Source of the DNA: Cupriavidus taiwanensis LMG 19424
GTDB lineage: Bacteria; Pseudomonadota; Gammaproteobacteria; Burkholderiales; Burkholderiaceae
Reading direction: 5' to 3'
Length of the DNA stretch: 64,000 bases
Assembly (NCBI RefSeq): GCF_000069785.1
Contig: NC_010528.1
Span: forward strand, 1,984,001-2,048,000
The notes below the pieces were generated by a model. The model was not told the origin of the DNA and ran no database searches. It was given only the letters and a program-made list of their open reading frames with translations. Positions within the stretch are counted from its first letter, which is position 1, and each line of letters starts with the position of its first letter. Of this stretch, positions 1 to 64,000 are shown piece by piece. The position numbers and the translations under genes were made by a program.

Positions 1-427
1 GGTTATAGCTGTTGGGGATGATGCGCGCGCCTTCGGGAAACTCGCCCATCTTGAAGCGGTGCTGGTTCTCCGGCAGGGTCAGGTCGCCCTTGACCGGGTC
101 GCCGCCGGCAGTCTCGGCAATACGCAGCGCGATCAGCTCGCGCGCCTCGGGATGCAGCACCAGCGGCACGCCCAGCGCCGCCGCCGCGCACTGGCGCGTG
201 TGGTCGTCCGGCGTGGCGCCGATGCCGCCGGTACAGAACACCACGTCAGGACCGGCCAGCGTGCGGCGCAGCGTGGCGGTGATGCGCGCGCGGTCGTCGC
301 CGACGTACTCGGCCCAGTCCAGCGCCAGGCCGCGTGCGCCCAGCAGTTCGATGGTGCGGCGCAGGTGCTTGTCTTCACGCCGCCCGGACAGAATCTCGTC
401 GCCAATGACGATCAGGCCGAAACCCAT
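1..427 (-). CDS. CinA/MoaB-like molybdopterin-binding domain protein (C-terminus cut by window edge)
   Basis: N-terminal 142 residues of a MoCF/CinA-type domain protein; the rest lies off the left edge. The translation starts MGFGLIVIGDEILSGRREDK, the typical opening of the CinA N-terminal domain, followed by FCTGGIGATPDDHT, the conserved glycine-rich ligand-binding turn of the molybdopterin-binding fold. It is known in the family as competence/damage-inducible protein A; many members without the C-terminal deamidase domain have no proven role, and the cut prevents deciding which form this is. The ATG at 427 lies 12 bases after the stop of the EI24 gene, so the two are probably co-transcribed. 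Family call is firm, function is not. Confidence 0.85.
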   Translation of the reverse strand, partial: MGFGLIVIGDEILSGRREDKHLRRTIELLGARGLALDWAEYVGDDRARITATLRRTLAGPDVVFCTGGIGATPDDHTRQCAAAALGVPLVLHPEARELIALRIAETAGGDPVKGDLTLPENQHRFKMGEFPEGARIIPNSYN

Positions 428-439
428 ATTGCCCTCGCT

Positions 440-1327
440 TCAGGAATTTTCGATGCGGCGCACGTCGTGCGGCGCCAGGTCAATCACGTCGCCGCCCGAC
501 GGCGGGGCGGCAGGCGGCCGGGCCGGCACGGCGGCGCGTTCGGCCCGCAGCTGCGCCAGCGCGCGCAGGCAGAAATGGCCGAACCACAGCGCCGAGAAAA
601 TAAAGATCAGCACATAGAGCCAGAGCGTGCCGGCGAGCACGAACGGAAACAGGAAGATCACCGCCGCCGACGACACCCACAGCAGCGTCGGCGCCGAGCC
701 CAGCAGCCCCACGGCCACCCCGATGACCAGCAGCGGCGTGCGATGGCGCCGCACCAGGGCCTTGCGCTCTTCGGCGCTGGCGTGGTCGGCCAGCGCGTCA
801 TACGTCATGACGCGGTAGGTCAGCCAGCCCCACAGCACCGGCGGAATCAGCGCAAAGAACGGCGGGATCAGCCACAGCGGCAGCGTTACCAGCACCAGCG
901 CCAGGAACACCGCGGTACTGCCGAGCGAATGGAACACGCTGCCCAGCACGCTGCCGCCATGGGACTTGGCCAGGTCCGGGTAGCTGCGCTCCAGGTGGCG
1001 CACCACCGCCGGCACGGAGAACACGCCGATGAACATCAGCATCGAGGCGATCACCAGCGGGATCGCCAGCGCGGCGACGAACAGCGGCGCCACGACCGAG
1101 CGCAACGATTGCAGCCCGAACCAGTCGAGCGCGCTGTAGATCCAGCTGGTCAGGACCGAGGTTTCGAGGAAGCTGCGCGTGGCGCCCATGATGGGATCCC
1201 AGCCCCACCAGAGCAGGCCGCCCCACAGCAGCGTGGCCAGGACGAAAGGCAGCACGGTCAGCATCAGCATGCGGGGATGCAGCTGGCTGACCAGCGCGCG
1301 GCCAAACGAGCGGAAGATATCGTTCAT
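440..1327 (-). CDS. EI24-domain (CysZ-like) integral membrane protein
   Basis: 295-residue polytopic inner-membrane protein. Hydrophobic stretches are visible near residues 20-45, 75-105, 135-175 and 195-240, with the family-typical amphipathic region after the second pair; the tail is Ala/Pro-rich and ends in charged residues. It belongs to the EI24/CysZ superfamily, whose best-known member CysZ is a sulfate channel, but this branch of Burkholderiales proteins has no established substrate, so a sulfate role should not be assumed. No cysteine biosynthesis gene is nearby. It is followed 12 bases later by the CinA-like gene on the same strand. Confidence 0.85.
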   Translation of the reverse strand: MNDIFRSFGRALVSQLHPRMLMLTVLPFVLATLLWGGLLWWGWDPIMGATRSFLETSVLTSWIYSALDWFGLQSLRSVVAPLFVAALAIPLVIASMLMFIGVFSVPAVVRHLERSYPDLAKSHGGSVLGSVFHSLGSTAVFLALVLVTLPLWLIPPFFALIPPVLWGWLTYRVMTYDALADHASAEERKALVRRHRTPLLVIGVAVGLLGSAPTLLWVSSAAVIFLFPFVLAGTLWLYVLIFIFSALWFGHFCLRALAQLRAERAAVPARPPAAPPSGGDVIDLAPHDVRRIENS

Positions 1328-1506
1328 GCAGTCGAAGGCAAGACAGGAAATCGCGGGGAGCCGGCCTGGTCAGCGGGGTGACGGGCCGGCGGCAACCCGG
1401 AACACTAGCATACGACACTTGCCGCCATGGCGCGGCGGCGTCCGCCGCCGCTGGAGGATGGCCTCGAATGCGCCGCCAGCGCCGCTGTGCGCAGCGCTTG
1501 CGGCGT

Positions 1507-2481
1507 TCAACGCAGCCGCAGGAGCCGCTTGATGCCGTACCACTGGTGGGCCAGGAAGCCCGCGCCGTAATCGTGGCCCTTGCCCACCGGCGGCGGCAGC
1601 TGGTCGCGGATGCCGGTGGGATGATAGGTCTCGGTAAAGACCGCGGTGCCGAACAGCATGTCCCACCAGGGAAAGATCACGCCGTAGTTGCAGCCGCCGA
1701 GCTTTGACGGCGCGCCGTCGGCTTCGTGGCCGATGCCGACGGCGTGGTGGGTACGGTGAAAGCGCGGCGAGATCAGCAGCCGTTCGCCGATCGTGCCGAA
1801 ATGCATCCGGACGTTGGCATGCTGCAGGCTCTGCAGCAGCTGCGACAGCGCCACCAGCATCACATACTGCGACGGCTCCACGCCCACGCCCAGCGCCACC
1901 AGCGCAAACACGAGGTCGCGCAGCATGTCGTCCAGCAGGTGATTGCGGTTGTCGCTCCACAGGGTCATCTGGCGCTGGCTGTGGTGCACCGCATGCAGGT
2001 GCCACCACCAGCGGAACGAGTGCGACAGCCGGTGATACCAGTAATCCAGCAAGTCGAACAGCAGCAGGTAGACGAAGAAACTGACCAGCGGCACCGACGT
2101 CACGCCCGGCCACCAGTCTTCCACGTTGATGCGGTGCCAGCCCATCAGCCGCAGGTGTCCTTCCAGCGCGTCGGTCAGCGGCGCCAGCAGGAAGAACATC
2201 GCCAGCCGGAACAGGCCCAGGCGATGGATCACGGTGTACAGGATGTCGGTGCGGATGGCGGCCCGGTCGGCCACGGCTTCGACCGGGCGCCACTTCTCCA
2301 GCGGCCCAAGGATCAGCGCCATCACCGCAATCTGCACCAGCCCCACCAGCAGCCATTCGGTGCCGGTGAAGGCTTCCTCGGCGTAGCGGCCAAAGCCCAG
2401 GTCATAGACCACGGGCAGCACCACGTCCTGGAACAGCGTGCCTTCGATCTGGCCGATCCAGCCGTTCAGCGTCTCCCACAT
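1507..2481 (-). CDS. Sterol desaturase / fatty acid hydroxylase superfamily membrane protein
   Basis: 324-residue membrane protein carrying the three histidine clusters of the superfamily: HRLSH, HAVHHS and HRTHHA, which ligate a di-iron centre in characterised members that hydroxylate or desaturate lipids. Several hydrophobic segments precede and surround them. Its ATG shares one base with the TGA of the upstream deacetylase gene (TGATG at 2479-2483), so translation is probably coupled. Bacterial members act on sterol-like, sphingolipid or carotenoid substrates, but nothing here identifies the lipid. The next gene (EI24) starts 179 bases further on and may have its own promoter. Confidence 0.9.
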   Translation of the reverse strand: MWETLNGWIGQIEGTLFQDVVLPVVYDLGFGRYAEEAFTGTEWLLVGLVQIAVMALILGPLEKWRPVEAVADRAAIRTDILYTVIHRLGLFRLAMFFLLAPLTDALEGHLRLMGWHRINVEDWWPGVTSVPLVSFFVYLLLFDLLDYWYHRLSHSFRWWWHLHAVHHSQRQMTLWSDNRNHLLDDMLRDLVFALVALGVGVEPSQYVMLVALSQLLQSLQHANVRMHFGTIGERLLISPRFHRTHHAVGIGHEADGAPSKLGGCNYGVIFPWWDMLFGTAVFTETYHPTGIRDQLPPPVGKGHDYGAGFLAHQWYGIKRLLRLR

Positions 2482-3341
2482 CAGCGTGCGCCCTCCTGTG
2501 TTCCGATGGGCCGCGCGATCCAGTCGCGATAGGCCGGGTGTTCGCGCAGCGTGGCGAAGCAGAAGCCCTTGCGTTCCAGGCCGGTGAGCAGCGGCTCGAG
2601 CACCGCCGGCGCCCAGGGATCCTGGCGCGACCAGATGCCCAGGTGCGCCATGGCGATATCGCCGTCGCGCAGGCCGGCCAGCGCACGCTGCAGCAGCACG
2701 GCATTCGGATAGCGTTCCGACGACAGCTCATCGCCCAGGAAGCCCGCGGGCGCCCAGCCGACATGGCGGAAGCCGCATTGCTCGGCCCATTGCAGCGTCT
2801 GCGGCGCGGTGCGGCCGCCCGGGGCGCGCCACAGCGGCACCATGCCGGCACCGGTCATGCCGCGCAGGGCCTCGGCGCTGCGCCGCAATTCCTTGCAGAA
2901 GCCGGCCTGGTCCATGGCCACGTCCTTGCCCGCGTGCGGGCCGAACTGCGGCCGCATGGTGACCTTGCCGGCGCGCACGCTGCGCAGGTAGACATGATCG
3001 AAGGTATGCGTGCCGAAGACGTGGCCGTCGGCCACCAGCGACTTCCAGTACGGGGCCCATGACGGGTCGAGCGAACTGTCGTTGCGCACCGTCGGCTCGT
3101 TGGCCAGGAAGAACGTGGCGCGGATATGGTGGCGCCGCAGGGTGTCGGCGATCAGCTGCGCCTGGCTCATGCTGCCGGTGTCGAAGGTCAGGTAGAGCGT
3201 ACCGGCCGGGCACGCCCTGGCGTCCTGCGCGGCGGCGGCGTGCTGCGCCAGCGGCATGCCGCAGGCCAGCGCCAGCGCGGCCAGCCCCTTGACCAGCCCC
3301 TTGACCAGCGCCGCGGGGCGCAATGCCTGGATCGGTGCCAT
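2481..3341 (-). CDS. Exported polysaccharide deacetylase (NodB homology) with TFDTG variant motif
   Basis: 286 residues from the ATG at 3341. Longer open frames run upstream, but this start gives a clean signal peptide (hydrophobic run LVKGLAALALACGMPLA, cleavage near AAA-QD) and avoids overlap with the propeller gene. The NodB fold shows LTFDTGS as motif 1 and GTHTFDH as the metal-binding histidine motif. Motif 1 is normally TFDDG; here the second aspartate, a metal ligand in canonical enzymes, is threonine, resembling the TFDNG of PdaA-type deacetylases. Expected to remove acetyl or similar groups from a cell-envelope glycan in the periplasm; substrate unknown. It is the middle gene of a leftward three-gene set. 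Confidence 0.85.
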   Translation of the reverse strand: MAPIQALRPAALVKGLVKGLAALALACGMPLAQHAAAAQDARACPAGTLYLTFDTGSMSQAQLIADTLRRHHIRATFFLANEPTVRNDSSLDPSWAPYWKSLVADGHVFGTHTFDHVYLRSVRAGKVTMRPQFGPHAGKDVAMDQAGFCKELRRSAEALRGMTGAGMVPLWRAPGGRTAPQTLQWAEQCGFRHVGWAPAGFLGDELSSERYPNAVLLQRALAGLRDGDIAMAHLGIWSRQDPWAPAVLEPLLTGLERKGFCFATLREHPAYRDWIARPIGTQEGAR

Positions 3342-3367
3342 GGTCCCTGCCCTGCCCTGCGTGCGCG

Positions 3368-4354
3368 TCAGTACAGCGGCGCGCGCGTGCGGAAATAGAT
3401 GCCGTGCGGCGAGCGCCCGACCCGCACGGTCTTGACCAGCTTGCGGCTGGCCACGTCGACCAGCCCGACCGAGCGCGCCCAGCGGAAGGTCACCCACAGG
3501 GTCTTGCCGTCGGCGGTCAGCTCCATGTCATCCGGGCCCGGCGGCAGGCCGGTGATGTCGCCGACCTTGCTCAGCGTCTGCTGGTCGATGATGCTGATGC
3601 TGCCGGTGACGCGGTTGCTGAGGAACAGGTGGCGCCGGTCGCCGACGGCGCGGAAGTTGTGCGCGCCCTTGCCAGTCTGGATCTGCTTGACCACGGTGCG
3701 GGTGCGCCAGTCGATCACGGCGACGTAGTCGGCACCGGTCATGCCGACCAGCAGGTATTTCTGGTCCGGCGTGACCCAGATCCCCGCCGGCGCGGAACCG
3801 GTTTCCATGCGCCACATCACGTTCTGCGTGACCAGGTCGATGGCAGCGATTTCGTTGGAGTCCTGCAGCGTGATGAAGGCAATGCGGCTGTCGGCGGTAA
3901 ACGCGATATGGCTGGGGGTCTTGGCCAGCGGATACTGCTTGGCCAGCTTGAGCGCCTTGCCATCCCAGCGGTACACGTCGACGCGGTCGAGCCGGTTGCC
4001 GGTGGCGACAAACCACTTCTGGTCCGGCGAGAAGCCGATCTGGTAAGGGTCGTCGATATTGGGCACGCGCTGCTGGACCTTGCCGGTGACCGGATCCAGG
4101 AAGACGAGGTCGTTGCCGACCGCATTGGCGACGATCAGCGATTTGTCGTCCGGCGTGGCGATCAGGTGGTGAGGCTCTTTGCCGATCGGGAAGGTGTCGA
4201 GCACCTTCTGGGTGTCCTTGTCGATCAGCGTGACGGTGGCATCACCCGAATTGAGGATCACCACCACTTCCGCCGAAGCCGGTGCCGCCATCAGGCCCAG
4301 CGCCAGCGCGCCTACCGTGATCCCACCACCCAACCATCGCCGCAATGCGAACAT
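3368..4354 (-). CDS. Exported YVTN-family beta-propeller protein
   Basis: 328 residues from the ATG at 4354, chosen because it opens an obvious signal peptide (MFALRRWLGGGITVGALALG, cleavage after ASA); the frame is open further upstream without a plausible signal. The mature part is a series of roughly 40-residue blades with YVTN-type phrases such as VTLIDKDTQKVLDTFPIGKE, ISIIDQQTLSKVGDI and VGLVDVASRKLVKTVRVG, matching YncE-like seven-bladed propellers of the periplasm. Such proteins are usually binding or scaffold proteins, not enzymes. The deacetylase start is 26 bases downstream, suggesting one transcript. No partner or ligand can be read from the sequence. Confidence 0.88.
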   Translation of the reverse strand: MFALRRWLGGGITVGALALGLMAAPASAEVVVILNSGDATVTLIDKDTQKVLDTFPIGKEPHHLIATPDDKSLIVANAVGNDLVFLDPVTGKVQQRVPNIDDPYQIGFSPDQKWFVATGNRLDRVDVYRWDGKALKLAKQYPLAKTPSHIAFTADSRIAFITLQDSNEIAAIDLVTQNVMWRMETGSAPAGIWVTPDQKYLLVGMTGADYVAVIDWRTRTVVKQIQTGKGAHNFRAVGDRRHLFLSNRVTGSISIIDQQTLSKVGDITGLPPGPDDMELTADGKTLWVTFRWARSVGLVDVASRKLVKTVRVGRSPHGIYFRTRAPLY

Positions 4355-4496
4355 AAGACCCGCTACAAGAAGAACTGAATCGGCGATTCTAACGTTTGGG
4401 CGGCTAATTCCGCTGACGTCGCGGCTGACCGAAGACAAGAATTTGGCAGATTGTTGCGCCGGCACGACCATTCCCTGCCGTACCGGCGCGCCGCCC

Positions 4497-7400
4497 TCAG
4501 CGCTGCATCGATTCCCATACCTTTTGCAGCCGCTTGACCGACATCGGCACCGGCGTGCGCAACTCCTGGGCGAACAGCGCGATGCGCAGTTCTTCCAGCA
4601 TCCAGCGGAATTCCTCCAGCCGCGCGTCCTCGCCGCCGCGGCCCTGGGTGCGCAGCTGCTTCTCGGCCCGCTGCCACTGCTGCACCAGCGGCGCCATCTC
4701 CTGCATGCGCTGGCTGTCGCGGGCCGGATCGCCCTTGAGCTTGTCCACGCGCATGGCGATGCCCTTCAGGTAGCGCGGGAAATGGACTAGCTGCGTGTAC
4801 GGGGTGTCGTCGATAAAGCGCTTGCCCATCAGCCGGCCGAGCTGCGCCTCCATGTCCGCGTAGGCCCCGGGGAACGGCTTGGCCTGCAGCAGCTTGCGCG
4901 GCAGCCCGGCGTATTCGGCCAGGATGGCGCCCACCAGCCGCGCGATCTCTTGCGCCAGCAGCGACAGCCGGGTACGGCCTTCGTCCTTGCGGGCGTTGAA
5001 TTCAGCGTCGTTGCGCGGCAGCGGTGCCTGCATGCAGGCGCGCTCAAGCGCCAGCATCACGATCTGCTCGCGCAGCATTTCCTGCGTGCCCAGGGTCATG
5101 TACTGCATCGCCATCTGCTGCAGGCCGGGAATGTTCTTCTCGATGAACTTGACCTGCTCGCGCAGCTGCAGCGCGAACAGCCGCCGCAGCCCCAGGTGGT
5201 GGATGCGGGCCGCTTCCTGCGGGTCGTCGAAGACTTCGACGTCGCAGTGCGTGCCGCGGTCGACCAGGGCCGGATAGCCGAACAGCGTCTGGCTGCCCTT
5301 GCGGATCTCGAGCAGCTCCGGCAGCTCGCCGAAGCTCCAGCCGGTCAGGCCTTCGTACTTGCCGGGTTCGGCCGCGGCCAGCGCCGGCGTCTCCGGGGCC
5401 TGCCCAGGGGCCTGGGCTGCGGCGTCGGCCGCGGCCTGCGCGGCCACGCGCTGGAACGACTGCTGCGCCTGCCCGCCCAGTTCGGCGCGCAGCTGGGCCA
5501 GGTTGCGGCCCATGTCGAGCTGGCGCCCGTGCTCGTCGATCACCTTGAAGTTCATGGCGTGGTGCGCGGGCAGCGTTTCCAGCTTGAAGTCCGCGCGCCG
5601 GACCATGGTGCCGGTCTGCTCGCGGATATCGGCGATCAGCACGTCCAGCAGCTCGCCTTCGCCGAACGGCTGGCGCGCGACAAAGCCCGCGGCATAGTCC
5701 GGCAGCGGCACGCAGTGGCGGCGCAGCTTCTGCGGCAGCGACTTGAGCAGCAGGTGCACCTTCTCCTTGATCATGCCGGGCACCAGCCAGTCGGCGCGCT
5801 CGGGACGCACCTGGTTGAGCGCGTACAGCGGCACGGTCAGGGTCACGCCGTCGCGGTGGCTGCCGGGCTCGAAGTGGTAGGTCAGGCCCATGTCCACGCC
5901 GGCCACCGTCATGGTCTTGGGAAACAGGTCGGTGGTGATGCCGGCCGCTTCGTGCCGCATCAGCTCGTCGCGGTTCAGGTACAGCAGCTTGCGGTCGTTG
6001 GCGCTTTCGGCCTGGTACCACTGCTCGAAAGTGGCCTGCTGGCAGATGTCGGCCGGGATCGCGCGGTCGTAGAAGGCGTAGATCAGCTCATCGTCGACCA
6101 GCACGTCCTGGCGCCGCGACTTGTGTTCCAGGTTCTCGATCTCGCGCACCAGGCGCTGGTTGTGCGCGTAGAACGGCAGGCGCGTGTCGAACTCGCCCTC
6201 AACCAGCGCGCGGCGGATAAACAGCTCGCGCGCCTCGCGCGGGTTCATCGGGCCATAGTGCACGCGGCGGTGCTGGTAGACCACCAGCCCGTACAGCGTG
6301 GCGCGCTCCAGCGCCAGCACCTGGCCGGCCTTCTTTTCCCAGTGCGGATCGCTCCAGCTGACCTTGAGCAGGTGGCGGCCCACCTGCTCCAGCCATTCGG
6401 GCTCGATGCGCGCCAGCGTGCGCGCGAACAGCCGGCTGGTTTCGACCAGCTCGGCGGCGACCACCCAGCGCCCGACCTTGCGCGCGATCAGCGTGCCCGG
6501 CCACAGGTGGAACTTGATGCCGCGCGCGCCCAGGTATTCGCGGCCCTTGCCGTCGCCATCCTCGATGCGGCAGCCGACGTTGCCGAGCAAACCCGTGAGC
6601 AGCGCCTTGTGCACCTGCTCGTAGGTCGGCTCGCTGTCGTTCAGGCGCCAGCCCTGCTCGGTCACGGTGGTCAGCAGCTGGGAATGCACGTCGCGCCACT
6701 CGCGCAACCGCAGGTGCGACAGGAAATGCGCGCGGCACTGGTCCTGCAGCTGGCGGTTGGACTTCTTGTGCGCGACCGCGTCCTCGAACCACTTCCACAG
6801 CCGGACCCAGCCCAGGAACTCGGACTTCTCGTCCATGAACTTGCGATGGGCCTGGTCGGCGGCCTCCTGCGCTTCCTGCGGGCGGTCGCGCGGGTCCTGC
6901 ACCGACAGCGCGCTGGCAATGATCAGCACCTCGCGCAGGCAGTGGTGTTCGCGTGCGGCCAGGATCATGCGCGCCACGCGCGGGTCGAGCGGCAGCTTGG
7001 CCAGCTGGCGGCCGGTGCCGGTCAGCTGGTTGGCGTCGTCGACCGCGCCCAGTTCCTGCAGCAGCTGGTAGCCATCGGCCACCGCGCGGCCCAGGGGCGG
7101 CTCGATAAACGGGAACGACTCGATATCGGTCAGCCGCAGCGCCTTCATGCGCAGGATCACCGCGGCCAGCGACGAGCGCAGGATTTCGGGGTCGGTAAAG
7201 CGCGGCCGCCCGGCGAAATCGGATTCCTCGTACAGCCGGATGCAGATGCCGTTGGCCACCCGGCCGCAGCGGCCGGCGCGCTGGTTGGCGGCGGCCTGCG
7301 AGATCGCCTCGACCTGCAGCTGCTCGACCTTGTTGCGATACGAGTAGCGCTTGACACGGGCCAGGCCGGTATCGACCACGTAGCGGATGCCCGGCACCGT

Positions 7401-8549
7401 CAGCGAGGTTTCGGCGACGTTGGTCGCCAGCACGATGCGCCGCGCATTCGACGGCTTGAACACCCGCTCCTGCTCCTGCACCGACAGCCGCGCGAACAGC
7501 GGCAGGATCTCGGTATGCGGCGGGTGGTGCTTGCGCAGCGCCTCGGCGGCCTCGCGGATCTCGCGCTCGCCGGGCAGGAATACCAGCACGTCGCCGGGGC
7601 CGGCGCGGCACAGCTCGTCGACGGCATCGACGATGCCGTCGTACAGGTCGCGCTCGCGCGCCTGCGGGCTGCGCGGCGCGCCGGCGGCGGGCGCGTCGTC
7701 GGCGATCGGGCGGTAGCGCACCTCCACCGGATACAGCCGGCCGCTGACCTCGATCACCGGCGCCGGCTTGTCGCCCGTGGCGAAATGCCGGGCAAAGCGC
7801 TGCGCGTCAATGGTGGCCGAGGTGATGACGACCTTCAGGTCCGGCCGCCTGGGCAGGATTTGGCGCAGGTAGCCGATCAGGAAGTCGATGTTGAGGCTGC
7901 GTTCGTGCGCCTCGTCGATGATCAGCGTGTCGTAGGCGCGCAGCAACGGGTCGTTCTGCGTTTCGGCAAGCAGGATGCCGTCGGTCATCAGCTTGACCGA
8001 CGCCCCCGACGACATGGTGTCGTTGAAGCGCACCTGGTAGCCCACGTGCTCGCCCAGCGGCGTGCCGAGCTCCTGCGCGATGCGCTTGGCGGTCGAGGTG
8101 GCGGCGATGCGGCGCGGCTGGGTGTGGCCGATCAGCCCCCCGCCCTCGCGGCCGGGGCCGCGCCCGATCGACAGGCAGATCTTGGGCAGCTGCGTGGTCT
8201 TGCCGGAACCGGTCTCGCCGGAAACGATCACCACCTGGTTGGCCAGCAGCGCCGCGGCAATCTCATCGCGGCGGGCCGATACCGGCAGCGATTCGGGGAA
8301 GGTGATCGGCGGCAGCGGGTTGACCGGGCGCGGCGCACGCGGCGGCCGCGGCGGGCGGGCTTCACGCGGCGGGCGCTGGCCGCCCTCGGTGGCCGGCCGC
8401 GCACCGGCGGGCCGGGCCGGGCCCGCCTGCGGCTGCCGGGCCGGACCGGGCGCCGGGCGGGACTGGGCTGGGGAAACGGGCTGACCGGCACCCGCGCGCT
8501 GGCGCGGCGCGGCCGGTGGTTTGGGCTTGACGGGGCGTTGTTCTGACAT
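4497..8549 (-). CDS. hrpA: ATP-dependent RNA helicase HrpA
   Basis: 1350-residue DEAH-box helicase. Walker A GETGSGKTTQ, the DEAH box in IIDEAHERS, motif III SATID and motif VI QRAGRCGRV are all visible in the N-terminal half, followed by the HA2/OB region and the long HrpA C-terminal domain. In E. coli HrpA helps rescue stalled ribosomes and process mRNA. The first ~75 residues form a Pro/Arg/Ala-rich disordered extension with repeated PPR and RP units. The ATG at 8549 has no Shine-Dalgarno sequence and sits 8 bases after a perfect minus-strand TATAAT, so the mRNA may be leaderless. It is divergent from argA. Confidence 0.96.
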   Translation of the reverse strand: MSEQRPVKPKPPAAPRQRAGAGQPVSPAQSRPAPGPARQPQAGPARPAGARPATEGGQRPPREARPPRPPRAPRPVNPLPPITFPESLPVSARRDEIAAALLANQVVIVSGETGSGKTTQLPKICLSIGRGPGREGGGLIGHTQPRRIAATSTAKRIAQELGTPLGEHVGYQVRFNDTMSSGASVKLMTDGILLAETQNDPLLRAYDTLIIDEAHERSLNIDFLIGYLRQILPRRPDLKVVITSATIDAQRFARHFATGDKPAPVIEVSGRLYPVEVRYRPIADDAPAAGAPRSPQARERDLYDGIVDAVDELCRAGPGDVLVFLPGEREIREAAEALRKHHPPHTEILPLFARLSVQEQERVFKPSNARRIVLATNVAETSLTVPGIRYVVDTGLARVKRYSYRNKVEQLQVEAISQAAANQRAGRCGRVANGICIRLYEESDFAGRPRFTDPEILRSSLAAVILRMKALRLTDIESFPFIEPPLGRAVADGYQLLQELGAVDDANQLTGTGRQLAKLPLDPRVARMILAAREHHCLREVLIIASALSVQDPRDRPQEAQEAADQAHRKFMDEKSEFLGWVRLWKWFEDAVAHKKSNRQLQDQCRAHFLSHLRLREWRDVHSQLLTTVTEQGWRLNDSEPTYEQVHKALLTGLLGNVGCRIEDGDGKGREYLGARGIKFHLWPGTLIARKVGRWVVAAELVETSRLFARTLARIEPEWLEQVGRHLLKVSWSDPHWEKKAGQVLALERATLYGLVVYQHRRVHYGPMNPREARELFIRRALVEGEFDTRLPFYAHNQRLVREIENLEHKSRRQDVLVDDELIYAFYDRAIPADICQQATFEQWYQAESANDRKLLYLNRDELMRHEAAGITTDLFPKTMTVAGVDMGLTYHFEPGSHRDGVTLTVPLYALNQVRPERADWLVPGMIKEKVHLLLKSLPQKLRRHCVPLPDYAAGFVARQPFGEGELLDVLIADIREQTGTMVRRADFKLETLPAHHAMNFKVIDEHGRQLDMGRNLAQLRAELGGQAQQSFQRVAAQAAADAAAQAPGQAPETPALAAAEPGKYEGLTGWSFGELPELLEIRKGSQTLFGYPALVDRGTHCDVEVFDDPQEAARIHHLGLRRLFALQLREQVKFIEKNIPGLQQMAMQYMTLGTQEMLREQIVMLALERACMQAPLPRNDAEFNARKDEGRTRLSLLAQEIARLVGAILAEYAGLPRKLLQAKPFPGAYADMEAQLGRLMGKRFIDDTPYTQLVHFPRYLKGIAMRVDKLKGDPARDSQRMQEMAPLVQQWQRAEKQLRTQGRGGEDARLEEFRWMLEELRIALFAQELRTPVPMSVKRLQKVWESMQR

Positions 8550-8555
8550 TGGCCG

Positions 8556-8567
8556 GGATTATAATCC
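8556..8567. promoter_or_regulatory. Palindromic shared -10 element for divergent hrpA and argA
   Basis: GGATTATAATCC is a perfect 12-base palindrome, so both strands contain a consensus TATAAT: plus 8560-8565, minus 8563-8558. On the plus strand 7 bases separate it from the argA ATG at 8573; on the minus strand 8 bases separate it from the hrpA ATG at 8549. Transcription normally starts about 7 bases past the -10 box, so both mRNAs would begin at or within a base or two of their start codons. The -35 regions are weak (plus: TTGTTC at 8538-8543 with a 16-base spacer). No Shine-Dalgarno is visible for either gene. The sequence is observed; promoter activity is inferred. Confidence 0.6.
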
Positions 8568-8572
8568 GCGGG

Positions 8573-10054
8573 ATGAACGCCAGAACCGACGCGCCGCAGA
8601 CGGCGCCTGCCTCCGCTCCCGCTTCTTCTGCCGCCCCGGCCTCCTCCGCCGCCGAGGCGCAGGCGGAGTCCCGCGCCACGGCCGAACTGCCTGCCCCCGC
8701 GCCGACCTCTCCCGTGCCCGTCACCGCCGATCTGGATCGCAGCGGCCCGGACCACCAGCAGTTCGTCGACTGGCTGCGCATGGTCGCGCCGTATATCCAT
8801 GCCTTCCGCGGCAAGACCTTCGTGATCGCCTTCGCCGGCGAACTGGTCAAGTCGGGCGTGCTGAACGCGCTGGTCAATGACGTCGCGCTGCTGCACGCCA
8901 TGGGCATGCAGATCGTGCTGGTGCACGGCTCGCGCCCGCAGGTGGAAGAGCAGCTGGCGCTGCGCCATGTCGAGTCGCAATTCGTCGACGGCGTGCGCGT
9001 CACCGACAACGCCGCGCTCGAATGCGCCAAGGAAGCCGCCGGCGAACTGCGCCTGGACATCGAGGCCGCGTTCAGCCAGGGCCTGCCCAACACGCCGATG
9101 GCCGGCGCCCAGCTGTCGGTGATCTCCGGGAACTTCGTCACCGCGCGCCCGGTCGGCATCGTCAACGGCACCGACTACCAGCACACCGGCCTTGTGCGCA
9201 AGATCGACGCCGAATCCGTGCGCATGTCGCTGTCGCACGGCAAGGTGGTGCTGCTGTCGCCGCTGGGCTTCTCGCCCACCGGCCAGGCCTTCAACCTGTC
9301 GATGGAAGACGTGGCCAGCGCCACCGCCACGGCGCTCAAGGCCGACAAGCTGATCTTCATCACCGAGGTGCCGGGCGTGCCCGACCCGGTCGGCAAGATG
9401 ATGCAGGAAATGTCCCTGCGCACCGCGGTGGAGCGGCTGCAGAACAACCACCTGCCCCCCGACGTGGCCAACTACCTGCAGCACCTGGTCAAGGCGCTCA
9501 AGGGCGGCGTGCCGCGCGCGCACCTGATTCCCTACTCGCTCGACGGCGCGGTGCTGCTGGAGCTGTTCCTGCACGACGGCGTCGGCACCATGCTGTCCGA
9601 CACCGACCTGGAGAGCCTGCGCGAGGCCACGCTGGACGACGTCGGCGGCATCGTGCAGCTGATCGCGCCGCTGGAGCAGGACGGCACGCTGGTGCCGCGC
9701 GGGCGCCACCTGATCGAGCGCGATATCGGCAACTTCTCGGTGATCGAGCACGACGGCGTGCTGTTCGGCTGTGCCGCGCTGTACGACTATCCGCGCGAGA
9801 ACATGGGTGAGATGGCGTGCCTGACGGTATCGCCGGAAGCCCAGGGCACCGGGGACGGCGAGCGCCTGCTCAAGCGCATCGAGCGCCGCGCCCGTGCGTT
9901 GGGGCTGGAGCGGCTGTTCGTGCTCACCACGCGGACCGAGCACTGGTTCCTCAAGCGCGGTTTCGTCCACGCCACGGTCGACGACCTGCCCGAGGACAAG
10001 CGCAAGCTCTACAACTGGCAGCGCAAGTCGATGGTGCTGATGAAAAAGCTGTGA
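8573..10054 (+). CDS. argA: N-acetylglutamate synthase (ArgA)
   Basis: 493 residues from the ATG at 8573; an in-frame TTG at 8549 is rejected because it overlaps the start of hrpA. Classical two-domain ArgA: an amino acid kinase-like domain (about residues 70-330; FVIAFAGELVKSG, IVLVHGSRPQVEEQL) followed by a GNAT acetyltransferase domain with MACLTVSPEAQGTGDG as the acetyl-CoA loop. It makes N-acetylglutamate from glutamate and acetyl-CoA, the first step of arginine synthesis, and the kinase-like domain normally binds arginine for feedback inhibition. The first ~50 residues are an Ala/Pro/Ser-rich extension not seen in the E. coli enzyme. Confidence 0.96.
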   Translation: MNARTDAPQTAPASAPASSAAPASSAAEAQAESRATAELPAPAPTSPVPVTADLDRSGPDHQQFVDWLRMVAPYIHAFRGKTFVIAFAGELVKSGVLNALVNDVALLHAMGMQIVLVHGSRPQVEEQLALRHVESQFVDGVRVTDNAALECAKEAAGELRLDIEAAFSQGLPNTPMAGAQLSVISGNFVTARPVGIVNGTDYQHTGLVRKIDAESVRMSLSHGKVVLLSPLGFSPTGQAFNLSMEDVASATATALKADKLIFITEVPGVPDPVGKMMQEMSLRTAVERLQNNHLPPDVANYLQHLVKALKGGVPRAHLIPYSLDGAVLLELFLHDGVGTMLSDTDLESLREATLDDVGGIVQLIAPLEQDGTLVPRGRHLIERDIGNFSVIEHDGVLFGCAALYDYPRENMGEMACLTVSPEAQGTGDGERLLKRIERRARALGLERLFVLTTRTEHWFLKRGFVHATVDDLPEDKRKLYNWQRKSMVLMKKL

Positions 10055-10152
10055 CGCCGTAGGGACAATCGCCGGCGCGCCGCGGCCGGCCGCCCTGCTT
10101 GGCTACAATAGCGCCAGCGCCGAAGCTCTCACGAACATTCCAAGGAGTCCCC

Positions 10153-10425
10153 ATGGCCCGCACGGTCCATTGCATCAAGCTGAACAAGGAAGCCGAAGGT
10201 CTCGACTTCCCGCCGCTGCCCGGCGAACTGGGCAAGAAGATCTGGCAGAGCGTGTCCAAGGAAGCCTGGGCCGGCTGGCTCAAGCACCAGACCATGCTGA
10301 TCAACGAAAACCGCCTGAACATGGCCGATGCGCGCGCGCGCCAGTACCTGCTCAAGCAGACCGAGAAGTATTTCTTCGGCGAGGGTGCCGACCAGGCGCA
10401 GGGCTACGTGCCGCCGCAGTCCTGA
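10153..10425 (+). CDS. yggX: YggX-type Fe(2+)-trafficking / oxidative damage protection protein
   Basis: 90 residues, the normal family length. The start [19 protein letters not shown] includes the conserved N-terminal cysteine (Cys7), and [16 protein letters not shown] and the C-terminal YVPPQ are family hallmarks. YggX protects Fe-S clusters against superoxide in Salmonella and E. coli. AAGGAG at 10142-10147 precedes the ATG at 10153. The gene lies about 100 bases after argA and ends before a strong hairpin shared with the convergent rpiA. Confidence 0.95.
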
Positions 10426-10444
10426 TCCGGACTGCCGGGCAACA

Positions 10445-10473
10445 AAAATGGGGTGCCTGAGGCACCCCATTTT
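10445..10473. terminator. Bidirectional rho-independent terminator between yggX and rpiA
   Basis: A 13-bp perfect stem (AAAATGGGGTGCC / GGCACCCCATTTT) closes a 3-base TGA loop, with A and T tracts forming the ends of the stem on both strands. It sits between the convergent stops at 10425 and 10509, so it can end both transcripts. Confidence 0.88.
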
Positions 10474-10508
10474 GCTTGGTGGCGCACCCGGGCGCCGAAA
10501 GCCAGGAC

Positions 10509-11195
10509 TCAGTAGTCCGTGCGTTGCACGCCGTCGCCGGTGCCCAGCAGCAGCACGTCGGCGCCGCGCAGCGCGAACAGGCCCACCGTGACCACGCCCG
10601 GCACCTGGTTGATGGTCTGCTCCAGGCCGCGCGGATCGTCGATCTTCAGGCCTGCCACGTCGAGGATCACATTGCCGTTGTCGGTCTTGTAGATGCCGCC
10701 TTCCTTGGTCATGCGCAGGCGCGGCTGGCCGCCCAGCGCCTGCAGCTTGCGCGCCACCGCGGCGCGTGCCATCGGCACCACCTCGACCGGCAGCGGAAAG
10801 GCGCCCATGGTCTGGACCAGCTTGCTGCCGTCGGCGATGCAGACAAAGCGCCTGGCCACCGAGGCGACGATCTTCTCGCGCGTGAGCGCGCCGCCGCCGC
10901 CCTTGACCATAGCGCCGCTGGCGTCGATCTCGTCGGCGCCGTCGACATACACCGGGATCTCGTCGACCTCGTTCAGGTCCAGCACCTTGAATCCGTGCTG
11001 CTGCAGGCGCCGCGTGGAAGCCTCGGAGCTCGACACCGCACCCGCGAAGCGGTCCTTGAACGCCGCCACGGCGTCAATGAAAAGGTTGGCGGTGGAGCCG
11101 GTGCCCACGCCGAGCACGGCCCCTTCGGGCACTTCCTGCTTCACGTAGTCGGCGGCGGCTTGCGCGACCAGCGCCTTGAGTTCATCCTGAGTCAT
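10509..11195 (-). CDS. rpiA: Ribose-5-phosphate isomerase A
   Basis: 228 residues from the ATG at 11195 ([18 protein letters not shown]), the usual RpiA length; the frame is open further upstream without a better start. [12 protein letters not shown] is the substrate-binding loop, followed by [21 protein letters not shown] with the catalytic acid, and [12 protein letters not shown]. It interconverts ribose-5-phosphate and ribulose-5-phosphate in the non-oxidative pentose phosphate pathway. The transaldolase gene diverges from it 170 bases away, so two enzymes of the same pathway share one intergenic region. Confidence 0.97.
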
Positions 11196-11365
11196 GACAA
11201 CAGCCAGATTGCGTTGGGGGAAAAGGCGTAGTGTAGCGGATTGCGGGGGCCGCCCGCGCGGGCCCCGGCGACCGCGCAGGTACAATGGACCGCACCGGTG
11301 CAGCACGCGCCCCTCACAGCCCGCGAACGCTTTTTGCAGACGCTCAAGCAGACGACCTAGCGACC

Positions 11366-12322
11366 ATGAACCAGCTCGAACAACTCAGGCAGTTCACCAC
11401 GGTGGTGGCCGATACCGGCGACTTCCAGCTGATGAAGCAATACACCCCCCAGGACGCGACCACCAATCCGTCGCTGATCCTGAAAGCGGTACAGAAACCC
11501 GAATACCGCCACCTGCTGGAGCGCGCGGTGCAGGACCACCACGGCAATGGCGGCGTCGACGCGGTGATGGACGAAGTGCTGATCGCCTTCGGCTGCGAAA
11601 TCCTGGCGATCGTGCCGGGCCGCGTGTCGACCGAGGTCGATGCGCGCCTGTCCTTCGACACCACCGCCACGGTGAACAAGGCGCGCCACCTGATCCAGCT
11701 GTACGAGCAGCGCGGCATCGCGCGCGAGCGTGTGCTGATCAAGATCGCCTCCACCTGGGAGGGCATTCGCGCCGCCGAAATCCTGCAGCGCGACGGCATC
11801 CGCTGCAACATGACGCTGCTGTTCTCGCTGGTACAGGCGGTGGCCTGCGCCGAGGCTGGTGCGCAGCTGATCTCGCCGTTCGTCGGCCGCATCTTCGACT
11901 GGTACAAGAAGCAGGCGGGCGAGCAATGGGACGCGGCCGCCAACGGCGGCGACAACGATCCGGGCGTGCGCTCGGTGCGCCAGATCTACGACTACTACAA
12001 GAAATTCGGTTATCCCACCGAGGTCATGGGCGCGAGCTTCCGCAGCACCGCGCAGATCCTGTCGCTGGCCGGCTGCGACCTGCTGACCATCAGCCCCGAA
12101 CTGCTCGAGCAGCTCGCCGGCGGCCAGGGTCCGGTGGTGCACAAGCTGTCGGTGGACCAGGCCCAGGCGGCCAACATCGCCCGCATCACCGCCGACGAGC
12201 CGTCGTTCCGCTGGCAGCTCAACGAAGACGCCATGGCGACAGAAAAGCTGGCCGAAGGCATCCGCCTGTTCGCCGCGGATGCGGTCAAGCTGGAGAAGCT
12301 GATCGGCGAGATTGCAAAATAA
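11366..12322 (+). CDS. talB: Transaldolase
   Basis: 318 residues from the ATG at 11366 ([20 protein letters not shown]), matching TalB-type enzymes; an upstream in-frame extension to 11285 lacks family similarity. [12 protein letters not shown] is the transaldolase signature 1, and Lys126 within [12 protein letters not shown] is the Schiff-base lysine. It transfers dihydroxyacetone units between sedoheptulose-7-phosphate and glyceraldehyde-3-phosphate. It pairs functionally with the divergent rpiA. Confidence 0.97.
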
Positions 12323-12343
12323 GGCTCGCCGGACAACGAAGCC

Positions 12344-12376
12344 GCCGTCGTTCCCGCGAAGGCGGGAATGACAGTG
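12344..12376. repeat. REP-like extragenic palindrome (CGTTCCCGCGAAGGCGGGAA type)
   Basis: TTCCCGC-GAAG-GCGGGAA forms a short hairpin flanked by GTCG and TGAC, which pair imperfectly. This is the common Burkholderiales/Xanthomonadales extragenic element related to GTCATTCCCGCGAAGGCGGGAAT. It lies between the convergent talB and sirtuin genes, where it may also act as a transcript end. Confidence 0.75.
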
Positions 12377-12398
12377 GAAATTGACGCCTTGACCCGGC

Positions 12399-13166
12399 TC
12401 AGCCGGCCGATGGCGCCGGCTGCGGCCACAGCTGGGGCAGGCACGCGCCGGCCGCGGCCGACAGCACGATGTCCGCGGTCTGGTCCAGCGCCGACGGCTG
12501 CGGGTTGACCACGATCACCGGCGCGCCATGGTCGCGCGCCACGCCCGGCAGCCCCGCCGCCGGGTACACCAGCCCCGAGGTGCCGACCACCAGGCACAGG
12601 TCGCAGGTCTGCGCCACATGCTCGGCGCGGTAGCGCGCGACACGCGGCAGGTCTTCGCCGAACCACACCACCCCCGGGCGCATCAGCGCGCCGCACAGAT
12701 TGCAGCGCGGCGGCATGCCGGGCAGCGCGGTGGCCTCGCTGCAGCGGCCGCAGCCATCCAGCCACTTGTTGGCGAACAGGTTGCCGTGCAACTCGATCAC
12801 GCCGGCGCTGCCCGCGCGCTGGTGCAGGCCGTCGACGTTCTGCGTCACCAGCGTGACCGGCTTCTGCGCGGCCAGCGCCACCAGCGCGTGATGCGCCGGG
12901 TTCGGGTTGACCGCCGCCACCAGTTCGCGCCGGTGCTGGTACCACTGCCACACCAGCGCGGGCTGGCGGCGGTAGGCGGCCTCGCTGGCCAGCTCCTCCG
13001 GATCGAACTGCTCCCACAGTCCGGTCATGGCGTCGCGGAAGGTCGGCACGCCGGATTCGGCGGAAATACCGGCGCCGGTCAGCACGAAGATATTGCTGGC
13101 GCCGCCGATCAGCCGGCGCGCTTCTTCGAGCCCCGGGAGTGCCGGCAGACGCGACTCGTCGGCCAT
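12399..13166 (-). CDS. Sir2-family NAD-dependent protein deacylase (class III, CobB/SIRT5-like)
   Basis: 255 residues. NAD-binding GAGISAESGVPTFR, TQNVDGLH, catalytic His127 in ELHGN, and a zinc site of Cys139/142 and Cys155/158 are all present. Tyr76 and Arg79 form the YxxR pair that in SIRT5 and E. coli CobB recognises succinyl or malonyl lysine, so desuccinylase/demalonylase activity is likely besides deacetylation. The ATG lies 4 bases after the rlmB stop, so it is the last gene of an rnr-rlmB-sirtuin operon. Confidence 0.93.
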   Translation of the reverse strand: MADESRLPALPGLEEARRLIGGASNIFVLTGAGISAESGVPTFRDAMTGLWEQFDPEELASEAAYRRQPALVWQWYQHRRELVAAVNPNPAHHALVALAAQKPVTLVTQNVDGLHQRAGSAGVIELHGNLFANKWLDGCGRCSEATALPGMPPRCNLCGALMRPGVVWFGEDLPRVARYRAEHVAQTCDLCLVVGTSGLVYPAAGLPGVARDHGAPVIVVNPQPSALDQTADIVLSAAAGACLPQLWPQPAPSAG

Positions 13167-13170
13167 GGTC

Positions 13171-13914
13171 TCAGCGCGGCAGGCGCCGCTGGCGCACGGC
13201 CTCGTACAGGCACACGCCGCTGGCCACCGACACGTTCAGGCTTTCCACGCCGCCCGCCATCGGAATGCCAACCAGCTCGTCGCAGGTCTCGCGCGTCAGG
13301 CGGCGCATGCCCTCGCCTTCCGCGCCCATCACGATCGCGGTCGGTCCCTTGAAATCGATGTCGTACAGCGACTTCTCGGTGCCGTCGGCGGTACCGATCA
13401 CCCAGATGCCGCGCTCCTGCAGTTCGCGCAGGGTGCGCGCCAGGTTGGTCACGGTGATATAGGGAACGGTTTCTGCCGCGCCGCTGGCGACCTTGGCCAC
13501 GGTGGCGTTCAGGCCGACGCTGCGGTCCTTGGGCGCGATCACGGCGTGCGCGCCGGCACCGTCGGCCACGCGCAGGCAGGCGCCCAGGTTGTGGGGATCG
13601 GTAACGCCATCCAGCACCAGCAGCAGCGGCGTGCCTTCGATGCCGTCCAGCAGTTCGTCGAGGTTCAGGGCCAGCGCCACGTCCTCGGCACGCGCCACCA
13701 CGCCCTGGTGGCGGTCGGTGCCGGCCATGCCGCGCAGGCGCTCGGCATCGACCGGATGCAGGCGCACGCCCAGGCTTTCGGCCAGGCGCACGAAGTCCTG
13801 CATGCGCCGGTCGCGGCGGGCGGATTCGATGTAGATGTCGGACACGCCCTTGGGATCTTGCCGCAGGCGCGCGGTCACGGCGTGAAAGCCGATCAGGAGT
13901 TTTTGTTTAGCCAT
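13171..13914 (-). CDS. rlmB: 23S rRNA (guanosine-2'-O-)-methyltransferase RlmB
   Basis: 247 residues from the ATG at 13914. SpoU/TrmH-type SAM-binding knot: [20 protein letters not shown] (motif 1), [13 protein letters not shown] (motif 2) and [15 protein letters not shown] (motif 3). An N-terminal L30-like substrate-binding domain occupies about residues 1-80. RlmB methylates G2251 of 23S rRNA (E. coli numbering). Coupling to rnr immediately upstream (77 bases) is as in enterobacteria. Confidence 0.96.
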
Positions 13915-13991
13915 GGGCGCGATTGTACCCGCCCGGCCGCCGTCCCCGCGTGGCCGGGACGGCAACCTGACGGCAACTCGACGCCGATCCG

Positions 13992-16589
13992 CTAGCGCTT
14001 GCGCGGCGTGCGCTTGGTGGCGGTCTTGCCCGCCGGCTTGGCCGCTCGCGCCTTGGAAGCCGGCTTGCGCGGCTTTTCCAGGTGCGCGGGCTTGGGCTTG
14101 GCGGCGCGCTTGCCCGGCTTGCCGCCGGTCTTCAGGTGCGGCTTGAGCGGCGTGATCACCGCCTCGAACACCGGTTGCTCTTCGATCACCCGGTCCAGCG
14201 TCTCGTCGAACGATTCCTCCGGCTTGGACGAGCCACCCAGCAGCGCCGCCAGCTGGCGGCCCTTCTTGCGCGCCGGCACCGCATGGGCGGCCGGCACGCG
14301 CGGCTGGGTTTCGGCCCCCGTCACGCGCGCGCGCAGGGTTTTCGCCGAAGGCTCCTGCACCAGGCGGAAATCGATCTTGCGCGCATCGAGGTCGACACGC
14401 GACACCTGCACGCGCACCCGGTCGGTCAGCCGGTAGCGGATGCCGGTGCGCTCGCCGCGCAGCTCGTTGCGGGCCTCGTCGTACTGGAAGTAGTCGCTGC
14501 CCAGCTCGGTCACGTGGACCAGGCCTTCGACGTAGAGCTCGTCGAGCTGTACGAAGATGCCGAACGAGGTCACGGCGCTGACGGTGCCGGCATAGTCGCT
14601 GCCCAGCTTGTCGCGCATGAAGTAGCACTTGAGCCAGGCCTCGACATCGCGCGAGGCCTCGTCGGCGCGGCGCTCATTGGCCGAGCAGTGCAGGCCCAGC
14701 TCGTCCCAGATGGCCTCGTTGCGCCGGGCGCGCGCCGCGGTCAGCTCGGCCTTCTGCTCGGCGTCCTTCGCCTGCAGCCGGCGCGCCTTCGGCGAGATCG
14801 CGGTGTTCAGCTCGGTGCCGTGGGCAAATGCGGGCTGGTACTTGGTGTGCGCCAGCACCGCCTTGATCGCGCGGTGCACCAGCAGGTCGGGATAGCGGCG
14901 GATCGGGCTGGTGAAGTGCGCGTAGGCCTCGTAGGCCAGGCCGAAGTGGCCGATATTGTCGGGGCTGTACACCGCCTGCTGCATCGAGCGCAGCAGCATG
15001 GTCTGCAGCATCGGCGCGTCGGGGCGGGACTTGATCTTGTCCATCACCTCGGCGTAGTCCGACGCCTGCGGCTTGTCGCCGCCGCCCAGCGACAGCCCGG
15101 CGGTGCGCAGGAAATCGCGCAGGTTCTTCAGCTTCTCGTCGCTGGGGCCGGCGTGGATGCGGTACAGCGCCGGGTGCTTGAAGCGCTCGAGGAAATCGGC
15201 CGCGCACACGTTGGCGGTCAGCATGCATTCCTCGATCAGCCGGTGCGCATCGTTGCGCGTGCGCGGCAGGATCTGCTCGATCTTGCCCTGCGCGTTGCAC
15301 ACGATATAGGTCTCGGTGGTGTCGAAGTCGATCGCGCCACGCGCGCGCCGCGCCTTGAGCAGGACCTGGAACAGCTCGTACAGGTTCTGCAGGTGCGGCA
15401 CCAGCTCGCTGCGCTTGTGGGCCTCGGGACCCTTGGTGTTGGACAGCACCGACCAGACCTCGTTGTAGGTCAGCCGCGCGGTCGAGTGCATCACCGCCGG
15501 ATAGAACTGGTAGCCCTTGAGTTCGCCCTTGGCGGTGATCACGGCATCGCACACCATGCACAGCCGGTCCACGTGCGGATTGAGCGAGCACAGCCCGTTG
15601 GACAGCTTCTCCGGCAGCATCGGAATCACGCGCCGCGGGAAATACACCGAGGTGGCGCGGTCGAGCGCATCAGCATCGAGCGGCGTGCCGGGACGCACGT
15701 AGTGCGACACATCGGCAATCGCCACGATCAGGCGCCAGCCCTTGGCGCGGCCGATCCTGACCGGCTCGCAGTAGACCGCGTCGTCGAAATCGCGCGCGTC
15801 TTCGCCGTCGATGGTCACCAGCGGGATGTCACGCAGGTCGATGCGGTGGTCCAGGTCGGCCTGGCGCACCTCGTCGGGCAGCCCCGCGGCTTCCTGGGCA
15901 GCGGCCGGCGAAAACTGGTGCGGCACGCCATACTTGCGCACGGCGATCTCGATCTCCATGCCGGGATCGTCGATTTCTCCGAGCACCTCCACCACGCGGC
16001 CCACGGGCTGCACATACCGGTCGGGGAATTCGGTCAGCTCGACGCTGACCACCTGCCCCACGCGGGCCTTGCCCTGCGCCTTGGGCGGGATCAGGATGTC
16101 CTGGCTGATGCGCTTGTCTTCCGGCGCCACCACCAGCACGCCGCCCTCGCTGAGCAACCGGCCGATGACAAAGCGGTTGGCGCGCTCGATGATCTCGACG
16201 ATCTGGCCCTCGGGGCGCCCGCGCCGGTCATAGCCCACCACGCGCACCTGCGCGCGGTCGTTGTGCATGGCCTTTTGCAGCTCGCGCTCGGGCAGGAAGA
16301 TATCGTCTTCGCCGTCGTCGCGGATCAGGAAGCCGAAACCGTCGCGGTGGCCCTGCACCCGGCCGGTGACGAAGTTGGGCTGGTGCGCCAGCTCATAGCG
16401 GCCCTTGCGGTTGAGTTCGATCTGGCCGTCGCGCTCCATGGCGGCCAGGCGCTTCTGGAAGCCATCGTGCTCCTTGCGCGTGACCGCCAGCGCCTTGGCG
16501 ATATCGCCTGCCGACTGGGGGGATCCCGACGTTCTCAGCACGCCCAGGATTTCTTCCCGGCTGGGGATCGGATAGTTATTCTGATTCAA
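13992..16589 (-). CDS. rnr: Ribonuclease R
   Basis: About 865 residues from the TTG at 16589 (reads [18 protein letters not shown] when initiated). An in-frame TTG at 16613 is an alternative; the frame extends into the tRNA-Leu gene, which cannot be coding. Domain order is a winged helix (~15-70), cold-shock domains, the RNB catalytic domain ([15 protein letters not shown] with the metal-binding aspartates; [12 protein letters not shown]), S1 domain (~630-720) and a Lys/Arg/Pro-rich tail. It degrades structured RNA 3' to 5' and acts with tmRNA. Its 5' end overlaps the tRNA-Leu promoter on the other strand. Confidence 0.94.
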
Positions 16590-16606
16590 TTTTTTCTGGA
16601 AACTAT

Positions 16607-16640
16607 TTGACAAAATTCTCGCGCTCTCTATAATGAGCGC
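16607..16640 (+). promoter_or_regulatory. Consensus sigma70 promoter of tRNA-Leu with GC discriminator
   Basis: TTGACA (16607-16612), a 16-base spacer and TATAAT (16629-16634) match both consensus hexamers exactly. The -10 lies in the loop of an inverted repeat GCGCTC (16621-16626) / GAGCGC (16635-16640). The GAGCGC right after the -10 is the GC-rich discriminator typical of stringently controlled stable-RNA promoters. Transcription should begin near 16641, about 19 bases before the mature tRNA. Confidence 0.85.
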
Positions 16641-16659
16641 TTCGGTTGTTTCGACACCT

Positions 16660-16746
16660 GCCCAGGTGGCGGAATTGGTAGACGCACTAGGTTCAGGTCC
16701 TAGCGGTGGCAACACTGTGGAGGTTCGAGTCCTCTCCTGGGCACCA
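16660..16746 (+). tRNA. tRNA-Leu (anticodon CAG)
   Basis: 87 bases with encoded CCA. The acceptor stem GCCCAGG (16660-16666) pairs with CCTGGGC (16736-16742). The D-loop contains GGTAGACGCA, the anticodon stem-loop is CTAGG-TTCAGGT-CCTAG giving CAG, the long class II variable arm is CGGTGGCAACACTGTG, and the T-loop is GTTCGAGTC. It reads CUG, the dominant leucine codon in this GC-rich genome, consistent with its very strong promoter. Confidence 0.97.
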
Positions 16747-16755
16747 GATCACCGG

Positions 16756-16797
16756 AAAACCCGCAGCGCTTTCGAGCCCTGCGGGTTTTTTGTTTTT
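16756..16797 (+). terminator. Terminator of tRNA-Leu
   Basis: AAAACCCGCAG (16756-16766) pairs with CTGCGGGTTTT (16779-16789), and T tracts TTTTTT and TTTTT follow around 16786-16797. It is a standard intrinsic terminator 10 bases after the tRNA. Confidence 0.88.
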
Positions 16798-17051
16798 GAC
16801 GCCTGTTTCGCGCATCAGATCCGGCAACTTGCACTCCTTGCTTGGCGGCACTGCCGCGATGTCATAACTGCGAGCGTACGGGTTTTTCCCCGTCCGTGAA
16901 ACCGCGCACCGTACCCCGCGCGGCAGCCGCACCACAAGGTTACGGCAATGTCGGGGAGTGTAACAGCTTCAGTGGCGATTCCGGCATTCCGGCGGCCACT
17001 GCAAACCATTTCGCCGCAACCGCTTTCCCCCAACGCTTGACGGCGCCGACG
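16798..17051. other. Non-coding stretch between tRNA-Leu terminator and Rrf2 gene
   Basis: About 250 bases without a credible gene: short frames on both strands have no ribosome site and no recognisable product. It presumably carries the promoter of the Rrf2 regulator gene near its right end. Confidence 0.6.
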
Positions 17052-17076
17052 ATATGTAACTATCATGGTTTCACAT
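17052..17076. promoter_or_regulatory. Putative Rrf2 operator, copy 1 (upstream of the regulator)
   Basis: ATGTAAC (17054-17060), 7 bases, then GTTTCACAT form an imperfect inverted repeat 14 bases before the regulator ATG. The same arrangement, ATGTAAC-N7-GTTTCAT, recurs upstream of the next gene at 17538-17563. Two copies in a local regulator/target pair suggest autoregulation. Confidence 0.6.
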
Positions 17077-17089
17077 CGCACCCGACACC

Positions 17090-17524
17090 ATGAGCACAAG
17101 CAGCCGGTTTGCCGTAGCCGTCCATATCCTCACCCTGCTGGCCAGTTCCGCCGAGCCGCTGCCGTCGTCGCTGATTGCCGGCAGCGTCGGCACCAACCCG
17201 GCGCTGATCCGGCGCCTGGTCGGCCAGCTGGCTGAAGCAGGACTGGTGGCGACCACCATGGGCAGCACCGGCGGCGCCACGCTGGCGCGCCCGGCCGCTT
17301 CGATCACGCTGCTGGAAGTCTTCCGCGTGGTCGAGACCACCGCGCTGATCGCGTTGCACCAGAGTGCCCCCAATCCGGCCTGCCTGGTCGGGCGCGAGAT
17401 CACCGGTGCGCTGCGCAAGGTCGCCGACCGCGCGCAGGCGGCCATGGACGAGACCCTGGCCGGCATCACCATCGCCAGCATGCTTGCCGATGTCGAGCGG
17501 GGCAGCCAGCGCCGCAAGCGCTGA
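17090..17524 (+). CDS. Rrf2-family transcriptional regulator (YwnA-like)
   Basis: 144 residues. The N-terminal winged helix (about 1-65: RFAVAVHILTLLASSAEPLP, SLIAGSVGTNPALIRRLVGQ, and the wing GSTGGATLARP) is typical of Rrf2. Unlike IscR it has no cluster-binding cysteine triad, only one cysteine (in NPACLVG), which in related regulators acts as a redox or electrophile sensor. The downstream NAD(P)-binding gene and the repeated operator resemble the Bacillus ywnA-ywnB pair. The likely role is a repressor of itself and that enzyme, responding to an oxidant or reactive small molecule; the inducer is unknown. Confidence 0.85.
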   Translation: MSTSSRFAVAVHILTLLASSAEPLPSSLIAGSVGTNPALIRRLVGQLAEAGLVATTMGSTGGATLARPAASITLLEVFRVVETTALIALHQSAPNPACLVGREITGALRKVADRAQAAMDETLAGITIASMLADVERGSQRRKR

Positions 17525-17537
17525 TTTTTTTATCCCG

Positions 17538-17563
17538 ATATGTAACCACATCAGTTTCATATC
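17538..17563. promoter_or_regulatory. Putative Rrf2 operator, copy 2 (upstream of NAD(P)-binding protein gene)
   Basis: ATGTAAC (17540-17546), 7 bases, GTTTCAT (17554-17560): the same half-sites and spacing as the copy at 17052-17076. It lies in the 63-base gap between the regulator stop and the oxidoreductase start. Confidence 0.6.
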
Positions 17564-17587
17564 CACTGACTCAACCAAGGAGTGACC

Positions 17588-18199
17588 ATGAAGATCGCCA
17601 TCATTGGAGCCACCGGCCGCGTTGGCACGCGCCTGACCGACGAAGCCGTGCGCCGCGGCCACCAGGTGACCGCCATCGCGCGGCAGGCCAGCCGTTTGCC
17701 CGCGCGCGCAGGCGTGACCAGCAAGGATGTGGATGCGACCGACACCGCGGCACTGAGCGCCGCCCTCGCCGGCCATGATGTCGTCATCAGTACCGCGCGC
17801 TTCGCGCAGCTCAATGCGCAGCAGGTAACCACGGCGGTGCGCCAGGCCGGCGTGCCGCGGCTGCTGGTGGTGGGCGGTGCCGGCAGCCTGTATGTCGCGC
17901 CGGGCGTGCAGCTGGTCGACACCTCGAATTTTCCCGACGCCTACAAGGCCGAAGCACTGGCCGGCCGGGACTTCCTGAACGCGCTGCGTCACGAGCAGCA
18001 GATCGACTGGACTTTCCTGTCGCCCGCCGCGCTGTTCGAGCCGGGCGAGCGGACCGGCCAGTTCCGCATTGGCGAGGAAAACCTGCTCAGCGATGCGGCA
18101 GGCAAGAGCTGGATCTCGATGGAAGATTTCGCCATCGCGATGCTCGATGAAATCGAGAAGCCGGCGCATTCGCGCCAGCGCTTCACGGTGGGCTACTGA
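17588..18199 (+). CDS. NAD(P)-binding atypical SDR / NmrA-like protein (YwnB-like)
   Basis: 203 residues from the ATG at 17588; an in-frame GTG lies two codons earlier, but AAGGAG at 17577-17582 fits the ATG. KIAIIGATGRVGTRL is the Rossmann GxxGxxG loop. GHDVVISTARF and LLVVGGAGSLYVAPG follow the atypical short-chain dehydrogenase (NmrA/YwnB) pattern, and the classical YxxxK catalytic pair is not evident. Members act as NAD(P)H-dependent reductases or redox-sensing proteins. Control by the adjacent Rrf2 protein is inferred from the shared operator. It converges on the phosphoribosyltransferase gene, leaving only 15 bases between them. Confidence 0.85.
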   Translation: MKIAIIGATGRVGTRLTDEAVRRGHQVTAIARQASRLPARAGVTSKDVDATDTAALSAALAGHDVVISTARFAQLNAQQVTTAVRQAGVPRLLVVGGAGSLYVAPGVQLVDTSNFPDAYKAEALAGRDFLNALRHEQQIDWTFLSPAALFEPGERTGQFRIGEENLLSDAAGKSWISMEDFAIAMLDEIEKPAHSRQRFTVGY

Positions 18200-18214
18200 G
18201 GCCGGCGGCGGCGC

Positions 18215-18784
18215 TCAGTCGCGCGTGCCGTCGTCCAGCAGGCTGGCGCGCTTGCCGCGCTTGAGCCATGCGGCGAGGTTGTGGGGGCGCAGCGTGTCGT
18301 ATTCTTCGAACGGCTGGTGGATCCAGGGGTTCGACTCCAGGAAGGTGACGTGGTAGTCCGGCTCCACCTTGGAGCATGCCTTGTACCACAGCACTGCCGA
18401 GCGCACTTCGGTCACCGCCGGATAGCGCTCCTTGAGATGGCGGCCCACGCGCTCCAGCGTGATGCCCGAGTCCACCAGGTCGTCGACAAGCAGGATCTTG
18501 CCGCTCAGCTCGCCGCGGGTCATGGTGATGTACTGCGCGATGTCCAGCTCGCCCTGCTGCGTGCCGGCGGCCTCGCGGTAGCTGCTGGTGGCCAGGATGG
18601 CCAGCGGCACGTCGAAGATGCGCGACATCTGGTCGCCCACGCGCAGCCCGCCGCGTGCGAGGCACAGGATCTTGTCGAACTTCCAGCCCGACTCATGCAC
18701 GTTCAGCGACAGGCGTGCGATCAGGCGATGGTATTCGTCCCAGGAAACCCACAGGTTCTCGTCATCGTTGGTAGGCAGGTTCAT
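18215..18784 (-). CDS. Purine phosphoribosyltransferase (hypoxanthine/xanthine-guanine type)
   Basis: 189 residues with the type I PRTase signature ILLVDDLVDSGITLERV, which binds PRPP, and the hood region LCLARGGLRVGDQM. It probably salvages guanine, xanthine or hypoxanthine; the exact base preference cannot be read from the sequence. It is the last gene of the leftward cluster, 126 bases after purA, linking salvage with AMP synthesis. Confidence 0.88.
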   Translation of the reverse strand: MNLPTNDDENLWVSWDEYHRLIARLSLNVHESGWKFDKILCLARGGLRVGDQMSRIFDVPLAILATSSYREAAGTQQGELDIAQYITMTRGELSGKILLVDDLVDSGITLERVGRHLKERYPAVTEVRSAVLWYKACSKVEPDYHVTFLESNPWIHQPFEEYDTLRPHNLAAWLKRGKRASLLDDGTRD

Positions 18785-18910
18785 CGTTCTACTCGTTGTA
18801 TCGTCCGGTCGGTTGACCGATATGGCTCGGCCCGCTTGCGCGGGCCGATGGACTATCTGGCAGGCCGCGGCGCTCGTGGCGCGGCGGCCCTGCGGGTGCT
18901 GTGCAGGCGC

Positions 18911-20269
<1,359 letters not shown>

Positions 20270-20336
20270 TTAAAAACGTATTCTACTCTTGTTGCCGGGC
20301 GATTCCGGGTTTTTGGACCGCCGCGGCGTCGATGCG

Positions 20337-21488
20337 TCAGCGCGGCACCACGACCCAGCCGGCGTCCTTGCGCACCAGTTGCCGGTCGCAATTGAATTCG
20401 TCGAGCTCATGGGTGTGGCCGGGCAATGACTGGATCACGATTTCGCCGCCCGCGCGCAGCCCGGCAATCGCGGCGCGAAGTGCCGGGTCCGCATCCCAGG
20501 GGGCAAAAATGGCCAGCGCACGCACCTCGACAGGTGACAGTGCAGCCACTTCACGGAGGTCCAGCGAAAAACCCGTTGCCGGGCGGGCCCGGCCAAACGC
20601 CTCGCCCACCTTGTCGTAGCGGCCGCCCCGCGCCACGTAATTGGGCAGGCCCGCCACATAGGCCGCGAACATCACGCCGCTGTGGTAGTGGTAGCCGCGC
20701 AGGTCCGACAGGTCGATATTGACGCTGGCGCCGCGCACCTGCACCGCCAGCGCGGCCAGCTCGTCCAGCGCCCGGCCGATGGCCGGGCTGGCCGGCAGCG
20801 TGGCGCGGGCGCGCTCGATCACCTCGACGCCGCCGTAGAGCGTCGGCAGCGCCAGCAGCGCGTCGCGCTCGGTCTGCGGCATGCCCGCGGTCAGTTCGCG
20901 CAGGGCCGGCACGTCCTTGGTTTCGAGCGCGGCGAACAACGCGTCCTCGATCTTGCGGATCGACGGCAGGCCGGCAAGCAGCGCCTCGAGGATGCCGGCA
21001 TGGCACAGGTCGATACGGATGTCCGACAGGCCCGCCGCGGTCAGCGCGGCCAGCATCAGTTCCTGGATCTCGACGTCGGCTTCGAGGCCGGCATGGCCGT
21101 AGATCTCGGCGCCGATCTGGATCGGCTCCCGGGTGGCGTGGAACCCCGCCGGGCGCGCGTGCAACACGTTGCCCGCATAGCACAGCCGGGTCACGCCCGG
21201 CCGGTTCAGCAGGTGGGCATCGATGCGCGCCACCTGCGGCGTGATATCGGCGCGCAGCCCCATGGTGCGGCCCGACAGCTGGTCGACCAGCTTGAGCGTG
21301 CGCAGGTCGAGGTCATGGCCGGTACCGGTCAGCAGCGACTCGAGGTATTCCAGCATCGGCGGCATCACCAGCTCGTAGCCGTAGGTGCGGAACAGGTCCA
21401 GCATGCGGCGGCGCAGCTCTTCGATCTTGCGCGCTTCCGACGGCAGCACGTCGGCAATGTTTTCTGGCAGCAGCCAATGGTTGGACAT
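20337..21488 (-). CDS. hisZ: ATP phosphoribosyltransferase regulatory subunit HisZ
   Basis: 383 residues from the ATG at 21488 ([20 protein letters not shown]). A histidyl-tRNA synthetase-like catalytic fold without the anticodon-binding domain, hence shorter than HisS. HisZ pairs with the short form of HisG to make the active, histidine-regulated first enzyme of histidine synthesis, so a short hisG is expected elsewhere in the genome. It is separated from hflC by a hairpin terminator and so probably has its own promoter. Confidence 0.95.
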
Positions 21489-21621
21489 GGTGAATCTCTT
21501 CTCAGTCATTCAGTTGCCTGCGGGCGCAGCGCCTGCAGGGACCGGGCCGGGCCCGGCAAAACCAGGGTGCGGGCGCCGCGCGCCCGCGCCATCACTCCGC
21601 CGCGACGGCTCCAGCCGGACA

Positions 21622-21643
21622 AAACCCCGGCAAGCCGGGGTTT
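21622..21643 (-). terminator. Intrinsic terminator after hflC
   Basis: AAACCCCGGC-AA-GCCGGGGTTT forms a 10-bp hairpin, which on the minus strand reads into GGGGTTTTGTC. It lies 32 bases past the hflC stop and before hisZ, splitting the cluster into transcription units. Confidence 0.7.
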
Positions 21644-21674
21644 CGTCAATTCGCCACACGGACAAGCGACGGTG

Positions 21675-22583
21675 CTAGCGCTTGCCTCCGCCATTGCCCG
21701 CGGACGCCCCCGCGGCACCGCCGCTGGAACGCATGTAGCGGAAGAACTCGGAATTGGGCTCCAGTACCAGCACGTCGCGCTTGTCGCGGAAGGTGTTGCG
21801 GTAGGCCTCCATGCTGCGCCAGAACTGCGCAAACTGCGGATCGCGGCCAAACGCATCGCCATAGATCTGCGAGGCCTTGGCGTCGCCCTCGCCCTTGATC
21901 ACCTGCGCATCGCGATAGGCTTCGGCCAGCACCACTTCGCGCTGGCGGTCGGCGTCGGCGCGGATCTTCTCGCCCTCGGCCGCGCCGGTGGAGCGCAGCT
22001 CGTTGGCCACGCGCTTGCGCTCGGCCTCCATGCGGCGATACACCGATTCGCTGATCGCAGGCAACAGGTCGACGCGCTTGAGGCGCACGTCGAGGATCTC
22101 GACGCCGACCGACTTGGCGTACTCGCTCATGCCATTGCGGATGGCCTGCATCACCTGCTCGCGCTCGCCCGCGACCACGTCGGCCACGGTGCGCTTGCCG
22201 AACTCTTCGCGCGCTACCGAGTCGATGCGCTGCGTCATGCGGTCCTGCGCGCCGCGCAGGTTGCCGCCGAAGGCGACGAAGAACTTGCGCGGATCGGTGA
22301 TGCGCCATTTGACGAACCAGTCCACCACCATGCTCTTCTTCTCGGCGGTCAGGAAACGCTCGTTGGCGGCCACGTCGATGGTCTGCAGGCGGCGGTCCAT
22401 GAACACCACGTTCTGGAACGGCGGCGGCAGCTTGAAGTGCAGGCCCGGCTCGCGCACCACCTCCTTGATCTGGCCGAAGGCGAACACCACGGCGTACTGG
22501 CGCTGGTCGACCACGAACAGCATGGACGAGACCACGGCGAGCAGGATGAAAAAGCCGATCGCAAAGGAAATCAGTCGGTTCAT
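21675..22583 (-). CDS. hflC: HflC, modulator of FtsH protease
   Basis: 302 residues from the ATG at 22583, opening with one N-terminal membrane segment (ISFAIGFFILLAVVSSMLFV) followed by a periplasmic SPFH/band-7 domain (VVDQRQYAVVFAFGQIKEVV) and a helical tail ending in Gly/Ala-rich sequence. With HflK it forms a large cage around FtsH in the inner membrane and restrains its proteolysis. Ten bases separate it from the hflK stop. Confidence 0.96.
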   Translation of the reverse strand: MNRLISFAIGFFILLAVVSSMLFVVDQRQYAVVFAFGQIKEVVREPGLHFKLPPPFQNVVFMDRRLQTIDVAANERFLTAEKKSMVVDWFVKWRITDPRKFFVAFGGNLRGAQDRMTQRIDSVAREEFGKRTVADVVAGEREQVMQAIRNGMSEYAKSVGVEILDVRLKRVDLLPAISESVYRRMEAERKRVANELRSTGAAEGEKIRADADRQREVVLAEAYRDAQVIKGEGDAKASQIYGDAFGRDPQFAQFWRSMEAYRNTFRDKRDVLVLEPNSEFFRYMRSSGGAAGASAGNGGGKR

Positions 22584-22593
22584 GACGGTCTCC

Positions 22594-23958
22594 TCAGCGC
22601 GAGTCGCGGTCGCGGTTGCGCAGCGATTCGCGCGACCGGTTGTCCGTCGAGGCATCCGGCGCGGGCGCCGGTGTGCCGCCGGCCGCGCCGGGCTGCCCCG
22701 GCTGCGTCGGCGCGGCGCGGCCCTCGGCCTGCGCCATCAGCTTGTCCAGCGGCAGGTAGAGCAGGTTGTTGCCCTGGCGCGCGTCGACCAGCACCTTGGT
22801 CGAATTGGTGTAGATCTGCTGCATGGTCTCCAGATAGATACGGTCGCGCGTCACCTGCGGCGCCTTGGCGTATTCCGCCTGGACCGAGCGGAAGCGCGCC
22901 GCGTCGCCCTCGGCCTGCGCCACCACACGGGCGCGATAGGCTTCGGACTCTTCCTTCAGGCGCGCCGCGGTACCCTTGGCGCGCGGGATGATGTCGTTGG
23001 CGTAGGCCTGGCCTTCGCTGATGGCGCGTTCGCGGTCCTGGCTGGCCTTGTTGACGTCGTCGAACGCGGCCTGCACCTGCTCGGGCGGCTGCACGCTCTG
23101 CACGTTCACCGACAGCACGCGGATGCCGGTCTTGTATGCCGACAGGATGGCCTGGATCGACTTGGCCAGCTGCTGCGCGATCTGCTCGCGGTTTTCGTAC
23201 AGCACCGCATCCATCTTGTTGCGGCCGACGATCTCGCGCACCGAGGTCTCTGCGGCCTGTGTCACCAGTTCTTCATCGCCACCCCGGTCGGTCTTGTTGA
23301 AGAACAGGAATTCGCTGGCGTCCTGGATCACGTACTGCACGGTGAAGCGCACGTCGATGATGTTCTCGTCCTGCGTCAGCATCGACGAGTCTTTCAGATT
23401 GCTGTCCTTGATCGAGGTGGAGCGGCCCACCTCGACCGAGCGCACCGCCGACAGGTTGACCACCTCGGCCGACTGGATCGGCCAGGGCATGCGCCAGTTG
23501 ATGCCGGGGCCGGCGGAGTACTTGAACTTGCCGAACTGCAGGATCACCGCGGTCTGCCCTTCCTGCACCATGAAGAAGCCGCTGGCCAGCCAGATGCCGA
23601 CCACCGCGGCCACGATCACGCCGGCGCCGACACCCGGGCCCTTGCCTGACGTACGCGGCCCGCCGAAGCCCTGGTTGCCGTTGCCGCCGTTGTCCTTGCG
23701 GCCGAGCAGGCCGTTCAGGCGGCGGTTGAAGTCGCGCCACAGTTCGTCCAGATCCGGCGGGCCGCCATCCTGCTGCGGACGCTGGTTCTGCTGGCGGTTG
23801 TCGTCGCGGCCGTCCTTCTTGTCATCGTCCTGCCCATCCCGACCCCAGCGCGGATCGTTCAGCGAGAAGATGGCGCGCAGGCGCTGCCAGCCCGCGCGCA
23901 GCGCAAGGCGGCCGCCTGGTGTCAGGCTCGAATCAGCATTCCGGGGAAACTGGGGCAT
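22594..23958 (-). CDS. hflK: HflK, modulator of FtsH protease
   Basis: 454 residues from the ATG at 23958 (a GTG three codons earlier is possible). The N-terminal 100 residues are hydrophilic and rich in Asp, Asn, Gly and Gln; the membrane segment VGAGVIVAAVVGIWLASGFF follows, then the SPFH domain and a Pro/Ala tail. It is the HflC partner, in the usual hflX-hflK-hflC order. Confidence 0.95.
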   Translation of the reverse strand: MPQFPRNADSSLTPGGRLALRAGWQRLRAIFSLNDPRWGRDGQDDDKKDGRDDNRQQNQRPQQDGGPPDLDELWRDFNRRLNGLLGRKDNGGNGNQGFGGPRTSGKGPGVGAGVIVAAVVGIWLASGFFMVQEGQTAVILQFGKFKYSAGPGINWRMPWPIQSAEVVNLSAVRSVEVGRSTSIKDSNLKDSSMLTQDENIIDVRFTVQYVIQDASEFLFFNKTDRGGDEELVTQAAETSVREIVGRNKMDAVLYENREQIAQQLAKSIQAILSAYKTGIRVLSVNVQSVQPPEQVQAAFDDVNKASQDRERAISEGQAYANDIIPRAKGTAARLKEESEAYRARVVAQAEGDAARFRSVQAEYAKAPQVTRDRIYLETMQQIYTNSTKVLVDARQGNNLLYLPLDKLMAQAEGRAAPTQPGQPGAAGGTPAPAPDASTDNRSRESLRNRDRDSR

Positions 23959-24143
23959 GAAGTGCACGGGTCCGGGGAAGTTTGTAACAGGGGGATTCTA
24001 GCAGTCATCGGCGCCACTTTTGGCCAATTCGAGCAATCCCGGCGCCAACCGCACCGGAATTGGGCGGAACCGGCGCCGGGCCGGCACCGGGACGGCGTCG
24101 ATACGGCGTCGACATGGCGGCCAGCCCTGGCTAGCCACCAGCC

Positions 24144-25384
24144 TTACAACCGCTGAGGGTCCGCCGCATCGGCATCGTCGCCATCCTCCGCGACTCCGCC
24201 ATCGCCGGCGCCATCGGACTGCGCCACCTCGCCCAGGCGCGGATCGTAGGGCTGCGGCTCGGGTGGACGGCTGGCCAGCCATTGCGCCACCTCGACCACG
24301 GCCTCGCGCAGCGCATCCAGGCCCAGCCCCTCGCGCGCGCTCAGGAACACGCGGGTCGGGATGCCGTCCGCATCGCGCTCGATGCGGGGGCCCTCGCTCA
24401 TCAGTTCCGGCGCCGCGTCGATCTTGTTCATCACCACGATCTGCGGGATGTCGAGGGCATTGATTTCCGCCAGCACCCGGTTGACCTGCTCGATCTGCTC
24501 GTGGCGCACCGGGCTCGATGCATCCACCACATGCAGCAGCAGGTCCGCATGCACGGTCTCGTCCAGCGTGGCACGGAAGGCCGCCACCAGTTGCGTCGGC
24601 AGGTCGCGGATAAAGCCGACCGTGTCCGACAGCACCACGTTGCCCAGGCCATCCAGAAACAGCCGGCGCGAGGTGGTGTCGAGCGTGGCGAAGAGCTGGT
24701 TGGCCGCATACGCGCCGGCCTTGGTCAGCGCGTTGAACAGCGTCGACTTGCCGGCGTTGGTATAGCCCACCAGCGAGATGCTGAGGGTGTCGTTGCGCGC
24801 GCGCGCCGCTGCGTGCTGTGCTGGCGCTGCAGCCGCGACAGGTCCGACTTGAGCCGCTTGGCGCGCTCGTCCAGCATGCGGCGGTCCAGTTCGAGCTGGC
24901 GCTCGCCAGGACCACCGCGCATGCCGATACCGCCCTTCTGCCGCTCCAGGTGGCTCCACGCGCGGACCAGCCGCGACGCGCGGTACTGGACCTGCGCCAG
25001 CTCCACCTGCACCTTGCCGACGTGGCTCTGCGCACGCTGCCCGAAGATGTCCAGGATCAGGCCGGTGCGGTCGATCACGTGGCGGTGCAGGAAGCGCTCC
25101 AGGTTGCGTTGCTGCGCCGGGCTCAGCGCGTGGTTGAACACCACCACGTCGGCATCCAGCGCATCGGCGGCCTCCTTCAACTCCTCGGCCTTGCCCGAGC
25201 CGATGAACAAGGCCGGGTCCGGCCGCGAGCGGCGGCCCGTCAGCGTATGCACGGGCAGCGAACCGGCGGTCGAAGTGAGCAGCGCGAGTTCGCTGAGGCT
25301 TTCCTGGAAATCATGCTTGCCGAAATCGACGCCGACGAGGATGGCGCGCGAAGGGGCGGTGTTGGAGGTGGCTCTGGGGTCCAA
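24144..25384 (-). pseudogene. hflX: GTPase HflX, interrupted by a frameshift
   Basis: Two frames together give one normal-length HflX (~410 residues). The first, from a TTG at 25384, encodes the N-terminal domain through [20 protein letters not shown] and the coiled coil to about 24795. The second, ending at 24144, encodes the GTPase domain: GYTNAGKST (G1), [10 protein letters not shown] (G3), VVMNKID (G4). The switch falls in an alternating GC run at 24795-24806, where the minus strand reads CGGCGCGCGCGCGCAACGAC. Compared with E. coli HflX (GRQSRIKAD), four bases, i.e. two GC units, appear to be missing. HflX is a ribosome-splitting GTPase. It could be a true null allele, a phase-variable tract or a sequence error. 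Confidence 0.85.
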
Positions 25385-25615
25385 GGGCGGGCGCGGAGGC
25401 GCAGGGAAATTCGGGTTCAGGGGAAGGGATGGCAGCGCTCGGACTCTGTCCTGGCCCCTGCCGGGACAGGCCGCTGCATGGTGCGGTACATTGCGGCGGC
25501 GGATGCGTCGGCAACCGCCGGGCCGCTCGGCACCGGGCGCGCTGGCACGCCGGTGCCGGGCATCGAGGCAGCGCCGCGTGGCGCCCTGGCGATGCCCTGG
25601 GGCAGATCGGTCAGA

Positions 25616-25855
25616 TCACGCCTCGGCGGAATCATCCACGCGGAAATTGACCGCGCGTGCCGGCACGACGGTGGAGATCGCATGCTTGTAGACCATCTGG
25701 GTCACGGTGTTGCGCAGCAGGACGACATACTGGTCGAACGATTCGATATTGCCTTGCAGCTTGATGCCATTGACGAGATAGATGGAAACCGGCACGTGCT
25801 CTTTGCGCAGCGCGTTCAGGAACGGGTCTTGTAGCAGTTGCCCTTTGTTGCTCAT
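25616..25855 (-). CDS. hfq: RNA chaperone Hfq
   Basis: 79 residues from the ATG at 25855 ([20 protein letters not shown]). The Sm1 region ([20 protein letters not shown]) and Sm2 region ([10 protein letters not shown]) are intact; the C-terminal tail is short and acidic. The hexamer matches small RNAs to mRNAs. GGAG precedes the start. It follows der after 210 bases that presumably carry its promoter, and is followed by hflX after 231 bases, a longer gap than usual for this pair. Confidence 0.98.
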
Positions 25856-26065
25856 GGCACACTCCAAATTTATAGGTTTAGTGGTGAATGATGGGGATGG
25901 AAATCCCCGGTTCAAGTCAGGCGGCGCAAAAACGCGCCAGAAAAAAGATCAAAACGGTACCAAGTTGGCGTCAATGCGCAGGGAACCCCCTGCTACCGTG
26001 AATTTAGCCGCAGTTCCAAACGAACGCAAACGAAAACTGGCCCCGCCACGGATCCGGTTCCGGAC

Positions 26066-27409
26066 TCAATCCTTCGAGTCCGCGTACGGATTTTTGTTCG
26101 TGCGAAATTCGATGCGCAGGGGCGTGCCCTTGAGCTTGAATGCCGCACGGAAACGATTTTCCAGGTAGCGCCGGTAGGTCTCGGCCACGCCCGACAGCGC
26201 ATTGCCGTGGATCACGATGATGGGCGGATTGGAGCCGCCCTGGTGCGCATAGCGCAGCTTGGGCCGCGACGCGCCGACGCGCTTGGGCTGCTGGAATTCC
26301 ACGGCTTCCTGCAGCACGCGCGTCAGTTGCGGCGTCGGCAGCTTGACCATCGCCGCGGCATACGCATCGTCGACCGATCGCATCAGTGCGCCGATGCCGG
26401 TGCGCTCGCGCGCCGACACAAAGTGAAAGTTGGCAAAGCTGAGGAATTGCAGCTTGCGCTCGAGGTCGTGCTTGATGCGGTCGCGCGTATGGCCGTCCAG
26501 GCCGTCCCATTTGTTGACGCCCACCACCAGCGCGCGGCCGGACTCGACGATAAAGCCGGCAATATGCGCATCCTGATCGGAAATATCCTGTTGCGCGTCG
26601 AGCAGCAGGATCACCACGTTGGCGTCCGCGATCGACTGCAGCGTCTTGACCACCGAGAATTTCTCGATCGCCTCGAACACCTTGCCACGCCGGCGCAGGC
26701 CGGCGGTGTCGATCAGCGTATAGGGCTTGCCGCCGCGCTCGAACTCGACATAGATGGCGTCGCGGGTGGTGCCAGGCATGTCGAAGGCGATCACGCGCTC
26801 TTCACCGATCAGCGTATTGACGAGCGTGGACTTGCCCACATTGGGACGCCCGACGATGGCGATCTTGACGCCCTTGCCCTCGTCCGAGGCTTCCTCGGCC
26901 AGCTCGGGGCGCTCCTGTACCGCCAGCTCGATGGCTTCATCGACCAGCTCGCGCACGCCGTCGCCATGGGCGGCGGAGATCGCGTACGGATCGCCCATGC
27001 CGAGTTCGTAGAAATCCGCCGCCACCGAGGTGTACTTCATGCCCTCGGCCTTGTTGACCGCCAGCATGATGCGCCGGCCGGTCTTGCGCAGGTAATCGGC
27101 GATGGCGCGGTCCTGCGGCGCCAGGCCCAGGCGGCCGTCGACGATAAAGATCACCACGTCGGCCTCGACCACCGCCTGCTTGGTCTGCTTGGCCATCTCG
27201 GCGACGATGCCTTCCTTGACCACGGGTTCGAAGCCGCCGGTATCGATGGCGATGAACGGACGTTCGCCGATGCGCCCTTCGCCATAGTGGCGGTCGCGCG
27301 TCAGGCCCGGCAGGTCGGCGACGAGCGCGTCGCGCGAGCGGGTCATGCGGTTGAATAGCGTCGACTTGCCCACATTGGGGCGGCCGACAAGTGCGATAAC
27401 TGGTTTCAT
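26066..27409 (-). CDS. der: Ribosome assembly GTPase Der (EngA)
   Basis: 447 residues from the ATG at 27409. Two tandem GTPase domains each show [10 protein letters not shown] (near residues 8 and 185), DTGGF/DTAGL and NKxxG/NKWD, followed by the C-terminal KH-like domain. Essential for 50S subunit maturation. The frame is open upstream to 27490 but lacks similarity there. Confidence 0.97.
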
Positions 27410-27474
27410 GCCATAAACGGAAACGGGGGCCGGCAACTGCCGCCCCCCGGTAACTCCGGAGTCAAGGGTTCCAA

Positions 27475-27507
27475 CGGCAGCCCGCGCCACCTGGGCGCGG
27501 GCTGCCG
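27475..27507. repeat. Perfect 14-bp hairpin between bamB and der
   Basis: CGGCAGCCCGCGCC (27475-27488) and its exact complement (27494-27507) flank a 5-base loop. On the minus strand it is followed by TTGGAACCC, not a T tract, so it is a weak terminator at best; it may attenuate or stabilise the bamB transcript end before der. Confidence 0.6.
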
Positions 27508-27626
27508 CTTGTCCTGTCGGGCGCGGTGCGGGTCACCGACCCGCTGCAATGCCGCGCCAAGGATCATGCTACCGGATTCGGCGCCGGCCGTACCGACAGG
27601 TGTACGGCAGCGCGCATTGGGTCCTG

Positions 27627-28802
27627 TCAGCCAGGCTGGAAACCGTAGACGTCGCCGTCGCGCGTCTGGATCACCAGGGTCTGCCCCGCCACCACGGGCG
27701 CGGCGGTGATGGCGCTGCCATCGGTCTTCATGCGTGCCACCACCTGGCCGTCTTCACGCGACAGGAAGTGGACATAGCCTTCGAAGTCGCCCATCACCAC
27801 CGAGCGGCCCAGCGCCAGCGGCGCGCCCAGGCGGCGGTTGCGCAGCTCGGCGTTCTTCCAGCGCTCGCTGCCGTTCTGGCGGTCGAAGGCATGCACCACC
27901 GATTGCTCGTCGCTGGCGTAAAGCGCATTGTCATCCTGCGCCGGACCCGCCGGCGACGAGAAATCCTTGCCCCACTGCGGCTGGCCGCTGGCCAGCTCCA
28001 GGCAGGCGACGCGGCCCTGGAAGGTGGTGGCGCAGACCTGGCGGCCGCTGACCATGGGCAGGCCGGTGACGTCGTTCAGGCGCTCGATTTCCGAGACACC
28101 CTTCGGATAGGAAACCGCGCTTTCCCAGCGCAGCACGCCATTGCCCGGCGTCAGCACGCCCAGCTTGCCGCCGGGGAAGCCCATCACGATGCCGTCGCCG
28201 GCGAACACCATGCCCATCGCCGCGCGCAGGTTCAGCGGGGTCTGCGAACGCTGGTAGATCCAGCGGCGCTCGCCGGTCTCGGCATCCAGGCCGAACACCC
28301 GGGTATCGGTGGTGCGCACCACCACCAGGCCGTTGCCGACCAGCGGCGCCGACAGGACCTCGCCGTTGACCTGCTTCTTCCAGATCTGCTTGCCGCTGGC
28401 GTCGAAGGCATAGACCGCGCCCTTCTCGCCCGCGACCGCGGTCACCGAGCCGTCGCTGCCCGGCCCCGAGGTCAGGTCCACGTCGGTCTTGGCCTTCCAC
28501 AGCACCCGGCCGCTGGCGCCTTCGAGCGCCATCACGTTGCCGTTGTTGGACGACACATAGACATTGTTGCCCGCCGCGGCCGGCTGCATCGAATACGGGC
28601 CGCTCTTGCCGACATCGGCCTTCCAGGCCTGGCGCACGGCCAGCGTGGCCGATACCGGCTTGAGTTCGGCGGGCGGGTGCTTGTTTTCCTTGCTGAACAG
28701 CGCGCAGCCACCCAGCGTGGCCAGGCAGGCAGCCGCCACCAGCGCACGGGAAAGGGTGCGGGCGGGCTGGCGATGTACGGCACGGGAAAGCACTGACGTC
28801 AT
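27627..28802 (-). CDS. bamB: Outer membrane assembly lipoprotein BamB
   Basis: 391 residues from the ATG at 28802. Signal peptide with lipobox LGGC ([10 protein letters not shown]) for lipidation at the cysteine, then PQQ-like beta-propeller repeats ([20 protein letters not shown] blades). Part of the BAM complex that inserts beta-barrel proteins into the outer membrane. Between yfgM and der, as in many proteobacteria. Confidence 0.96.
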
Positions 28803-28868
28803 AACTTTACGGTCCTGTTGTTCGATCCGCGGGATCAACGGTATGGCAAGGGTCGCCGGGCAGCCGGA

Positions 28869-29501
28869 TCAGGCCGCGCCCAGCGCATCGAGCTTGAACT
28901 GGATGATCTGGCGCATCCCGGCCTCGGCCTGGCCCAGCGTGTCGAGCGCCTTGCGATAGGCCGTGCGGGCATCGTCGCGCTTGTCCTGCGCGGCAAGCAG
29001 GTCGCCGCGGCGATCGGCGTACAGCGCCACGAACGCGGCCGGCGGCTCATCCTTGAGCAGCGCCAGGCCCTGGTCATAGGCCTTCTCGTCGAGCAGCACG
29101 CCGGCCAGGCGCACGCGCGCCAGGTGGGAATACGCTTCGTCGCCGTGGTCGATGGCCCATTGCAGCTGGCTCTTGGCCGCGCTCAGGTCGCCCGCATCGT
29201 ACAGCACGCGGCTGGCGACCAGTGCGCTCATCTGGCCGTAGGCGGTACGGCCGTACTTGCCTTCCAGGTCGGTCGCGGCGCGCTTGATGCGCTCGGCATC
29301 GCGCGCCTCGGCGGCCTTCATCACCTGCTCGTACAGCACCGCGGCTTCGCCGGCCTGCTTGCGCTCCCAGTACTTCCAGCCATTCCAGCCGGCAAACGCC
29401 AGCAGCGCGACGATCAGCGCCCAGGTCAGCGCATTGCCGTACTGGCGCCACCAGGCCTTCAGATTTTCAAGCTGTTCCTGTTCTTCTAGATCGTAAGCCA
29501 T
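28869..29501 (-). CDS. yfgM: YfgM family tetratricopeptide protein (SecYEG ancillary subunit)
   Basis: 210 residues. A single N-terminal membrane segment (WALIVALLAFAGWNGWKYW, about residues 28-46) anchors a periplasmic domain of TPR-like helices. In E. coli YfgM works with PpiD at the Sec translocon and modulates envelope stress. It sits between hisS (57 bases upstream) and bamB (66 bases downstream). Confidence 0.92.
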   Translation of the reverse strand: MAYDLEEQEQLENLKAWWRQYGNALTWALIVALLAFAGWNGWKYWERKQAGEAAVLYEQVMKAAEARDAERIKRAATDLEGKYGRTAYGQMSALVASRVLYDAGDLSAAKSQLQWAIDHGDEAYSHLARVRLAGVLLDEKAYDQGLALLKDEPPAAFVALYADRRGDLLAAQDKRDDARTAYRKALDTLGQAEAGMRQIIQFKLDALGAA

Positions 29502-29558
29502 GTCGAGGCAATCACCTGCGTTGGTTGGATACTCGTGATGTCAGGCAGCGGCGCGCGT

Positions 29559-30929
29559 TTATTCGCTGGCGCCGACCATGGCGTCGATCAGGTAATCGAC
29601 CAGGCCGTCGGCCGGGACGGTGGCCTGTTGCCCACCGCCTTCGGCCTGCTCGCGCTGGCGAAGTTCCTTGACCTGAACCACGCCGGCGGCCACTTCGTCG
29701 TCGCCAATGATAACGGCATAGGCGGCGCCGCTTGCGTCGGCGCGCTTCATCTGCGACTTGAAGCTGCCGCCCTTGCCGTCCGGGCTGGCATGCAGCACCA
29801 CGTCGAGGCCGGCGTCGCGCAGCCGCTCGGCCGCGACCATCGCCTGCTGCGCGGCGGCTTCGCCCTGGTGCACGAGGTAGACATCGCACCCCACGGCGTC
29901 GGGCACCACGCCCTCTTCGCGGATCAGTTCGATGATGCGCTCGATGCCCATGGCCCAGCCGCAAGCCGGCGCGGGCTTGCCGCCCATCTGCGCGATCAGC
30001 GGGTCATAGCGTCCGCCGCCGGCAATGGTGCCCTGCGCGCCCAGCTTGTCGGTGATCCACTCGAACACCGTCAGGTTGTAGTAATCGAGGCCGCGCACCA
30101 GGCGCGGGTTGATCTTGAACGGGATGTTGTTCGCCTTCAGCAGGCGCTGCACCCCCTCGAAGTGCGCCAGCGACTCTTCGCCCAGGAAGTCGATCAGCTT
30201 GGGCGCGTTGGCCGCCATGTCCTGCAGCGCCGGGTTCTTGGTGTCGAGCACGCGCAGCGGGTTGGTGTACAGGCGGCGCTTGCTGTCGTCGTCCAGGATG
30301 TCCTGGAAGCCTTCCAGGTACTTGATCAGCTGTTCGCGGTGCGCCGCGCGCTCGTCGGCCTGCCCCAGCGAATTGATCTCGAGGCGCACGCCGGTCAGCC
30401 CCAGGTCATCCCACAGGCGCTGGCACATCAGGATGATCTCGGCGTCCACGTCCGGACCGGCGAAGCCCAGCGCCTCGGCACCGAGCTGGTGGAACTGGCG
30501 GTAGCGGCCGCGCTGCGGACGTTCGTGGCGGAACATCGGGCCGGTGTACCACAGGCGCTTGGGGCCGTCGTACAGCAGGTTGTGTTCGATGGTGGCGCGC
30601 ACGGCCGCGGCGGTGCCCTCGGGGCGCAGCGTCAGCTGCTCGCCGTTGAGCGAATCGGTGAAGGAGTACATCTCCTTCTCGACGATGTCGGTGACCTCGC
30701 CAATGCCGCGCACGAACAGCTGGGTATGCTCGACGATGGGCGTGCGAATCTGCTGGTAGCCGTAGGCGCGCAGCATCGCGCGCGCGGCATTCTCGAAATG
30801 CTCCCACAGCGGCGCGTCGGCCGGCAGCATGTCGTTCATGCCCTTCACGCCCTGCAGGGCCTTGGCGGGGCGTACCTTGGGTTCGGTCTTGGCGGCGCCG
30901 GCGGCGGCCATGGTCTCGGTTTGCGTCAT
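29559..30929 (-). CDS. hisS: Histidyl-tRNA synthetase
   Basis: 456 residues. Class II synthetase: the N-terminal [16 protein letters not shown], motif 2 region [19 protein letters not shown], histidine-A motif [15 protein letters not shown], and motif 3 [14 protein letters not shown] with a C-terminal anticodon-binding domain. An Ala/Lys-rich ~25-residue N-terminal stretch precedes the usual start; an internal ATG at MNDML is an unlikely alternative. It lies 38 bases after ispG. Confidence 0.97.
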
Positions 30930-30967
30930 TCTGTTCTAGTCAGGCTGCTGGCCCCGGCCGGTCCGGC

Positions 30968-32260
<1,293 letters not shown>

Positions 32261-32307
32261 AGCGTTACCACCTTGCAAAGACGCACCTTGCCGCACCTCG
32301 CGCCAGC

Positions 32308-33294
32308 TCAGGGCAGCGTCAGGCGCGCCACGTTGTTGCGGTTGGCGGCCTTCAGGTCGACCGGCGTGCCGCCGCGCGTGAACGATTCGACGCCCTTGAC
32401 GTTGCCGATCACCACCCGGTACGGACCCGTACCGCCGCCAGCCATGGTCTGCCCGGCCTTGGCGGTGCCACCCATGACGACCTTGCCGCTATTGTCGCGG
32501 ATTTCAAACCAGGTATCGGCGGCAAAGCGGATCTGCAGCTCGCCCTCCGCGGGCGCCGTCGGCGCTGCCGCGGCAGATGCCGTCGGGGCCGCCGGAGCCG
32601 ATGCAGCAGCAGCCGTGGTGGCTGCCGGCGTTGCCGGCGCCGCCGCCGCGCTGGCGGGAATGGTTTCGGCGGACGGTGCCGGCGAGTCGCTGGCAGCCAT
32701 GACCGGCGGCAGCGCCGCGGTCACGATACCGGCCTCAGTGCCCGCGTTATCCGCGGCCGGGGCCTCGGCCGCCACCGTCTCGGCGGCGCTGCTGCGCGCG
32801 TCCAGCCACGCGCGGATATGGTCCAGCCCGAACCAGATGCCGGCGGCCACGCCAACCGCGACCAGCGCCAGCCAGATCCAGCGGCCGCCATTGCCGCCGG
32901 AGCGGAAGCGGTTGCGGTCGTCGAAGGCCGCATTGATGCCACCCTCGCGCTGGCGGGCGATTTCCGCCACCTGCGCCACCGGGCGCGGCTGGAAGCGCGC
33001 CAGCAGCGGGTCGATATCGACGTGGAGCATGCGGGCATAGGCGCGCATCACGCCCTTGGCGAAGGTTACGTCGGGCAGCGCCTGCAGGTTGGCCGCCTCG
33101 ATCGCACGCAGCTTGCTGGCCGCCACCTTCAGCCGTGCGCTGACGTCCTCGACCGACATCCGCTGCGCCTCGCGCTCGCGCGCCAGCGCCGCGCCGATCT
33201 CCCGCGCCGCGGCTTCACGTTCTCCCTCATGCGCGCCCCCGCCGACTGCTTGCGTCGGTACGGCCTGGCCTGCGGCGCGGTCGTGCTCACTCAT
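32308..33294 (-). CDS. rodZ: RodZ-like helix-turn-helix membrane protein
   Basis: 328 residues from the ATG at 33294 (AAGGAG 6 bases upstream). An N-terminal Xre-type HTH domain (about 30-105: [37 protein letters not shown]), one membrane segment (138-157), a long Ala/Thr/Pro-rich periplasmic linker and a C-terminal DUF4115 beta domain. RodZ links MreB to the cell-wall elongation machinery. Its start overlaps the end of pilW by 8 bases. Confidence 0.92.
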
Positions 33295-34066
33295 CCCATG
33301 CTCCTTGTTCGTAGGCGGCCACCTCGCGCGAGTCAGGGAAGCGGCTGCGCAGCTGCGCTCCCAGCGCATCCTGCGTGCGGCCGTCGCCCTGACGGTGGGC
33401 AATGCGCGCTCCCAGCCAGAGGGATTGCGCAGTGACAAATTGGCTGTTGTTGACGCGCAGGACGTACTGCCGCGCCTGTACGTAATCGCCGCGCCGGTAG
33501 AACACCAGCGCCAGGTTGGTGTTCGCCACCGGGTTGTTGCGGTCGTAGCCGAGCGCGGCCTTCAGGTTCTTCTCCGCCTCGGCGCTATGGCCCTGGCGCA
33601 GCTCGCACGCACCCAGGCTGATCAGCGGCTTGACCGGGCCGCCGGCGGACGGGGCCGACACGGCGCGCTGCAGCATGGGCACGGCCTCGCCGTAACGCCC
33701 TTGCTGGCACAGGAACCAGCCGTAGTTGTTGAGCAGGTCGCCGTCATTGGCCCGCATCGATGCCGCGGTACGGAAGCTGTCCTCGGCCAGCGTCCGCTCG
33801 TTCATGCTCATGTAGATCAGCGCCCGCACATGGTAGGCATCGGCCAGCGACGGATCGATGGCAATGGCCTGCTTGATCTCGTCAAGCGCGACCGCGGTCT
33901 GGCCGGCCTCGAGATAATTGGTGGCCAGTTGCAGCCGGATGCCGGCCCGGCGCCTGGCCTCGGTCTGGTCGGAAGCGGTCTGGAGATCCTGCGCCGGCGC
34001 ATGCGGCAGCTGGCACCCGGACAACATCAGCAGCCCCAGCAGGGCCGCAGCGATCAGACGGATCAT
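33287..34066 (-). CDS. pilW: Type IV pilus biogenesis/stability lipoprotein PilW (PilF)
   Basis: 259 residues from the ATG at 34066. Lipobox LSGC after a short hydrophobic leader ([18 protein letters not shown]), then about six TPR units (for example [20 protein letters not shown]). This outer-membrane lipoprotein is needed for PilQ secretin assembly. The start overlaps the rlmN stop (ATGA), so translation is coupled. Confidence 0.92.
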
Positions 34067-35217
34067 GCAGGGCGCGCCTCCCGTGGCTGGCCGCTCGCAG
34101 TGACCGGCACCAGCGGCGTGATCTTGCCGAACTTGCCGCGTTCGGCCAGGCGGGTGCGGTCCTTCACTTCCCCGGCCAGCTGGCCGCAGGCGGCATCGAT
34201 ATCGTCGCCGCGGGTCTTGCGGATGGTGGTGACGACGCCGGCGTCCATCAGTACCTGCGCGAAGCGCCGGATCTGCTCGTTGTTGGAACGCTTCAGGCCC
34301 GATTCGGGGAAGGGATTGAACGGGATCAGGTTGAACTTGCACGGCACGTCGGCGACAAGCTTCAGCAGTTCCCGCGCATGCTCGACGCCGTCGTTGACGC
34401 CATCCAGCATGCAGTATTCGAAAGTAATGAAATCGCGCGGCGCGAATTCCAGGTAGCGACGGCATGCCGCCATCAGTTCGGCCAGCGGGTATTTCTTGTT
34501 CAGCGGCACCAGCACGTCGCGCAGGGCGTCGTTGGACGCATGCAGCGACACGGCGAGGGCCACCGGCAGGTCCTTCGACAGCCGGTCCATCATCGGCACC
34601 ACGCCGGAGGTGGACAGCGTCACGCGGCGGCGCGACAGGCCGTAGGCGTTGTCGTCAAGCATCAGGCGCATGGCCGGCACGACGGCGTCGTAGTTCAGCA
34701 GCGGCTCGCCCATGCCCATCATCACCACGTTGGAGATGACGCGGTCATCCTTGGGGCCGCGGCCCAGCTGCTCACGCATGGCGAACTCCGCCATCCACAG
34801 CTGGCCGATGATCTCACCGGTGCTGAGGTTGCGCGAAAAGCCCTGCTTGCCGGTGGAACAGAACCGGCAGTTGACGGCGCATCCGGCCTGCGAGGAAACG
34901 CACAGCGTGCCACGCGTTTCCTCGGGGATGTACACCGTCTCCACTGCGTTGCCCTCGCCCACGTCGAGCAGCCACTTGCGCGTGCCGTCGGCCGACAGGT
35001 TGTCGGTGATGACGGCAGGCGCGCGGATCTCGGCCCGGGTCGCGAGCTTTTCGCGCAGCGACTTGGCGAGATCCGACATGGCGTCGAAGCGGCTGGCCCC
35101 GTAGTGGTGGATCCAGCGCTGCAGTTGCCGCGCACGGAACGGCTTCTCGCCGAGCTCGCCGCAATAGGCGGTGAGCGCGTCCGCGTCGAGGTCGAGCAGG
35201 TTGACGAGATCGTTCAT
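34063..35217 (-). CDS. rlmN: Dual-specificity 23S rRNA / tRNA adenine-C2 methyltransferase RlmN
   Basis: 384 residues. Radical SAM motif Cys113-xxx-Cys117-xx-Cys120 in [12 protein letters not shown], plus [13 protein letters not shown] and the downstream catalytic cysteine region [11 protein letters not shown]. It methylates A2503 of 23S rRNA and A37 of some tRNAs. It is 37 bases after ndk. Confidence 0.97.
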
Positions 35218-35254
35218 GACGGCAAACTCGGCTTGGTAATCAGTCAGCAGCCGA

Positions 35255-35680
35255 TCAGCGGCTGTAGACGTTCATGCCCGGGAAGAAGAAGGCCACTTCC
35301 ACGGCGGCGGTTTCGGCAGCGTCCGAGCCGTGCACGGCGTTGGCGTCGATGCTGTCGGCGAAATCGGCGCGGATGGTGCCCTTCTCGGCCTTCTTCGGGT
35401 CGGTGGCGCCCATCAGGTCGCGGTTCTTGGCAATGGCGTTCTCGCCTTCCAGCGCCTGGATCATGACCGGGCCGGAAACCATGAAGTCGACCAGGTCCTT
35501 GAAGAACGGACGCTCCTTGTGAACCGCGTAGAACTGCTCGGCTTCGCCGCGCGACAGGTGCACCATCTTGGCAGCAACGATCTTCAGGCCGGCGGCCTCG
35601 AAACGGGCGTAGATCTGGCCAATGACGTTCTTGGCCACGGCATCCGGCTTGATAATCGACAGGGTGCGTTCGATCGCCAT
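35255..35680 (-). CDS. ndk: Nucleoside diphosphate kinase
   Basis: 141 residues, the usual length. The opening [15 protein letters not shown] and the catalytic His117 in NAVHGSD are intact. It transfers phosphate from ATP to (d)NDPs. It has a clear GGAG before the ATG and is the first gene of the leftward cluster. Confidence 0.98.
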
Positions 35681-36053
35681 GAAAAACTCCGAAAAATGAA
35701 GGGGTTACAAATGGATTAAACGTGCAATTCTAGCACGAAGACTATGACGGTTTCGAGGGTCTTGCGGACCTTCCGGCGTGCCCGCCACCCCCTTATGCAC
35801 ACGCCGTCCACAAGTTGCAAAAGCAGCACATTACAACCTTGTCATCCCCGGAACGCAGCGCCGCCGCTAACATCCAATGTGAGCGGCGTCGAACGGACGC
35901 GAGCCAGCGCCAGGTGACGATTGGTCTACCGCGCCCTTGCAATCCGGCCTGCCCGATGCCACATTGACGATGGTTCCGTCCGGCTTCCATACGAGCCTTC
36001 GCATTTGAAGTCTCGCAACGCCGGCGCCTCACCGTTTTGAGACAGGAGTCACC
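35681..36053. other. Divergent intergenic region, ndk / BI-1 family gene
   Basis: 373 bases without a credible gene. Both flanking genes point outward, so it should contain two promoters. A TAGAAT on the minus strand (about 35731-35736) is a possible ndk -10 box, with no clear -35. I see no conserved RNA structure. Confidence 0.5.
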
Positions 36054-36758
36054 ATGGATAACAAGCTGAACACCTACGGTTTCGGCAACAGTGCGTCGAC
36101 CGTCACTGACGTCGTCGTTCGCAACCGGGTCTTGCGCAACACATACTGGCTGCTGGCCCTCTCGATGATCCCCACCGTGCTCGGTGCGTGGATCGGCGTG
36201 GCCACCGGCTTCAGCTTCATGGCGGGCAGCCCCGGCCTGTCGCTGATCCTGTTCCTGGCGATCGCGTTCGGCTTCTTCTTCGCCATCGAGAAGACCAAGA
36301 ACAGCAGCATGGGCGTGGTCCTGCTGCTGGCCTTTACCTTCTTTATGGGCCTGATGCTGTCGCGGCTGATCAGCGTCACCTTGTCGTTCTCGAACGGCCC
36401 GGCGCTGATCATGTACGCCTTCGGCGGCACCGCGGCCGTGTTCGGCGCGATGGCATCGATCGCCACCGTCAGCAAGCGTGATTTCTCCGGCCTCGGCAAG
36501 TTCCTGTTCGTCGGCGTGATCCTGCTGATCCTGGCCAGCGTGGCCAATATCTGGCTGCAGCTGCCGGCGCTGATGATCACGGTATCGGTGATCGCGATCG
36601 GTATTTTCTCGGCGTACATCCTGTTCGACGTGCAGCGCGTGGTGAACGGCGGCGAGACCAACTACATCACCGCCACGCTGGCGATCTACCTCGACGTGTA
36701 CAACGTCTTCGCCAACCTGCTGGCGCTGCTGGGCATCTTCGGCGGCAACCGCGAATGA
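36054..36758 (+). CDS. Bax inhibitor-1 family membrane protein (YccA-like)
   Basis: 234 residues with about seven hydrophobic segments, including NTYWLLALSMIPTVLGAWIG, and the C-terminal signature YLDVYNVFANLLALLG of the UPF0005/BI-1 family. E. coli YccA binds and is degraded by FtsH, modulating that protease; this links it functionally to hflK/hflC, although they lie 12 kb away. AGGAG precedes the start. Confidence 0.92.
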   Translation: MDNKLNTYGFGNSASTVTDVVVRNRVLRNTYWLLALSMIPTVLGAWIGVATGFSFMAGSPGLSLILFLAIAFGFFFAIEKTKNSSMGVVLLLAFTFFMGLMLSRLISVTLSFSNGPALIMYAFGGTAAVFGAMASIATVSKRDFSGLGKFLFVGVILLILASVANIWLQLPALMITVSVIAIGIFSAYILFDVQRVVNGGETNYITATLAIYLDVYNVFANLLALLGIFGGNRE

Positions 36759-36776
36759 CGGCGGACGCCGCAGCAT

Positions 36777-36806
36777 GACGAAAGCCGGCCAATGGCCGGC
36801 TTTTCT
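36777..36806. terminator. Bidirectional terminator between BI-1 family gene and rlmD
   Basis: AAAGCCGGCCA-A-TGGCCGGCTTTT, an 11-bp stem with a T tract on the plus side and an A tract on the other, lies between convergent stops at 36758 and 36826. Confidence 0.87.
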
Positions 36807-36825
36807 TTTGGGCACTCCGCCGCGA

Positions 36826-38289
36826 TCAGTCGCGGTCGAACACCGCGATCGACTCGACGTGCGAGGTGTGCGGGAACATGTTGACCACGCCGGCGCCGCT
36901 CAGGCGGTAGCCGGCCTCGTGCACCAGCAGACCGGCATCGCGCGCCAGCGTGGCGGGGCTGCACGACACATAGACGATGCGCCGCGGCAGCACGTCGCTG
37001 CCCTGCTGCGCCAGCTCGCCGAGCGCCTTGCTCACCGCCAGCGCGCCTTCGCGCGGCGGATCGACCAGCCAGCGGTCGAAGCGGCCCAGCGCGGCGATGT
37101 CGTCTGCCGTGACTTCGAACAGGTTGCGGCACGCGAATTCCGTCTTGGCGGCCAGCCCGTTGTATTCGGCATTGGCCAGCGCACGCGTGGTCAGCGCCTC
37201 GCTGCCTTCGATGCCCATCACCGACTTGCCCTGCGTGGCCAGCGGCAGCGTGAAATTGCCGATGCCGCAGAACAGGTCGAGCAGGCGGTCGCCCGGCTGC
37301 GCATCGAGCAGGCGCAGCGCGCGGCCGATCAGCACGCGGTTGATCTGGTGGTTCACCTGCGTGAAGTCAGTCGGCTTGAACGGCATGCGGATGCCGAATT
37401 CCGGCAGCGTATAGGCCAGCTCGACGTCGGTCGGATAGAACGGGTAGACCGTGTCCGGCCCCTTGGGCTGCAGCCAGAACTGCACCTTGTACTGGTCGGC
37501 AAAGGCGCGCAGCAGGTCCTTGTCGGCATCGGTCAGCGGCTCGAGGATGCGCAGCACCAGCGCCGTCACTTCATGCCCGACGGCCAGTTCGATCTGCGGC
37601 ATGCGGTCGCGGATCGACAGTCCCGCCACCAGTTCGCGCAGCGGCACCAGCATGGCCGAAACGTGCGGCGGCAGGATTTCACAACGCGTCATGTCGGCGA
37701 CATAGCTGCTCTTGCGCTCATGGAAGCCCACCAGCACGCCGCCCTTCTTCACCACGTGGCGCACCGTCAGGCGGGCACGGTAACGGTAGCCCCAGTCCGG
37801 GCCGGCGATCGGCCGGAACACCACGTCGGGCTTCACCTTGGACAGGTGCCACAGGTTGTCTTCCAGCACGCGCTGCTTGATGGCAAGCTGTGCGCGCGAA
37901 TCCAGATGCTGCATCGAGCACCCGCCACAGACGCCGAAGTGCTGGCATCCCGGCTTCACGCGCATGACCGATTCCTGCAGGACCTCGCCCAGGTGCGCCT
38001 GCTCGAAGCTGGGCTTGCGCCGGTAGCTGCGGTAGCTGACGGTCTCGCCGGGCAACGCGCCTTCGACGAAGATGACCTTGCCGGGCGTGCCGTCCTCGTT
38101 CACCAGGCGGCCGACGCCGCGCGCCTCCATGTCGAGGCTGTCGATCGACACCACGGGGTCGGCGCCGGGCGCATTGCCGTTGGCATGGCCGCGGCCACGG
38201 GCCTCTTTTGCGGCGGGTGCGGCACCCGGTGCGGCGGCTGCGGGCGCGACGGCGGGCGTTTCTTGTGGGGAGGACACGGCTTGGGACAC
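36826..38289 (-). CDS. rlmD: 23S rRNA (uracil-1939-C5)-methyltransferase RlmD
   Basis: 487 residues. An Ala/Pro/Gly-rich extension of ~45 residues precedes a TRAM domain ([20 protein letters not shown]), the Fe-S cysteines ([15 protein letters not shown]), and the methyltransferase domain ([24 protein letters not shown], catalytic [13 protein letters not shown]). It methylates U1939 of 23S rRNA. Confidence 0.96.
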
Positions 38290-38366
38290 CAGAGAAAACC
38301 TGACGTATTGTTTTACGAAAGCGCGATTGTATGCCAGACCGGTCCGATCGATGACGGAGGCCTTGT

Positions 38367-39221
38367 ATGGAACTGATTTCCTGGAATATCCAGTGGGGCC
38401 GCGGTGCGGACGGGCGCGTGGACCTGGCGCGGCAGGTGGACACGCTGCGCGCGATGGCAGATGCCGACGTCATCTGCCTGCAGGAAGTCACGCGTGGCTT
38501 CACGGAACTGCGCGGCGAGCCGGGGATCGACCAGGTGGCCGAGCTGACAGCACTGCTGCCGGGCTATCACGTGCTGTTCGCGTCAGGCGTCGACCGTCGC
38601 GACCGCAATGGCGCGCACAAGCAGTTCGGCAACCTGGTTGCGACAAGGCTGCCGGTACGCGAGGTATTCCGGCACGCCTTGCCGTGGCCCGCGGATCCGC
38701 ACGTGGCATCGATGCCCCGCGTGGCGCTGGAAGTGACCGTCGAGGCCGGCCCGCGGCGGCTGCGCGTGATCTGCACGCACCTGGAGTACTACTCGGCGCT
38801 CCAGCGCGCCGCCCAGGCCGAGGCGCTGCGCGACTGGCATGTCCAGGCGTGCGACCACGCCAGCCGTCCGGGCCGCAGCGAGAAATGGCCCGGCCCGTTC
38901 ACGCCGGAACCGCGCCCCGCCGAAGCCATCCTGTGCGGCGACTTCAACAGCAAACCCGACGACATCGCCTATCGCCGCATGCTCGAGCCGTTTGACGACA
39001 CCACCACGCCATGGCGCGACGCCTGGCTGCACGCGCATCCGGGCCTGCCGCACGCGCCGACCTGCGCCATCCATGACAAGGAGCAATGGCCCGAGCCGCC
39101 GTTCGCCTGCGACTTCATGTTCGTCACGGAGAATCTGGCCGCGCGTATCCGGCGCTGCGAAGTCAACGCGGATACCGCCGACTCGGACCATCAGCCGATC
39201 CTGCTGTCGCTGGACCTGTAA
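38367..39221 (+). CDS. Endonuclease/exonuclease/phosphatase (EEP) family protein
   Basis: 284 residues. EEP fold residues are present: ISWNIQWGR, Glu40 in ICLQEVT, the GDFNSKPDD catalytic motif and SDHQPI with the final histidine. Members hydrolyse phosphodiesters in DNA, lipids or signalling molecules; there is no signal peptide, so a cytosolic DNA or nucleotide substrate is more likely. It diverges from rlmD and converges on the exonuclease gene with 36 bases between stops. Confidence 0.87.
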
Positions 39222-39257
39222 GGCCGCGTCGCAAGCCGGCGGGCGCTGGCGCGCTCA

Positions 39258-40097
39258 TCAGTCCTCGAAGTCTTCGGCTTCGGGCGTGAGGCGCTGCAGG
39301 CGGAACGCCTGCAGGTATTCCATCCACTGTTCGCCGGGCAGTTCCGCCAGCGATTCCTGGACCAGCTCCATCTCCATGTCGAACTCTCGCGGCGACATGC
39401 CGCCGCGCATCAGCTGGAAACGGCAGTACATCAGGTAGGTGTTGACGACATCGGTTTCGCAATAGGCGCGGATCTCGTCGAGCTGGCCGGCCTGGAAGGC
39501 CTGCCACACCTTGCTGCCATCCATCCCCATCTTGCCCGGGAAACCGCATAGCTTGGCGAGGTCATCCAACGGCGCGCTGGCACGCGGCTGGTACATCGCC
39601 AGCAGGTCCATCAGATCCAGGTGCCGCATGTGGTAGCGGCTGATGTAGTTGTTCCACTTGAAGTCGCGGCTGTCTTCGTCGCGGCCCTCGCCCATCTCCC
39701 AGTAGCGCGGTGCGGTGACGCCGTTGACCAGGCCGCGGTAATGCAGCACCGGCAGGTCGAATCCGCCGCCGTTCCATGACACCAGCTGCGGGCTGTAGCG
39801 CGCGATCAGTTCATAGAATTTCTGGATCAGCGTGGCTTCGCCGTCCTGCGGCGTGCCGAGCGAGCCGACATGGAACACGGCCGAGCCGTCGCGGTGCGTG
39901 CGCCGCAGCACGCAGGAAATCGCGGCGACGCGCTGCAGGTAGTGCGGCAGGAAATCGCTGCCGGTCTTTTCCCGGCGGGCGGAGAACGCATGCTCGGCGA
40001 CTTCGGCGTCGCTCATCGCATCGGGATGGTCATGCAAACGGCGCAGGCCGGCGACATCGGGAATGGTCTCGATGTCGAATACCAGCACAGGGGTCAT
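39258..40097 (-). CDS. PolB-like 3'-5' exonuclease
   Basis: 279 residues from the ATG at 40097, which overlaps the rpoS stop (ATGA). DEDDy exonuclease motifs: FDIETIPD at residues 7-14 (Asp8, Glu10), [12 protein letters not shown] and [10 protein letters not shown]. It matches the predicted PolB-like 3'-5' exonuclease family; no polymerase domain is attached. Being translationally coupled to rpoS suggests a role in stationary phase or stress DNA handling, which is inference only. Confidence 0.9.
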
Positions 40098-41281
40098 AGA
40101 ACGGCGTCCTTCCTGACACCTTGCGAAGCGAAATGCCGCTTGAGCTTGACCAGCGCCTCCTGCTGGATCTGGCGTACGCGCTCGCGCGTCAGCCCCATCT
40201 CCTCGGCAAGCTCTTCCAGCGTGGCGGGCTCGATATGGTTGAGGCCGAAGCGGCGCTCCACCACATAGCGATGCTTTTCCGACAGGCGCGCCAGCCAGAG
40301 CTTCATCAGCCCTTCCAGCTCGCGGTGCGCCACCTCCTGGTCGGGGGCGGCGTTGTGCTCGTCGGAGAGGAAATCCAGGAGGCTCGAGCCGGGATCGAGA
40401 TCGAACGGCGTATCGAGCGAGGTGGTATGTTCGTTGAGGGCCAGGACGTCCTGCACTTCGTCCGGCGTCTTGCCCAGCAGGTGGGCGATGTCTTCCAGGC
40501 TGGCGTCGCGCCCGTCGGTGCCGCCCTTCTCCAGATGGCGCTTGGCGCGCAGCACCTGGTTGAGTTCGCGGATCACGTGCACCGGCAGGCGGACGGTGCG
40601 GGCCTGGTTCATGATGGCGCGCTCGATGCTCTGGCGGATCCACCACGTTGCATAGGTCGAGAAGCGGAAGCCGCGCGAGGGATCGAACTTCTCGATCGCG
40701 TGCATCAGGCCGAGGTTGCCTTCCTCGATCAGATCGAGCAGCGGCACGCCGCGATTGAGATAGCCCTTGGCGATGCTGACCACCAGCCGCAGATTGCGCT
40801 CGATCATGACCTGGCGCGCGGCAAAGTCGCCGTCCTTGGCCAGCGTGGAGAAATGCAGTTCTTCCGGCGCCGACAGCAGCGGCTTGATGCTGATGCGGTT
40901 CAGGTAATGCTGGACGGTGTCGGCGGCCAGCTCGGTATGCAGCACCGTGCGGAAATCGTCATGCTCGGCAGCCGCGCTTTCAGTGCCGTTTTCCGCGCCG
41001 TCGTCTTCCTCGTCTTCCGAATCGTCCTCGTCGTCGTCGCGCAGATGGCGCTCGTTGCGCTCATTGTCGTCGCCGAGCAGGTCGGCCTCGCGCAGGCCCA
41101 CCGCAGTGGACGTGGCGATGGGCTCGTCGGTCACCGGAAGCATCTCGGCGGCAAGATCCGGCTCGAAGCCCTCGGCATCGGCGTGTTCGTCGGGATGCGC
41201 CACACCAGCCTTCACTTCCGGCTGCTTGGGACGGCGAGCCCTGCTGACGGTTCCGGAGGAGACAGTTTTCTGGCGTGGCAT
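40094..41281 (-). CDS. rpoS: RNA polymerase sigma factor RpoS
   Basis: 395 residues, longer than the ~330 of E. coli. Region 2 ([40 protein letters not shown]), region 3 and region 4 ([20 protein letters not shown]) are intact. The extra length is an N-terminal ~105-residue stretch with a strongly acidic block at 82-109 (about two thirds Asp/Glu). It is the general stress and stationary-phase sigma factor. It lies 6 bases after nlpD, inside which its main promoter is known to lie in other species. Confidence 0.97.
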
Positions 41282-41287
41282 GAACCC

Positions 41288-42160
41288 TCACTGTGGCGGC
41301 AGGTACCGCATCGGATCAACCGGTTTTCCGTTCTTGCGAACTTCGAAGTGAAGCTTCACCCGGTCGGTATCACTGTTGCCCATCTCTGCAATCTTCTGGC
41401 CTTTGCGGACCGAGGATTGCTCGGCGACGAGCACCTTGTCGTTGTGCCCGTAAGCGGTAAGAAATGTCTCGTTGTGTTTGATGATGACAAGATTCCCGTA
41501 GCCGCGCAAGGGGCCTACGTGAATCACCCGACCGTCATCCGCGGCCAGCACCGAATCGCCCTTCTTGCCCGCAATATCGATGCCTTTATTGCCCTTGTCG
41601 TCGAATTTACCGACCATCTGGCCGGTCGCGGGCCATGCCAGCTTCACCGAGCCGTCGGCTGCCGGCGCCGACGCCGGCGCGGTCGCGGCGGGGGTTGCGG
41701 CCGGCGCCGAAGCCGCGGCGGCAGGCGTGGCCGGCGGCGACACGGGCGTGCCGTTCGGACGCGCCTGGTCGATCGGCTGGGCCTGCACGGTGCCCGGCGC
41801 CACCGGCATGGTCGCCACGCCCGGCGCAGTGTTGACGTCGGCACCCGGCGGCACGATGCGCAGCAGCTGGCCAACCTCGATCTGGTTCACGTTGGTCAGG
41901 TTGTTCCACGCCGCCACATCGCGATACGACTGGCCGTTCTCCAGCGCGATACGGTAAAGGGTATCGCCTCGCTTGACCCGATAGTGCCCGGGCGGCGCCG
42001 GTTCCAGCGTCGCCGCCGTGGTACCGGACGTGGAGGTACGGTCGACGACCGGCGCCGGCATCGGCGAATTGGCGCAGGCGGCCAGCAGCGCCGCCAGCGA
42101 CGTCGCCGCAAGAAGTTGTCCGGCGCGTGCGAAATTTTGCGATTTCACGGTGTTGTGCAT
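41288..42160 (-). CDS. nlpD: NlpD-like lipoprotein (LysM + degenerate M23/LytM domain)
   Basis: 290 residues. Signal peptide with lipobox LAAC, a LysM domain (HYRVKRGDTLYRIALENGQS) at about 57-100, an Ala/Pro/Thr-rich linker and a C-terminal LytM domain. The metal-ligand histidine normally in HxxxD is absent (GNKGIDIAGKKG, YGHNDKVL), as in E. coli NlpD, so it should activate an amidase at division rather than cut peptidoglycan itself. It lies 8 bases after pcm. Confidence 0.95.
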   Translation of the reverse strand: MHNTVKSQNFARAGQLLAATSLAALLAACANSPMPAPVVDRTSTSGTTAATLEPAPPGHYRVKRGDTLYRIALENGQSYRDVAAWNNLTNVNQIEVGQLLRIVPPGADVNTAPGVATMPVAPGTVQAQPIDQARPNGTPVSPPATPAAAASAPAATPAATAPASAPAADGSVKLAWPATGQMVGKFDDKGNKGIDIAGKKGDSVLAADDGRVIHVGPLRGYGNLVIIKHNETFLTAYGHNDKVLVAEQSSVRKGQKIAEMGNSDTDRVKLHFEVRKNGKPVDPMRYLPPQ

Positions 42161-42168
42161 AGTTCGAC

Positions 42169-43089
42169 TCAGATGGTGCCCGATTTTAAGGGCACAAAGA
42201 AAACGGCTTCAAGCGCGGTTCGGTGAAAGCGATGGCGGTTGCGCCGCTCGATCAGCAGCAGTTGCTGCGTCACGGTCTGGCCGGGCACGCCCGCCGGCGG
42301 CACCACCGCCACCGGGGCGATCAGGCGCCCGCCGATGGCCAGCTGCTCCAGCAGCGCTTCGGGGACCTCCATGCCGGCCGCGGCGAGGATGATGGCCGAG
42401 AACGGCGCGGCCTGCGGCAGGCCCAGCATGCCGTCGCCGTAGTGCAGGCGCAGATTGGGCACGCGCAAGGGGCGCAGGTTCGCCTTGGCCTGCTCGTGCA
42501 GCGACCGGATGCGCTCGATCGAGAAGACATCGCGCGCCACCTGGGCCAGCACCGCGGCCTGGTAGCCGCAGCCGGTGCCGATCTCGAGCACGCGCTCCAG
42601 CGGCGCATCGGCGCCGAGGCCCGCGCGCAACAACTCGATCATGCGCGCCACCACCGACGGCTTGGAAATGGTCTGCTGGTGGCCGATCGGCAGCGCCGCG
42701 TCTTCATACGCCTGCGACGCCAGCCCCGGCTCGACGAACAGGTGGCGCGGCACCGTGGCGATGGCCGACAGCACGCGCTCGTCGCGGATGCCGGCGGCGC
42801 GCAGCCGCGCCGCCAGTGCCGCGCGGGCACGCGCCGAGGCCATGCCGCCGCCGCCCGCGGTGGCCGCCGAGGCGCGCTGTTCGACCGCGCTGGCAGGCAC
42901 CGGCACGGGCGCGGGCGCCGCCGTGCGCGGCAGGCGCGGCTTGGCCGGCGTGGCAGTCTTGGACGCGGGCGCGGCCGGGCGCGGCGCGCCTACCGCCGGC
43001 ATGCCGGCGGTACGGGCAGGCGCGGGCTTGCGCTCGACCACCGCATCCAGCGGCAGCGGGAATTTGTTGCGAGGGGGCGTGGAACTCAT
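42169..43089 (-). CDS. pcm: Protein-L-isoaspartate O-methyltransferase
   Basis: 306 residues. The SAM-binding motif [18 protein letters not shown] and the substrate region [20 protein letters not shown] identify PCMT, which repairs isoaspartyl damage. The first ~95 residues are an Ala/Pro-rich basic extension missing from the ~210-residue E. coli enzyme; internal ATG starts exist near residue 87 ([13 protein letters not shown]), so the true start could be there. Confidence 0.94.
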
Positions 43090-43132
43090 CGGGGGCGCGG
43101 CGCGGCGATTCTGCGGCTCGGGACCGGCGGCC

Positions 43133-43885
43133 CTACTTCAGCCACTGGTCGAGCGCGTCGAGCTGCCCGCGGTGGGTCAGGTCCAGCTGCAACGGCGTGA
43201 GCGAGACATAGCCCTGCGCGGTCGCGTGGAAGTCGGTGCCCTCGCTGGCATCGCGCGCGTCGCCCGCGGGGCCGATCCAGTAATTGGTATCGCCGCGCGG
43301 GTTGACCTGCGTGATCACCGGCTGCGACGGATGGCGCTTGCCCAGGCGCGTGGCGCGATAGCCCCGGATATGTTCGAACGGCAGGTTCGGGATATTGACG
43401 TTGAGCAGGAACGGCTCGGCCGGCGGCGTGCCGATGATGCGCTCCACCACGGTACGCGCCACGCGCGCGGCGGCATCGAGGTGCTCCCAGCCCTTGTCCA
43501 CCTGCGAGAAGGCCACCGAGGGAATCCCTAGCAGGTAACCTTCGATGGCGGCGGCGACGGTGCCGGAGTACAGCACGTCCTCGCCCATGTTCTGGCCCTG
43601 GTTGATGCCGGACACCACCAGGTCGGGCTTGTCCTCGAGCAGGCCGGTCAGCGCGATATGCACGCAGTCCGTGGGCGTGCCATTGACGAAGCGAAAACCT
43701 TTTTGCACGCCTTCGCGCGCCTCGTAGACCGACAGCGGACGCTGCAGGGTCAGGGAATTGGAAGCGCCGCTATGGTTCTGCTCCGGCGCGATGACCGTGA
43801 TCCGGCCCAGCGGCGCGAGCGCAGCATGCAAAACGGCCAGTCCCGGCGCGAGATAACCGTCGTCGTTGGCGAGAAGGATATGCAT
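43133..43885 (-). CDS. surE: 5'-nucleotidase SurE
   Basis: 250 residues from the ATG at 43885. [14 protein letters not shown] with the metal-binding Asp8-Asp9 pair, SGASNSLTL, and NGTPTDCV are family motifs. It dephosphorylates nucleoside monophosphates and short polyphosphate. First gene of surE-pcm-nlpD-rpoS. Confidence 0.97.
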
Positions 43886-44104
43886 GCCGCGATTGTACCT
43901 GAGCACAGGCGCGCAAGCGGCCCGCGCGCCGCCCGATGCGGCCCGCCGCGGCGGCGGCGCCAGCACAGTATGCAGGCCGCAAATGACCGCCTCAACGGCT
44001 TCCGCATGAAACAGAACGACCGTGCTATTCGTGCGCTACACTTGCCCCGCCGGCCCGCGTAAGCTTGACTGGCGCGGCATGCCAACCACACCACCGGAGA
44101 CAAG

Positions 44105-45079
44105 ATGAAAGCCGTACTGTGCAAAGCCTGGGGTCCGCCCGATTCGCTGACCCTGGAAACCCTGCCCGACCTGGTGCCCGGCAAGGGCGAAGTGGTCATC
44201 GACGTCAAGGCGGCGGCGGTCAACTTCCCGGATGTGCTGATCATCCAGAACAAATACCAGGCCAAGCCCGAACTGCCGTTCACGCCGGGTTCGGAACTGG
44301 CCGGCGTGGTCAACGCGGTGGGCGAAGGCGTCACTCACGTCAAGCCCGGCGACAACGTCATCGCCTACCTGGGCAATGGCGCCTTCGCCAGCCAGGCCAG
44401 GGCGCCGGCGGCGTCGGTGGTGCCGATGCCGCCCGGCATCGACTTCGAGACCGCGGCGGCCTTCACGCTGACCTACGGCACCTCGCACCACGCGGTGATC
44501 GACCGCGGCGAACTGAAGGCGGGCCAGACCATGCTGGTGCTGGGCGCGGCCGGCGGCGTGGGCCTGGCGGCGATCGAGATCGGCAAGGCCATCGGCGCGC
44601 GCGTGATCGCGGCCGCGTCGACCGACGAAAAGCTGGAAGTGTGCAAGCAGCACGGCGCCGACGCCTTCATCAACTACAGCACCGAAGACCTGCGCGAGCG
44701 CATCAAGGCGCTGACCGACAGCAAGGGTCCGGACGTGATCTACGACCCGGTCGGCGGCATCTATGCCGAACCGGCGTTCCGCTCGATCGGCTGGCGCGGC
44801 CGCTACCTGGTGGTGGGCTTCGCCAACGGCGAGATCCCCAGGCTGCCGCTGAACCTGGCGCTGCTCAAGGGCGCCTCGCTGGTGGGCGTGTTCTGGGGCG
44901 ATTTCGTGCGGCGCGAGCCGAAGGCCAACCAGGCCAACATGGCGCAGATGCTGGGCTGGATGAAGGAAGGCAAGATCCGCCCGCATATCTCGGCGCGCTA
45001 CCCGCTGGAACAGGCCGCGCAGGCGCTCAAGGACATGGAAGCGCGCAAGGTCACCGGCAAGATCGTGATCGTGCCTTGA
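44105..45079 (+). CDS. NADPH:quinone oxidoreductase (zinc-independent MDR family)
   Basis: 324 residues. GroES-like N-terminal domain with NFPDVLIIQNKYQ, and the Rossmann motif LVLGAAGGVGLAAIEIGKA of QOR-type reductases. The zinc-ligand cysteines of alcohol dehydrogenases are absent. It reduces quinones or other electrophiles. ACCGGAGACAAG precedes the ATG. It diverges from surE across 219 bases. Confidence 0.92.
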   Translation: MKAVLCKAWGPPDSLTLETLPDLVPGKGEVVIDVKAAAVNFPDVLIIQNKYQAKPELPFTPGSELAGVVNAVGEGVTHVKPGDNVIAYLGNGAFASQARAPAASVVPMPPGIDFETAAAFTLTYGTSHHAVIDRGELKAGQTMLVLGAAGGVGLAAIEIGKAIGARVIAAASTDEKLEVCKQHGADAFINYSTEDLRERIKALTDSKGPDVIYDPVGGIYAEPAFRSIGWRGRYLVVGFANGEIPRLPLNLALLKGASLVGVFWGDFVRREPKANQANMAQMLGWMKEGKIRPHISARYPLEQAAQALKDMEARKVTGKIVIVP

Positions 45080-45080
45080 T

Positions 45081-45268
45081 GGCCGGGCCCCGGCGCGTCG
45101 GCCGACGCGCTGGGACCGGCCCAAAAAAAGTACGGCGCAGGCAGTGCGGCTACACCCTGCGCCGTGCGAGGCAACCCGCCTCAAGCCGCCTGTTGCCCCC
45201 GATGCGCACACCCCTGCGCGGGCCAACAGGCGGTTCCCAAAACAGCCAGCCCCCGGCCGGGCCGTTTT
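45081..45268. repeat. Cluster of four hairpins between quinone reductase and porin genes
   Basis: Consecutive inverted repeats: (1) an 18-base perfect palindrome GCGCGTCGGCCGACGCGC (45093-45110) inside GGCCGG/CCGGCC (45081-45121); (2) ACGGCGCAGG ... CCTGCGCCGT (about 45132-45164); (3) CCGCCTGTTG ... CAACAGGCGG enclosing GCGCA/TGCGC (about 45187-45233); (4) AAAACAGCC ... GGCCGTTTT (45239-45268), the probable porin terminator on the minus strand. The convergent genes end on each side. Confidence 0.65.
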
Positions 45269-45284
45269 CCGGAAATCCTGCTGG

Positions 45285-46343
45285 TCAGAAGCGATGCTGC
45301 AGGCCGGCCATGACGCCGGTCTGGTTGTTGGCAAAGCCGACCAGGTCGCGCGACACGCTGACGTCCTGGCCATTGCGCGCCTTGGCATAGCCGACTGACA
45401 GATAGGCCAGCGTGCGCTTGGACAGCGCGTACTGCCCGCGCAGCGAGAACAGGATGGGATCGGCATCGTTGCCGCCCTTGATGTTCTGCTTGTAGACCGC
45501 GCCGTACAGCGTGAACGCCGGCGTGAAGGCGTAGCTGGCGCCGCCCCAGTACATGTCGCTGCGTTGGCTGGCCGCGCCGGTGGTGAAGGCGCGCTTGTAG
45601 TTGCGGTAGCCGGCAAACAGCTTCAGGTCGCCGAAGTCATAGCTGGCGCCGGCATGGATACCCTGGATGTAGTCGGTGCTGTCGGCAGGCGTGGTGCTGG
45701 TGCCGGCGCCGTTCTGCCGGTCCCAGGTGGCGGCCGCGGCGAACTTGCCGGCGTTGTAGCCTGCGCCCAGCGCGTACTTGGACGCGCTCTTGAAGTCCCC
45801 CGCCACTTCGCCCAGCGCCACCGTCGCGCCGAGCTTCAGGCCGCCGAAGCTGCCGTCGTAGCGGATCGCATTCGAGGCGCGCGAGAACAGGCCGTCCTTG
45901 CGCCCGCCCGTGGCCGTCGACGACGTTGCCCACGAATAGGCCGGCGCATAGCCCATCGGGTCGAATGGCAGCATGAAGTCGTAGGTGGTGGTGAAGGTGC
46001 GGCCCAGCACCACCTGGCCGTAGCGGCTGGACAGGCCTACGGTGGCGCGCCGGTCGAACAGCGTGTTGTCGGTATCGAGCCGGCCGGTGTCGATGGCGAT
46101 GCCGCTTTCCAGGTTGAAGATCGCCTTCAGGCCGCCGCCCAGGTCTTCGCTGCCGCGGATGCCCCAGCGCGAGGTGTTCTTGCCGCCCGAGGTCAGCTTG
46201 ACCGCCGAGCCGTCCGGTCCCGCGTGGCTGACATATTCGATGCCCGCATCCACCAGCCCGTACAGGGTCACGTTCGATTGCGCGGACGCCGATCCCGCGG
46301 CAGCCAGGCCCATCACGGCGCATGCCATTGCCGTACGCTTCAT
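45285..46343 (-). CDS. Gram-negative general porin (Burkholderiales type)
   Basis: 352 residues from the ATG at 46343; AAGGAG lies 6 bases before it, whereas the ATG two codons earlier abuts that site. Signal peptide MKRTAMACAVMGLAAAGSAS-AQ, mature start QSNVTLYGLVDAGIEYVSH, alternating beta-strand pattern and the C-terminal phenylalanine (GLQHRF) recognised by BAM are all typical of 16-stranded trimeric porins. It is divergent from the response regulator (240 bases), which may control it. Confidence 0.95.
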   Translation of the reverse strand: MKRTAMACAVMGLAAAGSASAQSNVTLYGLVDAGIEYVSHAGPDGSAVKLTSGGKNTSRWGIRGSEDLGGGLKAIFNLESGIAIDTGRLDTDNTLFDRRATVGLSSRYGQVVLGRTFTTTYDFMLPFDPMGYAPAYSWATSSTATGGRKDGLFSRASNAIRYDGSFGGLKLGATVALGEVAGDFKSASKYALGAGYNAGKFAAAATWDRQNGAGTSTTPADSTDYIQGIHAGASYDFGDLKLFAGYRNYKRAFTTGAASQRSDMYWGGASYAFTPAFTLYGAVYKQNIKGGNDADPILFSLRGQYALSKRTLAYLSVGYAKARNGQDVSVSRDLVGFANNQTGVMAGLQHRF

Positions 46344-46582
46344 TGCCATCTCCTTCCTTGTGCTTGTTGTGGTATTCGTCAGCGGCCGGATGGTAGGTGA
46401 CGCGCACTTTCAGTTCGCTTTCGGATCGCAGGCTTTTCACGGCCCGGGCGCCACGGCGGGGGTTAGTGGTTTCCCTAGCTTCAAAGCCGACGCGGTTCGC
46501 TGTATCTGTCTGGCCTTCGCCGTTCCGGCCGTCCCGATCGCTGTGGCCGGGTTCCGGCATTGCCGCCTGACCGCCCTGCCCC

Positions 46583-47257
46583 ATGCGTATCCTGCTTGCC
46601 GAAGACAATGTGATGCTGGCCAGTTCACTGAGCCAGGCCCTGGACCAGGCCGGCTTCACGGTGGACTGCATGCACGACGGCCACAGCGCGGACACGCTGC
46701 TGAGCACGCAGGACTACGCCCTGCTGATCCTCGATCTCGGCCTGCCAGGCATGGACGGGCTGGAGGTGCTGCGCCGCCTGCGCCAGCGGCGCAATCCGCT
46801 GCCGGTGCTGATCCTGACCGCGCACGGCTCGGTCGAGGACCGCGTGCGCGGCCTGGACCTGGGCGCCGACGACTACCTCGCCAAGCCGTTCGACCTGTCC
46901 GAGCTGGAAGCGCGGGCCCGCGCGCTGATCCGCCGGGCCCATGGCCATGACAGCACGCAGATCGCCTTCGGACCGCTGCATTACGACAGCGTCAGCCGCG
47001 CCTTCCTGCTGCATGGACAGTTGCTGCCGCTGACCGGGCGCGAGCGCGCCGTGCTCGAGGTACTGCTGCTGCGCGATGGCCGCGCCGTCAACAAGGGGGC
47101 ACTGTCGGAGAAGATCTTCGGCATCGACGAATCGGTCAATCCGGACGCGATCGAGATCTACGTGCACAGGCTGCGCAAGAAGCTTGACGGCAGCGGCGTG
47201 GCCATCGTCACGCTGCGCGGCCTGGGCTACCTGCTTGAAGCGCGGCCGGCGGCATGA
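46583..47257 (+). CDS. OmpR-family response regulator (TctD/QseB-like)
   Basis: 224 residues. Receiver domain with Glu7/Asp8, phosphoacceptor Asp51, Thr79 and Lys101, followed by a winged-helix DNA-binding domain (AIEIYVHRLRKKLDGSGVAI, LRGLGYLL). The stop overlaps the kinase start (ATGA). The N-terminal sensor type of the partner and the divergent porin point to a TctD-like regulator of substrate uptake. Confidence 0.93.
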   Translation: MRILLAEDNVMLASSLSQALDQAGFTVDCMHDGHSADTLLSTQDYALLILDLGLPGMDGLEVLRRLRQRRNPLPVLILTAHGSVEDRVRGLDLGADDYLAKPFDLSELEARARALIRRAHGHDSTQIAFGPLHYDSVSRAFLLHGQLLPLTGRERAVLEVLLLRDGRAVNKGALSEKIFGIDESVNPDAIEIYVHRLRKKLDGSGVAIVTLRGLGYLLEARPAA

Positions 47258-48672
47258 AGCGGCCGCGCCAGGCTCCCAGCCTGCGGCTGCAGCTGTCGCT
47301 GTGGCTGCTGCTGCCGCTGATGGGCCTGCTTGCCTTCGACGCCTGGCTGACCTACCAGCGCGCGATGTCGGCCGCGCATACCGCCTTCGACCGCACGCTG
47401 GAGGCGTCGCTGCGCGCCATGCGCGAAGGCATCCGCCTGCACGAGGGACGGCTCGCGGTCGAACTGCCCAACCTCGCGCTCGAGCTGTTCGACGGCCAGG
47501 CCGGCCCGCGCATCTTCTACCGCATCCGCGCCGAAGACGGCGCCACCGTCACCGGCTACGACGACCTGCCGATGCCGCCCGACGCGCCCCTGCAGCTGTA
47601 CCGCACCGTGTTCTACGACACCCGGTTCCGCGACCAGCCCTTGCGCATGGCGGCGCAGCCGCTGCCGGTGCGCGACGTCGGCTCGGCGCGCACGCGGCTG
47701 GTGTGGGTGCTGGTGGGCGAGACCATCGAGCCGCGCCAGCTGCTGGCGCGCGACATCCTGATCGGCTCGCTGCTGCAGGAGCTGATGCTGGTGACGCTGG
47801 CGCTTGGCATCGTCTGGCTCGGCGTGCGGCGCGGGCTGCGGCCGCTGCACCGGCTGTCCGACACGGTAGCGCGGCGCGGCACGCAGCTGGCCCCGATCGA
47901 GCAGAAAGACCTGCCCGCCGAGATGAAGCCGCTGGTGCAAGCGCTGAACCAGTACATGGCGCGGCTCCACGGCATGGTGCTGGCGCGCAAGCGCTTCTTC
48001 GCCGATGCCGCGCACCAGCTCAAGACACCGCTGGCGATCATCCAGGCGCAGTCCGAACTGGCGCTGCGCGAACGCGACGGCGAACGCGTGCGCGAGCATA
48101 TGCGGCAGCTGCACGGCACCGTGCGCCACGCCTCCAGGGGCGTGCAGCAGTTGTTGTCGCTGTCGCGGCTGGAGCCCGATGCGGGCTACATGCCCGCGCT
48201 GAGGCCGCTGCGGCTCGACACGCTGGCGCAAGGCGTGGCGCTGGACTGGGCGCCGGTGGCGCGTGGCAGTGGGGTCGATCTGGGATATGAGCACGAAGGC
48301 CCGGTGGAAGTCACTGGCCAGGCTGAGCTGCTGCAGGAACTGACAGGCAACCTGATCGACAACGCGATCCGCTATGCGGGCCGTGGCGCGGTGGTGACGG
48401 TGCGCGTGGCGGCGGATGGCGGCGTGCCGCGGTTGCAGGTGATCGACAACGGCCCCGGTATTGCGCCGGATGAACGCGAGGCGGTGTTCCGGCGCTTCTA
48501 TCGCGGCGCCAGCGGGCAGGCGGTGGAAGGCAGCGGCCTGGGCTTGTCGATCGTGCGGGAGATCGCGCGGCTGCATGGCGCGACGGTAGTGCTTGGCGAA
48601 ACGCCGGGAGGCGGATTGACGGTGTCAGTGCAATTCGGCGCTGTCGACGACAGCATCGAGGCATGTCCATAA
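47254..48672 (+). CDS. Sensor histidine kinase with TctE-type (2CSK_N) sensor domain
   Basis: 472 residues. A membrane segment at 13-30, a periplasmic 2CSK_N domain (about 31-165), a second membrane segment (~170-192), HAMP, phosphoacceptor His254 in AAHQLKTPL, then the ATPase domain with N box NLIDNAIRYA, G1 DNGPGI and G2 GSGLGLSIV. TctE relatives sense tricarboxylates; the ligand here is unknown. Confidence 0.93.
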   Translation: MKRPRQAPSLRLQLSLWLLLPLMGLLAFDAWLTYQRAMSAAHTAFDRTLEASLRAMREGIRLHEGRLAVELPNLALELFDGQAGPRIFYRIRAEDGATVTGYDDLPMPPDAPLQLYRTVFYDTRFRDQPLRMAAQPLPVRDVGSARTRLVWVLVGETIEPRQLLARDILIGSLLQELMLVTLALGIVWLGVRRGLRPLHRLSDTVARRGTQLAPIEQKDLPAEMKPLVQALNQYMARLHGMVLARKRFFADAAHQLKTPLAIIQAQSELALRERDGERVREHMRQLHGTVRHASRGVQQLLSLSRLEPDAGYMPALRPLRLDTLAQGVALDWAPVARGSGVDLGYEHEGPVEVTGQAELLQELTGNLIDNAIRYAGRGAVVTVRVAADGGVPRLQVIDNGPGIAPDEREAVFRRFYRGASGQAVEGSGLGLSIVREIARLHGATVVLGETPGGGLTVSVQFGAVDDSIEACP

Positions 48673-48684
48673 CCGCTTGGGCAC

Positions 48685-48710
48685 GCCCTCTCCCGCTTGC
48701 GGGAGAGGGC
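48685..48710. repeat. REP-like palindrome (CCCTCTCCCGC type)
   Basis: GCCCTCTCCCGC-TT-GCGGGAGAGGGC, 12-bp arms, between the convergent kinase and permease genes. This is a widespread extragenic element in beta- and gammaproteobacteria and probably also ends both transcripts. Confidence 0.8.
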
Positions 48711-48733
48711 GCAAACCGTCGCCGAAGCAACAG

Positions 48734-49525
48734 TCAGAGCTTCTCCGTCTCCCCGCTCTTCGGCTGCCACTTCATCAGCCGCTTCTCGCCGATGCCGACC
48801 ATCCAGTCCAGCACCAGCGCAAACGCGGTCAGCACCACGATGCCGGCGAACACGGTATTGATGTCGAAGGTGCCCTCGGCCTGCAGGATCAGGTAGCCCA
48901 CGCCGCGCGCCGAGCCCAGGTATTCGCCCACCACCGCGCCGACGAAGGCCAGGCCCACCGAGGTATGCAGCGACGAGAACACCCAGCTGGTCGCGCTCGG
49001 CAGGTAGACGTGGCGCAGCAGCTGCTTCTGATTGGCGCCCAGCATGCGCGCATTGGCCAGCACCACCGGGCTCACTTCCTTGACGCCCTGGTAGACGTTG
49101 AAGAAGACGATGAAGAACACCAGCGTCACCGCCAGCGCCACCTTCGACCAGATGCCCAGGCCGAACCAGACCGCGAAGATCGGCGCCAGGATCACGCGCG
49201 GCATCGAGTTCATGGCCTTGACGTAAGGATCGAGGATGGCGGAGGTCATCGGGCTCAGCGCCAGCCACAGGCCCACGCCCAGCCCCGCCACCGTACCGAT
49301 GCCGAAGGCCAGCACGGTCTCGATCAGCGTCACGCCCAGGTGCAGGTAGATATCGCGCTCGACGATAAACCAGTTCCAGATGCGTTGCGCCACCATCAGC
49401 GGCTCGCCAAAGAAAAACGCGACCTGCTGCGAGCGCGTGGCGGCGTGCCACACGCCGAGGATCACTACCAGGACGAGCAGCTGCCACACGCGCAGCATGC
49501 CCTTGGAATCAGTACGGAATGCCAT
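48734..49525 (-). CDS. ABC transporter permease (NitT/TauT/SsuC family)
   Basis: 263 residues, about six membrane segments, with the EAA loop region VGEYLGSARGVGYLILQAEG that contacts the ATPase. Typical of permeases for nitrate, taurine, sulfonates or pyrimidine precursors. Last gene of a leftward binding protein - ATPase - permease set. Confidence 0.92.
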   Translation of the reverse strand: MAFRTDSKGMLRVWQLLVLVVILGVWHAATRSQQVAFFFGEPLMVAQRIWNWFIVERDIYLHLGVTLIETVLAFGIGTVAGLGVGLWLALSPMTSAILDPYVKAMNSMPRVILAPIFAVWFGLGIWSKVALAVTLVFFIVFFNVYQGVKEVSPVVLANARMLGANQKQLLRHVYLPSATSWVFSSLHTSVGLAFVGAVVGEYLGSARGVGYLILQAEGTFDINTVFAGIVVLTAFALVLDWMVGIGEKRLMKWQPKSGETEKL

Positions 49526-49564
49526 CGGGATTCAGTTCTTGTTATGAGTTGGACGCAGGGCCGG

Positions 49565-50377
49565 TCAGGCCACCTTGCGCTGCTGGGCGTAGCCCTTGAG
49601 CACTTCCTCGCGCAGCACGTCCCAGATCGCGGCGTGCAGCTCGACAAAGCGCGGGTGGTTGCGGATCTCGGCGACGTCGCGCGGGCGCGGCAGGTCGATC
49701 GCGAATTCGCCGATCGGGTGCGTGCCGGGGCCGGCCGACAGCACCACCACGCGGTCGCTCATGGCAATGGCCTCGTCCAGGTCGTGGGTGATGAAGAGCA
49801 CGGCCTTGCGCTTGGCGGCCCACAGCTCCAGCACTTCGTTCTCCATCAGCTGGCGGGTCTGGATGTCGAGCGCGGAGAACGGCTCGTCCATCAGGATGAT
49901 GTCCGGGTCCAGCACCAGCGTCTGCGCCAGCGCCACGCGCTTGCGCATGCCGCCCGAGAGCTGGTGCGGGTAGCGGTCGCCAAACCCGCCCAGGCCGACG
50001 CGGCGCAGCCATTCCTCGCCCTGCCGCACCGCCTCGGCGCGCGCGGTGCCGCGGAATTCCAGGCCGGCAACGACGTTGTCGAGCGCGCTGCGCCACGGCA
50101 TCAGCGCCTCGGTCTGGAACATGTAGCCGGCGCGCCGGTTGATGCCGCGCAGCGGCTCGCCGAACACGCGCACCTCGCCGCTGGAAGGCTCCAGCAGGCC
50201 GGCGCCGACATTCAGCAGCGTGGACTTGCCGCAGCCGGTGGGACCCACCACCGATACGAATTCGCCGGGCTGGATCGACAGCGTGACGTCCCTGACCGCG
50301 GTATAGCGCTGGCTGCGGTCATCGCGCGAGACGAAGGTGCAGGTGACCTGGTCGAGTGAAAGTGCGGGAATGCTCAT
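49565..50377 (-). CDS. ABC transporter ATP-binding protein (NitT/TauT family)
   Basis: 270 residues. Walker A GPTGCGKSTLL, signature LSGGMRKRVALAQ, Walker B DIILMDEPFSALD and the H-loop histidine in VLFITHDLDEA. It is 39 bases before the permease start. The binding-protein gene upstream is separated by a hairpin. Confidence 0.95.
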   Translation of the reverse strand: MSIPALSLDQVTCTFVSRDDRSQRYTAVRDVTLSIQPGEFVSVVGPTGCGKSTLLNVGAGLLEPSSGEVRVFGEPLRGINRRAGYMFQTEALMPWRSALDNVVAGLEFRGTARAEAVRQGEEWLRRVGLGGFGDRYPHQLSGGMRKRVALAQTLVLDPDIILMDEPFSALDIQTRQLMENEVLELWAAKRKAVLFITHDLDEAIAMSDRVVVLSAGPGTHPIGEFAIDLPRPRDVAEIRNHPRFVELHAAIWDVLREEVLKGYAQQRKVA

Positions 50378-50463
50378 GATGAACCGTCTCGGACCCGCCC
50401 TGGCGGCGCGGGACGCGGCGCGGGCGAGTGATGATGGAGGGGCCGTCGCTGCCGCAAAGCAAA

Positions 50464-50485
50464 GGCCCGCTGCGGGCAGCGGGCC
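50464..50485 (-). terminator. Attenuating hairpin between binding-protein and ATPase genes
   Basis: GGCCCGCTGC (50464-50473) and GCAGCGGGCC (50476-50485) form a 10-bp stem; on the minus strand TTTGCTTTGC follows. Located 23 bases past the binding-protein stop, it could reduce read-through so that the binding protein exceeds the membrane subunits. Confidence 0.65.
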
Positions 50486-50507
50486 GATGGCGTCGACGGC
50501 AGGAAAA

Positions 50508-51551
50508 TTACTTGTACTTGGCGTTGGCCTTCTGCACGAAGGCGTTGGTGTAGGTCTCTTCCAGCCTGATCGACTTGCCCTTCAGTTCGGCATCGAACTG
50601 GCCCAGCGCGTTGAGCGCGGTGCGCGGGCCGTCGGCCGGCATGGTGCCGTCCGGCGAGATCGCTTCCTTGACCTTTTCCCACGCGGCCAGATACAGCGCG
50701 CGGTCGCCCAGCAGGTAGCTTTCCGGCACGGTCTTGACGATGTCGGACGGGCCCGCCTTCTGCAGCCACTTGAGCGCGCGCACCATGGCGTTGGTGAGCG
50801 CCTGCGTGGTGTTCGGGTTCTGCTGGATGAAGGCCTGCGACGCATACAGGCAGCCCGACGGCATGTTGCCGCCGAACACCGCCTGGGTGTCCTTGAGCGT
50901 GCGGGTGTCCGAGGCAATACGCACCTCGTTCTTCTGCGTCAGCATCGACACCACCGGGTCGAGGTTGGCCATGGCGTCGATCTGGCCCGAACGCATCGCC
51001 GCCACCGCGCCGGCGCTGGCGCCCACGCCGATGAACGACACGTCCGAGGGCTTCAGGCCGGCCTTGGCCAGCACGAAGTTGGCCATCATGTTGGTCGACG
51101 AGCCCGGCGCGGTCACGCCGATCTTCTTGCCCTTCAGGTCGGCGATCGACTTGAAGTTGGGCATGGTCTTGTTCGATACCACCAGCACGATCTGCGGGGC
51201 GCGGCCCTGCAGCACGAACTCCTGGTAGCGCTGGCCCTTGGCCTGCAGGTTGATGGTGTGCTCGTAGGCGCCCGAGACCACGTCGGCGCTGCCGCCAACC
51301 ACCGCCTGCAGCGCCTTGGCGCCGCCGGCGAAGTCGACGATCTCGACGTCCAGCCCTTCTTCCTTGAAGTAGCCGAGGCGCTCGGCGATGGTCAGCGGCA
51401 GGTAATAGAACAGGTTCTTGCCGCCCACCGCGATGGTGACCTTGGTCTTTTCGGGCTTGCCCTGCGCCTGAGCCTGCCCGAACGTGAACCAGCCGGCCAG
51501 GAACAGCGCCAGCGCAATCAGGAATTGCTTCCAGAATTTCTTGTTATACAT
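50508..51551 (-). CDS. ABC transporter substrate-binding protein (SsuA/NMT1-like)
   Basis: 347 residues from the ATG at 51551 (MYNKKFWKQFLIALALFLAG, signal cleaved after AQA). NMT1/SsuA fold: LPLTIAERLGYFKEEGLDVEIVDF, then GGSADVVSGAYEH. It delivers a small organic or sulfonated solute to the permease; the ligand is not evident. The GGA/G SD is immediately upstream. Confidence 0.92.
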   Translation of the reverse strand: MYNKKFWKQFLIALALFLAGWFTFGQAQAQGKPEKTKVTIAVGGKNLFYYLPLTIAERLGYFKEEGLDVEIVDFAGGAKALQAVVGGSADVVSGAYEHTINLQAKGQRYQEFVLQGRAPQIVLVVSNKTMPNFKSIADLKGKKIGVTAPGSSTNMMANFVLAKAGLKPSDVSFIGVGASAGAVAAMRSGQIDAMANLDPVVSMLTQKNEVRIASDTRTLKDTQAVFGGNMPSGCLYASQAFIQQNPNTTQALTNAMVRALKWLQKAGPSDIVKTVPESYLLGDRALYLAAWEKVKEAISPDGTMPADGPRTALNALGQFDAELKGKSIRLEETYTNAFVQKANAKYK

Positions 51552-51729
51552 GCGAGATCTCCTACCCGTGTGGACTGGCGCCGCGGCAACGAGCGCTTGA
51601 AGGGGGGCGCCGCGGTGCGGCAAATTGCCATGCTACCGGGCGGCGCGGTGCACCGCATCGGTATCTATACCTAGCAAACCAGCCAGCTTAGCGCCCTTAC
51701 CTTTCGATCACCTTGCCGCAGCGCTGGCG

Positions 51730-52746
51730 TCATTCGGCGTGGATGTCGGCGGACTTGATCACCTTGGCCCAGCGCGCCAGCTCGGCCTTCTGGTATTGCG
51801 CCAGCTGCTGCGGATTCATGTACTTGGCCTCGGCGCCCAGTTCCTCGGCCTTCTTGCGGAAGGCCTCGGTGCGCATGATCTTGTCGATCTCGCCGGTCAG
51901 CTTGTCGACCACCGGCTTGGGCGTGCCCGCCGGCGCGTACATCGCAAACCACGACGACACGTCGAGGTCGGGGTAGCCGGCCTCGGGCGCCGACGGCACG
52001 TCCTTCAGGCTGGGCAGGCGGGTCTTGCTGGTCACCACCAGCGGACGCAGCTTGCCGGCGGCGATATGGCCCATCAGCGGCGGCGGCGTGGTGATGGTCA
52101 GGTCGACCGAGCCGCCCAGCAGGTCGGTCATGGCCGGGCCGGTGCCCTTGTACGGCACGTGGGTGATCCTGGTGCCGGCCATCTGGTTCAGCAACTCGGT
52201 CGACACGTGCTGCAGCGAGCCGTTGCCCGACGAGGCGTAGTTGAGCTTGTCCGGGTTGGCCTTGGCGTAGGCCACCAGTTCCTTCAGCGACTTCACCGGC
52301 AGGCTCGGGCGCACCACCAGCACCTGCGGCGCCGACAGGATATTGGCCACCGGGGCAAAGTCCTTGACCGGGTCCCACGACAGGTTCTTCACCAGCAGCG
52401 GCGTGATCACGTGGAAGCCCGAGTATTGCAGCATCAGCGTGTAGCCATCGGGCTTGGCGCGCGCCACCAGGCTCGCGGCGATGCCGCCGTTGCCTCCGGG
52501 ACGGTTGTCGACCACCACCGGCTGGCCGAGCGCCTTGGACAGCGGCTCGGCAATCATCCGGGCGGCGAGGTCGGTGGTGCCGCCGGCCGCGGCCGATACC
52601 ACCAGCGTGACCGGCCGGGTGGGATAGCTGCCGTCCTGTGCCAGTGCAGCGGGCGCGAACCACGCCGCGCCGATCGCCGCAAGCGTCGAGACAATTGCCT
52701 TGCGTCGTGCGCGCATGGCGGGCTGGTGCTGAGGGGCTTCCTTCAT
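51730..52746 (-). CDS. Bug-family periplasmic solute receptor (TctC-like)
   Basis: 338 residues. Signal peptide ending ALA-QD, then YPTRPVTLVVSAAAGGTTDL and DNRPGGNGGIAASLVARAKPDG, the hallmarks of Bug proteins, which bind carboxylates or amides and hand them to a tripartite tricarboxylate transporter. No TctA/TctB membrane genes are in the window, as is common for Bug receptors in Burkholderiales. It is 51 bases after the lyase gene, so its ligand may be the substrate of that enzyme pair. Confidence 0.93.
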   Translation of the reverse strand: MKEAPQHQPAMRARRKAIVSTLAAIGAAWFAPAALAQDGSYPTRPVTLVVSAAAGGTTDLAARMIAEPLSKALGQPVVVDNRPGGNGGIAASLVARAKPDGYTLMLQYSGFHVITPLLVKNLSWDPVKDFAPVANILSAPQVLVVRPSLPVKSLKELVAYAKANPDKLNYASSGNGSLQHVSTELLNQMAGTRITHVPYKGTGPAMTDLLGGSVDLTITTPPPLMGHIAAGKLRPLVVTSKTRLPSLKDVPSAPEAGYPDLDVSSWFAMYAPAGTPKPVVDKLTGEIDKIMRTEAFRKKAEELGAEAKYMNPQQLAQYQKAELARWAKVIKSADIHAE

Positions 52747-52797
52747 GAGGGTCTCCGTTTGGTCTTGTGGATACGTTGTTGTTATGCGCGCGCAGGG

Positions 52798-53769
52798 CTA
52801 CGCCTGCCCGGCAAAATGTTCGGCCAGCCAGGCCGGCGCCTGGTGCGTGCGCAGGCGCGGACCGGCGCTCAGCAGCTGGCTACGCAGGTCGCGGCCGACC
52901 AGCTCCGGCATGCCGGCCACCACATCGAGCAGCGCGCCGAGGTCGACGCCGGTCTGCACGCCCATGCAGTCGAACATGTGGACCAGGTCTTCGGTGCTGA
53001 CGTTGCCGCTGGCACCGGGCGCGTAGGGGCATCCGCCCAGACCGCCGGCGGCCGCGTCGAAGCGCGTCACGCCGGTTTGCCAGGCGGCCACGGCATTGGC
53101 CAGGCCCATGCCGCGGGTGTTGTGCAGGTGGATGGTCAGGCCGGTGTCGGGCAGCGCGGCCTGGAAGGCTTCGCACAGCGCCGCGACCTGGTTCGGATAG
53201 GCCATGCCGGTGGTGTCGCACAGCGTGATGCCGGCCGCGCCGGCGTCGGCGAAGGCGCTGGCCAGCGCCATCACCTCGGCGGCATCGACCTCGCCCTCGA
53301 ACGGGCAGCCGAATACCGTCGACAGCGACACGTTGACCGGTACGCCGGCCGGGCGTGCCTCGGCAATCATCGCCAGCAGCTGCTGCCGCGACTGCGCGCG
53401 CGTCATGCGCAGGTTGGCGCGATTGTGGGTCTCGCTGGCCGACATCACCAGGTTGACCTCGTCGGGCCGGCACGACAGCGCGCGCTCAAGCCCGCGCAGG
53501 TTGGGCACCAGCGCGGTGTAGCGCACGCCCGGCTGGCGCCGCATGCGGTGCATCAGCGCCTCGGCGTCGGCCAGCGCGGGAATGGCGCGGGCCGAGGTGA
53601 ACGAGGTGGCCTCGATGCGCGCGAAGCCGCAGGCCGACAGCGCATCGACAAAGGCCACCTTGGCATCGGTCGGCACCACCACCGGTTCGATCTGCAGGCC
53701 GTCGCGCGGCGCAACTTCATTGATTTCGACGCGGGCCGGGCCGCGCAGCGGGCTGGCGGCGGCGCTCAT
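52798..53769 (-). CDS. HMG-CoA lyase-like (DRE-TIM) lyase
   Basis: 323 residues. Catalytic N-terminal APRDGLQ, metal-binding HLHNTRGMG and the HMG-CoA lyase signature GGLGGCPYAPGASGNVSTED with the active cysteine. It cleaves 3-hydroxy-3-methylglutaryl-CoA or a close analogue such as citramalyl-CoA into acetyl-CoA and a keto acid. Its ATG overlaps the CoA-transferase stop (ATGA), so the two enzymes are made together. Confidence 0.92.
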   Translation of the reverse strand: MSAAASPLRGPARVEINEVAPRDGLQIEPVVVPTDAKVAFVDALSACGFARIEATSFTSARAIPALADAEALMHRMRRQPGVRYTALVPNLRGLERALSCRPDEVNLVMSASETHNRANLRMTRAQSRQQLLAMIAEARPAGVPVNVSLSTVFGCPFEGEVDAAEVMALASAFADAGAAGITLCDTTGMAYPNQVAALCEAFQAALPDTGLTIHLHNTRGMGLANAVAAWQTGVTRFDAAAGGLGGCPYAPGASGNVSTEDLVHMFDCMGVQTGVDLGALLDVVAGMPELVGRDLRSQLLSAGPRLRTHQAPAWLAEHFAGQA

Positions 53770-54962
53770 GCGATCACCTTGCGCGCGCGCAGGTCGGCGA
53801 TGGCGGCGTCGTCGAAGCCGGCCTGCTTCAGCACCGCATCGGTATGCTCGCCCAGCGCCGGCGCGCGGTCATGGATGGCGCCGGGGCTGGCCGACAGCTT
53901 GGGCACCACGCCCGGCACTTCCACGGTCAGGCCGCCGGCCGAGGTCACCGACTCGATCACGCCGCGGGCGCGGTAGTGCGGGTCTTCGGCGATGTCCTTG
54001 ACGGTATAGATGCGGCCCGACGGCACCTGCGCGTCGCGCAGCACCGCCAGCGCCGACTCCACCGTCTGCGTGCGGGTCCAGTCGGCGATCGCGGCATCGA
54101 TCTCGTCGACCCGCGCGACGCGGCCGTCGTTGCGCTCCAGCGCGGGATCGTCGGCCAGGTCGGCGCGGCCGATGGCAAGCATCATGCGCTTGAAGATGGC
54201 GTCGCCGTTGGCCGCCACCAGCACGTATTCGCCGCTGGCACAGGGATAGGCGTTGGACGGCGCGATCCCGGGCAGCGCGCCGCCGGCGGGCTGGCGCACC
54301 GCGCCGAACGCCGAGTATTCCGGCAGCAGGCTCTCGCTCAGGTTGAACAGCGACTCGTACAGCGCCACGTCGATCACCTGCCCTTCGCCGCCGCGCGCAT
54401 CGCGCTGGTACAGCGCCAGCAGCACGCCCATGGCGCCGTGCAGGCCGGCGATGGTGTCGCCCAGCGACAGGCCAGCGCGCACCGGCGCGCGGCCGGGCTC
54501 GCCGGTCAGGTGGCGCAGGCCGGCCATGGCCTCGGCCACGGCGGCAAAGCCGGGCTCGTCCTTCTTCGGGCCGGTCTGGCCGTAGCCCGACACGCGCAGC
54601 ATGATCAGGCGCGGGTTGTCGGCATGCAGCACGTCCCAGCCCAGGCCCCACTTCTCCATGGTGCCGGGGCGGAAATTCTCGATCAACACATCGGCCTCGG
54701 CGGCCAACTTGCGCACCAGCGCCTGGCCTTCCGGCTGGCGCAGGTCGATGCAGACCGATTCCTTGTTGCGCGACTGCGCCTCCCACCACACCGAGGTGCC
54801 CTCATGCAGCATGCGCCATTTGCGCAGCGGGTCGCCCTGCCCGGGCGGCTCGACCTTGATGATGTGGGCGCCAAAGTCGGCCAGGGTCTTGGCGGCAAAG
54901 GGGCCGGCGATGAGTTGTCCGAGTTCGAGGACGCGAATGCCCTCAAGGATCTGTTGCGCCAT
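53766..54962 (-). CDS. CaiB/BaiF (class III) CoA-transferase
   Basis: 398 residues. LELGQLIAGPFAAKTLADFG at the N terminus, IIKVEPPGQGDPLR and ENFRPGTMEKWGL are family III CoA-transferase motifs. It probably moves CoA from succinyl-CoA to a dicarboxylic acid that the adjacent lyase then splits, as human SUGCT does with hydroxymethylglutarate, glutarate or itaconate. First gene of the CoA-transferase - lyase - Bug set. Confidence 0.92.
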   Translation of the reverse strand: MAQQILEGIRVLELGQLIAGPFAAKTLADFGAHIIKVEPPGQGDPLRKWRMLHEGTSVWWEAQSRNKESVCIDLRQPEGQALVRKLAAEADVLIENFRPGTMEKWGLGWDVLHADNPRLIMLRVSGYGQTGPKKDEPGFAAVAEAMAGLRHLTGEPGRAPVRAGLSLGDTIAGLHGAMGVLLALYQRDARGGEGQVIDVALYESLFNLSESLLPEYSAFGAVRQPAGGALPGIAPSNAYPCASGEYVLVAANGDAIFKRMMLAIGRADLADDPALERNDGRVARVDEIDAAIADWTRTQTVESALAVLRDAQVPSGRIYTVKDIAEDPHYRARGVIESVTSAGGLTVEVPGVVPKLSASPGAIHDRAPALGEHTDAVLKQAGFDDAAIADLRARKVIA

Positions 54963-55139
54963 GGTTGTCTCCGTGCGGTGCGGCAGTCTTGTTGCAGTGC
55001 GGCAGCGCCATTGACTGGCTTGCCATACATTGCGTTCGGACGGAGTTTGCCCCAGCGCGGGGCCTGCCAGGAATCGGCAATCGGAGAAGCGGGCTTTCTC
55101 GGAACGCGAAAGGCCGCGTCGAGCTTCCGCATGGACGCC

Positions 55140-56045
55140 CTAGAACGGCGCCCGGTCTCCGCACAGATGGGTGATCAGCAGCCGCGCCGACACCGTCAGG
55201 CCGGCCGGATCGCGCAGCCCGATCAGCAGCGAGCGCCGCGCCCAGGCATCCTGCAGCGTCACCAGCGACAGCCCCATCGACTTGACGTGCGGCTCGGCCG
55301 CGATGCGCGGCAGCACGCCTACGCCCAGCCCGGCCATCACCATGCGGCACATGGCGTCGAAGCTGCGCACCTGGATGCGCAGCCGGAACGGCCGGTCCAG
55401 CCGGCTGCTCTCCTCCAGCAGGCGCGCCGCCAGCGAGGTTTCCTGCGGCAGGCTGACAAAGTCGAATTCGAGCGTGTCGGCGTAGTGCACCGGGCCGCGC
55501 GCGGCCAGCGGATGATTGGGCGGGGTGATGATGACCAGCTCGTCCTGGCGGTATTCGACCGTCATCAGGCCGGCGGCGGGCGTGCGGTCGGCAAAGATGC
55601 CGACGTCGGCACGGTTCTCGACCAGCGCGGCAACGATGTCGCGCGAGTTCTGCTCTTCCAGCTCGATGCGGATGGTCGGGTGGCGCTGCATGAACGAGGC
55701 CAGGTCATCCGGCAGGAACTGCGTGATCGCCGAGGTGTTGGCGCACACCCGCACCTGCCCGCGCACGCCCGAGGCATAGTCCGACATCACGCCGGCCATG
55801 CGCTCGACATCCTGCAGGATGGTCAGCGCATGGTGGAAGCAGGCCTGGCCGGCCTCGGTCAGCTGCACGCCGGCGGCATGGCGAAAGAACAGCGGCGCGC
55901 CGACCGCGGTTTCCAGGTCCGAAATGCGCTTGCTCGCCGCCGCCACGGCCAGGTGCGACTGGCGCGCGCCGGCCGAGATGCTGCCCTGCCGGGCCACGGC
56001 AACGAACAAGCCAAGCGTGACGAGATCGAAGCGGGCCAGGTTCAT
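55140..56045 (-). CDS. LysR-family transcriptional regulator
   Basis: 301 residues from the ATG at 56045 (MNLARFDLVTLGLFVAVARQ). N-terminal winged HTH (GARQSHLAVAAASKRISDLE) and a periplasmic-binding-protein-like inducer domain. It is oriented the same way as the CoA-transferase gene 177 bases downstream, not divergent; it is still the only candidate regulator. The inducer may be the acid taken up. Confidence 0.92.
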   Translation of the reverse strand: MNLARFDLVTLGLFVAVARQGSISAGARQSHLAVAAASKRISDLETAVGAPLFFRHAAGVQLTEAGQACFHHALTILQDVERMAGVMSDYASGVRGQVRVCANTSAITQFLPDDLASFMQRHPTIRIELEEQNSRDIVAALVENRADVGIFADRTPAAGLMTVEYRQDELVIITPPNHPLAARGPVHYADTLEFDFVSLPQETSLAARLLEESSRLDRPFRLRIQVRSFDAMCRMVMAGLGVGVLPRIAAEPHVKSMGLSLVTLQDAWARRSLLIGLRDPAGLTVSARLLITHLCGDRAPF

Positions 56046-56116
56046 GGGGCGGACAGGAAATGGAAGCGCGCCGGTGGCGGTGGCCGGGGCAGCCACGCCG
56101 GCCGTCGCGACGGCGT

Positions 56117-56731
56117 TCAGAGGTTGCGGCGGTCCATCACCGCGCGCGCGATGGTGCCGGCGTCGACATACTCCAGCTCGCCGCCCACCGGCACGCCGCG
56201 CGCCAGGCGCGACACCTTGAGCCCGCGCGCCTTGAGCATCTCGCCGATGTAGTGCGCGGTGGCCTCGCCTTCGCTGGTGAAATTGGTGGCGACGATGACT
56301 TCGCCGACCGGGCCGCCCAGCTCAGGCTCGGTGGCGCGCGCCAAAAGCCGGTCCAGGTGGATCTCGCGCGGGCCGATGCCGTCCAGCGGCGAAAGCCGGC
56401 CCATCAGCACGAAATACTTGCCGCGGTAGGTCAGCGTCTGCTCGATCATGACCTGGTCGGCCGGCGTTTCGACCACGCACAGCACCGACGCGTCGCGTCG
56501 GTCGTCCAGGCAGGTCTCGCAGATCTCCTGCTCGGTGAAGGTATTGCAGCGCTGGCAGTGGCGGATATGGTCCGCCGCGCCGCGCAGCGCGTCGCCCAGC
56601 TTGCGCGCGCCCTCGCGGTCGTGCTGCAGCAGGTGGTAGGCCATGCGCTGGGCGGACTTGGGCCCGACGCCGGGCAGCACCCGCAGCGCCTCGACCAGCG
56701 CCTGCAGCGAAGTCGGCGACGACGCTTTCAC
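56117..56731 (-). CDS. recR: Recombination protein RecR
   Basis: 204 residues from a GTG at 56731, with AAGG 5 bases upstream. HhH domain ([19 protein letters not shown]), C4 zinc finger (Cys57/60/69/72 in [16 protein letters not shown]), and a TOPRIM domain ([14 protein letters not shown]). It loads RecA at gaps with RecO/RecF. Its GTG is 7 bases after the ybaB stop. Confidence 0.97.
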
Positions 56732-56738
56732 AATGGCC

Positions 56739-57071
56739 TTAGAACGGCAGCTTGAAGCCCGGCGGCAGCGGCAGGCCGGAGGTCATCGAGCCCATCTTTT
56801 CCTGCGTGGTGGCCTCGGCCTTGCGCACGGCGTCGTTGAAGGCCGCGGCGACCAGGTCCTCGAGCAGGTCCTTGTCCTCGCCCTCGGCCAGCAGGCTGGG
56901 ATCGATGGTGACGCGCTTGACGTCGTTCTTGCAGGTCATGACCACCTTGACGAGACCGGCGCCGGACTGGCCCTCGACCTCGATCTGGGCCAGCTGCTCC
57001 TGCATCTTCTTCATGTTTTCCTGCATCTGCTGGGCCTGCTTCATCAGCCCGGCGAGTTGACCTTTCATCAT
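56739..57071 (-). CDS. ybaB: YbaB/EbfC nucleoid-associated protein
   Basis: 110 residues, rich in Met and Gln at the start ([20 protein letters not shown]), the family's helical dimerisation region, and ending in PPGFKLPF. It binds DNA as a tweezer-shaped dimer. Conserved dnaX-ybaB-recR order. Confidence 0.96.
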
Positions 57072-57134
57072 GATGGAATGCTCCTGGATTCGGTAAGAGT
57101 TCGGGGACGGAAATTCGGTAACACCAGGCGCCGC

Positions 57135-59444
57135 TCAGGCGGCGCGCGGCTGGATCGAGCCTGGCACGATCTGGCCGCCGAAGTCGCGCAGCAGCCCCTG
57201 CACGAAGGGATCGGCCTCGATCGCGGCCTCGGCCTGGCGCTGGCGTTCGGCACGGGCCTCGGCGTCGGCGGCGGCGGCGGTGACCGTGACCCCGCCGACT
57301 TCGCAGACCACGCGCACCGGCTCGCCGAAGTGGTCGCACAGCGCCTGCTGCAACCGCTCGGCGACGCCGTTCTCGCCCAGCGCCGCGACCGGGATGCGCA
57401 GGTGGAAGGTTCGCCCGACCACCTGCGTCAGTTCGCTCTGGTAGGCCAGCTGCTGCGCCAGGCCTTTCAGCGGCAGGCCAGCGGCCAGCACCGGCCACTC
57501 GCCGGTGAAGACCGGCGGCGTGCCATCCTCGCCGGCGGCGGGCGGGCGCGGTGCGACGAGCCTGGCGGATTCCGCAGACGCCGGCGCGGTCGGCACGGCA
57601 GCGCGGGCCGGCTCGGCCTCGCGCGCCGGGGCCGATGCCTGGCGCGCGGCACCGTGGCGCGGTGCCGCGGCGCGCGGTGCGGGTTCGCTGAAGCCGTAGT
57701 CGTTGTAGCCCGGATCGGTGTCATAGGGGCCGATCACCGGCAAGTCGGGCGGCAGTTCTTCCCACGGCGGCACGTCGCTGCCCCCGGCGACTTCCCAGGG
57801 CGGCACGGATTCGGGCTGGGGCCTCGCTGCCGCGGGCGCTGCCGCCAGCGCCGGAGGCTGGGGCGGCCGCTGCGCCGCCGGCCTTGCCGCCGGGGCCGGA
57901 TTGGCAGCGGGCCGGCTCGCGGCCACGGCCGCGGGCGCCCGCAACGGTTGCGCCGGCGGCCGCTGTGCCGCGGCCGGCGCGGCGGGCATGGCCGGTGCCG
58001 GCGCCTTGCGGGCGCCGCCGCGGGCCGCCGAAGCCTGGCGCGCGGCGGCCAGCGCCGCGGCCGCGGGTGACATGGCGCCGCCTGCCGCGCGCGCGGGCTC
58101 GGCCGCGGCTGGCTGCGCCGGCGCGGCGGCAGGCTCGGCCACGGGCGCGGCTGGCGCAGCCGTGGGCGGCACCGCGGCTGGCACCCGAGTGGAATCGGTA
58201 ATGGAGGCAGCGGGGGCAGCCGGCACGGCGGCAGCAGTCGCCGCCTGGCGTGCCTCGGCCGGTCGCGCCGCCGTCGGCATGCCGGCATGGCGCGGACGCG
58301 CGGGCGCCGCACCGCCGCCCTGCCCCGTCGTGGCAGCCGGCTCGGACGACGGCCGGAACGCCAGCATGCGCAGCAGCGTCATGGTGAAGCCGGCGTACTC
58401 ATCAGGGGCCAGCGCCAGCTCGCTGCGGCCAAGGTTGGCGATCTGGTAGAACAGCTGCACTTCCTGCGCGTCGAACACGCCGGCCAGGCGCCGCACCTCG
58501 TCGGCTTCGGGCCATTCGTCCTGCACCGACGCCGGCACGGCCTGCGCCAGCGCCACCTTGTGCAGCAGCGAACCCAGGTCCTGCAGCGCGCCGGCGAACG
58601 ACAAGCTGCGATCGGCCATGGCATCGGCGATCGCCAGCATGGCGGCGCCGTCCTCGGCGGCCAGCGCATCGAGCAACTGCACCAGGTAACCCTGGTCGAT
58701 CGCGCCCAGCATGCCGCGCACGGCTTCCTCCGACACCTGCCCCGCGCTGTAGGCGATGGCCTGGTCGGTCAGCGACAGTGCATCGCGCATCGAGCCATGC
58801 GCGGCCTGCGCCAGCAGCCGCAGCGCGTTGCCGTCGTGGGCGATGCCTTCCTGCGCCAGGATATGGTCCAGGTGCGAGACGATATGTCCCGGCGGCATCT
58901 GCTTCAGGTTGAACTGCAGGCAGCGCGACAGCACCGTGACCGGGATCTTCTGCGGGTCGGTGGTGGCGAGGATGAACTTGACGTGCCCCGGCGGCTCTTC
59001 CAGCGTCTTCAGCATGGCGTTGAAGGCGTGGTTGGTCAGCATGTGCACTTCGTCGATCATGTAGACCTTGAAGCGCCCGGCGGTGGGAGCGTAGACGGCC
59101 TTGTCGAGCAGCTGCGCCATCTCGTCGACACCGCGGTTGGACGCGGCATCCATCTCGATGTAGTCGACGAAGCGTCCGCTGTCGATTTCCTGGCAGGCCT
59201 TGCACTGCCCGCACGGCTCGGCGGTGATGCCGCCGCTGCCGTCAGGGCCGGTGCAGTTCAGGGCCTTGGCCAGGATCCGCGACAGCGTGGTCTTGCCGAC
59301 GCCGCGCGTGCCGGTGAACAGGTAGGCGTGGTGCAGCCGCTGTTGTTCCAGCGCGTGCGTGAGCGCGCGGACCACGTGCTCCTGGCCGACCAGCGTGGTG
59401 AAATCCCTGGGGCGCCATTTGCGCGCTAGAACTTGATAACTCAT
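57135..59444 (-). CDS. dnaX: DNA polymerase III tau/gamma subunit
   Basis: 769 residues from the ATG at 59444. AAA+ domain with Walker A GTRGVGKTT, zinc cysteines around CGQCKACQE, DEVHML Walker B and sensor SRCLQFNLK; domain III follows to ~370. A Pro/Ala-rich low-complexity linker runs from ~385 to ~620, then the tau C-terminal domain that binds the polymerase and helicase. I see no A6G-type slippery site, so the gamma form, if made, is not produced by the E. coli signal. Confidence 0.95.
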   Translation of the reverse strand: MSYQVLARKWRPRDFTTLVGQEHVVRALTHALEQQRLHHAYLFTGTRGVGKTTLSRILAKALNCTGPDGSGGITAEPCGQCKACQEIDSGRFVDYIEMDAASNRGVDEMAQLLDKAVYAPTAGRFKVYMIDEVHMLTNHAFNAMLKTLEEPPGHVKFILATTDPQKIPVTVLSRCLQFNLKQMPPGHIVSHLDHILAQEGIAHDGNALRLLAQAAHGSMRDALSLTDQAIAYSAGQVSEEAVRGMLGAIDQGYLVQLLDALAAEDGAAMLAIADAMADRSLSFAGALQDLGSLLHKVALAQAVPASVQDEWPEADEVRRLAGVFDAQEVQLFYQIANLGRSELALAPDEYAGFTMTLLRMLAFRPSSEPAATTGQGGGAAPARPRHAGMPTAARPAEARQAATAAAVPAAPAASITDSTRVPAAVPPTAAPAAPVAEPAAAPAQPAAAEPARAAGGAMSPAAAALAAARQASAARGGARKAPAPAMPAAPAAAQRPPAQPLRAPAAVAASRPAANPAPAARPAAQRPPQPPALAAAPAAARPQPESVPPWEVAGGSDVPPWEELPPDLPVIGPYDTDPGYNDYGFSEPAPRAAAPRHGAARQASAPAREAEPARAAVPTAPASAESARLVAPRPPAAGEDGTPPVFTGEWPVLAAGLPLKGLAQQLAYQSELTQVVGRTFHLRIPVAALGENGVAERLQQALCDHFGEPVRVVCEVGGVTVTAAAADAEARAERQRQAEAAIEADPFVQGLLRDFGGQIVPGSIQPRAA

Positions 59445-59564
59445 GGCGGCGATTGTAGCAAAAGGCGGCCCCGCTCCGGCCGGCCCGTTGCCGGCCCCGA
59501 CGTCCTGATCCGGGCCCGGCGCCGGCGGCCCGCGCCGGTGGCCGCCGGCCGCCCGCGGCACGGT

Positions 59565-62051
59565 TCAGCCGCACTCGCCGACGTAACCGCAATTGGCGCA
59601 TTTGGCGCAGCCGTCGACCTTGTGCAGGGCGTGCGCGCCACACTCCGGGCAGGGCTTGCCGGTGCCCACGCCGGGCGCGCCGGGTGGCGCGCTGGCGATG
59701 CCGGCAAGCTCCTCGCCGGCCACCAGCGCCGCTCCGCCGCCGTCGCGCTGCGCCAGCCGCGCGGCCAGCGCCGCCACCGGCACCTGGCCGCCGTCGGCGT
59801 CCAGGAAGCCGCGCTTGATCAGGATCCGCTGCAGCGCATAGCCCAGCGCCGCCACCTCGGAGTCATGGAAGCGCGGCACCTCGGTGCCGTCCTGGCGCAC
59901 CAGCGTGCCGTAGCGCACCGTGCCCTTGTCCCACACCACATTGCGCATGTCGGCCAGCGCCTTGGCCACCGAACCGCCCGAGCGCGCCACCATCGACAAC
60001 AGCCGCATGGTCGAGGTGATCCATTGCTGGCCCTCGCTGCGCTGCCCCGCCGGCATGAAGAACTCCACCGGGCGCTCGATCTCCACCGGCTTGCCTTCGA
60101 CCACGCCGGCGACGCGCATGAAGTTCACGGTCAGGTAGACGGTCTTGTGGCCCTCGTAGGTCAGGTATTCGACCTTGGACGTCACTCCCTCCAGGTCGCC
60201 CACCGGCCGGCTGCCGAACGGGCGCACCAGCGGGTTGTCGTCGGCCGCAGGCGCCGCCGGCGCGGCGGGTGCCTCCACCGACAGCACGGCCCCCAGGACC
60301 GAGTTCGGCCGGTAGGTCGCCAGCCCCTTCAGCCCGGCCTTCCAGGCTTCCAGGTACAGGTTGCGGAAGGCTTCGTACGGATAGTCCTCCGGCACGTTGA
60401 CAGTCTTGCTGATGCTGGTGTCGATATACGGCTGCACCGCTTCGAGCATCCGCATATGGTCCAGCGCCGACATCTGCAGCGCGGTGACGAACGCCTCCGG
60501 CAACTGCGCCATGTCGGCCCCCATGTGACGGTAGAGCCGCCAGGCATGGTCCGCCACCTCGAAGCTGCGATAGCTGTTGTCCGGCATGCGCTTCCTGCGG
60601 TTGTAGGTCCACGAGAAGGCGGGTTCGATGCCGTTCGACGCATTGTCGGCAAAGGCCAGCGTGATGGTGCCGGTGGGCGCGATCGACAGCAGGTGGGAGT
60701 TGCGCAGCCCATGGCGGCCGATGGCCTCGCGCACGGTCTGCGGCAGCCGGCTGGCGAAGCCGCTGCGCAGGTAGGCCTCGGCATCGAACAAGGGGAAGGC
60801 GCCCTTCTGCGTCGCCAGTTCGGTCGATGCCAGGTAGGCCTCGTCGCGCATGCGTTCCGAGATCCGCGCCGCCAGCTGCCGCGCCGGCTCGGTGTCGTAG
60901 CGCAGCCCCAGCATCACCAGCGCGCTGCCCAGCCCCAGGAAGCCCAGCCCGACGCGGCGCTTGGCGTGGGCCTCGGCCTGCTGTTCGGGCAACGGCCAGA
61001 AGGTCACGTCGAGCACGTTGTCGAGCATGCGCGTCGCCACGCGCACCACCTCGGCGAAGGCGTCGAAGTCGAACGCCGCCTGCGGCGTGAACGGCTGGCG
61101 CACGAAGCGGGTCAGGTTGATCGAACCCAGGCAGCAGCAGCCATAGGATGGCAGCGGCTGCTCGGCGCACGGGTTGGTGGCCTCGATGCGCTCGCAGTAA
61201 TAGAGGTTGTTGTCCGCGTTGATCTGCGACAGGAACAGGATGCCCGGCTCCGCATGATCATAGGTGGCCTGCATGACCTGGTCCCACAGGTTGCGCGCCG
61301 GCACGCGCCGGTACACCCACTGCCCGTCGTCGCGGCGGTACGCGCCGGCGGCGATCATGTCCGCGCCCGGCTCGGCCTCGTGCACCAGCTCGACCTCGGC
61401 GTCGGCCTGCACCGCCTGCATGAAGTCGTCAGTGACGCCGATGGAGATGTTGAAGTTGCTGAGCTCGCCCTTGTCCTTGGCGTGGATGAAGCTCTCGATA
61501 TCGGGATGGTCGCAGCGCAGTACGCCCATCTGCGCACCGCGGCGCGCGCCCGCTGATTCCACCGTGGCGCACGAGGCGTCGAACACCTTCATGAACGACA
61601 CCGGCCCCGACGCGCGCGAATGCGTGGCCCGCACCAGCGCCCCGGCCGGGCGGATCGCCGAGAAGTCATAGCCCACGCCGCCGCCGCGGCGCATGGTTTC
61701 GGCGGCTTGCGCCACGGCGGTGTAGATGCTGGGGCGCCCATCGCGCGGCTCCGACACCGAATCGCCCACCGGCTGCACGAAGCAGTTGATCAGCGTCGCC
61801 TGGATGCCGGTGCCCGCTGCCGAATTGATGCGCCCGGCCGGCACGAAGCCGTTTTCCTGGGCCCACAGGAAGCGCGCGCTCCAGGCCTCGCGCTGGTCCT
61901 CGGGCTCGGCCTGCGCCAGCGCGCGCGCCACGCGCTGCCTGACATCGGCAATGCTGCGCTCTTCGCCCTTGGCGTATTTCTCGAGCAGGACTTCGGTGGA
62001 GATTTCCTGCGGCGCCAGCGCGCCGCGAATGATCTGGTCGTTTGCGTTCAT
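59565..62051 (-). CDS. nrdJ: Class II (adenosylcobalamin-dependent) ribonucleotide reductase
   Basis: 828 residues from the ATG at 62051; a GTG at 62066 is less likely. Catalytic signatures include [30 protein letters not shown] and [11 protein letters not shown]. There is no adjacent nrdB. The C terminus is a zinc-ribbon tail ([20 protein letters not shown]), characteristic of this group. It makes deoxynucleotides using vitamin B12 as radical source, oxygen-independent. No cobalamin riboswitch is seen upstream. Confidence 0.95.
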
Positions 62052-62204
62052 GTATTGGCTCACCACGTGTGCGGGTTGGTGAATGGTCGGGCCAGCGCGG
62101 CACGCATTGCCTGCGCCAGATCAACCCGGCGCCATGGCGCGGGCAATGACCCGCGCCCGCCAAGGGCATTCGATGCAAATTCTGCGCGCGCCCGCGCTCT
62201 GGGG

Positions 62205-62315
62205 TACAATGCCGCTCGGACGGGCCTCCTCGCATGGTGGCGCGGTCAACCTGGTCAGGTCGGGAACGAAGCAGCCACAGCCGTTTTCCGCCAGTGCCGA
62301 GGGTCAGGCTCGTCC
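62205..62315 (+). ncRNA. ffs: 4.5S SRP RNA (small bacterial type) with its -10 box
   Basis: The RNA spans about 62218-62315 (98 bases): 5' GGACGGGCCT pairs with 3' AGGCTCGTCC, and the conserved tip GGTCAGGTCGGGAACGAAGCAGCC with its GGAA tetraloop is present. It is the RNA of the signal recognition particle that targets membrane proteins with Ffh. TACAAT at 62205-62210 gives a -10 box placed right for transcription starting at the first base. Confidence 0.93.
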
Positions 62316-62507
62316 ACCTTACACTTCCCTTCCGCAGTATCCCTTTCCGCTGTACCCCTTCCGCTTCCCTGCAGCCTGTCTGTCACTCGCGCCAGCGGCC
62401 CGCAGCGCAGTCCCTGTCACTTTAGTACAGCCAGGCCGCCACCGCGCGCGCCATGCGCCCCATTTTGCGCCGATTCCGCTGCCCTTGCCGGCGCGTCGCG
62501 CCAGCCT

Positions 62508-64000
62508 TCAGAACAGCGAACCCTGTTGCGGAACCGGCGGAGCCAGGCGCTCGGCGGGAATCCATTCGCCCTCTGCGGTGGCCACGCCCGCCTCGACGCG
62601 CTTGCCCGGGAACATCGGCGCGATCGCCGCCGCGTAGCGTCCCAGCTGCGCGCGATAGGCCGCGTGCTCCTGCGGCAGCAAGCGCAGCTTGTAGTCGATG
62701 ATGACGACGCGCTCGTCGAATTCGACCAGCCGGTCGATACGCAACAGCCGGCCACGCGCGTCATACAGTTCGACCTCGTTGCGCGCGCTGCACGCATCCC
62801 CCGCGGCCAATAGCGGCGCCAGCACCGGCGCGCGCAGCATCGTGGCCACTGCCGCCAGCGCCTCTTCCACTTGCTGCCGCCAGGCCGAACGGGCCGCCGT
62901 GGTGTGCGCGCCAGTCAGGGGGAACCACCGCAATACGGTATCGATCGCAGGCACGCCGGCAAAGGCCCCGGGATAGCGCGTCAGCCGCTCCAGCAGCGCG
63001 TGCACCAGTTCGCCATGGCGGGCCGCGGCGGCGTTGAAGACGATGCCGTCGGAGTCGTCCGGAGCTTGCGCGTCGTCGTCGGCAATGCCGGCCTGCCGCG
63101 CATCGTCGATGGCGTCGCGGTAGCGCAGCCGGAAGTCGGTGAAGCGCACCGGCTCGCTGAGTCGCGCGGGAAGCAATGCTTGCGCATCGGCCGCATCGCC
63201 CCGGGCATCGGGATAGGCCGGCACCATTTCGCCGACGCCCGCGGCCTGCAGCCGCACATACCAGCTGCCGGCGATCTCGGCATTGCCTTCGCCGGCGCTG
63301 CCGCGGCTGGCACGCCCCTTGACGCCGCTGACCAGCAGGCCCTGCTGCGCGCGCGTCATGGCCACGTACAGCAGGTTCCAGTTCTCGCGCTCGCCCAGCG
63401 CCGCCTCGGCTTCGAACAGCGGCGCGCGCGCCAGCCCGCGCTCGCTGCGCTTGCCGTACGCGGAGAAATGGCGCGGCACCGGCGACGACGGCGGCCAGTC
63501 GACCAGGATGCCGCCGCGGTCCGCGGCCGGCTCGCTGTGGTTGGCATCGAGCAGCACCACGAACGGCGCTTCCAGTCCCTTGGCGGCATGCACGGTCAGG
63601 ATATGGACCGCATCGAGGCCGGCGTAGGCCGGATCGTCCCCGGCCGGCTCGAGGTCTTCGGCGTGATCGCCCATGCCGCCTTCGTCGGGACTCTCGCCTT
63701 CGTCGCCGCGACGGATTTCCTGCAGCTCGTCGATAAACTTGGGCAGGCTCGGATAACGCCCGCCGTCGAGGTCCAGCGACAGCTTGAGGAAGGCATCGAG
63801 GTTGGCCAGCACCTGTTCGCGGATATCCGGCGGCGCGGCCTCGGCGTAGCGGCGCCGCACCTCGCCGCCGTGGAAGATCTGGTCGATCAGGTCATGCACC
63901 GGCTGGTGCGGCGCGACCCGCAGCCACTGCCGCAGCCGCGGCACGCCTTCGCGCAGCGCGTCGGAAACCTGCGCCGGCAGCCCGGCGGCCTCGATGCGCG
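62508..64000 (-). CDS. AddA/RecB-like UvrD helicase-nuclease, C-terminal part (cut at right edge)
   Basis: 496 residues to the window edge; the N-terminal half lies outside. UvrD-like motifs V and VI are visible: VHILTVHAAKGLEAPFVVLL and LLYVAMTRAQQGLL. The C-terminal region has RIDRLVEFDERVVIIDYKLR, the D...DYK core of a PD-(D/E)XK nuclease, as in AddA and RecB. It probably processes double-strand breaks with a partner (AddB-like) expected beyond the edge. An internal ATG at 63944 is not the start, because the frame stays open to 64000. Confidence 0.9.
   Translation of the reverse strand, partial: RIEAAGLPAQVSDALREGVPRLRQWLRVAPHQPVHDLIDQIFHGGEVRRRYAEAAPPDIREQVLANLDAFLKLSLDLDGGRYPSLPKFIDELQEIRRGDEGESPDEGGMGDHAEDLEPAGDDPAYAGLDAVHILTVHAAKGLEAPFVVLLDANHSEPAADRGGILVDWPPSSPVPRHFSAYGKRSERGLARAPLFEAEAALGERENWNLLYVAMTRAQQGLLVSGVKGRASRGSAGEGNAEIAGSWYVRLQAAGVGEMVPAYPDARGDAADAQALLPARLSEPVRFTDFRLRYRDAIDDARQAGIADDDAQAPDDSDGIVFNAAAARHGELVHALLERLTRYPGAFAGVPAIDTVLRWFPLTGAHTTAARSAWRQQVEEALAAVATMLRAPVLAPLLAAGDACSARNEVELYDARGRLLRIDRLVEFDERVVIIDYKLRLLPQEHAAYRAQLGRYAAAIAPMFPGKRVEAGVATAEGEWIPAERLAPPVPQQGSLF

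Follow-up and report, generated by a model that had tools for sequence, protein, structure and literature searches.

The 23-bp gap between the divergent genes hrpA (minus strand) and argA (plus strand) of Cupriavidus taiwanensis LMG 19424 very probably serves as one bidirectional promoter for two mRNAs that would be leaderless or nearly so. The window analysed here, to which all positions refer, comprises 64,000 nt of the forward strand (NC_010528.1, positions 1,984,001-2,048,000). Both encoded proteins scored above the curated NCBIfam cut-offs, the argA product for amino-acid N-acetyltransferase and the hrpA product for ATP-dependent RNA helicase HrpA.

A probable shared palindromic -10 box in the hrpA-argA gap

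The gap contains a palindrome in which two complete TATAAT hexamers, one on each strand, share four base pairs (Table 1). The plus-strand hexamer is separated from the ATG of argA by a 7-nt spacer (8566-8572), and the minus-strand hexamer, read from 8563 to 8558, is followed by an 8-nt spacer (8557-8550) and the ATG of hrpA. Re-reading of the sequence reproduced exactly the palindrome, the positions and both spacings described in an earlier note on this DNA. Its observation that neither gene possesses a Shine-Dalgarno sequence was also borne out, as the best match to AGGAGG in the 20 nt upstream reached only 3/6 for argA and hrpA alike.

Table 1 Features of the hrpA-argA region (positions within the window)
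Feature	Position	Strand	Remarks
Core palindrome ATTATAAT	8558..8565	both	two full TATAAT overlapping by 4 bp (TATA); part kept in relatives
12-bp palindrome GGATTATAATCC	8556..8567	own reverse complement	outer GG/CC not general
-10 element TATAAT, putative argA promoter	8560..8565	+	sequence observed; function predicted
-10 element TATAAT, putative hrpA promoter	8558..8563	-	minus-strand sequence observed; function predicted
Predicted argA transcription start	8571..8573	+	from -10 spacing; at ATG or up to 2 nt off
Predicted hrpA transcription start	8549..8551	-	from -10 spacing; at ATG or up to 2 nt off
argA, amino-acid N-acetyltransferase, 493 aa	8573..10054	+	ATG at 8573
hrpA, ATP-dependent RNA helicase HrpA, 1350 aa	4497..8549	-	ATG at 8549

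We propose that the gap holds a single promoter of the sigma-70 type, whose palindromic -10 box ATTATAAT RNA polymerase would open in either orientation. Each RNA would begin about 7 nt past its own hexamer, which puts its 5' end on the start codon or about 2 nt from it at most. With such starts both mRNAs would be leaderless or nearly so and translated as such, and the start codons would themselves belong to the promoter layout. Because of the geometry of the site, the two polymerases would exclude each other, so that only one orientation could be occupied at a time.

The rarity of the site was assessed at several scales. The window contained one sequence with up to two mismatches to GGATTATAATCC, where 0.30 would be expected; since 27 of 100 shuffled windows also contained at least one such match, this test is weak on its own. 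Across the 6.48-Mb genome, exact GGATTATAATCC was found at one place only, as was ATTATAAT, which lies in the hrpA-argA gap; the reversed 8-mer used as control occurred at five places. The pattern TATAATN4-9ATG was modestly enriched in 50 genomes of the genus (813 sites versus 577 for the reversed pattern). The AT prefix which makes the box two-sided preceded 15 of the 715 other TATAATN4-9ATG sites in the same 50 genomes and none of the 12 others within the C. taiwanensis genome.

Conservation and departures among relatives

The earlier note had proposed to look for the palindrome in related genomes. In 49 of the 50 genomes of the genus, a single place carried ATTATAATN4-9ATG on both strands; the sole exception was a genome of 78% completeness (G431). 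This two-strand site lay directly upstream of argA in 46 of the 49 genomes; a contig ended there in G009 and G041, and G430 was outside this check. Named relatives were represented by the best 80 of 583 loci. An hrpA-side ATG at exactly 8 nt from ATTATAAT or ATTATATAAT was found in 79 of these 80, and the contig of the remaining one (L245) begins too late to show the site. The expected conservation was thus found, though for a smaller element than the one originally described: the 8-mer ATTATAAT and the spacings are kept, not the full 12-mer GGATTATAATCC. The outer GG...CC was absent from most named loci (best 80 of 583) beyond the Cupriavidus and Ralstonia types, and the flanks of the core were asymmetric in Burkholderia and Caballeronia. 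The G two bases before the 8-mer and the C one base after it were as invariant as the core.

Among the 79 palindrome loci (from the best 80 of 583), an in-frame argA ATG stood at 6 or 7 nt in 67, and in the other 12 argA had left the leaderless layout with the palindrome intact. The hrpA ATG had no in-frame start codon upstream in any of the 79; for the nearby argA ATG this held in 20 of the 67, and such codons were present in 47. An upstream argA start, such as the in-frame TTG at 8549 or the in-frame ATG or other start codons of many relatives, was not preferred because those 20 loci (from the best 80 of 583) lack it. The argA spacer varied between 6, 7 and 8 nt with the 8-mer unchanged; as the argA frame shifts against the conserved 8-mer, an encoded peptide was ruled out as the cause of the conservation.

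Pandoraea mostly carries ATTATATAAT, which has gained 2 bp at the centre of ATTATAAT and retains both hexamers as well as the hrpA spacing. The string CATGGGCGCGCATTATATAAT occurred in 27 of 32 genomes of genus g42 (labelled Pandoraea in this analysis) and lay just upstream of argA in all 11 of those with an argA match.

Several lineages depart further from this arrangement. The palindrome was absent in 6 of 95 family loci (g44, g53, g54), and of seven divergent hrpA-argA pairs detected by tblastn in 40 order-level regions, three contained ATTATAAT and four did not. The hrpA start has moved to 35 nt in L088, to 40 nt in L127 and to 47 nt in L128; the latter two, from the same family as genome G054, have the genes as a divergent pair with ATTATAAT as box. 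The two genes lie apart in G054, where TATAAT precedes the ATG of argA (L099) by 7 nt and that of hrpA (L126) by 9 nt, with the prefixes TA and TG instead of AT. Three hrpA loci with no argA in the upstream stretch examined (L126, L129, L140) had TATAAT 7-9 nt before the ATG and no AT prefix. Judging from these sequences, the start codon of argA or hrpA has shifted off in some lineages and the palindrome has stayed. Additional hrpA-side codons at g50 (10 nt), g51 (7 nt) and the g42 locus L092 (9 nt) came from a first screen that ignored frame and are not hrpA starts. The g51 palindrome comes from an AT-rich genome and adjoins a cytochrome-like ORF.

Other promoter elements and alternative readings

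A scan for TTGACA at spacers of 15-19 in the 79 loci (from the best 80 of 583), which covered two consensus forms, yielded mean scores out of 6 of 2.92 on the argA side (background 2.49) and 2.70 on the hrpA side (background 2.60). On the hrpA side, 23 of these 79 loci matched 4/6, and scores of at least 4 occurred at 161 of 1580 background places; the Burkholderia -35 form TTGCC was not enriched at the same 79 loci. A scan at spacers of 16-18, judged by the three most frequent values of each genus, likewise showed no clear -35 element, and a standard sigma-70 promoter search of 8300-8900 found none. The C. taiwanensis sequence shows no TGn for either direction and no T at -18 for starts at 8571-8573 (+) or 8549-8551 (-).

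It is improbable, though the best of the alternatives, that the box is used as a promoter in one direction only, with the second TATAAT a by-product of -10 elements being nearly symmetric and the gene on that side transcribed from elsewhere. Symmetry of the -10 element alone often yields divergent and frequently non-coding RNA in Escherichia coli and Salmonella, as described in PMC12825309 and PMC10268837, and the loci in which argA (12 of 79 from the best 80 of 583, palindrome intact) or hrpA (L088, L127, L128) has left the layout are consistent with such a by-product. However, a by-product does not account well for a two-sided box in 49 of 50 genomes when the AT prefix is so scarce at other TATAATN4-9ATG sites, nor for the retention of both hexamers in the Pandoraea 10-mer. 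The hrpA loci lacking a neighbouring argA, which keep a TATAAT without the AT prefix, likewise speak against a by-product.

Lying between two divergent genes, the perfect inverted repeat also resembles the operator of a dimeric regulator, with the promoters located elsewhere, and arginine genes are commonly regulated. This is very unlikely here, as the kept dyad spans only 8 bp within flanks that are asymmetric in Burkholderia and Caballeronia, the half-site spacing is not fixed (Pandoraea has 2 bp more at the centre), a constant 8-nt distance to the hrpA ATG is nothing that an operator requires, and ATTATAAT is found at one genome place. Least probable of all are leadered transcripts that begin inside the opposite gene and are translated without a Shine-Dalgarno sequence, with a coincidental TATAAT match: the lack of a clear -35 at the proper distance and the further in-frame argA start codons in 47 of 67 loci would fit, but the 8-mer and the hrpA spacing are invariant across the named genera, and no other upstream start codon exists for argA in 20 of 67 or for hrpA in 79 of 79 loci (all from the best 80 of 583).

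Comparison with known promoters

The proposed bidirectional promoter resembles symmetric -10 promoters (PMC12825309; PMC10268837; Warman et al. 2021, as cited therein) in its overlapping -10 elements on both strands and in two mutually exclusive polymerase orientations; promoters of this kind are often tied to mRNA. Such promoters are defined by divergent starts 7-25 bp apart (PMC10268837). The most frequent distance is 18 bp, and 10 and 23 bp are common too; these distances are preferred rather than required, and small variations are tolerated (PMC12825309). A T at -18 belongs to the description of the 18-bp class but is not obligatory. From the 4-bp overlap at hrpA-argA we calculate a distance of 21 bp, which becomes 24 bp when the A of the ATG is taken as the first base of both RNAs; for the Pandoraea 10-mer the distance is 23 bp. 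Further differences are that both hexamers match the full consensus, that the -18T is missing and that both predicted products are leaderless coding mRNAs. The word "leaderless" is absent from the main texts of PMC12825309 and PMC10268837.

The arrangement is also similar to TA-led leaderless genes, in which a -10-like TANNNT box, located some 10 bp ahead of the start codon, replaces the Shine-Dalgarno sequence and transcription is expected to begin at the start codon itself (Zheng et al. 2011, PMC3160421). A box of this type precedes argA by 7 nt and hrpA by 8 nt, but unlike in TA-led genes, one box would serve two such genes on opposite strands. Leaderless mRNAs have been mapped in Burkholderia cenocepacia J2315 (PMC4603805) and Cupriavidus metallidurans CH34 (PMC7563307), both from the same family as C. 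taiwanensis and with the -10 consensus TAnAAT; in C. metallidurans they represent 4.67% of primary starts (PMC7563307). The main texts of these two studies do not mention argA, hrpA or "bidirectional", and the open-licence literature searched contained no paper combining hrpA, argA and leaderless.

The earlier note had interpreted the site as a shared palindromic -10 box for two divergent leaderless genes, coupled by competition for RNA polymerase. The comparison with relatives supports the first part, with mRNAs that would be leaderless or nearly so; the second finds no support in the form given there. Clear -35, TGn and -18T elements are lacking, and the five tested E. coli bidirectional promoters were too weak at basal level for competition, which appeared only once one direction was strongly raised (PMC12825309). 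Coupling is further weakened by the loss of the leaderless layout for argA in 12 of 79 loci (from the best 80 of 583) and for hrpA in L088, L127 and L128. A tentative and rather doubtful extension is that the gap forms a minimal control module for two genes, with the promoter and the two start codons merged into one unit. Competition between polymerases for the single -10 box would then set or steady the ArgA:HrpA ratio, and as long as both mRNAs remained leaderless, the module could change only symmetrically, the passage from the 8-mer to the Pandoraea 10-mer being one such step.

The hrpA-argA site represents a pared-down case: its two -10 boxes match the full consensus and overlap by 4 bp, a clear -35 element is absent and no leaders are predicted. 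Its evolutionary record is long and comprises two geometries, the 8-mer and the 10-mer. Natural cases of change in a single partner are also available, for argA in Ralstonia and Pandoraea and for hrpA in L088, L127 and L128, and in G054 both genes stand apart.

The hrpA-argA gap

The divergent genes hrpA and argA are separated by 23 nt, and their products pass the NCBIfam cut-offs for HrpA and amino-acid N-acetyltransferase, respectively. A palindrome in the gap places TATAAT on the plus strand, followed after 7 nt by the argA ATG, and on the minus strand, followed after 8 nt by the hrpA ATG; the box is thus full consensus on both sides. In this window of 68% GC, the best match to AGGAGG upstream of either start codon was 3/6. 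Palindrome, spacings and the lack of a Shine-Dalgarno sequence agree with the description in the earlier note. The arrangement very probably represents a single bidirectional sigma-70-type promoter for two leaderless or nearly leaderless mRNAs. Neither TGn nor -18T was present when the site was read from the sequence.

Features of the hrpA-argA gap in window positions
Feature	Position	Strand	Basis
hrpA ATG	8549	minus	
12-mer GGATTATAATCC	8556-8567	both strands	sequence
argA ATG	8573	plus	

Conservation and variants

Comparison with relatives, by which the earlier note had proposed to check the palindrome, bears it out. In 49 of the 50 genomes of the genus, both strands carry ATTATAATN4-9ATG at a single place, the sole exception being a genome 78% complete (G431). 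Among the 48 of these genomes covered at the locus (all except G430), this place lies directly 5' of argA in 46, and a contig ends at the site in G009 and G041. A family survey covered the argA upstream region of 97 genomes, 49 of the genus and 48 chosen by hand across genera from 125 other family hits; two run into a contig end, leaving 95 for counting. In 84 of the 95, an ATG stands 8 nt from the palindrome and its frame stays open through the end of the stretch; L083 has the same layout with a stop after 38 codons. Four loci keep the palindrome without an ATG at 8 nt: the first hrpA ATG is 35 nt away in L088, the distance is 9 nt in L090, the palindrome adjoins a different gene in the AT-rich genome of L091, and L092 has no hrpA frame. 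The palindrome is missing in six (three in genus g44, two in g53, one in g54).

A named set, taken separately and partly overlapping the unnamed one, consisted of the best 80 of 583 argA relatives and therefore holds close relatives only; 79 of them combine a palindrome with an ATG 8 nt away, and the one remaining contig starts too late to show the site. Among these 79 loci, the hrpA-side frame contains the helicase motif GETGSGKTTQ in 66 and ends after 125-217 codons in three, and an in-frame argA ATG lies 6 or 7 nt away in 67. The 12 outside this argA layout are by title four Ralstonia, one Burkholderiaceae bacterium 26, six Pandoraea and one Robbsia, titles being an imperfect guide (L192 is Ralstonia by title and of the Cupriavidus form by sequence). 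Across nine genera of the named set, with genus labels assigned by us, the spacer columns are mostly variable and the 8-mer is the anchor; a G two bases 5' and a C one base 3' of it are also invariant. CATN8ATTATAAT occurs in 225/299 family genomes, chance matches in AT-rich genomes included.

In genus g42, for which Pandoraea is an inferred label, 27 of 32 genomes carry CATGGGCGCGCATTATATAAT, just 5' of argA in the 11 of them having an argA match. The 10-mer there is likewise palindromic: each strand again reads TATAAT, and hrpA keeps its ATG at 8 nt. Of the five other g42 genomes, two pair the 8-mer with an hrpA spacing of 8 nt (G124, L064; G147, L065), one has the 8-mer yet no hrpA frame (G088, L092), and two have a single CATN8ATTATAAT match apiece (G291, G306). 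In all six named 10-mer loci (Pandoraea; L209, L210, L212, L213, L214, L222), the ATG 6 nt beyond ATTATATAAT is off the argA frame and starts an 8-codon ORF, MFAHVHPC; its stop codon and the argA start overlap in ATGCTGA, and this leaderless mini-ORF may pass ribosomes to argA. Loci of the Ralstonia type (L052-L060, L062, L063, L197-L201) retain the palindrome and the hrpA spacing and lack an in-frame argA ATG at 6-8 nt; argA likely starts there at a GTG about 55-67 nt downstream.

Predicted transcription and known systems

Beyond the direct observations (sequence, spacing, conservation, the symmetric variant and no Shine-Dalgarno), we propose that the single -10 box is opened by RNA polymerase facing either way. 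Each RNA would begin at the start codon or about 2 nt away at most, both mRNAs would be translated leaderless, and the two polymerase complexes would be mutually exclusive. The best TTGACA match over spacers of 15-19 scored on average 2.92 on the argA side against a background of 2.49, and 2.70 against 2.60 on the hrpA side, where 23/79 loci reach 4 of 6 and 161/1580 background scores are 4 or more. TTGCC was not enriched at -35 (1.87 versus 2.64 and 2.41 versus 2.42 in the background). The earlier note had proposed that competition couples the two genes; with no clear -35, little polymerase competition would be the default expectation, although the full-consensus box on both sides leaves promoter strength to be measured. 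Five E. coli bidirectional promoters are reported to be too weak at basal activity to compete, and competition appeared only after one direction was made strong (PMC12825309).

Symmetric -10 bidirectional promoters are well established; their starts are reported to lie 18 bp apart most often and also commonly 10 or 23 bp apart (PMC12825309), and divergent start pairs 7-25 bp apart are counted as bidirectional (PMC10268837). The hexamers overlap by 4 bp here, which predicts 21 bp rather than 18. Also established are leaderless genes that carry a TANNNT box (PMC3160421), and leaderless transcripts have been mapped in the same family: in B. cenocepacia, transcription begins at the start codon for 72 genes and within 10 nt of it for 42, 24 tRNAs among them (PMC4603805), and leaderless mRNAs make up 4.67% of the primary starts mapped in C. 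metallidurans (PMC7563307). We found nothing on hrpA, argA and leaderless expression jointly in the open-licence papers searched. To our knowledge, the 21-bp geometry with two predicted leaderless coding mRNAs, which much of the family retains, would be a new variant.

Chance, symmetry and gene arrangement

With up to two mismatches, the 12-mer occurs once in the window against 0.30 expected, and at least one such match arose in 27/100 shuffles, a weak test for chance. The exact 8-mer ATTATAAT has a single place in the 6.48 Mb genome, the hrpA-argA gap, and its reversed control has five. Comparison with relatives supplies the main evidence. TATAATN4-9ATG occurs 813 times in the 50 genomes of the genus versus 577 for the reversed pattern, and leaderless-type sites per se are therefore only modestly enriched. 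Subtracting 98 matches from the hrpA-argA site leaves 715 elsewhere, 15 of which (113 minus 98) have the AT prefix that also gives the minus-strand hexamer; the AT-prefixed reversed pattern has 12 matches. None of the 12 remaining sites in the window's own genome carries the prefix. Nine of these open ORFs of at least 115 aa (L111, L115, L118 and six more), with TATAAT 5-8 nt ahead of the ATG; two also have upstream in-frame start codons, and three resemble DEAD-box helicase, DnaB and MutL at their N-termini, by eye. These nine are probable leaderless genes.

At order level, tblastn found hrpA divergent to argA in 7/40 hrpA regions. ATTATAAT is present in three of these pairs and absent in L131, L133, L155 and L160. 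In L163 (family f18), the argA and hrpA ATGs lie 6 and 7 nt from the box. In L127 and L128 (family f8), the argA ATG is at 7 and 6 nt, and hrpA has its first ATG 40 and 47 nt away; a shared box with argA alone leaderless is therefore possible, and hrpA is predicted to be leadered. Among 12 argA regions from other families, only L101 (f18) has the palindrome, with the argA ATG and an hrpA GTG at 6 nt.

An exact TATAAT 4-10 nt ahead of an in-frame hrpA start was found in 4/40 regions, L163 and three (L126, L129, L140) with the prefixes TG, AC and AA and no argA within the fetched stretch. The genes are separated in G054 (f8), where TATAAT precedes the argA ATG (L099) by 7 nt with the prefix TA and the hrpA start codon (L126) by 9 nt with TG. 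A lone gene can thus retain a leaderless-type box without symmetry, and symmetry appears to go with the divergent pair, in small numbers. In L094 and L095 (g44), the genes are still divergent, the symmetry is gone and TATAAT points towards argA; the sole visible start codon for hrpA overlaps with the box region, and hrpA may use a different element there.
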